Source: Buxus sempervirens (Eukaryota > Streptophyta > Magnoliopsida > Buxales > Buxaceae). From it: a DNA stretch of 64,000 bases. The DNA lies in contig OX387187.1 in assembly GCA_947561395.2 (NCBI GenBank), forward strand, positions 20,751,829 to 20,815,828. Reading direction: 5' to 3'. Below the pieces are notes generated by a model. That model made no database searches. It saw nothing but the letters and a program-made list of their open reading frames with translations, and was not told the origin of the DNA. Shown here piece by piece: positions 1 through 64,000 of the stretch; the stretch's first letter is position 1; each line of letters starts with the position of its first letter. Both the position numbers and the translations under genes were made by a program.

Positions 1-344
1 GCCATTCTACATAGAGACACACTGGGCAAAACAGAATGATAGATGAGAAGGCTTTCATAAAATTCCCAGAAAAAGAATTTTTCTTTGAAAGGAAATTTTA
101 CAAATCCCAGTGGAGAATCATCAAGGACAATAAAGCTCAGGCAAGCTCAAGAACAAGAGGAGAAGACGTGTTTTGAAGATTTAAAGGGCAGAGAAGGCCC
201 TCATGTAATTTTCATTTTCCCACTTTTGTATCATAGGATTTGAACTAGGATTCGGATTTCCTAGGTGTGCTGGGCAGCAGTGACTCTTAGCCAAATAGAG
301 TTAAGGGGTAGTGCATCTACATGGGGGATAAAGAACTTCAAACT

Positions 345-392
345 TAAAAAAATAAAATAAAATAAAATAAAATAAAATAAAATAAAATAAAA
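345..392. repeat. (AAAAT)n microsatellite
   Basis: About nine tandem copies of the pentamer AAAAT/AAATA, directly visible. It creates a spurious Phe/Tyr-rich minus-strand reading frame. Confidence 0.95.
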
Positions 393-741
393 AGTGAATA
401 AGTCTAAAAAGATAAAAGAAGAAGTCAAAAGTCAATAGAACAAACAAGAGGAAAAGAGCATTGTTGAGGCACTTTTGCATCAACGCCGAAACAAGTCGGT
501 GAGTCTAAGTCCAACCCATCATTTTCAACTTAAACTAAAAAAGGGGAACAATTCCAAATGCCCAATGGCAAGGAAATTCCCCAGAACTTGGAAGTGAGCC
601 AAAGCAACGTAGAGCTTGCACCGGCGCTTCCGCATCTTTGAAAACATTAAAGGACCTGACTCATCGGTTATGTCGACAGAAATGCAAAGTGCAAAAATAG
701 GGTTCTTTTTATTCTTTGTCATTCATCACCATGGTGACTCT

Positions 742-757
742 GACAAAGAGGGGTAGC
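742..757 (+). other. polypurine tract
   Basis: GACAAAGAGGGGTAGC lies immediately before the LTR start TGTCAGTACC. Retrotransposon plus-strand priming uses such tracts directly upstream of the 3' LTR, so the LTR at 758 is best read as a 3' LTR of the element on its left. Confidence 0.6.
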
Positions 758-1314
758 TGTCAGTACCCTATTTTTGCACCATAAAATTGCCCAAGAAGCA
801 TATCTTTAACCAGTATATATGTGGGCATGTAAATCGAGGTTTTTATAGTGGACCCATCTTTTTGAAATAACAAGTTCATAATAAAGAGAATTCCGAGCCG
901 ATTCCGATGCACCAAACCGTGCTCAAATCGGATCTCAAATGACTAAGTTATGGATAAAAGAAGTAAAGGGTAGTTTGGGGATTTCTGATGAAACTAGAAT
1001 TGGGTGCCACATGTACGCCATGGTGGCTGCCATGTAACCAATGATAAATTAAAAAATTTGGGGTTCTTTTAGTAAATAAGTAAGTTTCCTAATGGGGTTT
1101 GTTATGCAAATAAATAAAAAATTTAATAACAAAGTTAATAAAAGTTTTGAGATTAAAAGAAAATAAAAAAAAATATAAACAAAGATAAATGAGTTGGACG
1201 AATTGGTCCAACTCATATTCTATTGAGATATTGAGACTAAGCTTAAAAAAAAATATAAGCCTAAAAAATATGGGACAAAATAGACTTTGACCAAACCTAA
1301 ATGAATGATGGTGT

Positions 1315-1510
1315 TTAAGAAAGGAGTTAGGAGTTTAGGTGTTTAAGAGAAGAAGAGGAGAAGTTAAGGAAAGGAGAGATTTAAGAGAGGACGAGGAGGA
1401 GTTAGGAGTTTAGGTGTTTAAGAGGAGAAGTTAAGGAAATGAGAGGTTTAAGAGAGGAAGAGGAGGAGTTAGGAGTTTAGGTGTTTAAGAGGAGAAGTTA
1501 AGAAGTTGAA
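1315..1510 (+). repeat. purine-rich tandem repeat, about 70-bp unit, 3 copies
   Basis: The string GTTAGGAGTTTAGGTGTTTA recurs at 1326, 1401 and 1468 inside GA-rich flanks. It lies just upstream of the LTR TATA box, where LTR enhancers often sit. Confidence 0.85.
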
Positions 1511-1525
1511 GGGGTGGGAATTCTC

Positions 1526-1534
1526 TATAAAAAG
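1526..1534 (+). promoter_or_regulatory. LTR TATA box
   Basis: TATAAAAAG, followed about 30 bp downstream by a purine-rich stretch. Its central place in the LTR suits the U3/R boundary. Confidence 0.6.
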
Positions 1535-2855
1535 GCTTGAAGTTGGGAGCAAAGAAAAGGAGAGAGGATCAAAAGAAGAGAGTTCTTAAGAAAAAGCAAA
1601 GAGGGAAGTGAGAAAAAGAGGTAGAAGGAGGTTGTGCAAGAGAAAGGAGGGAACATCTGGAGTTGAGCACATCAGTTTCTGGGAAATCGACTCCATACCA
1701 GGTTTTTTCATTATTTTGTTTATTGATTCTTTAATCAAATATTTTTTTATGTTGTTAGATTGTCAAATGAAAATAATACAAAGCATGTCACTGTTATGGC
1801 CGAATATGAATTTTTCAGTCTTGTTAAATTGACAAATGAAAGTATACAAAGCATGTCTCTTATCCGGCCGAATCTGTTGAATTAATGGATATGTGGGTTG
1901 AATTTTGAGCATTTGATAAACTAGGGTGCCTAATTTGTTATTTTGAAAAGTTAAAAGATTTAAAAAGAACTTATTTTATTTCATGTTTTAGTTCTTCTTT
2001 AAAACCTTTTTAATAACTCTAGTTTTTATTTGTTATTTCTTTCATGTTATTTCTTTAATTTTCTTTTTCTTAATTTCCTTTTAGATAATATGATTAACTA
2101 ACATGCTTAAATTTTCTTAATTATTTTTAGATAATATGCTTAATTAACATACTTAATTATAATAATCAGATTATTATTCTTTTCTTACTTTTTTAGATAA
2201 TATGCCAAACTAACATATTTATTTATTTTTCTTAATTATTTTTTAGATCATATGCTTAAACCTTTGTCACTTTTATAACACCTCTCCTTGCCTCCAAATC
2301 CTTGGAAATAAGTGTAAAAAAAAAAGGAAAAAAAAAGTGTAATTTTCAATGACCAAATATGATTGAGTTTTTTTTAACCCATGCTTTGTGTAAATAAATT
2401 ATCATAAGAAAAAAGAAGAAGAAAAAACATAAGAAAACAATAAAAAAAATAAAAGATTAAATGATGTGGTTAGGTTAAATAAAAAATAATAATAAATAAA
2501 TAAATAAAATGTTTTTTTGAAATAACCAAGTACATTGCCCCATGTTGAAATATTTGATTTAGATTTCTTTATTTTGGATTTTTTATATATGTATTATATT
2601 TTGTATAGGATGTAGCATAGCAATCTTCATTCCTCCAATGTTTGTACACATGTGATCATAAAAAAAATAAATAAAAAATATATAAAAGATAAAAGATAAA
2701 AAAATTATATAATAGTAAATCAGCCCAAATATTATCTAACTAATTTAAGGGAACCCGCTTTGGTGGGGCAACCTAGGGTGTTCAAGGACTTCCCTGGGTT
2801 GTAATCGAGTCACTTATTCGGAATCACTGGTGCAGACCGAAAATCAACAAGGTGT

Positions 2856-2887
2856 CTACCTGTACAATTTCAGGTAGTGGCGACTCC
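2856..2887 (+). other. conserved LTR hairpin plus TGGCGACTCC box
   Basis: Stem arms CTACCTG (2856-2862) and CAGGTAG (2871-2877) enclose an 8-nt loop and are followed directly by TGGCGACTCC (2878-2887). The same layout with different but complementary arms occurs in six other LTRs here. Confidence 0.8.
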
Positions 2888-2932
2888 ATAATACATGTAA
2901 CACGCTTTTTCAGCACGGCTGAGGTGTGCACA

Positions 2933-5900
2933 GATATATTGGTAGATAATACTGCAATACACAGCCTATTCTCATTCATGGACGGTTTCTCTGGATATAA
3001 TCAAATCAGGATGGCAAAGGAAGATCAAGAAAAAACAGCCTTAATTACACCTTGGGGTACCTTCCACTACCCTATCATGCCATTTGGGCTTAAGAATGCC
3101 AGGGCAACCTACCAGCGAGTTATGATAGCACTATTCCATGATATGATCCATAAGGAGATGGAGGTCTACGTGGATGATATGATTGCCAAATCATGTGAAT
3201 AAGATGATCATCTGATCAACTTGAAGAAGGTGTTTGACCGACTCAGGAAATACAGTTTACGGCTTAACCCAGTAAAATGTGTCTTTGGGGCTAGATTAGG
3301 AAAATTATTGGGATTCATAGTGAGCAGAAGGGGAATTGAGATTGACCTGGCTAAAGCAAAGGCGATTATCAAAATGTCATCACCCACAACAGAAAAGGAG
3401 GTTCGTGGTTTTCTTGGAAGGATTCAATATATAAGCCGGTTCATAGCACAGCTCACTGCTATTTGTGAACCGATTTTTAAGCTTCTAAGAAAGAACAACC
3501 CAACGGTTTGGAATTATGATTGCCAACAGGCCTTTGATAAGATAAATGAATATTTGTTGAATCCGCTTGTTCTAGTGCTGCCCACTTTGGGAAGACCACT
3601 GATTCTATACTTGTCAGTTTTGGAGATATCAATGGGGTGTGTCTTGGAACAGCATGATGAGACTGGCAGAAAGGAGAAGGCGATTTACTATCTGAGTAAG
3701 AAGGTCACAGAATATGAAGCAAAGTATTCGCCTTTAGAAAAGACTTGTTGTGCTTTGGTGTGGGCAACTCAAAGACTGAGACATTATTTCTTCAGTCATT
3801 CCACGTCGTTGATATCCAGAATGGACCCATTGAAGTACTTATTTGAGAAACCAGCACTAACGGGCAGAACGGCGAAGTGGCAGCTGTTGCTTTCTGAATT
3901 TGACCTCAAATATGTCTCTCAAAAGGCAATTAAAGGTGAAGCAATTGCCGATCACTTAGCTGAGTATCCCTTGCCAGACTATCAGCCTTTAAAGACTAAT
4001 TTTTCGGATGAGGAAGTTTTGTTTACTGAAGAAGAGGACAGCGAAAGCTTCTGGCAGATGTTCTTTGACGGGGCCGCAAACATGAATGGAAACGGGATCG
4101 GGGCAGTTTTGGCAAAGCCGGATGGTTCACATATCCCAATCACAGTGAAGTTGAGGTTTCAATGCACAAACAATAATGCAGAGTATGAAGCATGTAAAAT
4201 TTGGGTTGCAAGTTGCTCTAGACCATGAGGTAGAGGAACTTGACGTATACAGGGATTCGAGTCTTATCATCTTCCAAACAACCGGTGAATGGAAAATCAA
4301 AGATCACAAATTGATCCCATATCACCAGTATTTGGAAGAAATAAGCACCAAATTTACTCGAATTTCCTTCAGTTATATGCCAAGGGCCAAGAATCAGTTT
4401 GCGGATGCTTTGGCGACATTGGCTTCAATGATCAGCATTCCAGAAGGAGTAGATATCAAACCACTGGAAATTGAAGTCAGAGATGAACCGGCCTATTGTC
4501 TTGTTCTAGGAGTACCAGAAGAAGAAGTATCGTGGTTTCAAGATATCAAGAATTTCTTGAATAATCGGAGTTTGCCAGAAGGTGCTACTTCTACTGAAAA
4601 AAGGACAGTACAGAGATTAGCAAAACAGTTCCTACTTAGTGGTGGGCAATTATATAAGAGATCACACAATGATGTACTACTCAAATGTGTCACCAAGGTT
4701 GAGTCAGAAAGATTGATTGAAACAGTGCATGGAGGTATCTGTGGACCCCATATGAATGAGCATATGCTTGCAAATAGGATTCTGCGATTGGGATATTACT
4801 GGTCGACGATGGAGCACGATTGCTGTATACATGTCAAAAGGTGTCATTTGTGTCAAATATATGCTGATAACAAGCATGCACCACCGAATGAGTTGCACAA
4901 CATAACATCACCATGGCCTTTCTCTATGTGGGGATTGATGTCATTGGGATGATTTCTCCGAAGGCATCAAATAGGCACAGATTTATTCTTGTAGTGATCG
5001 ATTATTTCACTAAGTGGGTAGAAGTCGCTTCATATGTAAATATCACAAGTAACCATGTTCTTAAATTTCTGAAGCACAACATCATTTGTCACTATGGTTT
5101 GCCAAATGCCATATTATCAGACAACACTTCAAACATTAAGAACAAGGATATGAAGGAGATGTGTGAATAGTTTCAGATCACCCATCACAAGTCAGCTCTG
5201 TACAGACCAAAGATGAATGGGGCAGTAGAAGCAGCAAATAAGAATATAAAGAAAATAATTCAGAAGATGGTAGTAAATTACAGAGATTGGCATGAGATGC
5301 TACCGTTTGCTCTACATGCCTACAGAACCTCAATCCGGATTCTACTGAGGCAACCCCATATTCCCTAGTTTATGGAATGGAAGCAGTTTTACCAGTCGAG
5401 GTTGAAATCCCATCACTGAGAGTGCTAATGGAAGCAGAATTGGAAGAAGCTGAATGAATACAGTCACGACATGATAAACTCAATCTGATAGAGGAAAAGC
5501 GTTTGAAGGCGCTTTGTCATGGCTAGTTGTATCAGAAGAGAATGGCTTGGGCTTATAATAAGAAGGTGAAACCCAGAACTTTCCAAGAAGGAAATTTGGT
5601 CTTAAAGAAAATTTTACCATTTTTAGAAGACCCTCGCGGGAAGTTCAAGCCAAATTGGGAATGGCCTTATGTCATCAAGAAGGTCTTATCAGGGGGTGCA
5701 TTCATCTTAGCAGAAATGTATGGGAAAGATTTTCATGAGCCAATTAACTTTGATGCATTAAAAAGGTATTTTCCTTGATTGAATATTACTAGGAAATGAT
5801 CCGAGGACATCTTTCTTTATTTCCCAAAATTTTAGTCCCTAGTCTAGCCAAGTCGAGCCTGTTCGTTTCTTTGATAAACCTAAACTGGGACTTACAGTTT

Positions 5901-6730
5901 CATACTGGGGCAAAGCTAATTGGGGCAAAAACAAAAGGAAAAAAAAGGAAAAGAAATGAGGAACAAAAAAGGAAAGAATAGTGGCAAATGATAGCCAAGT
6001 GCAAAAAAGAAAGAAAATGAACAAAGTTTGGGAATTGGGTTCATATTCATCATGACTGTAAGTCCAGTTGACCTATTTTCATGTTTGGAAAAATAATTTT
6101 GAGCCTTTAATACGCTTTCTTTCATAAACCGAGCCTAGCCTTCGTTTTGTCCTATTTTTAAGCCCTCGATATTTCTTCAATTTTTAGAGTAAAGATTGGT
6201 GATGACGGAATGCAAAAGCCGGCCCTAGTGAAAACCGTAATTGGCGTTAGGGGCAATATTGGCAAAAAAAAAAAAAAGAGTCAGAGTTGAGTTGATCATG
6301 TTATCCAAGTTTGAAGTAAAATCAGTATGAGCATTGGAGATGGAGCAGATTAGGAATAACAGGGTCAATTCTGGAAGAAAAGGCATTTGGGGATGACTCT
6401 AAGGGTCCTAGGATTGACAGATATGATCTCTCCCTATTGCTTGAATCATCATTTTTCATTATTCAACTTGATTTTAATTCCTTTAAGTATATATGATTAA
6501 GTGTTTGGATCAAATTTCAAAAAATAAAAAATAAAAAAAAAGAAAAATTATATTTTGACAAGTGATGAGAAATCAAATACTTTTGATAAAACCTTTGTTT
6601 TTATAAGCATTTGAGAATTCTGAGGCCAATAGTATAAAACCTATTTTTGAATTAAATCCTTTGTCTTTCCACTATTGGAGTTTGCTTTGTACAAAGGTAT
6701 GGAAAAAGAAAAAAAAGAGAAGAAATGCAA
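2933..6730 (+). mobile_element. Tat-lineage Ty3/gypsy pol region and 3' flank
   Basis: Parts in order: reverse transcriptase (FMDGFSGYNQI near 2980, the YVDDM active-site block near 3170), RT-linked RNase H (about 3600-3970), a second archaeal-type RNase H (FFDGAANMNGNGIGAVL near 4062 and NNNAEYEA near 4173) that marks the Tat/Athila branch, and integrase (HHCC-like zinc finger near 4720-4860, then the catalytic core to about 5350 and a C-terminal part to 5778). A non-coding purine-rich tail follows. No gag or protease was recognised. The element is broken in several places and lacks an assignable partner LTR. Fossil of moderate age. Confidence 0.85.
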
Positions 6731-8011
6731 TAAAAAGGAGCTAGTCCCTATCCCCTAGCCGCTCTTCAAGCTTCCGAATCCGAGCCGCCTGAGTCGCGAT
6801 AATCCCAGAAGCTTCCTCTGCATTCGTATTGTTCAAAAAAGAGATGACCTCATTTGAAAGTGCTTGCTTGATCCTCATACCTCTAAGGCTAGCCAAAGCA
6901 TCCTGGTACTTTTGCAGTATCACTCGGACTTCAAAGCGATGAGCCTGCCTCTTCTCATCAAGTTTCTTTTCCAAAGCAATGTGGTGAGACACCTGCTTTT
7001 CAAGTTGCCTCTCCAGATCAATGCCTCGTATCCTAAGTTCTCTGGCCTCTCGTACCCAAATTTGTTGAAGCCGCTTATGGGATGCTCTCTCAGAGACCAA
7101 TATGTCTTCATAAGTTGGCGCAAGAACAGTAGGAGGATCCTCTGGTACTGGAGCATGACTCTGGATCTGCTCTCTAATCTAGAAAAGATAGTCCTTCACA
7201 TGTGACTCAGAAAAGACTGGGCCCCTCAGGAAGGGTACATAGGACCAGTCTTTCATCAACTGAGCACATAGCCCCATGGTGGCTGGTGTAAGGGGCCCTA
7301 GGAAGTCCTCATATCCATCTAGGATCATGATCCCCTGAGTCCCTCCAAGCTGCCGAAGGACCTTCAATAGAAGATAAAGGACAACAGATCTCAAGCCTAC
7401 TAGTGTAACGCCCCGGATCCGTGTTGTTCAATAAAGATATAACATGTCTCACGAAGGTTAGGCAAGGATCGTTTATCAATTATGATCGCTGGATAATCAT
7501 CTAGCTATAACCTGACAGAGTGCACAATTTCATTTATCCAAAATTGTAACATTTAAAACTGAACTAGAATCATATGGTTCAACCCCAATTAACTTTAACA
7601 CATCTCAATTATTCAAAGTTCTCAAATTCAGAACAAGATAACCTACAAGTCTAAGGAAGGTAATAGTAATCCTCCTCCCTATAAGCCTCAGTAGGATCTA
7701 CCCCAGTAATCGCCTCACCACGAGTATCTGAAAAACAAACAAAACAAAACAACGGAGTGAGATACGAATATCTCAGCGAGTAGCACATGCATGCAGAAAT
7801 AGTTGATCACAACTTAAAACTATGCATCGACAAACACTCAATACGGTTAAACAACCAACATCAGTTTCCCAAGTTCAAACCAACACTTGTTCAAATCAAA
7901 CAAATCACATCTCAGTTAAGTACGGCAACACATCGATTGGTCAATGTCATGACTATCGTTTAGTTGATAAATTAAACATGCCAAGTAGACACTCCACACC
8001 TCCATGTATAC

Positions 8012-8136
8012 AGTTCCGGCCTACTCAGGGTTTCGGAACTCTGAAATGACGGCCTACTCAGGGTTTCGTCATCCAATGCAGGCCTACTCCCCGGGTTTCT
8101 GCATTGACAGCCAGGCCTACTCAGGGTTTCTGGCTG
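8012..8136. repeat. hairpin array with constant loop and variable stems
   Basis: Four consecutive hairpins share the loop GCCTACTCAGGGTTT (third copy has two extra bases) while the stems differ and are each perfectly complementary: AGTTCCG/CGGAACT (8012-8040), ATGACG/CGTCAT (8046-8072), AATGCAG/CTGCATT (8075-8105), CAGCCAG/CTGGCTG (8108-8136). Confidence 0.95.
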
Positions 8137-8747
8137 CTCTACACCGGTCGTGGCAACACACAAGGCCATGCAATTCCAACAACCAACAATAACATCACAT
8201 TACTAAGCTTAAACATCTGGATCCAGGACAAGCTAGACCAAAACAGTAAAACATCGTATAATCTCAATTCCAATATCAAAGTAAAACTATTCATTCCACA
8301 TCATGTAAAACCCATCACAGTTCATCACCTGTCCCCCCTGGACCAAGCAGTACCTCAAGTACTTTCAGCATTTTCTCATTTTCGTAACACATGCCATTCG
8401 GAAACAAAACTCAATTCATTCATACCAAGGAAATCCTTACAATACATTTAAAGTTTCCAAACAAGTGAAACCAGAATAGAATAACTCCTCAATTAAAACA
8501 GTGTATAAAACAGAGTGAATGTAACTGGTAACTCTTAGTGGTTTGGTATCCGGCACAACACTCATAAATAACCTAAACTCAACTTGGAAGCTTTTAAGAA
8601 GTTCACTAAATTTTCCTCTAATATTTTCATAGGCAAAGTAGATCCCAAAGTTCCCAAACAAGTGAATAGTGAAGTGGTTTAACCCTTAAGACACCCAATT
8701 ACTCTTGGCTAAATCAGATTTCCATTTCAGTAAGTATAATAGGGTAG

Positions 8748-8990
8748 GCGCTCACTTCCTAAAGTGGGCGCCAGGTGAACGTCGGTCGGCGGTAAGAAAA
8801 ATAGGGTAAAATGTAGCTTGCGCTCACTCGACGCTAAGTGAGCGCGAGATAGGCGCGAGCTGAGCGCAAGGTTCACGCGAGCTGAGCACCGGGTTTTCGA
8901 GTGCACGCGAGCTGAGCGCCAGGTTCGCGCGAGCTCGGCGGTAGGAATGATTTTAACTAGGCGCCTACCTCCTAGGTGAACGCAAGTGGG
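8748..8990. repeat. GC-rich word cluster inside the LTR
   Basis: Repeated GAGCTGAGCGC, GCGCGAGCT, CACGCGAGCTGAGC and TAGGCGCCTA-like words, with a near 22-bp period in the middle (GCGCGAGCTGAGCGCAAGGT style units). The surrounding LTR is AT-rich, so the block stands out. Downstream of the likely TATA in minus orientation, so probably transcribed. Confidence 0.8.
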
Positions 8991-11036
8991 CGCCAGGTTC
9001 GCGGATACCCCCTGCGATTTTCAGTTCTCTGTAAATTCGAGATCTATAACTCTGGCTGGTTTGTTTCGGTCTGTTATTGCTCCAATACCCTCCTAATACT
9101 CCCAGAAGACTTCCCAACCATATTTGGATTTAATCTAAACACTTTTAATTTCAAGATAAAATTCAATCTTCGACTCTGTTTCATGTCATTCCAGAAAACC
9201 AGAAAAAACCAGAAAACTCATACATCACTTAAAATACAAACCATGCATAAGAATAAGCTCACGAAAACATCAAACACAAAACCTAGTTGTAAATCAGTGC
9301 TACTCACATGAATGCGCTTATTCCAGAATATAGCAAAACCTCGGCCGATCACCACTCCGGCCACGCACGCGAGTACAGAATCTACCCAAACAATTCGTCT
9401 CGAGCAGAGAGAAATAACCCACTCAACTTCAACTCCAAAATCCGTCTCTTACCCCTTGCGATGCTTGTTCTTCACGAGCAGAGCCCTAATCGCCACTCCA
9501 GCCGAAATCGCTCACTTCCTCTGATATCCAGACTAACGAAAATGTTTCCGTAAGTATAGTACGCGTATTCTCATAAACCCCAAAACCCTACTTACCTTGA
9601 TACATACGCCGCTCGATCCCTCTCCCATTTCCTTGATCCCATGCACGCTGGCCCACTGAAAAATCCTACATGTTCCGGCCACTTAGGTTAACAAGTGCCC
9701 AAGCTATATATATATTTTTAATACTAATAATAATATAATTTTCCAGAAAAATGGCTATATAACGCCTGTACATACGAGTATGGGCTAAGCCCTCAAACCA
9801 CAAAAAAATCACCTGATAAACACAGTTTATATATCAAAATAAATAACTAAATAAATAAATAACTCACCAAAAAATCGGGGTCTTACAACTAGAACCATGA
9901 CGTTCCTATCTCTGAAGCTGATCACTGTCTCAGGATTCGGCTGATAAGTGTCAGGCCATCTCACCTGATCATCCTGGAGAGTACCCAAGAAAGTGAACCA
10001 ACCCTGCTTGCCGCTTTGGATGTTAGGACACCCCCGGTTGCTCATCAAAACAAGAACCTTCATTCTTGTAGAAAAGCGTCAGTCTATCATCTCGATCTGA
10101 CTCAGGTGGTCAAGTAACCAAAGCTGCAAAAAAGGGGAAGTATTTCAAGTTATTTCCAGTAATTTCAATGTCACAAGTAAGCTGTAAAAAAAAAGGGTGG
10201 GGAAACCAGATTTTACCTGTAGGATAGGGGCACATGCAAGAAAGCGCTTCTTCTTCCTGAAATAGCAGTCAGTCAGGGCTTGGTATATCTCTGCCAAGAT
10301 CATAGGGGCTAATCTCTCACGCTCCTTAACCTGGCATATGATTGAGATGAGAGCCAAGTCAACCTTGTCGTCATCCCGTGGAAAAAGTAATTGGTTAACC
10401 ACTATCGATGTCAAGGCATTAAACCGAGTTTGCGGGTTTTCACTCCTTAGAAGTTTTTCAGTCAAAAAAGTCTTGGATAGGGTCAGCAATGTGTCAGAGT
10501 CCCCTAGGTCCTTCTTCCCTATACTCAAAAAAAGTGGAAGCTTCTTTTTTGTAGCTAAGCTTAAGTGGTGGGTTCACCACTTTCTCTGAAAACCTCAAGC
10601 TAAGGATCGTTTCAATTTCCTTAACAGTCGGGGTCATCTCCTTATCACCAAATCGAAAGAGATTCAATTGAGGTTCCTAGTGTCCAATCAAAGCCTCAAT
10701 GATTTCTCATTTAAAAGGGATGGTAAGGATGAGCAGGATATGACCTAAGTTGGTAAAATCCCACTGGATATCATCTTCATGGATTATGGAGTTAACCCAC
10801 CTATTATAGAATGAATCTACAATGTTGTATCTAGTGAGATTATGGGGTTTTGATCTAAATGGTTGTGTTGCAGAGGAAGCTTCATGGACAAAAGATAACG
10901 GTGTGGAAGACTATTCGAAAGCCATTAGGGAATGATTGGAGCTTGTTGGAATCAAGTGGAGGGAGAAAAAAACGAAGAAAGGGAGTTTGCTAAACTCAAA
11001 AAGACGTCACAATGACGCACATCCCGAGATCCTTGT

Positions 11037-11044
11037 ATTTTATA
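11037..11044 (-). promoter_or_regulatory. TATA box upstream of the antisense DUF7745-like frame
   Basis: TATAAAAT on the minus strand about 110 bp upstream of the first DUF7745-like codons near 10930. The palindrome array 11057-11198 begins exactly 12 bp upstream of it. Confidence 0.55.
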
Positions 11045-11056
11045 CTCTGCTTAAAT

Positions 11057-11198
11057 ATATCCGACATCTCAATTTGGATACAAATATAGTTTTTTATATC
11101 TGACATAATATTTCGGATACAAGTAATATGCTGTGTATCCGAAATCTTATTTCATATATAAATAAAGCTTGCATTTGCCAACCTGTTATTTCGGATAC
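11057..11198. repeat. phased palindrome array, 25-nt modules every 39 bp
   Basis: Four 25-nt modules start at 11057, 11096, 11135 and 11174, an exact 39-bp period with 14-nt spacers. Outer arms are variants of GTATCCG and CGGATAC; the third and fourth modules keep one perfect arm each (GTATCCGAAAT, ATTTCGGATAC). The same module and period occur in LTRs at 35828, 40103 and 58603. Confidence 0.9.
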
Positions 11199-11199
11199 A

Positions 11200-12554
11200 T
11201 TAAAAAAAAAAAAAGAAAAGCATGAAAAATTCAAAAAAGAAATTCCCTGTATTAACTGTGCATATCTCATAATTGTAAAAAATGGAAAGAAAAGAATAAG
11301 ATACCCTCCTGATCCACTCGTCGTAGTCCCCAACTACCGTAAGTCCCTCTGCATCCTTCCATTGATCAAAGTGGTCAACATCGAACTCGGGCAGGAGGAT
11401 GATAGGACCAACGGGAAGAGGATGAACTGGAATACGAGGTACACCAGTGTGCTGATAGTACAGTCGCTCGCCTAAATACATAACCCTACCAAGTCTCCCA
11501 AGGAAACACTGGTAGGGCTGACGTCAGAGATCTCGATCAAAAGCATCCTGTACTATAAGCTCACGAGCAACCCCGTCATCCACATCCTCAAAGCGTGTTA
11601 ACAAGAGCTACAACAAAAGAGGAATGTCAGGTATAAACGAGGCATGGAGGAAAGAGACAAGAGATAAAGGGTGAAGGAATTTTACGTCGGATCGTCGAGA
11701 ACAGTCCAAGTGAACCCGAGCAGAACGGAGCTAACTCCTATCTGCATGCCTATCAAGCACGGACCACCGTATAGCTACAGGGAACTCAGCAGCATCAGGC
11801 ACAGGGGATGGACGAAAATATGTTACGTAGGTATACATGAATATCTAGCAAAAGAGAAATCAGTCAGGGGTGGAAAGATAAAATTTTGGAATAAAATAAA
11901 GCAAATGCATTCAATACCTGTAAGATTTGCCAGAAAAAGCGGCAGCTAACACCATCTCCCCTTGGAGTAGCCAAACCTCGGATGGCTCGGCATAATCCGG
12001 CTAAGATAGTCCCGTATATAAGCCGACCCCATGCTAGCTGCATAGTCTGACAGAAGTCTCTCAGGGCATCCAAGAAGAGAGGACTAACCACAGTTGTGTC
12101 CTCCTAGAAGAGACAGCTCCCGAGCATCAGCAAGAAAATATGCCGGAATAGTAGTGCAAAGTCCTCATCCTCCCCGATAATGGTCGCATGCCTCCCACCA
12201 AAGCGATCAGTAAGGCTATGGTGCAGCCAGCTGAGAGATCCGGCTGCTCCTCCCATCCTAGGCATCGTTGGGTAAGACCTCATATCCCAGGAGAGAGTTA
12301 ATCCTTGCATTAGAAGGCTGATCCATCACGATAGTCCGCCCCACCAAAGGGATGCTAGTGATCATAGCAAAATCAGAGGGACGAATCTTAAGCTCGACAT
12401 CTGGCAAATGGAAGGACTGCGTATCAGGGAAATATTGCTCCATCATGGCATAAATAAGAGGGCGATCAGCTTGGAATGATGGAATGAGGACGAAGTGGTT
12501 GAAGTGGCACCGACTAAACTCTCGTCTAAGCGCGGGAGAAAGCATCCGAATCAT
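11200..12554 (-). pseudogene. plant mobile domain (PMD) protein remains
   Basis: Minus-strand segments at 12258-12554 (LIYAMMEQYFPDTQSFHLP, then a GRTIVMDQ block), 12104-12310 (FALLFRHIFLLMLGSCLF, the hydrophobic helix of PMD), 11864-12091 (LAWGRLIYGTILAGLCRA, matching the family's 'aWG.a.la.LyraL' block) and 11200-11481 (YLGERLYYQHTG). Together they follow the order of the aminotransferase-like plant mobile domain, which in plants occurs in host MAIN/MAIL proteins and as cargo of Mutator-like and gypsy elements. It lies on the same strand as and upstream of the DUF7745-like frame. Reading is not continuous; broken copy. Confidence 0.7.
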
Positions 12555-12860
12555 GGTTTATCGAGAGATATTGCATAAACTGTGTTTTCACCGAATCATG
12601 CATGTGTTGCTTACTGAGACATTCGTCTCACAGTTGCTTTCTATCTTATTTTTCAGATCCATCAACGTCCGGTGTGAAGGACCGGGCTGGGGATAGAGGC
12701 AATTATAAAACTATAGGGTATAGAGAGGAAGACTACTATAGGCCCTAGGATTTTCTTTTGTTAGTACATGTATAGTTTTGAATGGTAAAACCTTCACACT
12801 TGAGAGGGGTGAGTAGTCACCCAATATTTTGTAACCAACTCTCATGTTTCATTTCATTTC

Positions 12861-12917
<57 letters not shown>

Positions 12918-13070
12918 CACTTTTGATATGCACAAGTATGAACTGTCTGCACTTGCACTTGTATAGAAAAGTTTTAAAATCCTTCGTGTTTTGTTGAGTA
13001 TAAAGGCCCACTTGCCACAGTCTGGGATGGGTAGTGCCTTGGAGGGGCAGACTTGGTTCCGGGTCGTGAC
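12555..13070 (+). mobile_element. LTR fragment, Del/Tekay-like
   Basis: The right end reads GGTTCCGGGTCGTGACA, a usual 3' terminus of Del/Tekay LTRs, and TTACTGAGACATTCGTCTCA near 12610 resembles the palindromic leader block of that group. Left end not found. Contains an AT microsatellite. Fossil fragment. Confidence 0.5.
12863..12914. repeat. (AT)n microsatellite
   Basis: Uninterrupted AT dinucleotides for about 50 bp. Confidence 0.98.
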
Positions 13071-14311
13071 ATTTTCCATCAGAAAATGACATGAGGAAGA
13101 AACATACCAAGAAATACAATTCCAAAAATAAAGAAAAATAATAAAATAAAATAAACAACCACAATAGAGTTTCAATAAAATAATAAAATAATGTAATCAA
13201 CAAAACTAAAAGATCAATTCGCAAGCAGATAATTGAATCAAAATAACAGAAACCAAGCACATAAAATAAGCAAATAAGAAAAATTAGTATCTAATGAATC
13301 AAATAACAAATAACAAATAATAAAAAAAAAATTAGTGGAGTTTGGCCAACCATGGCTGAGCTGTACAAAACATAGATTCGGTGTTTCCATTTTTCTTTCT
13401 TTATTGCCTTCTCTTTTCTAATTTATGGTTCCTCCTTCATTAGAAGGCCAAAATGTTTTGCAAGCATTGGGATACCTTTACTATATAACATTGGGTCATT
13501 ACATAACTTTTGCTACAATTGACCAATATCTATATATATTAATGATGTATATATAATGAAGCAAAATCAAGTAAACTAATGAACAGAATATCGGTTTCAC
13601 AGAACAGGAATGAAAATGAATAATAAAACAAAACGTAAAGCAAGCAGAGGATTGGCAAATTCAGGGAGTAAAAGTAGTTAGCTCCATCAAAGAAGGCAGA
13701 TCAAGACTCTCTCATCTAAGATTGGGAGTCAGAAGTTGGAGTTGCCAAGATTGAGTTCTAGTTGAAAGAGAGGAGACATTGCAGTATAGAGCGTAGGGAG
13801 AGGAAAAGGAAGTGTCCGACCATGTGATTAAGGCGGAGTTGTGTGAGCACCAGGCCATGGGAGAATATCCATTGGGGTTATCTGGGTACTGTTCTTCAAG
13901 TTACCATTCTGAGGAGGAGGAAAGATGCTTGTTAGAACACAATTTGGTTTTCAACAGAGGAGAAAAAGGATCTACTAATTGTCGGGAAACATCTAAAATG
14001 ACGAAAGGATGTCAGGAATCAATGAGCAATCAGGCCATAGTAGAACAGGAAGAGGAGATTGAGATCAATGAAGGACAAGATATAAAAGTAACTGAGGCAT
14101 CTGTGTGGACAGGTATGAAAGAAATCGTCTGAAATGAAAGTACAGATTATGGATAATCAAGGACGTTGAATCTTGGCGCAAGAAGCAGTAGATAGATACT
14201 GGGAGAAGAAGGAAAGTTCTTCCAATTCAGCTCCGGCATCTCTGTCTCTGTCTTAGTCTCAGGCTCAGGCTCCCACTCCTCCTCATGTGTCTCTACAACA
14301 TAAACTCTCGT
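13071..14311. other. unassigned AT-rich stretch
   Basis: No gene or complete element recognised. A 106-codon plus-strand frame (13812-14132) is acidic and low in complexity, with no recognised domain, and is probably chance or a remnant. Confidence 0.4.
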
Positions 14312-15500
14312 CTATTGTAACTGCAGAGTGGGTGCCGGCTGACTCTGTACCCCTCTCTGTGTTGCTTCTCTACCCTGGGTTTTCCTGTCCCATTTGTGCT
14401 CTTTGTGCTGGCTGTTGAAACTGTGGTCTCTGAGAAATCGTTGGCACTGGTGCCAACGGTGCATCAAGATGCTGAGATCGCCTAACAGCCAAGGGTTGAT
14501 ATGTAGGTGGATAGGAGCACTCATGGAAGTGGTGGCCCGCCTGACCACATCTGTAGTACGTCCCTGGGGTTGCCGTACAAGGACCCGAAACGTGATGCTT
14601 ACCACATCTGACACAACCCCTAGTAGCGGGCCTGGCAATCTGACTGCCTGAAGGCTCTCCTTTGAACATCTCCCTCGGCCTCTTGCTCCCACTAGGGAAG
14701 CCCCTCTGCTCCACTGGCCTAAATGGCGGTTTGGCCCTGCTCAATCCTACTCAGGTCTCAATATCCCTCTCTAATCTAGTGGCCTGGCGCACTATATCAC
14801 TGTACTCTATGCAGATGAATACAGTCAGCATATTCCGGATGTCTGGAATCAATCCCCTCTCAAAGTGTGCAGTCTTCCTCCTCTCATCCTGCACCATGTG
14901 GGGTGTAAATCTAGACAACTCCGAAAATCTCACCTCATACTGAGCCACAGTCTAACTCCCCTGAGTGATGTCCATAAACTTCCTCTCCTTCTGTAGACGA
15001 AACTCGTCTGAAAAATACTCCCCAAGGAATGTCTCCGTGAACCTATCCCACGTCATATGAATAGCATGTGGGTCCTGCCTCCTCACAGCTCTCCACTAGT
15101 GAGCTACCTTCCCCTCAAACAAAAACGCGGCTAATCTCACCCTTCTGTTATCAGGGCAGTCCATCGCCTCGAATATCCACTCGACCCTCAGAAGCCACCT
15201 CTCGGCCTCCATCGGATCTGGAAATCCACTAAAAATTGACGGATCCATCTTACGTAACTGTTCTAAGTCCCGTGCCGTCTGTATCTCTCCAGGATGTCTT
15301 GGTGCATCCCTGTGTCAATTTCCTCCTCCATTCTCATTTCCATTTTGACTTAGCCTTTCCTCTCTCTCCTTGGTGAGAGGATCTGCCAAGGTACCCACCA
15401 TAGCCCAAATGCCACCACCAGGTGGTGGGGCATCCTACTGCTACTGCTCCTCGGCCTCATCTGGCCTCTTTACAGGAATGTCGACTTGTGCTCGTTGTCC
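14312..15500 (-). mobile_element. Ty3/gypsy gag remains (minus strand)
   Basis: The minus strand encodes a retrotransposon gag block (VAQYEVRFSELSRF-like near 14940, with the family's 'Yl..F..Ls.f.p....de..k...F..GL'), followed by a zinc knuckle CVRCGKHHVSGPC and YYRCGQAGHHFHEC (about 14500-14610). Together with the PBS and LTR to the right this is the 5' end of a chromovirus-like element; pol is not present in the window. Broken in several places. Fossil. Confidence 0.8.
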
Positions 15501-15620
15501 TCTACCAGCCATCTGCAAAATTCAAAATTTCAATTATTAGGATTAATAAATTCTAAGGGTTCTATCTATCGAGCTCACAATCCTATACCCTCCTATGGCT
15601 TGCTACCTAAGGTTAGGACC

Positions 15621-15636
15621 TATTGCTTTGATACCA
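15621..15636 (-). other. primer-binding site (initiator Met tRNA type)
   Basis: On the minus strand TGGTATCAAAGC follows the LTR end after a short gap; it matches the usual plant initiator-methionine primer site TGGTATCAGAGC at all but one base. It fixes the orientation of the TGTAACGCCCC LTR family. Confidence 0.75.
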
Positions 15637-15640
15637 TCTC

Positions 15641-16605
15641 TGTAACGCCCCGAACCCGGGTCTATGCAAAATAGGCACCCAACCCGAATCCGAAGTGTTA
15701 CTGGGCCCAAAACATCTAATTACCAGACAATTAAATATAATTCATTTAACAATTAATATCAGAGTGCAAAGGTTTATCATCTATAAAAACCAATAAGTGT
15801 GGATAAAAGTGTCATCCAAACCATCACATCAAAATAAATCAAAGTCTGGTAAATGGGTTCTATCACTCTCACTCTCATAAACATCCAATCCATAAAATAA
15901 ACAAATAAATAATCAATGTTTCAATCGACTGTATCAACCTTAAATCTAACTACTCAGGATAGTAATAATCCTCTGGAAGAAAATCTGCAAACTCACCCTA
16001 AGAACCAAACCCCAAGTCTCCCTCACGCGTATCAGCTAAAAAACAAAACATAGATGAGATACAAATATTCTAGTAGGTAACACTATGCATGAATAAACAG
16101 TTTATACATAAAAATAGTCATGCTTTCATGCTCGATAAAGTAAACAAGAAAATAGGATACAATCTCAGTAAATAAAATAGTAATCAAATAAAGACATTTC
16201 AACATATATAATCTTTCCATCAACATGATTTTCAACACAAGTGTAATAAGCAAAACCAAAACCAACTATCATATGTCTTTGTAAGACTCATGAAGATAAA
16301 CAGGCCTTTAACAAGAAACTCTCCATTCACTATGCCACCATGCGACTTAGGAGCGAAGCTAGTAAAATCCTCAAACTCGTATGAAAACTGAGACATGAGG
16401 CTTAGACATCGACTTATTGCGCACAAAACTCACGGAGTTCGGTACATACCACCCAAGCATGTAGCCCCTGAATCTGAACATAGGGATGGCCGCTAATCTG
16501 CGCATACAGGGGACTCACCACCAACTCAAATCTGAAATGAGACCCTATTGACATAAAGACCTCCCAAAGCAAACTAATTTGCAAAGGAAACGCGAGGGAT
16601 CAAAC
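15641..16605 (-). mobile_element. partial 5' LTR of the gag-bearing element
   Basis: Begins (plus strand) TGTAACGCCCCGAACCCGGG and shares long stretches with 46143-47048, e.g. the CACCATGCGACTTAGG and GCAAAGGAA blocks. Similarity fades near 16605. Reads on the minus strand, as the primer site shows. Confidence 0.7.
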
Positions 16606-17183
16606 AATTTAACTTTTTCAAAAAATGTTTAGTTTTTTATTTAACTTCTTAAAAATGTTGAAATATAACTTTTCTACTTTTAAAAAGTCACTTTTTAAAC
16701 TATTTTACTAAACTAACTTTTTATAAATTTTTAAATTTTCTACTTTGGAAAGTTATACCAAAGGAAGCCTTAATTTACAATTAGTTCTAATGCTGAACAG
16801 AAGACTTCATGGCAATTTTCAATACCAAGAAAACACTTTAACCATCCTGAATATAACTCATCGATAATTGTAACGATAATTTCATAATGTGAAATGTCAA
16901 ACTAGTGGATCCATGTGCATATTGCACGCATATAAGAAATTTCCATGGAATAGTTTGAGGTCATGTCATTTCCTTTCCAGAGGTTGTAATTTTTTAAATA
17001 GAATTAGCTAAATAATAAATAACTTTTTATTTGGTGTGGAATTAATTGACTATTAAAGAATAATTACCAAGTCGTTTATACAATTAACAATATTCCTAAA
17101 TAGACCTGCACTTAGTTTTGAAAAATCTGGAACCTAAGCATGTTGAATGAGTCATTGTATTGGATTGTTGGATATAGGCATAC
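16606..17183. other. AT-rich spacer, possible MITE remnant
   Basis: Contains AACTTTTT/AAAAAGT inverted stretches (16608-16760) ending in ACCAAAGGAAGCC, reminiscent of MITEs, but no target duplication was found. No gene seen. Confidence 0.3.
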
Positions 17184-17766
17184 TGTTAGCACTTGATTTT
17201 TGCACCCTTTAAAATGCAGAAAATAAAAATTTCAATTAAAAAGTCAAACCCTGAGGGGGTAAAAAAATTTGACTTTTTGATCCAAGAAGAATTGGCCATC
17301 AAACTTCCTCTCTTTGAAAAGAGCATTCCGACACGGTTCCAACGCAACCGAGTTTGCTGGAATTAGAGTCCAGATGAGAAAGTTATGAGTTAGTCAAACT
17401 TTTGAGGGAGTGAAAGTTGACTTTTTGCTCGACCCTAATTCAACTGCCCAATTTGATCCCATTGGATAGAGCGTTCTGAGCTGATTCCAACGACACTAAG
17501 TTTGCGGAAATCGAACATCGGATAAAAAAGTTATGGGCAGTTGAAGTTTCAAGAAAGCTGCCCATGTGGCAAAACAGTAGCAAAAAAGCAGAATAAATGA
17601 ATAAAATAAATAAAATAATTGTTTATAGAAAATATTTTAATTTTTAATAATATTTTAATAAAAATCTAAGATTTTTTAATATAATAATCAATAAAATCGG
17701 AATCAAATCTTAATATAAGTCAAATTGAATAATGGGTTGAAATCCAAACATTTAAAAAACATGCAT

Positions 17767-17916
17767 GACCGTATTTTAAATGCGGCCAAGGCACGACTAC
17801 ACTTAAAATGCGGTCATGGCCTTCTAGAAGCGGGACATGCGTCCTGTACGGCAACAGCTGGTGGATTTGGCGTGATTTCGCGCACATGGGCGGCCGATCG
17901 CATTTCAAATGCGGTT
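17767..17916. repeat. 21-nt palindrome modules (upstream array)
   Basis: Modules at 17767-17787 and 17795-17815 are 28 bp apart (7-nt spacer), and a third lies at 17896-17916, off that phase. The arms are variants of GACCGCATTT and AAATGCGGTC. Confidence 0.85.
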
Positions 17917-18744
17917 ACGAAACAACCCCCCCATTCTTTGCAAGGTTGATCCCAAACCTGGACCCCCACAGCCCCTCTACTCTCCCTCTTGGCCTTTTCC
18001 ATGTCCAAACCCTGTCCAGACTCTGCCACTTCCAAAACTAAATCCCAAAATACCCAAAACACCCCTAGATTATGCCCTTTCCACCTACTTGCAGCCTTTT
18101 TTAACCCAAAAGAAAGGAACCTCTTCTCAAGTTCATTTCGGGAAATTCATTGGAGTGCGGAAGCATTGCCGAAATCACTCGGCGAACTACAACATACCAA
18201 AACAAGCAAGTGGTGATATTGTAAGCATTCCTACAGCTTTGCATTTAACATAAGTGGAATGTAATTATTTTTGATATCTTTCCAAGTTTCTTTTCTATAT
18301 TTTGCTTTTGCCATATCATTTCTAACATGTTTGTTATGTTTGGCATGTCATGAGAGATCCTACGTAAGGTGGGAATCTATGCAAAATGGGAGGAGGGTGA
18401 TTTCATAAAAAGTCTAAAAAAAAAATGTCCGAACTAACATAAAGTTTATTTCATGCACTCATCAAAGGAAGGAATTGAATTCCTCCTAAATCCTCCCATG
18501 TATCCCTATGTTCTCTCCCTCTCTTTCCCTTCTTGGTAATGACTACAGATGGTTAAAAAGGGACTTTGCTTCTTCAAGAAAAACAAAGATTCGAAAAGGA
18601 GGAAAAGAAGACTTTTTAGACGATGTGAAGCAAATGTACTACTGTAGAAAAGCTAAGAACTCCAACAGAAGTCGCCGGAACCCCCAAGAAGACAGCCAAA
18701 CTGATCCTGGCCGAAATCGGCACAAAATTGTAAAAGCAGGTGAA

Positions 18745-18849
18745 AACCGTATTTGAAATACAGTTCAGGCATGACTGTATTTGATATATGGTCTGGCTTG
18801 AACCGTATTGTATTTACGGTTCAGACTAGACCGTATAGTGAATGCGGTC
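18745..18849. repeat. 21-nt palindrome modules every 28 bp (downstream array)
   Basis: Four modules start at 18745, 18773, 18801 and 18829, an exact 28-bp period with 7-nt spacers CAGGCAT, TGGCTTG and CAGACTA. Arms are variants of AACCGTATTT/AAATACGGTT and GACCGTAT/ATGCGGTC, the same word as the upstream array 1 kb away. Confidence 0.93.
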
Positions 18850-19498
18850 AAATAAAAAAATAACTTAAAAATCAATTTTTTCGGCCCGGTTGGACTTGAT
18901 CCGACCCGTACCGTCTTGGCCTGACCCTTCCAGCTATTTGGGCTATTCTTAGCCCATTGGTAGACTGTGGGCCTAAATGGGCCCACCAAGACCTTCCTAG
19001 GCCCATAAATGGGGCCCACATTTTGACCGGCCCAAAACCAAGCCCGTTTTCAACAAACAAGCCCAAGGCCTTTGCTTAAGTGCTATTGGGCCAAATCCAA
19101 GCCCTCTGAGCCTTTAAAATGCTTAATTAATTCCATAAACAAATCCAAACAATAAGGGTTACCCAATAACCCTACTGGGCCTCTGGCCCAAACCCAATCT
19201 TGGCATCCAACAGGCTTTTCAACAGCGCTTGTATCCGACCCACTTTACTTAAATAAAAAGATGCAAAATGAAATAAAAAGGGGTCCACACCATTAGAGGG
19301 TCTTGTAAGACCAAAAAAGTGGCACATTGGTCTAGGAAGGGTGAAATGGACTCAAAAAACCAGGGAGACCCGAGGGACCCATCAGACCGATGGGGCGGGC
19401 TGGGGTGTCTTCGGACTTCCCCGGACGTAACCGAGGACTTAGCTAGATCTCTAATAAGCTGCAGACCAGACTTAGATCCGGATAGGCAATCCTTGTGT

Positions 19499-19529
19499 CT
19501 GCCTGCACCTCTCAGGCAGTGACGACTCC
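19499..19529 (+). other. conserved LTR hairpin plus TGACGACTCC box
   Basis: Arms CTGCCTG (19499-19505) and CAGGCAG (19513-19519), 7-nt loop, then TGACGACTCC. Confidence 0.85.
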
Positions 19530-19601
19530 GAAAGTCCCGAGGCATGCACGAACCCACGTGGGCCCTATGTGCGATCTAGGTTTTTAGGTACGCACACATA
19601 C

Positions 19602-20775
19602 TAATGGCAAATTATGATTCTACGTGTCAATTGAATTGAGATTTTTTTTAATTAAAAAAAAAGCTGCTTGCCATGTGAGCAAGAACTTGGGTGCAAAAGA
19701 TGGGATGAAATTGTCTGTTACTTTTGGCTGAATTGCAGATGCTTCCCATGTGGAATATCTTACAGTTAGTGCTTTTTACTTTTTTTTTTTAAAATGTTTT
19801 ATATGAGATCCACTTAGAAAACATTAACTGTGGGATGCTCCATGTAGAAGCCTACTCTAGCAGCAAGCTGCACTTCAATCAAATCACAGACAACTTAATT
19901 CCTAAAAAAGTTTCACTTTTTAATGAAGAAAAAAATGTGCTTGCTGATGTGACAAGCACTTGTTAGGTATTGTCGAGCCCTATTACGAATTTGATGGTAG
20001 ATGATCTCAATCCTCCTCAACTATGCTTATTTTTAACTTGCATGGTTTCTTGGGGGTGGAGATTTACCAACATTCGAAATTTCAATAAAGGTGATCTTCC
20101 TAACCGGGCCCTGGAGGGGTATTATATAAACCTTGCCAACATATATAATAGACTTTACCTTATAGGATTTGGCTATTGTATGAGCTATGTCGCTTTACAT
20201 CAACTAATATGTGCACTACGTAGGAAATCAAAAGAGAGAATTGTTCCTTGGGGTGATTAATTAGGTCTAAGTTTTGTTTTCCTACTTTTTCTTTCCAAGA
20301 TGCTCATTAGATTTTTGGAATAATTGAATAACAGCATATTCTTCCACCTTTGATGCTTAGATAGCTCCAATGCTTCCATGATAACAACATTATGGCCGTT
20401 CTGGTAAATCAAAGCATCTATGCTTAATCTCTTTGAAAGCTATTTTGTTATATTCACCAATTTTTCTAATAATAGTAGATTATTGTTATTGACTTGAAAT
20501 ATAAAACTAATTGAGCAAGTTTGAGTTTACCAAAATTCGATAGTTTAATAAAGTGGGCAACTTGCCCACTTAAAACTAATTAAGTGGGCAAGTTTGAGCT
20601 AATAAACCATTAAGTGAGTTGGTTTTCTTCCTGCCTCCAACATGTTCAATAAATTAAATCTTTTGGTTTGGTTACAACCTGTTTACATACCGAGTCAACC
20701 TGACCTATATTCAATTCGACCCAACCCATGGCCATTTCAAACTCAACATTACGTATGGATTGACAGCTAACTTGC
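19602..20775. other. intergenic, nothing recognised
   Basis: AT-rich DNA without family matches. A 96-codon plus-strand frame at 19970-20260 shows no recognisable domain and no supporting splice or promoter signals. Confidence 0.4.
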
Positions 20776-20934
20776 CATAGAACCAGCGTTTTCAGTTTCG
20801 GCGTGCCGCCGAGATATCGCTGCGGACCTGTCTAGTGGCACGTTTCGCTAGCCAGGTGCCGCTCATTCAAATCTCCGACGAAAAATTTGATTGTTTCGTC
20901 GGCACGCTGCGGCGTGCCGACGAAACTGAAAACC

Positions 20935-21233
20935 ATTTCCACGGCAGCTACTGTAATGCTGGAAATTCTCAATTGACGACAGAAAAGCGGTATTCCGACG
21001 CTAAGGCAGGAGACCATTTCATTGTTGAAGACCTTCTTGACTTCTCCAATGAAGATGCCGTTTTCGCTGATGGAACCTTCAATTCCGTCACCGGAAATTC
21101 GACGGATTCTTCGACTCTCATGTTCGTCGATAGTTGCAATTCCTCGTTTTCCGGTTGTGATCCTCACTTTCCTACCGACGTTGCTTGCCGAACTTACTCT
21201 GATGCTCAATTTTCTGGAGACCTCTGCGTTCCG
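20935..21233 (+). pseudogene. captured first-exon fragment of a GATA transcription factor
   Basis: The plus frame reads GDHFIVEDLLDFSNEDA, then DGTFNSVTGNSTDSST and AQFSGDLCVP. This is the N-terminal part of subfamily-I plant GATA factors (GATA5/9/12 type), ahead of their YDDLAELEWLS motif. It stops at GTAATG, looking like the donor of the gene's first intron, so the zinc finger is absent. The upstream Met codons belong to the transposon. Cannot make a DNA-binding protein. Confidence 0.8.
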
Positions 21234-21374
21234 GTAATGTCAAAACGCAAAATGACGGAAAAATCTGTATTTTGCTTGTGAAATTCAACTTTACTTTCAC
21301 AATTGAGAAAAAGAAGAATGAATCCTGTTTTCTTTCCGTGCTTGAACGTTCTCGTCCTCATTTTTTAGAGTATC

Positions 21375-21525
21375 TGCAAGACTGCAAGAAGTGAGATTGC
21401 AAAGGGAAAGGAACGAATTCTTGCAGAATTTGATCGAAGAGCATCAAAGAACAAGGAACGATACAAACAAGTATTTGATTGATGTTTTGTTGTCGCTTCA
21501 AGAATCTGAGGAGTCTTTCTTGTAA
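21375..21525 (+). pseudogene. captured cytochrome P450 fragment (CYP81-like)
   Basis: The frame encodes FLQNLIEEHQRTRND and LIDVLLSLQESE, which correspond to the F-G region helix and 'L(I/D)..LLSLQE' block of CYP81-type P450s. It begins soon after an acceptor-like TTTTTTAG (21360-21367) and ends at a consensus donor GTAAGT. Heme-binding and I-helix regions are missing. Confidence 0.65.
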
Positions 21526-21830
21526 GTCCTCTCTCTCCCCAACTCTCCATCTCTCCAACAGATTTGCAGAGCCTCTATGTCTGCAATTTCTGAATGATGG
21601 CGGTCGAAATTTCGTCGGCAGCATCGGCGTGCCGACGAAATTTCGGCAAAACAGAAAAAAAATCGTTTTTTTAAGCCAAACAACAGAGAAATCGTTTTTT
21701 CCGCCGTTCCGGCGATTTTTCACCGACGTGCCGCCGGCGTGCCGTTTTTTTCAATGAGCGACACGCATGTCGATATCGAAACTGTAATCCTTGCATAGAA
21801 CATACATGAAATTTAATCGCAGAAAATCCT

Positions 21831-22717
21831 AAGGCCTCGTTTGGAATTTACTCTCAATTTATGAATGAGTTTGCACGAGTTAAAAGAGAAGGCGCCTTTG
21901 ATGTTTGGTATTGATAAATTTTGTAAGGGTTATAAATATCACAAGCTTGCCATTCATCAAACTTAAAATCCTTTTTTAAATGACAAGTCTAACGTAAAGA
22001 AATCTTCAAAATAAGTGCCAAGTATATCCTTCAAAGATTTTAAATAATACAAGTGTGCCACTGTACGTTTACAAAATGAGCTTTCAAAAACTAGAAAGAA
22101 GTTTGTGGGTGACTCCTCTCTTTAGTGCATTTTTTAAAATTCAGTTTAGAGAAAGCTCACTCCCAAATTGTAACGAAACACCTTTTTGTGCTAAGAACTC
22201 ATTCTATGCCTTGAAACTTATTCCAAGCCATGGAATTACTTGCCAAAATGTATGCATAATTTCTAAGGCCTTGTTTGGCATTTGTTCTGGATCTAGTGAA
22301 TGAGTTCATGTTCCTCAAACAACCGCAAATGAGTTTGCAAAAGTTAAAAGAGAAGTTGAGTTTGATGTTTGGTTTAAAAAAAAAAACACTTTACTCTTGT
22401 ATAGATTATAAATACAAGTTTGCCATCGTTCTAACTAAAAAGAATGTCCACAAGTGACAAGTCTAACTTAGTTATGTAAAGACGTCTTCAAGACATGTTT
22501 TGGGTATATTTTTCAAAGCTATTAGATATTACAAATATGCCTCCACACATTTGTAAAAGGAGTGATTCCTCTCTTTATTGCATTTGCCAAAAGTCGGAAA
22601 ACTCCATTTTAGATTGCTACCAAACACCCGTTTTTATTTTGTGAGAGAAACTCATTTTATTCTTTGAAATTAATTCATGATATGAAATGGGTTCACGAAA
22701 TGAACGCCAACAACCCT
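21831..22717. repeat. two tandem MITE-like copies
   Basis: Copies at about 21831-22264 and 22265-22717 both open AAGGCCT(C/T)GTTTGG and share blocks such as GAATGAGTT, AAAAGTTAAAAGAGAAG and ACTCATT(C/T)TAT. The right end CCAACAACCCTAAG is a loose inverted match to the opening. The first copy runs straight into the second. Probably hAT-like MITEs. Confidence 0.6.
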
Positions 22718-23203
22718 AAGTTTCTACATCCTGTATCTATTCGTATTCAGTTAGCAGCAAAATATGTGAATTTATGCCTCAAATAAGTACCAACGAGATT
22801 AGAAACTGTCAAGGAAACTCCAAAATCCCGGGACGGTATATTTAGATAATTTTCCAAAAAAAAAAAGTAAAAAATCCAGATTGGTTGTTGGGGAGATTTG
22901 AATGGAGTGATCAGGAAAAACACGGGGTGGGGCCGTTGAGATTAATACACAGAGGCGATCCAGGTCTTCTCAAGGTGGGATTTAAGTCTTCTTTGAATAT
23001 CATTTTCGAAATCCTGTTTTTCACCGCATTTGAGGGAGACGCAAAATTCCACCAGGCCGTAAATGAGAAGGTTGACGATCACAAAACAAAGGCGTTGAAT
23101 CAGAGGGAGAGCGAGTAGATCGATTGATGGAAACGAAGAGGACAAAAGAAATGAAATAGCAGCTTAGAGACAGCAAGGCAGTGGGCGATAAAGTAGGCGT
23201 CGC

Positions 23204-23212
23204 TATTTAAAG
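23204..23212 (+). promoter_or_regulatory. candidate TATA box of the methyltransferase gene
   Basis: TATTTAAAG in a region otherwise moderate in GC, followed by a pyrimidine-rich stretch (TCTTTATCCCTGTTCTGTTCC) suited to a plant 5' leader. It lies about 1.9 kb upstream of the start codon, consistent with a long intron in the 5' UTR. 22718-23203 shows no gene. Confidence 0.45.
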
Positions 23213-23234
23213 TTCTGTTTGGGAATGCTGAGAT

Positions 23235-25108
23235 ATCCCAGTTAATGCTCCTCATCTCTTTATCCCTGTTCTGTTCCTCGCTTCTTTCTCAGTTTCAAAC
23301 TCAGTTTGAGGCCCTTCTCGCCTTTCGCCTGTCTCTGATTGATAAAAGAGAGAGAATTAGTTAGACGGTACGGAAGGAAGAGGTGGGAAGAGGTACTGTT
23401 TGGGTTTCTTTTCTTTAATCTCAATCACACTCTCCTCTTGTCCTTCTACTGCTACCAGTGTTGGTTCTGCTGGGCCTTTTTCTCTTGTTTTTTTGGTTTT
23501 TTTCGTTTCCATGTTGGATCTGACTCCGATCTTTGTATTTGGATAATATGAACTTCTTCTGGGTTGTTTTCATTTTTCGATTTTGTGCCCCAAATGGATT
23601 AAATATTTTAGAATGGATCGGTTTTTAATTTCCTCCTCCTTATCCCTTTGAAATTAATTTGTTGTTTGGATTGGAGATGATCCCATTTTTGTTCTTCCCG
23701 TCTGTAGTGAGTTTTATTTCTTTGTAAAAATCAACGAATTTCGATTAAGACAGAGCGGATGTCATATGGGTATCGATTTCTGGCCAAGATTTTCTTGCAT
23801 GAAGCTGGAATTGATACTGGGTAGTCCTATTTTTGTGCTATTTTTTTTTTCTCTTTTTCATTGTTCTAATTTTGAGTCTTTTATTATTAGATTCATGATC
23901 TGAGAATTGAAGTGTGTGGTTCTCATTTCTTCGTCTTATTTAAGAAAATATGAGAAGAATTATAGCAAATCATGCAAATGAAATTCGTCTCTCGAAGGAA
24001 TGGCTAGGGATGGGGTTGGTTTTCTTTTAATGTATATGTGCCTCTGTATTTGAACTTCCATGGTTTCAGAGCATTCAGATCGAAGGTGATTGGTGTAGGA
24101 AAGAAAAAAGAGGGAGAAAGAAAAGAAAAGAAGGGAGTGATGCAGAATCATGGGGACTTTTCTTCTATTTCAAGAAATGATTAAAGTTAACTGTTTTTAC
24201 TTTTCCTATTGCCTTTTCGAATTAGCTGTGAAATCCATGGATTTTTCTCTTTTATTTGACATGGTTGCAGAGGGTCCCATGATAAAGCCTAATTTTATTG
24301 GCCCCAGTTTCATGAATTATACAGTAAAGAAAAAGGAAATTTGCTGTATAACTTGTCGGTAGTTGCTATTGGATCTTATTGGTCACACTTTTTGGAATCT
24401 GAATATAGATTTGGATTATTCCATCAATATTTGTAGATCTTGCTTTCGCTTTCTTCTTCCCAGGAATTATTAATTGTTATGTCATTCTATGTTCCATGTA
24501 TACTCCTGAAGATTGCATGATTCCCTTGTAGACATGGATCTTTTGATGCATCACACCTGATCTGTTTTCTCATGCTGCACCGGTATTTTTAGCTGTCGTC
24601 CTTCGATTTTTAGAAGTACCAAATTAGTTATTTGGTCAATTTAACTTGATTTGTTACATCTATCTGGATTTAAATCAATGTGGTTGAATTTCTGCTTCAT
24701 CAGATTGTTTTTCCCTCTGTTTTAGTCGCTTTCAAAGCTTGGTTCAGATTATAGAAGTTACTTCCATGGAAATTTGTATTTCTATTCATGAACTCTTCAA
24801 TGATGATATTTTAACTGCATAACTTGGAGAAATTGGGGAAAATCATCTCTTTTCTAGGCATGAAAAAAAAAAATTTACTGTCATTTACCTGTTTGATGTT
24901 AAATTTAGGTTATTTGGTATTTATATGAGAAGAAGTGATTAGATTGTTAAGCTGTTGTCATTAACTTTTTTTTGCCCATATGATTGTGGAAATGCCCCTT
25001 GGTGATTATTATGAACCATTGATGTTGGGATGGAAAATTGACTTTTGGTTAAGATATTATCCCGTAGATTATATGCAGCGTGGCTAAAATTGTATTGCTA
25101 CCTTGCAG
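23235..25108 (+). other. 5' leader exon and long leader intron (inferred)
   Basis: The start codon at 25132 is preceded by a strong acceptor CTACCTTGCAG ending at 25108, so the last 23 leader bases belong to the first coding exon. Upstream lies about 1.7 kb of T-rich, intron-like DNA. The donor is not certain; AGAG|GTACTG at 23393 is one candidate. Confidence 0.5.
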
Positions 25109-25131
25109 GTAGTTGATTATTTCGGAAAATC

Positions 25132-28100
25132 ATGAAGAGTAAGGATGGCAAACAGGGGTCTAACCCTGATAAAGGTTCTAGGATGGTCCCCATGGCACTG
25201 ATGTTTGTCGTCCTTTGTGGGTTTTCATTCTATCTTGGTGGTATCTTCTGTTCTGAGAAGAACAAATTTGCCACCGCAAATGTCTCCAGACCAGTTCAGT
25301 CTACTAAAGAAGTCGCATCTGGGCCTCTTCAAATCAAACCTGTGGTGTTTCCTGAGTGCAGCAGTAATTATCAGGACTACACACCATGCACTGATCCAAA
25401 GGTATTCTAATGTAACTGGATGTATTCTTTCATGTGCTCTTGGTTATCTGAGCCAAGGGTGAGTGTTTGCAAACTTGTCACATTGAAGCCATTTTTGGAT
25501 TTCATTACAGAGGTGGAAGAAGTATGGTGTACATAGACTGACTTTTATGGAGCGTCACTGTCCTCCAATTTTTGAGCGGAAGGAATGCATTATTCCTCCA
25601 CCAAATGGTTACAAGCCACCGATTAAATGGCCAAAGAGCAAGAATGAATGTTGGTACAGGTAACGTTGCCTATTTGTGATCTTCATTTTACTTGAGTTTC
25701 TGGGAGAAATTGCTTAGATGAATATATCTGTAAATCACCATGTGTATTATCTGTAAATGATTTCAGAAATGTTCCCTATGATTGGATTAACAAGCAAAAG
25801 TCTAATCAGAACTGGCTGAGAAAACAAGGAGAGAAGTTTCTCTTTCCTGGTGGAGGGACCATGTTTCCCAAAGGAGTTGGTGCTTACGTTGATTTGATGC
25901 AAGATTTGATTCCTGAAATGCAGGATGGTACCATAAGAACTGCTATTGATACAGGATGCGGGGTGAGTTTCATGTTTCGATCTTTCTTCAGAAAATTGAT
26001 AATTTGGCACCATACTTTACTGATGCACATATTTTGTGCTGCACAGACTAATCACAAAATGCCACTTCAGAATTGGTACTTTTGGCTCTTTACCGTAATG
26101 ATGCCTGCTGTTATCACATTAGAACAAATGTTTCAAATCTGTCTCTCCTGTTAGGCAATTCTAGAGTTGTATAACCTTTTGTAATTTCATAGCTTTTTAT
26201 GCGTATCATTGTGATGTTTAATCTAAAGTCTGACATTGATACAACTGAAGTAAATTTAAGAATAGAGAAGAATTAAAAGAAAATGTTACATTGCTATGTT
26301 AAGAATTGCATGCTGGAGTGATGGTTTTTCGAAAATGGTCGAAAGGAATATTAGTAAGGCAACCACGTTCCCTCAGCTTTTGTTGCCTATCTTGTCAACA
26401 TGACCAAAAGAAATATCATCTGTAATACAGGATGATATGCTAAGATAGTTAAGACAGGTGGCTGTTTTTTTCTATATTCTTTAAGATTTACTTAAAGATT
26501 TCTTATCTCTATAGGTTGCAAGCTGGGGAGGTGATTTATTAGATCGTGGCATACTGACTGTTTCTCTTGCACCAAGAGATAATCATGAGGCTCAAGTCCA
26601 GTTTGCACTTGAACGTGGTATTCCAGCAATCTTGGGTATCATCTCTACGCAGCGGCTTCCTTTCCCCTCCAAGTCATTTGACATGGCTCACTGCTCAAGA
26701 TGTCTCATCCCCTGGACAGAATTTGGTAATTTCATCCCATGTTACTCTTGTTAGTCTTAACTGGATGCTTGAAATTAATTACGTAAAATAGTTGTGAATA
26801 CTTTAGTTTGGATTTGCATCTAATGTAAATTTGAGTTGAGATCCTAAAATTTTGTGAAGACAGATCTTTCACTGATCTGTTATATTTCTTTTGGGGTTGG
26901 CTTGAAACATATGGTGATCAGTTGATAGAAGGGATTTTGCAGTATCTTATGCTCAGAGCTGTCACAATACTCCACTGCAGTAGGATAAAAAATCTTCAAA
27001 ATGATATTGTGATTGACTGTAAAGAAAATTTGAATTAGATGGCACTGGTTGTCTGTTTGGATCAATTTCTTCCAAGAAATTTTATAGTTTTGACAGGTGT
27101 GTCTTATCTCACTTGCATTTGCATGTCCATATGCTGTGGTCAGGTTACTTATTTAAATCTGTTACAAATAGATGTCCATATTGTCATTCCGTAAATAAAA
27201 TTAATTAGGATTTCTGCCTACTAATAATTAGTTCTCATTTTCCACTACTTACTATTAGATCTCTCCTATTTTCAGGTGGAGTCTATCTTCTAGAAATACA
27301 CCGGATACTCCGTCCTGGAGGCTTCTGGGTCCTATCTGGGCCACCAGTTAACTATGAGAACCGGTGGCGGGGATGGAATACAACTGTGGAAGAGCAGAAA
27401 GCAGATTATGAGAAGTTGCAGGACCTACTGACTTCCATGTGCTTCAAATTATACAACAAAAAGGATGACATTGCTGTGTGGCAGAAATCTTCAGATAATA
27501 GCTGCTATGATAAGCTTGATTCCCCAGATGTGTACCCGCCGAAGTGTGATGATGGAACTGAACCTGATGCAGCATGGTACACCCCACTACGTCCTTGTGT
27601 TGTTGTTCCATACCCAAGGTTTAAGAAGTTAGGGCTGAAATCCATTCCAAAATGGTCTGAGAGGCTACATGTTGCCCCTGAAAGAATTGCAGCAGTTCAT
27701 GGTGGGAGTGCCAGTACATTCAAGCATGATGATAGCAAATGGAAAGTGCGTGCAAAGCATTATAAGAAACTGCTTCCAGCTATTGGAACTGATAAGATAC
27801 GGAATGTTATGGATATGAATACAGTTTATGGAGGCTTTGCTGCAGCGGTAATCAGTGATCCTTTGTGGGTTATGAACGTTGTCTCTTCCTATGCTGCTAA
27901 TACACTCACCGTCGTCTATGACAGGGGGTTGATAGGGACTTACCATGATTGGTAATTTGAATTCAAAACATTTCATTACTTATAAATTGTCCATAGTTTT
28001 CCATGTGTATTCTAGCAAACCAAATCTTGGAACTTTCATGGTTGATGCTACATTCATATATGGCATTCTTGATACTTTATATATATCATATGCATGATAT

Positions 28101-28773
28101 CTTATGGTTTATTTGATTGATTAATTTGTTTTTATCTGGTAGGTGTGAAGCGTTCTCGACTTATCCCCGGACCTATGATCTTCTTCACCTTGATGGCCTT
28201 TTCACTGCTGAAAGCCACCGGTTAGTGCTTTTGGAGTTCTTCATTTTCTTTTTGTGGATCTTGATCCATTTGTAAGTGATATCACCATGGTTTAACTTTT
28301 CTTCAAGGCAATAGATTATAGGTTAGCTGTATGCCAAATGCACTATGGATAAGCCAGGGTTCTTGTTGAACAGTAATATCAAGCCAAAAGAAATGTCCAG
28401 CCTATCCTTGAGGGTGCAACATACTTGGTCTGTCACATGATGCTGTATATTGAATAAATTCAACAAGACATAGAATTCAGGATGATCTCATGGTTAATAT
28501 GTCTATTTGCAATAAAATTGTCTGTTCTGACACTGGTTCTACTTGGTCAGATGTGATATGAAGTATGTGCTGTTGGAGATGGATCGGATTTTGCGACCGG
28601 AAGGTTATGCAATTATCCGCGAATCCAGCTACTATGTGGATACTGTCTCAAGCATTGCCAAGGGAATGAGATGGGGCTGTCGGAAGGAAGAGACTGAATA
28701 CAGTGTTGAGAATGAGAAGGTATTAATTTGCCAGAAGAAGCTCTGGTACTCCTCTTACCAAAGTCCAAATTGA
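25132..28773 (+). CDS. PMT21: pectin-methyltransferase-type protein, PMT20/PMT21 (ERD3) family
   Basis: Coding exons 25132-25401, 25511-25659, 25767-25962, 26515-26725, 27276-27951, 28143-28220 and 28551-28773 join in frame with GT-AG junctions to 1803 nt, 600 residues plus stop, the length of Arabidopsis PMT21. A short cytosolic N-terminus is followed by one membrane anchor (about residues 18-40, [20 protein letters not shown]), as in Golgi type II proteins. The S-adenosylmethionine-binding motif [16 protein letters not shown] (about 199-214) spans the exon 3/4 junction; [13 protein letters not shown] and [13 protein letters not shown] follow, then the second half with [16 protein letters not shown] (about 452). 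The end is QKKLWYSS. The family is thought to methylate homogalacturonan in the Golgi. PMT20 and PMT21 are close paralogues; the symbol is by best resemblance. Confidence 0.95.
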
Positions 28774-29203
28774 ACAGAAAAAGAACAAAAGGAATGGTGA
28801 TTGATCTGTCTGAGATTCATGTTAAATGGTTGGAAGATTTCCAGTGTTTCAGAACTACCGGCCGTGGCAAACTGTTACAAACTATGAAGTGAAGCAAGTT
28901 ATACACAGCCTTCTATTACAGGAAGATCTACTTTCCTCTCTAAAGAAGCAAAGAAAGCTTGATACTTATCAAGTTGGGAATTAATTACAAATAATCTGAT
29001 TCATTAATTTTTAGCTTCTCATATAAATATATTCTTTGGTGGACACCAGCAAGCATTTAAGGACCTCAATATTGTCCTCTTCTTCACATTTTTCTTTTCA
29101 ACTTTTGTCTTCTTCCTGTAGTTAATTCTTTGTTGATTTGGAAAGGTGAAAATTGTAATGGCTTATGAAATGAAATTTGTTGGCTTGGTGGGTTTGAACT
29201 TGA

Positions 29204-29209
29204 AATAAA
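29204..29209 (+). terminator. candidate poly(A) signal of the methyltransferase gene
   Basis: AATAAA about 430 bp after the stop codon, in a T-rich 3' region that also has TGTAATGG-like elements near 29155. Confidence 0.5.
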
Positions 29210-29212
29210 TGT

Positions 29213-29692
29213 TCACTCACTCATTTTTCTTTAATTGAAATGCAATTAGTTTTTCTTTCTGGCTCAAGCTAGAACAGCATCCTCAAGACTATACTGATCA
29301 CTTGATCATTTTTGTTGATCAAACCAAATTTTACCTTGCATTTCAAGCAAAGCTTGGCATATGTTGTGTACATCAAATTAACCAATAGTTGTGAATCTTT
29401 TAGCTCAGGTGGATCCATCATGTCTATACTGGCACTTTGTATTTTGGCTGGGATTTGTTCCCCGTGGCAGTGCATGTGCTTGGAGTTTCTGGCTGGAACA
29501 TCTGCTGGTCCAACAGTAAAGCATGTGTACACATCAGCTTCATACACCTACAAGGACACATACTTCACTGTTAGTTATAGTAGATCTTCCATCCAATGCT
29601 CCAGCAGATTTCAAGGCAACATGCGATTTTGATCTATCTACACTACTATTTAAACCAATCTTGGGGAATATTCCCTTGGATTTTGACTGGTC

Positions 29693-29695
<3 letters not shown>
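29213..29695. other. unassigned stretch between gene and LINE
   Basis: Open frames exist on both strands (minus 29269-29547, plus 29312-29632) with more balanced base use than the surroundings, but I recognise no family. It could be an old exon or repeat remnant. Confidence 0.35.

Positions 29696-29748
<53 letters not shown>
29696..29748. repeat. (ATT)n tract at the LINE 3' end
   Basis: About 17 ATT units, i.e. (AAT)n on the minus strand, placed right after the LINE RNase H coding end. It probably grew from the LINE tail. Confidence 0.9.
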
Positions 29749-29772
29749 TCTTATGAGAAGTAGCGCTTATTA

Positions 29773-31025
29773 TTAGATAGTAACAGACCGAACAAAAGAC
29801 CCTTCACCTTGCATCATCAAAGAGAAGATTAAGCAAGAATGGGAGAGGGTATACAACCAGGTACATGAGAACTTGTCTAATGCATGATTTGCTAGGCAAT
29901 CAGCAACTTGATTGCCTTCTCTAAAAATATGCCTGAACTCCACAACTTGGCAAGCATTACAAACTTCTCTGATATCCAATAGAATGCCACTGATACTCCA
30001 CGGAACTTCTATCTTTGAATCCTTGAGAGAAGAAATAATGGAACATGAATCACCTTCCAAGATAATGCGCGAAACACTTAATGCAACTCCCATATTAATG
30101 CTCCCCAAGCTTCAGCCTGAAGTGCAGATTTAACTCCCAAATCCATAGCAAAGCCCGCCACGAATCTACCCAGATTATCACGACAAACTCCACCCATAGA
30201 TGCCAATCTCGAAGTCCCTCTAAAAGCACCGTCAAAGTTGATTTTCATGAAAGGCACAGTTGGGGCTATCCAAGATATGTGAATTTTTTGTTTCAGTTTT
30301 AGTCCCTTGTCCTTTGAGGTCTGTATAATACTTGGATCTTGTTTCTGCTGTATCCAAATCTTGCAAGCTTTCTCTATTATTGGTTTCTTATCCTCAAACA
30401 CTGCAGAATTCTGCATACTCCAGATTGTCCACATGAAATTCGCCACCCCTGCTAGAAAATTCATTAGATCATAATTGGTATGCTGTTCCATCATTTTTGT
30501 AATAAAATTGAAACATTGGAAAACAAAATTTTGGGGCCCTGCAGCTTGAAATGTTCCCCCAATTAACCCGAACCATACAACTTTGGCAAGAGGGCAGTGC
30601 AATATTAGGTGAGCAATGGTTTCTATGTGTTCCAAACATAATCTACAAGTATAGTCTACGCCACCCAATCTTTCCTTCAGGAAATCTGCTGTAGCAATTC
30701 CATTGTTTAGACACTTCCACAAAAATAGTTTAATTTTACCAAGAGATTGAATATGCCAACATTTCTTCCATAAAGATTGATCAGTAGGAGCAGGTAAATT
30801 TAAAATGAGTTCATAAGCTGATGAGACCGAGAATTTTCTTGAAGGGGTACTCCTCCAAATACACTTATCTTGCTCGAGGGAAGCACAAATAGGAGTGGCT
30901 AAGATATCCTTGATCATCGGCTGATTCCAGAAGTTTGATAAGATGAGGGTATTCCACGTACCTGCTTGTTGATCAAGAAGTTGACCAACCATAGTGAACT
31001 CTAGTTGATCCTGATTTTGGTGCAT
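29773..31025 (-). pseudogene. LINE ORF2 C-terminus: zf-RVT and RNase H
   Basis: A 315-codon open stretch (30078-31025) has KFSVSSAYELI, then LWKKCWHIQSLGKIKLFLWK and CRLCLEHIETIAHLILHCP (the zf-RVT pattern C..C.......H....C), followed by RNase H IV-type residues MKINFDGAFR and, in a second frame (29773-30108), ILEGDSCSIISSLKDS and FREGNQVADCLANHALD. The frame change between the two and the lack of a start show it is not intact. Confidence 0.9.
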
Positions 31026-31126
31026 AGTTAAAGGTTCTCCAACTTCGAAGATCCATCTGTCTTTTAAAATGTCAATTTAATGTCCATTAGCAATTAGGCA
31101 CATGGATCCCTTACTTACCCATTCTT

Positions 31127-31500
31127 AAAGTCTTTGAATCAGCTTCCAACCAAAAGATTGAGACTGAGTTGCTTTGGCCACCATGAATCCACATTGGGGA
31201 AAATATTTTTCCTTCATAAACTTTGCCCAAATGTTATCTTGACCAATCTGAAATTGCCATGCTGCTTTAAGGAGGAGTGCTGTAACGGCCCGAATCCGGG
31301 TCAATTATTATTATTATTTATTATTAAAGTCTTTGAATCAGCTTCAAACCAAAAGATTGAGACTGAGTTGCTTTGGCCTCCATGAATCCACATTGGGAAA
31401 AATATTTTTCCTTCATAAACTTTGCCCAAATGTTATCTTGACCAATCTGAAGTTGCCTTGATGCCTTAAGGAAGAGTGCTATAACGCCCCGAATCCGGGT
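31127..31500. repeat. 199-bp tandem duplication across the LINE/LTR edge
   Basis: 31125-31301 repeats at 31324-31500 with a constant 199-bp offset and a few differences. Both copies carry LINE sequence followed by AGTGC and the first bases of the TGTAACG-type LTR, so the duplication happened after the LTR had inserted. Confidence 0.88.
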
Positions 31501-32149
31501 AAAAAAAAAAATTTTTTTTTTTTTTAGATCAAGGCATTACTTGTTGATACAAATAAAATCAGCTCAAAGGAATAGGAATAAAAGAACTAAAAAAAATCAC
31601 AGTGCACTAATAAATTATTCTACTCATTAAAATATGTGTTTGCATTACATCAATACTCAAGTAAAAAGAGTAACTAGAACTCTACTAAATAAATGAATCA
31701 CAATTTAATATCCTTGATTCAATCCTATAATAACCCTGGTTCTTCAAGCCCACTATCAATTTAACCCATGGCGTCATCTCCAAGAATACGTGAAAAATAA
31801 AACATTTGAAAGAAAGAATGAGATATAAAATCTTAGCAAATAGCAACATGCATGAAAAAAAATAGTTTATATATATATATATTCTTTACAAACCTTTCAT
31901 GAGTTGCAAACAGTATCACAAATACTATTTAAATAAGAAGACAATGTTGAATAAATCAAATATACAAGTTTCCCAAATTAATACAAATAGTTTTTCTTAA
32001 AAAAATTCAATATGTCAATCATGAAATTTTACTATCTCTTTTCAAAACTGTTCTTGTCAATACACTGCTAGACCGATAAATCTCTTTTGTTGAAGAGGAA
32101 TCAAATCATTCATAATTAATAATTAAATCTCACATTTAGATAGTAGCAT

Positions 32150-32920
32150 ACTTCTACCGCAAGATGTAAACACATAATATCCACATCTCCTCTGCAAGAA
32201 AAATACACATCTCAACCGCAAGCATTCCCTACAGGAGATAGCATAACTCAACCATAGAATGTGAACACATAGTACTTACATCTCCCACGCAGGAGATAGC
32301 TCACCTCACCTTTAGGTGATAGCACACACACCATCTCCCATTTAGGATGCAATCATGTAGTAATCACATCTCCTTGACATGAGGTATCTCTCGTGTAAGA
32401 TGCAATCCCATTTGGACTATATCTCCCTTGCATGCAATAACATGTCTTACCCGCAGGTGGTAACTCATACACACATCTCTCATGTAGGATGAAATTACAT
32501 CATGATTACATCTCTCCCACATGAGGTTTCTTCCCTGTAGGATGCAATCCAATTTGGACTACATCTCCCCCACAGGAGGTAACACATCTCTCCCACAAGA
32601 GGTAACACACACATCTCCCTTGTGGGATACAATCACATTATGATTATATCTCCCCTACAGGAGGTAACATATCTCTGCCATCAAGCAGGTAAAAGTCTCT
32701 GCCACCAAGTAGGTTATCAATAAATCTGGCTACTAAACCATTGAGAAACAATCCACATTGCCATCCATGGCACATAAATCATTCCATGATACATGGAAGA
32801 GCATAAATCCTCAATCACAGCATTACAAACACATGGTACTTGCATCTCTACCACGAGAGAATACACACCTCTATCGTGGGAGAATACATACATATATTGT
32901 AGATGATTACCCATCTTAAA
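32150..32920. repeat. hairpin-rich tandem block in the LTR
   Basis: Many irregular 25-45 bp units of the type ACATCTCC-loop-GGAGATAGC or CATCTCCC..CAGGAGGTAACACA; several form short stems such as ATCTCC/GGAGAT and TCACCT/AGGTGA. Confidence 0.8.
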
Positions 32921-33299
32921 TGTAAAAGGCAATATCAACTCAACCATAGGAGATGGAATAAGAAATTCCTTTAAAATCCAAATCATAAGCTCAATATCCC
33001 CAAATCGTGTATAAAACATTTCTGATCAATTCCATAGCTTAAAACACATATAAAACTAACTTTTACAAGTGCCAGAATCAACCAATTCAATTTTTAACCA
33101 AGTTTAGAACCAAAATTCTCTTTTAAACCAAAAAACGACCTATTTTAGTATAATGTACCCAAATCATTATAAAATTATTTTTAAACAAACGGCCAATGAA
33201 AACAACTCATGAACACCTAATTCTTATTGGTACATGGGTTGAATTTGATTAAAAATCATTTTGTAGTTGAAAATTCCACAAATTCAAAATTGAAAAACT

Positions 33300-33480
33300 G
33301 AGTTGGACGCTTGACCCCGCACTCGAGCGGTCATGTTGGGCGGTCTCTAATGTCCAAATTTTGAACAAGTGCTCAACCCTTACGCTCAAGCGGTTATTTT
33401 GAGCAATCGTTCATAAAAATAACACAGGTGAGGCGCTTGACACGGGCGCTCGAGCAGCCTGTCAGGTGCTTGGCCAATTG
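33300..33480. repeat. GC word cluster (GCGCTCGAGCGG)
   Basis: Repeated variants of GCGCTCGAGCGGTC and TTGGGCGGTC, including the palindrome GCTCGAGC. The same words occur at 48597-48750 in the LTR 47049-50252. Confidence 0.8.
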
Positions 33481-34983
33481 CAGCAATTTCTTGAAAATAT
33501 GATTTTTGTAATGTTTCTCTTTTAATCCTTTAAAACATGATTCCAACAATTCAACTCGCTCCTAATACATCTAATATCATCTATAAATTATACTAAATCA
33601 TTCTAAACAATCAAAACATGGATTTACTACAAATCCAATTCAAAACCTTAGAAAATCAACACTAGCAAGCATGCTTGACAGTTTTCATAATCTCTATCCA
33701 TGATCAATCAAACCTACGAAATATATTGTATAAAATACATGGTTTTGTATCTCAAATCTTCATGCAATGATTCTAAATTATACCCAGTTGATTAAACGTA
33801 AAACCATGCAACGATTAAACAAAACGGGGTGTTACTACTTGCCTCTTAAAATGCGAAATCCTTCTTCAAGGTACAGCCGAAATTCTGCTATTATCACACC
33901 ACTCTAGAGACCTCCAAACACCATCTCCATCGTTCAAATTGAAGCCTCACCAGTCGTGAACGAAACTTCCAAATTTAAGACTGATCTAACGGTTGAATTT
34001 CTAGATTGCACTTTGGTGAACGCTGGTTAGAAATTTCTACAGCTAATTCTCTATCTAAAAATCTCTTATTTTCTCATTTCCTCTCTCTATTTTCTCTAAA
34101 CGTGAATTTCACTTTTCTCTTCCATTTTCTCCATTCAATTTGAATTAGAAGAAACCCTAAATCCTACTTTTCTCCTTCTTTTATACACCCCATAAGGAGT
34201 CCTAATCTCACTTAGAAATTTTATATTTTATGACAACTTCTCCTTTTAATTCTTTTCTCTTAATTTTAGATAAAAGAAACTTCTATTTTTCCTAATTTTC
34301 GTGCTAATTAATTCCAATATTTTTAAATATTACTAAAACTACCAAAAATTCCTCTTTTTCTTTGACTTAAGGCTCCTAATTAACTATAATTACCAATATG
34401 CCATTTTCTCACTTTTATACCATAAATCAAGCTATTTAAATCTAAATTAAACTCAAATTAGGTCTAGCCTAATTTCTCAAGTTTATTAATTATTTAATTA
34501 TTTAGCTAATTAGGAATTGACCAAAATACCCTTCTCTTGATAATTTCATATATAACCATTGGATCTCTTCCAAAATTTCCAGATTTATTCCCCATAATAT
34601 TTTTAATTGAATTTGGGCTTTCCAAATTAGTACACTATTCCCCAAATGTCTAGATGTTGATGTACTCTCCTAATTTATTTTAAATAAAATAATTAACTTT
34701 TCAAATATTCATATTTAATTCTTTTTATTATTTACTGAAAATTCGGGGTTTCACAAGTGCCTTATTCATGATGTTTAATCTTTTGAAGTTTAGCCCACCA
34801 TTCCTCCAAGGACTTGTGATTCTTTCCCATCAAACAGTGTGCATCGGCTTTATGTTTTTCCTGTGGTTCCAAAAGAATTTCCTTATCAGTAAATCCATCT
34901 TGTCAATAGTGTGCGCATGGGAAATCGCATGGCGGGGCGCACGGATTGTCGTGCATGCCTCCGGGAGGGTAAAACGATAATTT

Positions 34984-35015
34984 GGAGTCGCCACTGCCTG
35001 ATGGGGTGCAGGCAG
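34984..35015 (-). other. conserved LTR hairpin plus TGGCGACTCC box
   Basis: Read on the minus strand: arms CTGCCTG (35015-35009) and CAGGCAG (35000-34994) around CACCCCAT, then TGGCGACTCC (34993-34984). Confidence 0.85.
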
Positions 35016-35827
35016 ACATCTGGGTGCCTAAGTTTGTCTATTAAGGCTTGGTCTGTGGCTTGAGATTCTAAGTAAGGTCTCGGTTACGGTCCGGGGAAGT
35101 TCTTAGACATCCCGGTTCGCCTCGTCGATTGACGGGTCCCATAGGTTTATCCTGGTTTGAGTCAACTTGGTCTTTCACTCACCTGTTTCCTAATCCAGCA
35201 TGCATTTTTGTTAGGTCTGGCGGACCACCTGAGTGGTGTGGGCCCCTTTAATTAATTTTATCTTGTTTAATTAGTGTGAGGTGGGCCCCGTTGGAAGGCC
35301 CGCGGATCCCTTGGTGGGCTTTGGTCAAGCCCACATGTCCCTTGGTGGGCCTCCGTCTAAGCCGGGGAAGCCCTTTGGGCTTAGATTAAATGAATTGATT
35401 TTATTTAAGTTGTTTAAATTGGGGATTTAAATGATTTTCATGCAAAGGTGGGCCGGTATTGGTTTGCGGGCCCCTGGGTGGGCCCCCATAAAGGTTGCCA
35501 AGTATTTTAATTTGTCTTGTTTAGATTTGCCAAAATGGGCTGGTTATTGGGCTTGGGGCCTGTAGTCCAGACTTGGGCTGGAAAGCCTAAGGTTTTTGGG
35601 GTTAGGGTTTGAACCCTTTCCTTGTTCGGCTATGGGCTTGGCGGGCCCGGTAGGCCCTTACCCTTGGTCTCGGCCAAACCATGCTAATTATCGTATCATG
35701 CTACAAAAGGGCTTTTGGGTGGGCCGCGTTGGGTTTGGCCCACCAAGCTTATTTAATTAATTTGCTTATCCACTAAATTATATGCACAAGAGTTCATTGG
35801 GCTTGGTGGGCCCCGTTGGAAGGCCCA

Positions 35828-35969
35828 CTATGTATCCGGTTGGACCGGATACACACAAGTTCTAAGGTAACCGACCGTGAAGGTCGGCTACACACACAAG
35901 ATAGTGTATCCGACCTTCAAGGTCGGTTACACAGCAGTCTCAGCTGATCCGACCTAAGTTGTCGGATTA
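35828..35969. repeat. phased palindrome array, 25-nt modules every 39 bp
   Basis: Modules end-aligned at 35828, 35867, 35906 and 35945 (exact 39-bp period). Arms include GTATCCGGT/ACCGGATAC, CCGACC/GGTCGG, TCCGACCTT/AAGGTCGG and TCCGAC/GTCGGA; 14-nt spacers begin ACA in all three cases. Confidence 0.92.
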
Positions 35970-36137
35970 ATCTGAAACTGCTCCTTTTGGAGTTTTGCAA
36001 GTGGGATGACTCTTATGGGCTTCTCAATGGGTTACTAGGGCTGTGTGGGCCCTTGCAAAGGCCCGCCAGGGTGCTAGAGTTGTGGAGTCTCCAGCACTTG
36101 GTCTCTTTTGGGTGGTTTTTACAGCAAGGAAAGGAGA

Positions 36138-36158
36138 GGGGGGGGGGGGGGGGGGGGG
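36138..36158. repeat. 21-G homopolymer
   Basis: Unbroken run of 21 G, strand of the LTR complementary to it. Length in the source DNA may vary. Confidence 0.9.
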
Positions 36159-37871
36159 AGGTTGCACCTTCCCTTTTTGATCATGCATACCCATAAAGCA
36201 GGGGCCAGGGTGTCCCTATTTGGTCTCTAAGGTTCCACAAACAGCAAGCATAATTGGTGATGCAAGTCAGACACAAAAAATATTCAAAGCTTGTTCCATG
36301 ACATGAAATGTACATGCATGCTCATGCCTTACCCATAGGGATAGCAAGGTTTGGGCTCAAACTCATGCGAAATAGAGAAGGTGGCAAGTATTGGGACAAC
36401 CTAGCATGATACTAGGGTGAGGAGGGGCTCACACATGCATCCAATGGTTCCAAGGCTAAGCATGCTAGGCAAGCTCAAATACACAAAAAAATCTGCTGTA
36501 GGTGCTGGGAACAGTAGCCCTTAAAGGAGGTGGAGACATGCTTTTGGAGGTAGGAAATGCATGGAAATGGGGGGAAGGAAAGCATGATGATATATGAAAA
36601 CAGTAGCACATAAGTGGGTGGAATGGCATCCCAGCAAAAGGGGTGGAGGGGGAGCATGCTCATGAAAATAATGGCCTATTATGGGGGTACTACAGCAACT
36701 AATCCCGGGTTGGGGGATCATGTTAATGGGGTCCTTCCTTCATGGTACAAACATCACAGGCATGGCACAAATCAGATCTACTGAAAACAAAGATGGGGTG
36801 CTGCTGCTGCCGGCAGCAGCAACCCTAAAGATACTTCACATGCCCACTAATTTGACATAAAAAACTTGCTACATATGTCCAGAATAGCAGTCACCAAGGG
36901 AAAAAGGGGGAGGGAAGGGATCATGCTCATATGCAAAGATGCATGCTCCATGATCACTACACATACCAGCACATGCATATGATCTCTTTTTTTCCTATGC
37001 ACTCTATAGCATAAATTTTATACACACTTTAAAACAAATGAGCAAAGAATATGCGCATCATGGAAGCATGTCAAAGAGAGGAGAAAAAAGTGAGATGTAG
37101 AAAGAAGAAACACAAGAAGGGATAATGGGGGTTTACAAGGGTACATTAGAAAAAGTATTAGGGGAACATGCTCCCCTACGAAATACTGGAGAAGATGGTA
37201 ATAGCATTATGACCAAACAGCACCCTTGTGACACTCTAAAATACGGCCTTACTCTCCCCTCCATTCGAACAACACCATGGGAGTAGCCACCATTAACATA
37301 AGAAAAAAAAGGAGAGGGAAGAAGAGGAAAACATGCAATCCTACGTAGAGAGAAGAACATGCAACCCCACATAACAAACATCACCTTACATAAACATGCT
37401 TCAAGTCACCCAATATCAACATATGTGAAATAGATAACATGAAGAGGCTCACCTTTGAGCTTGAAAGGATGGTTACGGTGTTCTTTCACTTCCTTTTGGA
37501 CCGGAGCAGCACGTAGGCAGCTTCCTTCACTCCAACAGCAAGTCTACTTCCTCTTGTCGGGGTGGAAATCAAGAAGAAGAAGGGAAAGAAGGGTTACAAG
37601 GCCTTAAGGTGGTGTGGTGAAGGTGTATGAGTGAAGAAAGGGTGAAAGGGAAGAGGGTTTTCTCCTTGGGGAAGAAGGGTGGAAGCTTGGAGAGAGGTTG
37701 GAGAAGAAAATTGGGGAGAGCAAAAGTGAGCTTGGGAGAGAGGTTAGAGAGAATGAGTTGGGAGAGATGGGAGTAACAAAATGAGCTCCACCCCCATACG
37801 TATGGGGGCTTAGGCTCTTTTATAATGGGGTGATGTGACATGCATGCATGCATGGGGGGGCAACCATCATG

Positions 37872-37872
37872 G

Positions 37873-37905
<33 letters not shown>

Positions 37906-37967
37906 GTATGCTTATGCATGATGCATGGGTGGTCATGGGGGATGCATGCATAGGGAATATTAATCAT

Positions 37968-38007
<40 letters not shown>
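37872..38007. repeat. GA microsatellites between ATGCAT-rich blocks
   Basis: Two (GA)n runs (about 37875-37904 and 37974-38007), separated by blocks rich in the palindromes ATGCAT and CATGCATG; a third run at 40350-40388 continues the array on the other side of the nested LTR. They lie directly upstream of the minus-strand TATA. Confidence 0.9.
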
Positions 38008-38009
<2 letters not shown>

Positions 38010-38126
38010 TATGCTTATGCATGATGCATGCATGAAGGATGCCCATGGGGGACTGTGAGACATGGGAAAAAATCACCGGAATGATCTTCCCTCCATCAAC
38101 ACACGGGCTCAACGCAAAAAGTGGGA

Positions 38127-38162
38127 GAGTCGCCACCATTCATGATTTTAGGGTGAGAATGG
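38127..38162 (-). other. conserved LTR hairpin plus TGGCGACTC box
   Basis: Minus strand: arms CCATTC (38162-38157) and GAATGG (38141-38136) around a 15-nt loop, then TGGCGACTC. Confidence 0.75.
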
Positions 38163-40102
38163 ACACCAAAGATTCAAAAATATGCAAAAATAGCCAAAAG
38201 ACAAATTCTAGGATAAAAATAACCCTACTTGAAAATCAAATCCAGAGATGGGTAAGGGGATTAGATTATGAACGGGGGAAGGTGTTAGGCACCCCCATTC
38301 ATCCACATGAAGTGGTTGCCAAGTGTATGTTCATGCTAAAATAAAGTAAGAAAGCTTGCTAAAAATCATGAAAAAAAAGCCTTGAAAAAGGAACAAATGT
38401 ATGATATATTCACATGAAGATCTAAATGGATTCTAGATCCTCTCTCATGTCAATATCATTTCTGGAATATCTCAAAAGATGGAAATCAAAGCTCAAGTTG
38501 CTCAAAACCAAGTTAAATCAAATCCGGAAAATTCGGTAAAAAGTAAGGTCCTTTGTTTTGAAATCATTCAAATCCAATTTCAAATTGATTCAAACCAACT
38601 CTAGTTGAAAGATTATGATAAATGAGGAGCTCATGCAAAATCTCAAGTTAATCCGATAAAAATCCTAGGAGTTATGCTCCTTTGAAGTTGCTGCTGGGGA
38701 TTTTTAAAAGTGGTAAGTGGGCAACTTTGGAAAATTGTCTAGAAAAATCCACTACACAAAAGTCTACGAAATTTGGTGTGATTGAAGTTTGTATGGCCAT
38801 CTTTCCATAGAAACTAGTCTCATACAAAAATCCCTTCGGATGTGCCTTGGGTGGTCTCCCGAACAGGCCCCGAAGATCACAGATTTACCCAGAAAAGTAC
38901 AAATGAATAGTTCTGAGTAAATCGGCTACCAATAATTCAAATGGAATCCAAAAATTATGAAACTAACTGGATTTGAAAATAGACTCATAAAGGAGTACTC
39001 AGAAATAAAAACCACTCGAATCGGACTTAAAACGAACACATGGCGGTCCGTCGAAGTGACAAGTTCTGTACTTGGACCTGAACTATCCACTTAACTTCGA
39101 CAGAGAAGTGTCAAAAATCGGCTAGATAGAAATTCATGAAATTTGGTGGACATAAACTAGACAGTCTCACCTTTCCCATGGTTCTAGAATCGCCCCAAAA
39201 TTCATCCGGATGATGAAGTTACGGACGTCCGAAGTAAGGGTACAGGTGCTGTCAAGCTAAGCCACTTTTGAAGAAAATCAAATCCGAAAATTGACAAAGT
39301 GTGTGAGATTCGTGTGATATGAATCCAAAACCTTTGAAAAACATTTGAAAACACTCCAGAATTGATTTAGGCCATTTATTTGAGTTTTATCACAATAAAT
39401 GCAATAAATCCCAAATATGAGCCTATCCCGCCAAAATAGTGATATGTGTGCAAAAGTGAAAAAAACCAAGCAAGATCCATACACATGCATATAGATTCAA
39501 CAAAATAGGTTCTAGCATAGCCTAGGGTTCCGTTCCATTATCGTTTCCCTCTGTTCTCTTTAAGATAATCAAGGGTACTTTGAATATGGAACGGTTTACA
39601 ATCAATCAAAAAGGCCTTATGCTACATAGGTTCTAGCACTAAGGTCAATCCCCAGTCTCGTTTCTCCTAGATCCGCCTTCACGTTTTACGGCTAGGGGAG
39701 TCTTGAGATACTTTGAGCCGGGGAAGGATTTCCACACATACAAACAAGGCTTTACACTACAGAAAGGTAGAAGAAGAGATCTAGATCTAGGAATGTAAAG
39801 ACAGAAAATAAAAAGAAAAGTTGAGGCTTACCTGAGTGCTGGAGGCGATTCCACAGCGGTTTCCTTCTTCTCTTGGAGTTCTTCTTTGCGAGAATTCAAA
39901 ACAAGAGTTGTGTGCCATTTGCTCAAGGAGGAGGCTCCTATTTATAGGAAAGGGCTAAGGTCATTGGTAGACACAACTTAATGTCTAGAACCCCTCCAAC
40001 CTAAACCCTAAGGTTATTTCCGCGATTTCCCCTCATTTAATGAGGGACATGATGGTAAAAGTGAAAAGCTCTCGGAAAACCCTAATTTTGAGCAAACTTA
40101 AG

Positions 40103-40244
40103 GTATCCGGTACATCAGACCGGATAACAAAGGGCCTTAAGGTATCCGATACATGGTATCGGATACGCTAAGGCTCACACGTATCCGGTATGATTATCCG
40201 GATACGGGGAGGAGCACTTATATCCGGATTGAGTATCCGGATAC
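40103..40244. repeat. phased palindrome array, 25-nt modules every 39 bp
   Basis: Modules start at 40103, 40142, 40181 and 40220, an exact 39-bp period. Arms TATCCGGT/ACCGGATA, GTATCCGATA/TATCGGATAC, GTATCCGG/CCGGATAC, TATCCGG/CCGGATA. Spacers CAAAGGGCCTTAAG, GCTAAGGCTCACAC, GGGGAGGAGCACTT resemble those at 58603-58848. About 160 bp upstream of the TATA in LTR orientation. Confidence 0.95.
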
Positions 40245-40346
40245 AGGCAAAAATTTATTTTCTTCAAATTCTGTGCTGGCCTTCCAGGAGATAATGATTT
40301 TTGATGATTGTTTGTGCAATTTGGGGTGTCTACAGGGACATCAATC

Positions 40347-40391
<45 letters not shown>

Positions 40392-41426
40392 TGCATGAAG
40401 GATGCCCATGGGGGACATCAATCATGAGCAAATCTTGATATCTGTGGATTGGTCCCTAATACTTTTGGATATTTACAGATTGGTCCTTGGGATATTTTCC
40501 TGCGTTTCTTGCCACGTGTGCAGACTTTTGCCACGTGTGCAGTTTTCTGACACTGCTGCTCTAGAACTTCAACTGCTTACATCTTCTTCATCCGAACTCT
40601 GATTCAGGCAAACTCAATTGCGTTAGAACCGTATCGGAGTCCTCTATCCATTGGCGTAGGGTTAAGCAGTTGATTCGGGGTTTAGCAGAAAGTCAACTTT
40701 CGGCTCCCCCTCAAGTTTGACCGGCTCATAGATCCTTCATTCGGACTTCGATTCCAGCAAACTCAGTTGCGTTGGAACCGTGTCGGGGTTTTCTATCCAA
40801 TGAGATAAAGCAAGGTTACAAATTATCACTTGATCAAAAAGTCAACTTTTCACCCCTTAGGGTTTGACTTTCTGTCTAGGGTTTGCATTTCCGGGGGCGC
40901 AAAAATAAGGTGCTTACAAATAGTTTTACAAGGGAGTTGAAGGCAGTTCATGAAGTGGATTGGTTGTGCACTAACTATTTCCCGGATAAGAACCACTTTT
41001 ACCATTTGAGACAGTAAAGAAGCCTTCCAACTAGCCAACCTTGTAACCATTTTATTGATCAGATCCTAACAATCTTTAAGCTGGGGCTTGTGGGAGAGAA
41101 TAGGTATGCCTAGATATTTAGCTGGGGATTTACCAATGAGGATATCCAAAGTTTTGATGATTTTAATTCTTGCCTGACTCCCAGTAGTCTAACTAAAATG
41201 TAAGGTAGATTTTTTCTTGTTGATGGATTGTTTAGATTCTATGCAGTATTTGTGCAAGATTCTTGCCAAACTATGCACTTGTCTTTCCTTACCAAGACCA
41301 TACAAATAAACATCGTCAGCATTGTAGACACCCCAAATTGCACTACAAAATGAGAAAATAATGGAAAATATGTAATTGGGATTTGAAACAGGCCAAAAAT
41401 GCATGAAATTCAATAATTTGAGCCTT

Positions 41427-41531
41427 GCCCGTATTGTATCTACGGGCTGAGCGCGCCCGAATTTTGTATACGGGCACGCAGCGCCCATAATACATACACG
41501 GACACCACTTGCCCGTAATACATTTACGGGC
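41427..41531. repeat. phased palindrome array, 21-nt modules every 28 bp
   Basis: Modules start at 41427, 41455, 41483 and 41511 (exact 28-bp period; 7-nt spacers TGAGCGC, ACGCAGC, ACCACTT). Arms GCCCGTA/TACGGGC and GCCCG/CGGGC; the third is imperfect. Confidence 0.94.
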
Positions 41532-42880
41532 GCATTAGATTTGTGCGAATTTTCTCCTTTCTCAATTTCTGAGCTTTATCTTTAGTCCAATATATATTTA
41601 GATAAGCGAATTATATCTTTTAGTCGTTCGGATTATCCTTGTTGGCCATGGATGGGCATTATCCTTGTGTTTAATTCAATCTGAAACTCTATCTTGACAA
41701 ACTTTGGACCAACCATGCCCCTAAGTTTGCTTATAAATAGAGGGTCTCTCCTCAAGCAAAAGGCCACGAAAATTTGAAGTCCAAGGAGCTCCAAGAGAAG
41801 AGAGGAATCCCTGCTGCTCTGCTTGCTCAATCCAGGTAAGTCCCTCTTCCTTTTTATTTTCTGTCTTCAATTCTAGAAGTAATAGGATCTTCTCCATTGC
41901 TGTAGAATAAGGCCATTTTTTATTCTATATTCCTAAACTTGTCTCTAAGTACCTCAAGAGTCTCTCTAACCGTAAAACGTGAAGAGAGAGCTAGGGGAAA
42001 GGGGAACAGGTGGATCCATAGGGTAGACCCCCATGTGCTCTAATCTGTGAGATGTGGCTACTTTGAATATCCTGATCATGTTATATTGGTTTTTATGTTG
42101 AATCTGAATCAATCATATGAATCCATGATGTTTATAGCATGAGATCCCCACTTTTTTCTAGAATTTGGAATTTTCACCTCTTTGCACCTACAGCACTGTT
42201 TTCATGATTTTTGTGATATTAGGCTAAGATCTTGGATCTATCATGATCAGTATGATAGATCTGGATCCAAAAGCTTGAAAGTAACTTCTAGGGTTTCATG
42301 ATGTGGTTTTTGAGTCCTTTTTCATTATTGAGAGAAGACCCTACGGTCTAAGTTCTCCCCTTTAGATGTTCTTCATCAACGTGGGTATTTTTGGTTTTGA
42401 TTTCTTGATTTAATGTGAAATTTGGGCTATATCTATGTCCTGGACTGTTCGAGTTCAATTCTGCAATATTTTATAAAAATCATATTTTCTAGATTTCTAG
42501 AATTTAACTTGAAGCCAGATTTTTGAAGTTTTCACTTTAGATTGGTTTTATTTGATTTTATCTCAATTTTATTTTAATCATGAAACCCTAGGAATGGTAT
42601 GATCATATTTGAAAGTTCTGAATCAATCAGGCTATTCGTATGAAAAAACCATACACTTTTGTCTTTTTTTTTATGATTTTTCATGATTTTTATAGCAAGT
42701 TTTTTTTCTTTGAAAAACATGAACAATACCTGGCAACCACCTTGTGTGGATGAATAGGGGTGCCTAACACCTTCCCCTGTTTATAACCTAATCTCCTTAC
42801 CCATCTCTGGTTGTTTTTTTTAAAGAGGGTTATTTTTACCCTAAATTTGCTTTTTTTGTACTTATTTGATATTTTGGTGT

Positions 42881-42913
42881 CCATTTACACCTAAACAGAA
42901 TGGTAGCGACTCT
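42881..42913 (+). other. conserved LTR hairpin plus TAGCGACTCT box
   Basis: Arms CCATT (42881-42885) and AATGG (42899-42903), then TAGCGACTCT; same position as in the other LTRs. Confidence 0.7.
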
Positions 42914-43326
42914 GTGTTTTTAACCAATCCCGCGTGATGATCGAGAAGTCATTGAATTGATTTTTTCCCATGTCTCACAAGCATACATTAGAGGTGTTAA
43001 AGACATACCTCCCCTTTTAACCTTAATACCATGGAATCTTCCATCAAGCTTAGCTCTAGAAATAGCCAAAGAGAGTACTTTCTAGCTCAGAATAAAGAGA
43101 TAAGGAGACAGTGGATCCCCCTAGCAGAGTCCACGACCTACTTCAATGTGATCAGTGGGCTTAACATTTACTAACACACTGTAAGAGATTGAGGTAACAC
43201 AAGCCATAATACTTTTGATAACTTCCCCATTTAAACCATATGCATTCAAGACCTTCTCCAAGAATTGCCAACTAAGGCAATCATAAGCTTTAGAAAATTC
43301 CAGTTTGAGAGCAAAGAGGTCGGTAC

Positions 43327-45225
43327 TCGTCTAATTTCAATTCTCTCCTAAGAATTACATAGATCTATGCTCTTTGTAGCATTAGATCTCAATTCTCTCC
43401 TAAAAATTTGATTTCCTACATATTTTCATGCACACATCACTTGATTTTTGCCAAAATAGGCATAGATTTTAGATCTATTATGCTCATTATGGTAGATCTG
43501 AGATCAGTGGCCTTAGAGAAACTTCTCAGGACTTTGTGAGTTGATTTCAAATGGTTTTAATGTTCTAGAGAATGCCTCATGGTCTAATATCTTTTATTCA
43601 GGCATTTTGCACCAATTTGGGTAAATTTGGCTCTTCCTTTTCAATTAATGAGAGATCTGAGTCAAATCCATGCCTAAATCTTTTTGAGTATTTTCAACTT
43701 ATTCTAAGTGATTTCACATCAAATCATGTGGATCAAATACACACACATTGTTTTGGTTTGGTTCTACTTAAATTTTACAGATTTGGACAGAACTTGTACC
43801 CTGTCTTTAATCATTCATAACTTCGTCATATAGATGAATTTTTGAATGATTTCAGAGACATGTGATAGGTGAAGATGTCTAGTTTAATCCTGGAAATTTT
43901 GAGCAATTTATATGGAGCCAATTTTTCAAATCATCTGATTGAAGTTGATAAGTCAGATCAGATCAGATTGCTGAACTTGTTACTTTGATTGAACACCAAA
44001 GGCCCATTTTAACTCCGATTTGAGTGATTTAAATTTTTGAGTCTTCATTTATGAGTCTACTTTCAAATCCAATTAGTTTCAAGAGTTTTCACTTTAATTT
44101 GAGTTATGTGTGTTTGATTGGCTTTGTACTGCTCAGTAGCAGATTACAGAGTCAATCTATGATCCTTTAAGCATGTTTGGAAGAGCACACAAGCCACAAA
44201 TGGATGAAGTTTTGAGTGAGGCCTATTCCATTCGAAAGATGGTACCTCATACTTCATTCATACCAATATTTAAAGATTTATATGGAGCGAATCTCCACGA
44301 ATAGGTTTTCAAAGTTGGCTACTCACCGCTTTACTATTTTACAACAACAATTTTGAACAATTGTATTTTCTTTGATTTCAATCGGATTTAATTGAAATTT
44401 CTGCTGAGTCTTCTACTTCATATAAGCCTTCAAATGGCCTTAGTTTTACTCAATTTGAGTTTGAATTGAATGACTTATGGTTAGTTGAGTTTTCCAAGCT
44501 TAAATGGATTAATCTTGAATTGATTTTTCTAGATTTGATTTAAATAGTTTTTCTTCAAGTTTTACTTTGAATTTTACTTAATCATGAAGTCCTAGGGGTG
44601 ATATATCCATAGAGAGAGTCCAGAATCTATTGAACTACTCATACGGAGGAATCACACATTTATTTGATTACTTTACTTGCTTTTTAAGTGATTTTTTTAT
44701 ACAAGCAATTTTCACGGCTATCCCGATCTGTACTCTAGTTCTATCCTCCGATGGGGCTTCTCAATATGGCTAGACTGTCTTTCCTTGCAAGGTGATTGAT
44801 TTCAATCTCAGATTCATACTAATTAAACAGATCTAGTGGTGCTACCCAAAGACTGCCGGGAAGATAGATTTACATAAAATGATTTGTGGACGGATGGCCA
44901 ATAGCCAATGCTGTTGACGGGGAAAAACTAAACTCATTCGATCTATTTAGACCCCTGGTTCAAAAGTGCCAAATCCAGTAAGCATGAATAGCATATGGCA
45001 ACCACCTTGTGTGGATGAGTTGGGGTGCCTAACACCTTCCCCTACTCATAACCTAACCCCTTACCTAATCTTTGGACTAGACCATGAATTAGAGCTACTT
45101 TAGCTCTATTTATGTTCACTTTGGTGTCCATTCACACCTTAAATTGAATGGTGACGACTCCAACATTTTTTTGAACCCCGTGTGATGATTAGGAGATCAC
45201 ATAGGTGATTTTTCCATGTCTCACA
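43327..45225 (+). mobile_element. partial LTR, TGTAGACACCCC family
   Basis: The right end CCATGTCTCACA and internal blocks (CACCTTGTGTGGATGA, GGGGTGCCTAACACCTTCCCC) match 41323-42979. The left part of the LTR is not recognised, so its upstream array cannot be seen. No target duplication found. Confidence 0.75.
45127..45160 (+). other. conserved LTR hairpin plus TGACGACTCC box
   Basis: Arms CCATTCA (45127-45133) and TGAATGG (45144-45150), loop CACCTTAAAT, then TGACGACTCC. Confidence 0.8.
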
Positions 45226-46027
45226 AAACCATATAAGAATTCTATGAAATAATTTTAAAACTTGAAATTCTCTTATCTTTATTAAAAATAATAACTTGCA
45301 TAAATAAAAATAGCAAAGAGGAAAAAACCCAAATTGACATAATTATTATTAAACAAAAAGAATAATGGAAAGAAAAAGGCAGGACTCTTCTTTCCCCTAT
45401 ATATATATAGTTAAAAAAAGTTGCAACTTTTCTCATAAAATAAACTAAAAAACATTCCTGAAGCATCAAATTCAAATATTTACAAATTAAATAACAACTC
45501 TTTATATAATAACCATTAAATTGTCACAAAAAGCAAAAATGAAACAATTATTTTAATTTTTTTTAAAAACACTATATATTTATGAAGTTCATTTTTTTTT
45601 ATCTTGCTAAGAAAAAAAGACTATTTTATTTTCTAATAAAATAATATATTTATACAATTCATCATTTCTATTACAATACAAAAATTTTATTGGTATGTTT
45701 ATTTCGAAATTATAAGTATACAATATGGACTTAAAAATATTTTTAAATAAATTTTAAACATATATTTGAAAGGAATTTTTTTTTTTGATTTGAGTTGTAT
45801 TTGTAGTTGATAATTTCAAAATGATTCAAAAAAAATAAAATATTTTAAATATAATAGTCTTTTGATCTAATATTGAAAATATTTTGCTAAAAAAATCACA
45901 AACTATGATAATCATTCTCAATGTGCAACGCACGTTCACAATTGCTAGTATATATATATAGATATATAATGATACATCTCCCACTAATGAGGTGCGGAAG
46001 CTTTTCATATTTTATTGTGTTCGTTCA
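45226..46027 (+). mobile_element. AT-rich stretch ending in a Ty1/copia 5' LTR
   Basis: The right end TTATTGTGTTCGTTCA abuts a primer-binding site, as a copia LTR end should. The LTR start was not found; the remaining sequence is very AT-rich with no gene. Confidence 0.45.
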
Positions 46028-46040
46028 TGGTATCGAAGTC
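46028..46040 (+). other. copia primer-binding site
   Basis: TGGTATCGAAGTC directly after the LTR end; close to the initiator-Met primer site used by plant copia elements. Confidence 0.6.
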
Positions 46041-47906
46041 ACCAACTAAAGTCTCCATGGTTGCAAATCCTTCTTCTTCCTCATCTTCAATTCTATCTTC
46101 CTCCATTCTTGCAACACCAACTGTTGCCATCATATAGCATACTGTAAGGCCCCGAACCCGGGTCAATGCCAATCGACACTCCCAAATCCGAAGTGCTACT
46201 ATAACGCTCCAAATCCAGTTCAACAACCAAACCTGGAGTGTTACTTTTGAATTGGGTCTCAGAAAAAACTAAAATTTATGCAGAATTAAAACTTTTATTT
46301 CAATTAGAGTACGGTTTGCAGCATATGATAAGTATTTCCATTAATAAAAAATTTTCTTTATTTACAATAACATGATCTTTAATCTGGAATAATCCTATAA
46401 TTCGATTACAATTCTACCCATGAGCATACTACACCAATCTTGACGATCTCTCCATGCATACGTGAAAAATAGGTGAAAACGGGAGTGAGATTTACATCTC
46501 AACAAGTAGCAAGGTGCCTGCAATTAAATAATCTCATTTAAGAAATAGTCATGAGGTATATCGATAAAACAATGCAAAGGTAGATATATCAAATTCATGT
46601 AAATATTCCAAGGTAAACAATAAAATATAAACAACCAGCACATGTGACATCACAGGACTCATAGAGCAAGATAAGTCTTTGAATAGATACTCTTCGTTGC
46701 TATGCCACTATGCAACTTAGGGGCGAAGTTACTATGACCCTCAAACCCATATATCACTGAGACAAGAGGCGTAGTAAATGACTTATTGCACACGAAACTT
46801 ACAAAGTTTGGCATGAACCACCAACATGTAGCACCTGAATCAATACATGGAGATGGCTGCTTATCCGCATATACATGACTCACCAACGAGGCTCGGAATG
46901 ACCCTACAGACATGTAGGCCCCCCAATGCAAATTAACTTGCAAAGGAAGCGTGAGCACAAATGGGAGTGATCAACCCAAAATAAATACCTCATCCACTAT
47001 CTAGCTTAGCCTATGGATTCATATACAGCTATGCCCGCTAGACATCAATGTAACACCCTAGTTCCGGGTCAATTATCAAGACTCGAGGTGTTAGAGTATG
47101 TGGGCCAAAGCAACTAAAATCCAGGATATTTTAAAACTTTTATTAATTTCATTATCAGAGTGTTTATGTGGAAACATAATAAAATAAAGTTCATTTAACT
47201 TAACAATTACAAGAACTTTTAAACTCATGATTGGTTCACATTTATTGACTACCCTTTACATAATATCCCAATGCGTGTCGACCTCTCCAAGAACATCTGA
47301 AAAAAATGGGAAAAACTGGAGTAAGATAAATCTCAATAAGTAGAAGTATGCATGTTATAAAACAGTCCATAATTTTTATAAAACAAGTAATGAGGTATGC
47401 GAGTAAACCAGATCAATGATAACAAAATATAATAATACACAAATCATAACAATCAGCAAACCACACCTGTGACATCATAGGACTAATAAAACTGTAAACA
47501 GAGTTTTCTATAGACATGTGCCAATATGCTACCTAACCGATTTACAGGTGGACCAGCCGATCCTGAACAAGTTATTTGGCACCCAACGGAAGTACTCAAC
47601 CGATACCAGAGTGAGTTAGCATGTACGGCCCAATCAATCGAGGAGTGGGTAACGTAGCAACCGGCCAATTCAGGAGCGGTACCATCCTCGAGATGATGGA
47701 ATGCCTATGACACAGAATAAGAAACTCCAGAAAACAATTTCCATTTACTAGCTACTCTATGGATCCATGTAAGAGCTAAGCCTACTAGACACAACTCACA
47801 ATCAAAAACTCATAATAACTTAATAACACATCGGTCAATACTATATGAAAAGCATACACCATGAGATAGCTGTAATAGCGGAGACACAATCGTGTTAGAA
47901 TCACAA

Positions 47907-47985
47907 CCGCAATAGCGGAATAAACAGTATGGCAATAGCCAAACCCATCCGCAATAGCGGAATAAAACAGTACAGGCAATAGCCT
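47907..47985. repeat. short hairpins with constant AATA loop and variable stems
   Basis: CCGC-AATA-GCGG (47907), TGGC-AATA-GCCA (47930), CCGC-AATA-GCGG (47949), AGGC-AATA-GCCT (47974). Degenerate further copies lie on both sides (47870-48020). Confidence 0.92.
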
Positions 47986-48596
47986 AATCCCATCTGCAAT
48001 GCCGGAATAAACAATATAGCTCAACCATAACAGAATAGAGAATAAATCAAATCATTAAATACACCCCAAAGTCAAGTTCTTTTAAAGAAAACACCCCCAA
48101 AACCATGAATAACTCCTTTAATCAATTATACAAGTGTTGCTGTGCATGAGTCATTATTATTTAAGTTTTTGTCAAGTTTTTGTTCACATTTATAAGCAAT
48201 AACAATGTTCCTAATTCTTGATTAAAACTTCCCTATTTCTATTATCCATTAATATCCAAATTTTCCTTCATTTAGAGTCTAAGGTGTCAAAACTTAGTAA
48301 CTCTGTTATTTAGTTCATCCAGAAGGTAACTTAAGTCTGTATTGAGGTTTAAGAATAGGTTAGGTTACCCAAAATCAGATCTAAATAGGTTGTGACCTCT
48401 TTCTATTCAAAATATCTCCAAAATTTTCATCTTTATAATCATCGTCCCAAATTACTATCCTTTAATCCAAATTTAATTCCGCTACTTCCTACATCTCAAA
48501 TTATCCTAATTACAAGTGTTACAACTTTAAAATTTCCAAAAAAATCATTAAAAATGGATTTGGGCTTGAATCTCAAAAATCTGGAAATTCTGACAG

Positions 48597-48750
48597 AGGC
48601 ATCGATTGGGCGCTCGAGCGGTCTGTTGGGCGACCTCTACTGGTAAGTTTCTTCTTAAGCTGCTCGAGTGGTAATCCGGGCGTTGGGTTTTCGAGTTCTA
48701 TTTCAAAATACATGGGCGGGGCGCCTGCATTTGTGCTCGAGTGGTTGACC
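48597..48750. repeat. GC word cluster (GCGCTCGAGCGG)
   Basis: GGGCGCTCGAGCGGTC, GCTGCTCGAGTGG, GGGCGTTGGG and TGTGCTCGAGTGG variants in otherwise AT-rich LTR. Confidence 0.8.
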
Positions 48751-51700
48751 AATTTCACTGTTTTCTGGGGTTTATCTGATTTCCGAAACTTTTACAAATT
48801 TCAATGGTTTTAAATTGTTTCTAATCTCCTTATTTTCAGTCTAAATTACTTCTAAAACAATCCTAACTTAATCTCAGTGACTAAAAGTTTATCTAAGTTT
48901 TTTCAACCAACTTAAATCTCTTATAATCAACACTTTTCTAAATTCTTGAATTAGTATGGAAGCAAAAACCATCATATAAATCTCCAACTTTACCAAAACG
49001 AAATCTGAATCAAAATAACCACGAGTAAACATCTAAAACATTTGAAAAACATACAGATCCTCCAGTTTTCAAAGGGGTTTGCTACTTGCCTTAACAGGTG
49101 ATCTCATTCTTCCAAAAACCCTGTCTGTCCACCGATTTTCTGGGCTTGATCGCACCACTTTAGACTCCTCTAAATCCAATCTCCACTGTTCATGTTGAAG
49201 TTCTTTGAGTGAAGATCATAACCTCCAAGTTTGAGGTCGATCCAACGGCTGGATTGCTCTAGATTTCCATTCGAACAGGGCTGGTCGGAATTCTGCAGCA
49301 CCCTCTCTTCTTCACAAACACCCCTTTTCTCTGTATCCCTCTTTCTATTTTCTCCAGATTTTATGCACGAATCTTCCCTCCTCCTTTCTCCTTAGATCTA
49401 ATGAATACCAACCCAGCAATGAGAAAAAAAATAAAACCAATGGAGGGAAGGCACCTACAGCCGCTCTTCTTCTTCACCCTCCATTTTTTTTCTCCTTCTT
49501 CTCCTTCTTCTAACGCCCAACCCTCTCCTCTTCTCCTTCTCTTTAGTTTTCAGGCCCCTAAGGAAACCTAACCCTAATCACCCCTTCGTTATATATATCC
49601 TTCTCCTAAACCAAGGGTTAAACCCCAAAACCAATCATCTAGCCATCCAACCCAAACATGAAGGGTGGTTCGACCTATGCTAATGACATGCATCTTATTT
49701 TTATTTATTTTTCTTAAACTTTACTTTTAAAGAAATTTTAATTAATTTTCGTGCTAATTCTCATCCTATTTTTAAATTTTTAACTAAACTCTTAATATTC
49801 TCCCATATTACTAAAATTAAGTGCCCTAATTAATATAATTAACATTAAGTACTTACTCCTTTTTAAACCTTAAATTCATTATTCTAAATCCAACTAAACA
49901 CTAATTTGGTCTAATTAAGTTTCTTAACTTAATAATTAATTATTTTATTCTTTCCCTAGATTTGACTAATTAGTAATGACCAAAATACCCTTTTCTTAAT
50001 TTTCTTGATCTTTAAATTTCTTCACAATTCCTCAAATTTTATTATTCTTAATATTTCTCTTCAAAATTTAGAATTTTAAAACTTAAATATTAGTTCTTCA
50101 AATTCACTTTTATAATATAAATTAGATTCCTATATTTGGTTCATATTTTTCCTTTCTAATTTATCTTCACTTCTAAATCTTTCTAGTTTATTTATTAATT
50201 ATCTATTTATTTATTTATTTATTTTATTTTAGGAAAATTCTGGGGTTTTACAAGCAATCACACAATAAAACAATTTATTCTGATTACAGTTGATTACCAA
50301 TACATATGCAATATCCGTAAACTATGATCTCAGCCAATAACCATAAATCAATTTCAAGCGATGTTCATGTATCAATCTCATTAACTCTAAATCAATTTCG
50401 CTTGAGAAAACACTGTCAAAACCACGAATAAATCTCCAAACCAGATTCCATAAATAATAATGCACCCAAAACATGATTATTAAAGTTTTAGACCTGTTAT
50501 AGTTCACAGTCATAAGCACTAGTGAGTTTCCTAAGTCTTGACTAAAACATCTCTAATTAGATTACCTATTAGTGTTCCACTTCTATATTTAAAGCCTAAG
50601 GTATAATATTCTGTATTTTCTGTTATCTTTCACTTCCAGCAATTCACATAGACCCAAATGGAATCTTAAGAGTTGGTTCAAATTCCCAAATTGATGTTTA
50701 ACATAATATAATCCATTAATTCCAAAATCTTGACCTTTAATTCACCAACTTGCATTCATTATTCCAAATTATTCGTTTTGATACCAAATTAAATTCCGTC
50801 AGTTCCTATACCTAAATTTAAGTCTTATACAGATGTTACAATAATTAAATTACTGGAAAAATTATTAAACTTTAATTTTATACTCAAAATCCCCAAATTT
50901 TGAAATTTCTATTTGGGTCGCTCAGCATGGTCGCCTAGGCGACCTGCTTGGCATCCATGTAAATCCAGTAGATTCCCAGATTTTCATATTTTCGGTTTTT
51001 GAGTGTTTTTCTTAGTTTCTAATTGTTCTAAATTTATTTCTTATGAACCTAAATCACACCTACAACACCCTAGACTTATTTCACTACAAAAAAACTAGGT
51101 ATTAGTGGCGGACCTTAAAAGATTTTTAGCTGCGGTCTTTAAAAGACCGCCGCTAAAAGTCTTAGTTTTCTTCACTAACGCCTTCTCTCTCGCACACAAA
51201 TTTAACGATTACGAGCGAGTTTCACAAAGTTACGGATGCAAACCAAAAAGACAAGTTCTTAGATTGAGATTGCTCTTCGCTCTCTGCCAAGGTGGCATTG
51301 ATGCTTTCGTCACTGAATCGGTCCAAAATCGCTGCCTGAAGCCAACAGGCGATGAAGATGAGGTGAAAATTTAGGTCTAACATCTCGTTTCTTGATTACG
51401 CCTTTCTGTGAATCCTCATCTATCTTCTTCTCTGCTTCTTTTTTCTTCTAAAGAAAGAGCAACGTTGTTGAAAGCCATTGCAGATCTGAATACAGAATTT
51501 CTCAGAGAGCGTTTGAAGAGGAAGCAGATCGAGCTTCGATGGAGGTTTTCATTTGATTATTTATTTTCTTGCTTCAAATACATTGATTACTGACTACCAT
51601 TGCTCTTTATTGTTTCCGTGAGAGCTATGTATGAGCCGACGCTAGATTTGTCAATCTCCTTCTCTGCAACTCCTTAAATCCAACTGCGCATCTGGATATG

Positions 51701-51989
51701 AAGTGATGACACAAAAAGTCGAGGACTTAAGTGGCACGTGAATAAAATTATTGGCGCCTGGCTAGATCTTTCTCTTCTGCAGTTTTGCTTTGGTTTCGGC
51801 TCTGCAAACCCTAGGGTTTTATTTACTTCCTTTCTCATTGTTTACTAGGGTTTTGTTGTTTCTCTTTTCCACAGTTTGTTTCTGCCAATTGCTGTTTCCT
51901 ATTTTCCTTCTCTCGCTCTCTGCCTCTCCTTGCATCTTTGGTTTTGCTCCTCAATATATTCGTTTCGTTCTCGATCTGTTTTTGTTTCC

Positions 51990-52071
51990 ATGGATCTCGG
52001 AATTGCACGCAAGAGAGGGAGACCAGATGCTGTCTCGAACGAGAATGGGGGTCTTAAGAAGTCTAAGCAAG
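51990..52071 (+). pseudogene. captured 5' leader and first exon of a CCCH/KH zinc-finger gene
   Basis: ATG at 51990 opens MDLGIARKRGRPDA, then NGGLKKSKQ, the N-terminus of plant CCCH zinc-finger/KH proteins of the AtC3H14/C3H52 type (their next exon begins EMESFSTG). It is preceded by about 200 bp of pyrimidine-rich leader-like DNA and ends at a GT donor (AAGCAAG|GTTGGT). The zinc finger and KH exons were not found. Captured by the CACTA element. Confidence 0.75.
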
Positions 52072-54334
52072 GTTGGTGCTCACGTTATCACATAACTTGT
52101 GGTTTTTTTTTGGGTATTTAGGGTTTTGATTCATCGGGTTCATTCTAGTGATGAAGGATTGCTTGTATTTTAGCTTTCTTTAGGTTCTATTGGAAGCTAA
52201 ACTTTTAGTTTCTTTTGTCTCCTCTAGCATTAGTTGATAGAACTGGGATTTGAATGAACTAAAGTATAGCTTCCTACTTATCTAACACCATTCATATACC
52301 TCTATAGTCATTTTGTATTCTTGGTTAAAATCTTGACCATTTATTTATCTAATTTTGCACATGCGGTTCTGTTATTATTTCTTGTGGATTTTATTGCAGA
52401 TTTTTAAAGTATAGCTTCCACAGTTTGCAAATTAAACATATGGTGGGATACCTTCATCCCTAGATCAATTGTTCATTTGTTGCTTTCATTTCTTAATATT
52501 ATGGAAACCCTAACATCAGATTTTTTTCGAAGCAGTGATTCTTAATGGATTTGATGGACATTGACGGGGTGCATTCCTTGATTCAGGTTTTTATTTCAAT
52601 AACTCTTCCTCTTTGTTTTATTTCCCCTAAACTCGAGTGATCGATTATGATACGAAATGTGTTGGCCTCATTACTTCTCACAAAGAAAAAAAAAAGGAAA
52701 GAAAGAGAGAGAGAATAGGGGATTTCTTTTTTTTTTTTTTTATCAAGGCGCAGTTATCTCATTTTACTGTTTAGCTTTGCTTTCATAATTAATTAGGATA
52801 GTAAGTTAAAAATATGTCTCCTGTGCTTACATGTTTAATAAATCCTATATCCAAAATCCATGCCAATCCTGTACTTGGGTCAGTGTAATTAATTGTTTCT
52901 CCACAGTCTATGCTTACAAACTCTGCAAATTGAAATGTTTATAGCCCCCATAAAATTTTTGAGCATTCAAAATGCTTACAAAGTATAAAAACAGTGTATT
53001 AGTTCATAAAGGAATAAAACAAACTTTCTTTTTCAAATATTGTCATCAATTTTACGTTTTTTTTATCAATTTGAATTGGTGATATGTTGGGTATGTATCA
53101 CCTTATCCAGTGTGTAATCTAGTTAGAACAAAATTAGAAGAAAAAGCTGCAAATTCCTTCCATTTTTTTTTTATCTATTATATATTTTTAGATCTTTCAT
53201 GGAATTGCTACACAGAGTACGTTGGAAAACATACCTTTAACTTGGCAGAGAACACAAGAAACCAACAGTAGAAGTAAAACCAGCAAATTAGAAAATAGAT
53301 CCATCAGATACCAGTAAGAGTAAGCAAGAGCTTTGATTCAACTTCTCTTCAATCTTAGCTTGCTCATCTTTTAGCCATTTGATACTGAACAGTTGGTTGT
53401 ATTAATGTTTATTCGCATATTTATATCTATCATTTGGAATTTGCTTTTCTTTTAAGGTAGAAAAAAAGTCTTCATAGTTCATTTTCAATTTCACATTTTA
53501 TGTCAGATTAAAATAGGTGTTTCCTTTTGCCACAAGCTCTTGTAAAACATGGAGTTCTAGGTATATTTTTTGCTTTTCTGAAAAAGCCTTACTGGCCAAT
53601 CCTGCCCATCCAATGCTTAGACTTTATGTACAACTGAAAATTTGGGATTGGCAAGAACACAAGTCATTCAGTCGTGGGTCCATATTTGCCTTTATGTGAT
53701 GTGAGATTTTCAAATGTTATTGGTACGATCAAAGATCTCACTTGATGCATTGCATTATAAGACTTTCTAATGGTTTGAATGGAATTAAATAGAGATATAG
53801 GTTTGGACATGCAATTTTTAGAGCATCTTTAATAAATATCAAGAAAGAAAAGCAGGATGAGGCAGTTACTTTTGCTTTTACATACAACTGTATCTTTCCT
53901 GTCTTCTTCTGATTCTGTCGCATTGGATCATCTAGTGATTTTCTTCACCATCCAAAATGCTTCTTTGAACTCCTCAATGACAAGATCAGGTTAATCTTTT
54001 TCTTCTTGCTTTAACTTCTTCTTCCCCCTTCTTTTGATTATGTTTACTAGTCTGAATAAGTTTTGTTATATAGAGAAGGTGATCACAAGCCACACTTCTA
54101 CTACTGATGTAGAGAAACAACTCATTGGGACTACTTATGGCATAGTTGAACAAGCGAAAAATATGTGTGAGAAACATAATGCAAGTTGAAATGTTAAATT
54201 TCACTATTAAGTTTTGACTGATACAGTAGTCTTGAGTGATGGAGATTATGATACCAATCCTTACTGTTTGATAAAAGGGTTTCTGGATTTGTTTTAGCAG
54301 TGGAGCTTGAAGGTTTAAATTGTGGATTTCGAAT

Positions 54335-54615
54335 CATCAAATGGTCCTGAAACAGGGGTTTTTTATTTTTTAATTTCTGTAAGGTTTGGAGATGGATATT
54401 GTACCATCAAATGGCCATGAAACAGGTGTTTTTTTTTTTAAAGGTTTTGAGATGGATATTGTACCATCAAATGGCCATGAAACACTTGTTTTTTTTTTGG
54501 TAAGGTTTGGAGATGGATTTTGAACCATCAAATGATCATGAAACAGGGGTTTTTTTTTTCTTTTTGTAAGGTTTGGAGATAGATTTTGAACCATCAAATG
54601 GTCATGAAACAGGTT
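54335..54615 (+). repeat. tandem repeat, about 60-bp unit, 5 copies
   Basis: Units GTAAGGTTTGGAGATGGAT, then TACCATCAAATGGCCATGAA and ACAGG followed by a T-run; copies differ mainly in T-run length. Confidence 0.92.
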
Positions 54616-55849
54616 TTCTTTTTTCTTTTTTTTTTGGCTTTGTACTAATGCTGTAATGGAAGGTGAAAGTTATAAATTAATGCAATTTTATTTGTTTTTT
54701 TTTTCTTTTCATTGGGTTCTGGCTGGACCGGACTGGGTGGGTGGATGGGGGTGGGTTGGGTGGGGGCGGGCAGGGGCAGGGGCAGTTACAACGGCTAGTA
54801 ATATGTAGGGGTTTTTAAAAATAAAATACAAAAGTTTGGGGGGTATGAGTAGGGGGCCTTTTGAAAAAAAAAAATAAATGGGCTTTAGCGGCGGGAGTGA
54901 CTGCCGTTGCATCCGTCGCTGAAACATTCAGTGACAGAGCAATCAGCAGCAGACATGTGTCGTGATGAAGTGGATTTAGTGGCGGGCTTTAGTGATTTAG
55001 CAGCGGTCTGAGCCCGCCACTAAAAGCCCCCTATTTCGTAGTGTTTGTATCAATTAATTACAATTCCTTGGTCATCTACAATGATGAAACCTATATTTTT
55101 ATCACTTTTATATCTTTCTTACAAGAACATGAAAACTCTTCGATGAAAATCAACCAAATCCATGAAATAGATTTTCGTCTAACAAAATCAATCAAGAGTA
55201 AATCAAAAACACAGAAATCATGTAGCGCCCCAGATCTGGGTCTGCCCTATCACGGCACCAACCCGTACCCGAGACCTACTTATGGGCGCCAAAGAACTTG
55301 ATGAACATAATTAACGCGGGCAATTACAAGGTAATCATCAGAGTGCATAAGATAAAGAAGCATGGAATTAAAAATTTCCATATAATATGAGATCATCTGT
55401 GTAATAACTCCAAGAGATAATATCTGTGTATACAACATAAAACTGAGGCGACTAATTGCTCACAAATCTTTAAGTCTAAAATAATATTTACATCTCAAAT
55501 ACAATTTCCCATAACAAAATACTACATCATAAAGAGAATCCTACTATGGGTAGTAGAAGTCCTCGGGCGCATGCTCAAGCTCACTCTCACTATCTGCCCC
55601 AGTACGTGACTCACCAAGCGGATTTGAAAACAAATCCGGTAAAACAAAATGCGTGAGACTTAAAGTCCCAGTAAGCAGCAAACATGCATGAGTGGAAACA
55701 GTTTATGCAATTCATATAACATTATGAATAAATACAGTTCATGCTATTTATATTCTCAAGTAAAGCAACTAAACAATGTAACACATAAAAATTAACTAAC
55801 AAACCTGGTAGGACTGATAATGTAAACCAAACCTGTAGAACAAACCTTT

Positions 55850-56130
55850 CTCAGCAGTTATTAGAACCAATGTCAAGTGAGACTGTTACTAGAACCAATG
55901 TCAAGTGGGACTACTCGTTCTTTATTAAATACCAAATGTCAAGTATCAAGTGTCATGTGGGACTACTCGTCCACTGGTGAAAGTTAAGTGGGACTACTCG
56001 TTCTTTATTAAATACCAATTGTCAAGTATCAAGTGTCATGTGGGACTACTCGTCCACTGGTGAAAGTTAAGTGGGACTACTCGTCCATGGATGAATGCTA
56101 AGTGGGACTACTCGTCCATGGATGAATGCT
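55850..56130. repeat. repeat with constant GGGACTACTCGTCC core
   Basis: At least six copies of AAGTGGGACTACTCGTCCA-type units in a larger duplicated block; the core folds as GTGGGAC-TACTC-GTCCAC (55957-55974). Confidence 0.88.
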
Positions 56131-56693
56131 AAGCGGTAGTCCACTATTGAATACCAATTGTCAAATAATATTCACAATGCGTAAGAAACAACTAATAAGC
56201 ACTTCACATCCAAAACCAAATCACAGTAGAGTACATACCCCATAAGGTCCACGAATCACGCATTTGAGAAGTGGGATAGTCTTAGGATCCCCAATAAAGT
56301 CACCATACCAAAAATCAACAGATTCCAAGACAAAAAGTTTCAGGCCTCAAAATATTCTAAGTCTGGATAAAAACGTTGACTTTTCGGTGTCGAATTTTTC
56401 TAAACAAATCTACGAGGAGTTTGGGGCTCAAATTCTGGTTGTAGTCTATTGGAGGGTATACAAATCATCCAGAAGTTTTTGGGCTTCTGAATCACTCATT
56501 TGGATATCAAACTCAAAAAGTGGCCATTTTTGAAAATCGGGAAAACTGGAAATTTAGGCACAAACTGAAAAGTTGACTTTTTATCGGTTGGGAATTGGGC
56601 CTTGGGAGTATTTTTATTGGTTCCAAATGGGGGGTAAAACTTTATTTACATGTAAAGACTTAAGTAAATGGAGCAATAAATACACATGACATT

Positions 56694-56873
56694 TAGCGCG
56701 CTAAAGGGTAAATCAAGGCCAACGCGCGCGCGGTAAGTTCAACGTTCGCGCGCTAAGGTCGCGATTAGCCCTGGGCGATTAATCCTGATTCACGATTAGC
56801 TTTAACAGAACTGATTTTTGGGGGTCTTGGCTCGGACTAATCGCCAATCTTCAGGATTAATCGCCGGCTCGGG
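56694..56873. repeat. GC word cluster (GCGCGCTAA, GATTAATCG)
   Basis: TAGCGCGCTAA, AACGCGCGCG, TTCGCGCGCTAAGG, GGCGATTAATCC and GGATTAATCGCC variants within 180 bp, some self-complementary. Confidence 0.8.
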
Positions 56874-57619
56874 TTCTTACAAAATTTTGGCTATTTTCCA
56901 ACATCAAACCTATACATGCCACATCCAACCTCTCTAATGCCAAATGGGATGATTCTAAAACATCCCAACATGCTCAAGAACACTTCCCAACACAGGAATC
57001 CATCCCAAATACTCATGAACATAAATCCAACCACATGAAACCCCAATCAACCCATCAAACTCAAACCCTAATCTTCAGATATAATCAATAGAGGTTGTAA
57101 ATCCATGACAATCAAGAGAAGAATACACTATATTGCTATAAAACTCAAACCTATGAATTTTGAAAGCAAAACCCCACATACAAGTGATTTCCCAATTTAT
57201 CCAAACCCTAGGAGAAAGAAATACGAAAATCCATGGCAAATCAATAGAAAACTAAACAAGATAGTTAGATAAACCAAACCTTACGAATTTTTAAGGTAAA
57301 GCCCAACATGCAAGAGATTCTCTAGTTTAATCAAACCCTCGGAGAGGGAAGTATGAAAATCTGATAAATTCATTTTATTTTGAAGGGTTTGCTACTTACA
57401 TGATGATGGAGAAGCAAACTTCTCTTTAATCTTCCTCCTTCTTCTTCTTCTCCAAGCCTTCAAGCAAGCTCCCACTATTCTCCTCTTGTTCTATACATCC
57501 AAGACAAGAGAAATGGGTTTTCAAACACTTAATTAGGAATTAGGGCATCCTTTTATATGCCCAAGTTTTGGGTCTTTCAAATCTGCCCCTAAACAAGGCT
57601 TTTATTCAACTAAAACCCT

Positions 57620-58019
57620 TAGGGGTACCTTAGTGTTAAGTATGGGTGTACCTTAGTGATAAGTAGAGGGTACCTTAGTGTTATTTGAAGGGTTACCCAA
57701 GTGTTTTAAGGGGTTTTCTTAGCTATTTCAAAGGCATACTCTAGGGATGCTTGGGGGTACTTTAGTTTTACAAGATGGGATACCCTGGTGTGAAGTGGGG
57801 GTACCTTAGGGTTATTGAGAGGGTACTTTAGTGTTTCAAGGGATTTACCTTAGTTATTCTAAGGGGTAAACTTTAGATAAGCTTAGGGGGTGTACCTTAG
57901 TTATATTGAGGAGGGGTACTTAGCTATAGAAGGGGTGTACCTTAGTTATATGAGGGGGTACCTTTAAGTAACACAAGAAGGGTGTACCCTAGGTAACATA
58001 AGGTATGTACCTTAGGTAT
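57620..58019. repeat. minisatellite, left part (GGGGTACCTTAGGTA)
   Basis: About 20-30 bp units around TACCTTAG(G/T)TA; continues at 61378 after the inserted LTR. Confidence 0.9.
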
Positions 58020-58602
58020 TGTAAGCACCTCATTTTTGCGCTCCCCAAAAGAGCTGGAAATGCAAAACATGGACAAAAAGTCAAACCCTGATGGGTCAAA
58101 ATTTGACCTTTTGATCAAGTGAAAATTGGCCACCTTGCTTTATCTCAATGGATAGAGAATCCCGACACGAGTCCAACGCAACTGAGTTTGCAGGAATTGG
58201 AGTCCGGATGAGGGTTCTGCGGGCGGTCAAACTTAGAGGGGAGCCTAAAGTTGACTTTTCATCGAAACCCGTGCCAGGTGCTTAGCTCTATATCATTGGA
58301 TAGAGGGCTCCGATACGAGTCCAACGCAACTGAGTTTGCTCAAATCGGAGTCCGGATGAAGGAGATATGAGCTGTCGAAGTTTCCGCGTAGCAAAACCGG
58401 AAACTGCACACGTGGCGCAGGAACTGCCCACGTGGCAGCCAACGCAGCAAAATATCACGGGGACTAAATCTTAAATATCCAAAAATCACTAAAAACCTCA
58501 GGGACTAAACCAAAATTCGCAGGGGGCGATCCGTAGATATCCAAAAGTGTCAAATCGGTCGAATCGATCAAGTCGAAGGGCAAATCCGTAATTTTTTGAT
58601 TT

Positions 58603-58848
58603 GTATCCGGTCAAATATGCTGGATACACATACCCTTGTGTATATCCGGACTCAAATGCCGGATACAAAAAGATTTTCGTGCGAGATTCGCGCCGATCGC
58701 TTGACAAATTCGCGGCGGCGTTTAATTTTCGAATGATCATGTTTTGTATCCGGCATTCAATGCCGGATACAAAGGAGCACCTGTGTAACAGGCCATGAAG
58801 GCCGGATATGAAGAGGGCTTAGTGTATCCGGCCTGAGTTGCTGGATAC
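58603..58848. repeat. phased palindrome array, 25-nt modules, 39-bp steps
   Basis: Modules at 58603, 58642, then 58746, 58785 and 58824; steps are exactly 39 bp within each group. Arms GTATCCGG/CTGGATAC, ATATCCGG/CCGGATAC, GTATCCGGCATT/AATGCCGGATAC, AGGCC/GGCC(GGATAT), GTATCCGG/CTGGATAC. The last module ends 12 bp before the TATA box. Confidence 0.95.
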
Positions 58849-58860
58849 ATTAAGTTTGTC

Positions 58861-58869
58861 TATAAAAGG
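58861..58869 (+). promoter_or_regulatory. LTR TATA box
   Basis: TATAAAAGG, 12 bp after the last palindrome module. Confidence 0.75.
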
Positions 58870-60275
58870 CAAATAGCAGCTCATTTCCGGGGGTTGGCTT
58901 CCTTTGCTGGTTTCCAGCTTTCTTCCCCCACTTTTTCCCATCCGAAACCTTCCATCTTCAACTCCCTTTTGCCCTCCATCACCTCATATACCACCTCAAG
59001 TGTTTCCACCCTTTTCTCTCCTCTTCTTCTTCACTTTCTCAAGCAAGTTAAAGGAGATTAGTTGCTGTTGGTGCAAGGCTGAGTACCCAAGAGCTTCCAG
59101 CTGCTGTCCATCATCAAAGGAGGGTTTCCACTTTGATTTGGAGTGCAAGAACAGCCAGGTGAGGCTCCTCATCACTTGCTCTTGTACATATATTAAAACA
59201 GGAATTTTCTGAAGGTTGTGTCACATTTGTTTCCTTCTTTGCATGGGATCATGTTCCTGGTATACTAAGCATGCATTTGCTTTCATTTTTATGGCATAAG
59301 GTCCTCCATGGTTAGGAAGTCCACGTATAGCTCCTTGGGAGCACGAGGTTTCAGTCTTTGCACACTTTTAGTTGTCATAGGTTGCTGTTTCTCCTCAGCA
59401 CTTCTAGGAGGGGCATGTTCCTCCCATTTTCAATCCAATGTACCCCCATGATAAATCCCCCGAATTCCCTCCTTGATTATTTTTCTGGTTATGTTTCTTC
59501 CTGTCATTGCTAGCTGTAGTTTTTTTCTTGTTTGTTGTTTTGGTTAAGGTCATAGCATGCTCCATGATCCCTTCTCTCAACTGACTGTTCTTATGTCTAA
59601 GCATGAGTTCCTTTTGGGGTGATAACATGCTAGGTAATATTTGCTGTGTTTCTTGGTTGAGCGATCATCATGGTCAATGCATGCTCCCCATCCCCTTTTT
59701 TGCTGTAAGGCCATTTAGTTGAATGATGAGCATGATCCCCTACCTTGGTATCCCACTGTGATGGCATACGAGTTGCTGTAGGGAGACAACAGCAACACCC
59801 CCAAGCCCATGTGTGAAAATGGCCACTCTCCATTAACCCTATGCATCTCCAGCCTACTTAACAAGGCCCAATTTCTCCATGTTATTTGCTGTTTTTTTTG
59901 TTGCTGTTGCTTTTCTTACCTCTACAGCATGTTGCTTTAGTGATCGATCTACATGGCATGGGAGCCTAACCCATTGGCCTTGAGTGCCTATTGGGTAGTG
60001 GCTTGAGAATATCCAGGTAGGGGTGCCAAGACCCCTACCTCATTGCTATTGTGCTACTGGGAAGGGGGGAAGGGCAGCAAGCCCCATGTCCCCCAGTGCC
60101 CCACTTGCCTTTGCTGAAAAACCCAAAGAAAAAAAAAAGAAAAGCCAAACGAGGCTTCTCCCTTGAACCTGAATCAATGTGGGCCCATCCAGGGGCCCAC
60201 ACAGTTATAGAAGGCCCTAGGAAGCCCCTGGAAATCACCCCAATGGCCAAACTTCGAAAAAAGGCTATCTTAATG

Positions 60276-60339
60276 TGATCCGGCAACTCAGGCCGGATCA
60301 CCTAGGGGTTGTGTGTATCCGGCAACTAAGGCCGGATAC
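60276..60339. repeat. second palindrome pair of the same LTR, 39-bp step
   Basis: 25-nt modules at 60276 (TGATCCGGC/GCCGGATCA) and 60315 (GTATCCGGC/GCCGGATAC), about 1.4 kb downstream of the first array and 1.0 kb from the LTR end. Confidence 0.95.
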
Positions 60340-61305
60340 ACGATAAAACATGCAGTTTTATGTTTTTGCTGATCCTTGGCCGAATTTTGTGATTGTTTAA
60401 CCAAACCAAGTGAACCAATAGGGTTTCCAGGTCACCCGGAAACCCAACTTCCACAGACCCAACTTGGAACATTTGTGGGCCTTCCAACGGGGCCCACCAA
60501 GCTTGATAAACCCTAAAGCATGCAAAATGAAAAAGTTAAGCAAAATAAATTGATCGAACCAGGCAGGCCAAACCCAATGCGGCCCACCCGAACCTTGATG
60601 TGCAGAGTGATATTTCAATTGCGTGGTTTGGCCGAGACCCAGGGCAAGGGCCTCTCGGGCCCACCAAAGCCCATTAACCAAACCAAGTGAAGGGCTCAAG
60701 CCCTAATTTCATGGAATTTGGGTTTTCAAACCCAAAGCTGGACTATGGGCCCCAAGCCCAATGTCCAACTCACCTTGGTCAATTTAAACAAGATAATATG
60801 AAAGTACTTTGGCAACCGTCATGGGGGCCCACCCAGGGGCCCGCAAACCAATGCCGACCCATCCATTGCATGAAAATCACTAAGTTTGCAACTTGAACAA
60901 ACTAAGTAAAAATAATTCACTTCACCCAAGTTCGAAGGGCCTCCTAGGACTAGACAGAGGCCCACCAAGGGCACATGGGCTCTCCCAAGCCCACCAAGGA
61001 CACCGTGGGCCTTCCAATGGGGCCCACCAAATCCGATTCAGATCATCTAAATAAGCAAGATAAAAGAAATTAAAGGGACCCACACCACTCAGGTGGTCCC
61101 GCCAGACTTAACCCAATTGCATATCGGATTAGGAATCGGGTGAGACCAAAGCAAACTGACTCAAACCAGGGAACCCACGGGACCCGTCATTTGACGGGGT
61201 GGACTGGGGTGTCTACGGACTTCCCCAGACTGCAACCGAGAACCAACTTAGAATCTCAAGCCGCAGACCCAAAGCCCAATAGACAAAGATGAGGCACCCA
61301 GGTGT

Positions 61306-61337
61306 CCGCCTGCACCCCATCAGGCGGTGGCGACTCC
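61306..61337 (+). other. conserved LTR hairpin plus TGGCGACTCC box
   Basis: Arms CCGCCTG (61306-61312) and CAGGCGG (61321-61327) around CACCCCAT, then TGGCGACTCC. Confidence 0.88.
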
Positions 61338-61377
61338 GAACTTTCCCGTGCCGCGTTTCCCACGCGCGCACAGATAT

Positions 61378-62395
61378 GTTGGAGGTACTTTAGTTATATA
61401 AAGGGGTACCTTAGCTGTATAAGGGAATGTACCTTAGGTTAAACAGTGGGGGTTTACCTTACTTATATAGGGGTTACTTTAGTTAGACAAAGGGGGTACT
61501 TTGGCTATATAGGGGGGTGTACCCTAGGTAAAACAGTGGGGGTACCTTACTTATATGAGAGGAGTACTTTTAGGAAATACAAGGGGTGTACTCTAGGTAA
61601 TATAAGGAATGTACTTTAGGTATGTTAGAGGTACTTTAGTTATATAAAGGGGTACCTTAGCTGTATAAGGGAATGTACCTTAGCTAAACAAGGGGGTATT
61701 CCAAGTAAGACAGTAGGGTACCTTAGTTAAAATAAAGGGACACCTTAGGCAATACAAGTGAGGTACCTTAGGTATAATAGGGGGTACTTTAGGTATTCGA
61801 ATGGGGTACCTTAGCCAATATGAGTGAAGTGCCTTGGGTAATACAAGGGGATACCTTAGGCAAACACAAGGGGGATACCTTAGGCAAACACAGGGTTACC
61901 TTAGGTAAATGCAAGGGGATACCTTAGGTAAACCTAGGGGTACCTTAGGCAATTAAAGTAGGGTACCTTAGGTGAAACAGTGGGATACCTTGGGTGTACT
62001 TTGGGCATACCATGGGAGTACCTTGGGTAATACTTAGGTGTACCTTAGGTATACAATGGGGTACCTTGAGTAATACTTGGGGTGTACTTTGGGCACACAA
62101 TGGGGGTACCTTAGGGATACAAGTGGGGTATCTTAGGTAAATCAAAGGGATACCTTAGGCAAACATAGGGATACCTTAGGGATATAAGTGGGGTACCTTA
62201 GGCAATGTGAGTGAGGTACCTTGGGTAACACTTGGATGTACTTTGAGTAATACATGGGGGTACTTCGGGTAATACATGGGTGTATCCTAGGCATATTTGG
62301 GTGGTACCTTGAGTAATATATAGGTGTACTTCTAGTGTTAATTGATAGGGTACCTGGGGTATACTTTGAAGGTACTTTAGGTACACTTAACTCTA
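61378..62395. repeat. minisatellite, right part
   Basis: About 1 kb of 18-30 bp units built on GGGGTACCTTAGGTAATACA with frequent substitutions; TACCT-T-AGGTA is itself palindromic. In LTR orientation the whole minisatellite is upstream of the TATA at 57557. Confidence 0.92.
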
Positions 62396-64000
62396 ATTTT
62401 TCAGAATTTGATTTCCAATTCATTAGATCTAATTAGAGGATACTTTAGCTAATGGTCATTAAGACATAGCACTAACTTAGCTTCCCTTAATAACTTCAAT
62501 AAAGTTCAATTTGATTTCCCTAAATCTTTAACTATAATCCATATTTACCCCATCTTCATAACACAAATACTTAATTTGTCTAATAATCACACTTTATATA
62601 ATTAAGCTTAATAATTAAGGTATAATCCGGGACGGGGTTTTACAAATCATGTGTTTCCTCAAGTTTTCAAGTGATTGCTACTTGCCTTATCATGCAAAAA
62701 TCCATCTTTTCTTGAATCCCGCATTGAATCTGATTTTTTGTTCTTTATTGTGCTAACTTAGAGTTCTCCAAACAAGATCTCTACCGTTTAGATTGTAGTC
62801 CTACCAGTCAGGAACAAAACCTCCAAATTTGAGGTCGATCCAACGGTTGGATTTCTCCCGATCTAAGTTTGATGGTTACTGGTCGAAGGTTTCAGCAACA
62901 ACCCTTCTTCCAAAATCTTTGATCTTTTTCCTTCTTACTTTTCCTATTTTGCTCCACACAAATTTTCACTCTTTTTCCTCCTTTCCTCTCTATTTAGTTT
63001 GATTAGAAGAAACCCTAGACTAGCTTTAATGACTTACTTAAATAGACTAGCTTCTAATTAAGTCCTACTTTCTCTTCTCCTTCCAATTCTCTTTTAGCAC
63101 ATTACCTATTAAGCCCCTTAATAACTAGACTCCTTTCATTTACCAATTTTCGTCCATATTATATATATAACTCCAGATATGACCTAAACACCCTATTAAG
63201 TCACTTTCTCTCCAAATTAAGGCCACTAATTAAGTATTATTACCCAATTTCCCTTTTTCCATTCTTTTATGCTATAATTATTACTATTTAACTTCAAACT
63301 TAACCTAATAAGTTTTAAACTTCTATTTTCCAATTCTTTTACTTATTTGGTAATTTAGTTCATCAATTTCCCATTAGGAAATTACTAAAATACCCTTTTC
63401 TTCTTCTAAATTGATTTCCTTTGAAAATTCTATTTTCTTTACGAATTATTATTTATTTGAATTATCAATCCTCTAAATTTTATTCTTGTATTTCCACTAT
63501 ACTCAAACCCTTATTTTCTTTTATTTATTAATACCTTTATTATGATCCAAAATTTCGGGGTTTTACACGTACAATCTCCCTTAAACTCACACGGGACAAT
63601 TACCTCTTTTTGGATAGCTCAGGTTGAGCCTTTCCTAAAGGACAAAATTTATTTGGCTTTGTTGATGGGACTATTCCCTATCCTATTGCCTTCCTTCCTA
63701 CTACTGGAACCTCGAACCTAGTGACAAATCCAAAATATCTTTCTTGTGCCAACATGATAATATCATCTTTAGCACCCTCATATCCTCTTTGTCAGAGAGT
63801 GTTGTCTCCTAAGTAGTTGGTCTTTGCACATCATGAGACGTCTAGATCACCTTGGAGAATTTATTTTAATCTCATTCTCGATCACGGATGATGCAACTTC
63901 GTGCTCAACTAAGCAATATCAAGATGGGTTCTCTTTCCATTGCAAATTATTATCATCGTGTCAAATCTCGATTTGCATCTCCTACAGAATATGCTGTATA

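Follow-up and report, generated by a model that had tools for sequence, protein, structure and literature searches.

What are the short palindromes that recur at fixed distances in the retrotransposon-rich DNA of Buxus sempervirens, and which protein, if any, reads them? The question arises from a 64,000-nucleotide stretch of contig OX387187.1 (positions 20,751,829 to 20,815,828), hereafter called the window. A preliminary description of its letters had reported palindromic modules of 25 nt repeated every 39 bp and of 21 nt repeated every 28 bp, and had compared them to binding sites for a dimeric protein or to a set of short hairpins. We refer to the two kinds of array as the 39-class and the 28-class, and we follow them here from the window to the whole genome.

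Geometry and abundance of the palindrome arrays

The array from which the question starts (58603..58848, forward strand) is of the 39-class and occupies the U3 region of a long terminal repeat (LTR) of family B. It consists of modules at 58603 and 58642, a middle segment, and further modules at 58746, 58785 and 58824. The module starts given in the preliminary description were recovered with small corrections, the modules at 58785 and 11174 being decayed. That all starts of this class lie 39 bp apart also held, except in the array at 35828, whose first unit, a 21-nt palindrome at 35832, has its centre 37 bp from the next.

Both classes are built on CCG-N11-CGG, that is, on two facing CCG cores 14 bp apart. 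In the 39-class (GTATCCG-N11-CGGATAC), GTAT precedes the core and neighbouring modules are separated by 25 bp core to core; in the 28-class, G[A/C] stands before the core and TA after it, and the corresponding distance is 14 bp. These flanking letters and the core distance between modules are what separates the two classes. Because the loop is constant and the distance between modules is 25 or 14 bp, the geometry corresponds to one size of putative dimer site at two stacking distances, which differ by 11 bp, or about one helical turn. The 11-bp difference between the two periods thus reappears in a sharper form, with cores 14 bp apart within a dimer site and 14 or 25 bp apart between such sites. 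A third module type, AACCGT..GCGGTT, found at loci L020, L028 and L035, also follows CCG-N11-CGG and mainly recurs at 28-bp steps; at these loci its modules occur both upstream and downstream of DUF7745 genes.

A motif-free scan of the window for strict palindromes gave 39 bp as the commonest spacing, with four pairs, above all of 100 dinucleotide shuffles (at most two pairs at any spacing, with a mean of 0.02 at 39 bp). The same scan of the window showed no peak at 28 bp, whereas the genome-wide counts given below bear out the 28-bp period. When distances of 3-90 bp from CCG to CGG were counted in the window, 14 was the most frequent (21 pairs, compared with 3.2 on average), 17 of them inside the listed arrays. 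From CGG to CCG, the top distance was 25 (14 against 3.6).

Genome-wide counts were taken over all 676.5 Mb (247 contigs), with each pattern read backwards as the control. The pattern GTATCCG-N11-CGGATAC, for which a genome scan had been proposed, has 30,553 exact copies (reversed control, 0), and its arms with any loop of 1-30 occur 30,971 times (control, 47), so that the loop is exactly 11 in about 98.7% of 39-class palindromes. The gap between modules of this class is 14 in 16,882 cases (control, 0) out of 18,603 with a gap of 1-30 (control, 25), part of the remainder being gap-27 readings of the same modules. Among the first 50 places listed for the 39-class, the 29 pairs of neighbours within 200 bp lie at steps of 39 (22 pairs), 78 (four), 77 (two) and 103 bp (one). 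For the 28-class, GNCCGTA-N7-TACGGNC was found 22,358 times (control, 9), and TACGGGC-N{1,30}-GCCCGTA, which spans the gap between modules, 7,962 times (control, 121); this gap is 7 in 48 of the 50 listed places and 6 in the other two. The preference for 28- and 39-bp steps therefore extends across the genome.

In the genome stretches that were read, which were picked for their modules, another module stands 39 bp away from 45 of the 47 exact ones; four modules are counted twice among the 47 (L001, L011), and some elements contribute both of their LTRs. The only module offsets between 26 and 89 in those stretches are 39 (35 cases), 77 (1) and 78 (20). Among IMG/VR viral contigs, the 25-mer occurs in 83 stretches, nearly all with a single match; among the 81 modules of 80 such stretches, a single one has a neighbour 28 or 39 bp away that matches even loosely, in 9 of 14 letters. 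Because the palindromes in this set are almost always solitary, it was used as a negative control.

Host elements and promoter placement

The array carriers are LTR families of Ogre/Tat-type retrotransposons. In one element, the sense frames (L006) hold Retrotrans_gag in one frame and RVT_1, RT_RNaseH, RVT_3 and rve in another, which correspond to the reverse transcriptase, RNase H, second RNase H-type domain and integrase of an Ogre/Tat gag-pol. Antisense frames of the same element (L007) carry DUF7745 (E 7.1e-19) together with PMD behind the internal array and, upstream of the DUF7745 frame, PMD again (6.3e-14). PMD (PF10536) exceeded the cut-off in antisense frames of L007, L008 and L010, as in the extra PMD-coding ORFs of Ogre. 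At the position of the primer binding site (PBS), the sequence TGGCGACTCTGCTGGGGA occurs at L005:6504 and L015:6696, and it would presumably pair with tRNA-Arg. The arrays, previously ascribed to unrelated elements, thus sit in LTR families of a single kind of retrotransposon. A family C LTR of the 28-class has its U3 interrupted by a 39-class element at L005:3981-4249.

Ogre/Tat elements are described with the features seen here, namely long LTRs, a gag-pol with a second RNase H-type domain, extra ORFs with PMD, and antisense genes between pol and the 3' LTR. Of Ogre elements, 57% contain PMD (PMC6317226), and the text searched on these extra genes gives them no role (PMC6317226, PMC9289625). 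Accessory genes that run antisense from a promoter of their own are known in the Tat lineage, for example in Grande (cited in PMC11963269, which also mentions HBZ). Palindromes are absent from the searched text of PMC6317226 and appear in that of PMC11963269 only in the title of one reference.

Several LTRs and genes in the window show how the arrays are placed. The LTR of the 58603 array begins with TGTAAGCACC, and its 5' part (58020..58420, forward strand) is common to the LTRs at 17184 and 40918 (the latter on the reverse strand). Its TATA box, TATAAAA (58861..58867, forward strand), lies 12 bp past the last U3 module, and a second array of two modules at a step of 39 (60276..60339, forward strand) follows about 1.4 kb downstream of that box. 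The sequence beside this second array matches, in inverted orientation, the sequence beside the array at 35828..35969 (reverse strand, step 39), which is of the downstream LTR type; an earlier reading that placed the latter in the same LTR as the 40103 array was corrected. The U3 array of family A (40103..40244, reverse strand, four modules at a step of 39) belongs to an LTR that starts at 40334 and has its TATA box at 39946. A long degenerate array with a 22-23 bp unit (GGGTACCTTAGG...) at 61372-62331 adjoins an LTR end.

On the reverse strand, a 39-class array of four (decayed) modules (11057..11198) stands ahead of a DUF7745 gene, with a TATA box, TATAAA (11039..11044), 12 bp past it. Downstream of both lies the DUF7745 frame of this broken gene (10148..10573, reverse strand; PF24924, E 3.6e-9). 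A weak PMD frame (12261..12557, reverse strand; PF10536, E 2.2e-5, below the curated cut-off) represents the upstream antisense gene. The Pfam domain scan covered 112 of the 149 frames with a length of 70 aa or more. Methyltransf_29 frames at 25696-27952 apparently mark a host gene amid the elements. The 28-class is represented, always on the forward strand, by a U3 array of two modules in a family B LTR (17767..17815, with an extra decayed module near 17897), by four modules in the downstream part of the same LTR (18745..18849), and by four modules in the U3 of a family C LTR (41427..41531) that starts with TGTAGACACCCC at 41323.

Beyond the window, we surveyed twelve 10-kb stretches chosen from pattern matches on one contig. 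Arrays of two to four modules were present in 11 of the 12, and they were located in LTR U3 regions, internally in antisense orientation, downstream of the PBS and, as a pair, ahead of the 3' LTR. The expectation that the arrays belong to LTR U3 regions was therefore correct as far as U3 arrays were found and too narrow in that arrays also occur in the promoters of antisense DUF7745/PMD genes, in downstream parts of LTRs and after the PBS. An earlier assignment of the array at L005:8017 to the LTR was likewise corrected. CpG reaches 0.064 per base in U3 arrays versus 0.019 in the window, about 3.5 times denser.

The distance to the TATA box is exactly 12 bp past the last module in the LTR with its box at 58861, in the DUF7745 promoter of the window and at L007-L010. 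At L047 and L049, compared by eye, the last 28-class module ends 14 bases before TATAAA, and the distance from array to TATA box is 156 bp in LTRs of family A. The TATA motif of the DUF7745 promoter, GCTATAAATGCAACC, has 689 copies genome-wide (control, 0), 610 of which have a module arm at exactly the promoter distance. A further search for DUF7745 genes used a promoter-free query, beginning at the ATG; 137 matches, near-copies of one family, were scored of 8,334 candidates. Of these matches, 29 fall on C1, C2 and C3:1-13.2 Mb, the range covered, and as near-copies of one family they are not independent events. A module and a TATA motif exactly 12 bp apart precede 26 of the 29 by 104-106 bp; in one, the TATA motif occurs by itself, and in the last two both exact motifs are missing.

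The two modules ahead of the 3' LTR form the promoter array of the PMD gene. A module pair was present in the PMD gene promoters of all four stretches read, with TATAAG 9 bp past the modules in L007 and L010 and without TATAAG in L008 and L009. Since the 39-class stands before the LTR, before the antisense DUF7745/PMD gene and before the second antisense PMD gene, the three promoters appear to form one regulon. The elements whose LTR and gene promoters could be compared in this way are all of the 39-class.

DUF7745 lineages and exchange of module class

To relate the arrays to the proteins, we built a small tree of 15 DUF7745 frames, in which the 9 array-bearing frames (partly near-copies) are split from 6 array-less frames (a sample of 27) by a branch with support of 100/100. 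Within it, the four internal 39-class genes (L007-L010) group together (100/99), and neither the label 39 nor the label 28 forms a single clade. A tentative match of class to protein is drawn from these nine array-bearing sequences, several of them near-copies. Among the best 30 DUF7745 loci, 27 are without a paired array, most of them of a different lineage, so that DUF7745 alone is not a predictor of arrays. A looser look at five loci added L039, a related DUF7745 gene whose promoter carries a 28-class array of the GCCCGTA type. The second lineage (about 498 aa; most of L017-L046) often has open frames and is without palindrome arrays nearby, and a general link between DUF7745 and arrays was rejected for it.

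The two LTR families with arrays of different class had been described as sharing no other obvious upstream sequence. This does not hold for the LTRs of the 58603 and 17767 arrays, which have about 400 bp in common upstream. Family B LTRs share their first ~400 bp at about 57-82% identity (60-column windows; 58020 LTR versus L050), and their promoters follow one plan: two modules, a middle segment with GCGAGATTyGCGC, three modules and the TATA box. Part of this plan has been lost in the L048 and 17184 copies. The class nevertheless differs within the family, the 58020 LTR being of the 39-class and L047-L050 and 17184 of the 28-class, as judged by alignment for L048 and L050 and by eye for L049. 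The code of the putative regulator can thus probably switch.

Candidate regulator and rival explanations

Judged from sequence, the arrays are probably tandem operator-like sites for a dimeric, sequence-specific protein. The rigid loop and gap, the likeness of the half-sites and the position upstream of TATA together give them the look of tandem dimer sites: the same conserved half-site occurs on both arms, at fixed spacing and near a promoter. The comparison with a dimeric protein made at the outset gains accordingly from the constancy of the 11-nt loop, from the similarity of the half-sites and from the 12-bp distance to TATA. Each palindrome would be one dimer site, CCG-N11-CGG with class-specific neighbouring letters, and these sites would be stacked at a fixed core-to-core gap of 14 or 25 bp upstream of TATA.

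As for the protein, that one class precedes both the LTR and two genes of a single element makes the element's own products the lead candidates, and we consider the chances evenly balanced that the regulator is among them. The DUF7745/PMD product of the element would bind its own arrays and control its own element family, by activating, un-silencing or limiting it. A comparison of the candidate protein with solved structures gave no significant match. We lean slightly towards the reading as a whole, that is, arrays of dimer sites that form one regulon with the element's own DUF7745/PMD product as putative regulator. More tentatively, the system may be one of self-recognition, in which an antisense DUF7745/PMD dimer reads stacked CCG-N11-CGG sites in all promoters of its element, and lineages escape each other by a joint switch of protein, letters and step (14 or 25 bp). 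Such joint switching is suggested by the class exchange seen inside one LTR family.

The tandem layout, and the finding of a module flipped between copies, could also point to a functionless, minisatellite-like tandem duplication. We compared modules within arrays in 81 pairs from 16 39-class arrays, hand-picked for register and with some arrays, among them near-identical LTR partners, excluded; identity between modules of one array was 0.90 in the arms, 0.41 in the loops and 0.36 in the spacers. The corresponding values for the 28-class (13 pairs, 3 arrays) were 0.80, 0.52 and 0.25. Arms that are alike beside loops and spacers that are not indicate that the arrays are not recent duplicates, and the near-random spacers agree neither with one recent tandem duplication, which the preliminary description had named as a possible source, nor with the whole-unit likeness of a minisatellite or satellite. 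Given also the constant loop across 30,971 palindromes and the same plan repeated in separate promoters, this origin is scarcely credible. An RNA or single-strand hairpin, acting in packaging, priming or stability, would explain the near-perfect dyads, and arrays in downstream parts of LTRs or after the PBS would be present in RNA; however, the arrays of DUF7745 promoters and LTR U3 regions lie upstream of TATA. Sense-strand arm mismatches at positions 2-8 show no bias of G-T over A-C in U3 (5/4), downstream (1/1) or DUF7745-promoter arrays (2/2), and the excess pooled over positions 1-11 (25 G-T, 11 A-C) stems from positions outside the core. At positions 2-8, half-sites also resemble each other between palindromes about as much as within one, and covariation within palindromes is in small excess at positions 4, 8, 9 and 11 only. 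The hairpin reading offered earlier is thus very improbable.

The main rival to an element-encoded regulator is a transcription factor of the host, such as a dimer of the MYB or GARP type, whose sites several retrotransposon lineages would have recruited as enhancers. The sites are present in all three LTR families (A, B and C), and TATCC in the 39-class and AACCG in one variant recall what we take to be MYB cores. Plant LTRs have moreover been described with sites for host factors (PMC11656987). However, the class, letters and period of whole arrays change together within one LTR family, and the same class also stands before the element's own antisense genes. A host factor is compatible with both observations and is the less likely reading. 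The CpG density of U3 arrays, together with the action of host PMD proteins in transposable element silencing (PMC7156037), would also suit arrays that are targets of host silencing or insulation and not of an element regulator. Sites harmful to their carriers should be lost, whereas tens of thousands retain their exact spacing, and we regard this alternative as improbable.

Among LTR copies themselves, the seven of family A differ by 0.153 in loops, 0.197 in spacers, 0.055 in flanks and 0.043 in arms. In these copies, the arms show no extra conservation relative to the LTR flanks (74 of 401 shifted masks were equally low); the idea that arms change more slowly than flanks was dropped, the initial flank value of 0.173 having included DNA outside the LTR. 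Loop variation is in part an exact in-place inversion of the 25-bp module (L010 versus L005, L007, L008 and the window copy). Between L010:9833 and L008:9630, for example, the module is reversed in one LTR copy and the spacers are not.

By analogy, the nearest known system in logic is that of VANC and VANDAL, an anti-silencing system in which the protein binds its motif and removes methylation. VANDALs are DNA transposons. In those of Arabidopsis, VANC proteins are associated with motif arrays (PMC5735166, PMC10398659), and the element's own protein reads short tandem motifs in the element's non-coding DNA, as is proposed here. Motifs of VANDALs differ between related elements and change together; likewise, the arrays here are short, tandem and non-coding, and differ between related elements. 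The VANC paper (PMC5735166) names DUF1985, and the motifs have 8-9 bases, whereas the present case involves LTR retrotransposons, DUF7745/PMD and rigid palindromes that keep a fixed period and lie upstream of TATA boxes. DUF1985 was absent among the Pfam matches of the scanned frames, which contained DUF7745/PMD instead, and the main text of PMC5735166 mentions neither palindromes nor dimers.

A second parallel concerns the host PMD proteins MAIN and MAIL1. Genes with the DOWN motif in their promoters require them for expression (PMC7156037, PMC9899485), which also ties PMD proteins to a common promoter motif. DOWN, which is CATGCAGTTT in the MORC1 promoter, is not the array motif, and direct DNA contact is unproven there as well (PMC7156037, PMC9899485). 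One copy of CATGCAGTTT lies in the window at 60349-60358, 9 bases past the 60276 array; a single copy is at chance level, and we dismissed this proximity as meaningful.

In the literature searched, a set with most subscription journals and preprints outside it, there was no account of such arrays and no mention of DUF7745. If DUF7745/PMD proteins bind the arrays, the function of a domain of giant retrotransposons becomes testable with short, defined probes, and the result would bear on the host relatives MAIN and MAIL1, for which DNA contact is posed as a question (PMC9899485). LTR retrotransposons would then also join the VANDAL transposons in regulating themselves sequence-specifically, with a clean geometric code and tens of thousands of dimer sites across one host genome.

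Two more distant systems resemble parts of this arrangement. HTLV-1 has 21-bp repeats in its U3, which bind host CREB together with Tax, and an antisense gene, HBZ. The likeness, which implies no homology, is threefold: repeated sites precede the TATA box of an LTR, the regulator (here putative) is encoded by the element, and an antisense nuclear gene is present. Gal4-type sites, CGG-N11-CCG, are bound by fungal Zn2Cys6 dimers; their CG-rich triplets are also 11 bases apart, and those of the arrays (CCG-N11-CGG) are turned the opposite way round.
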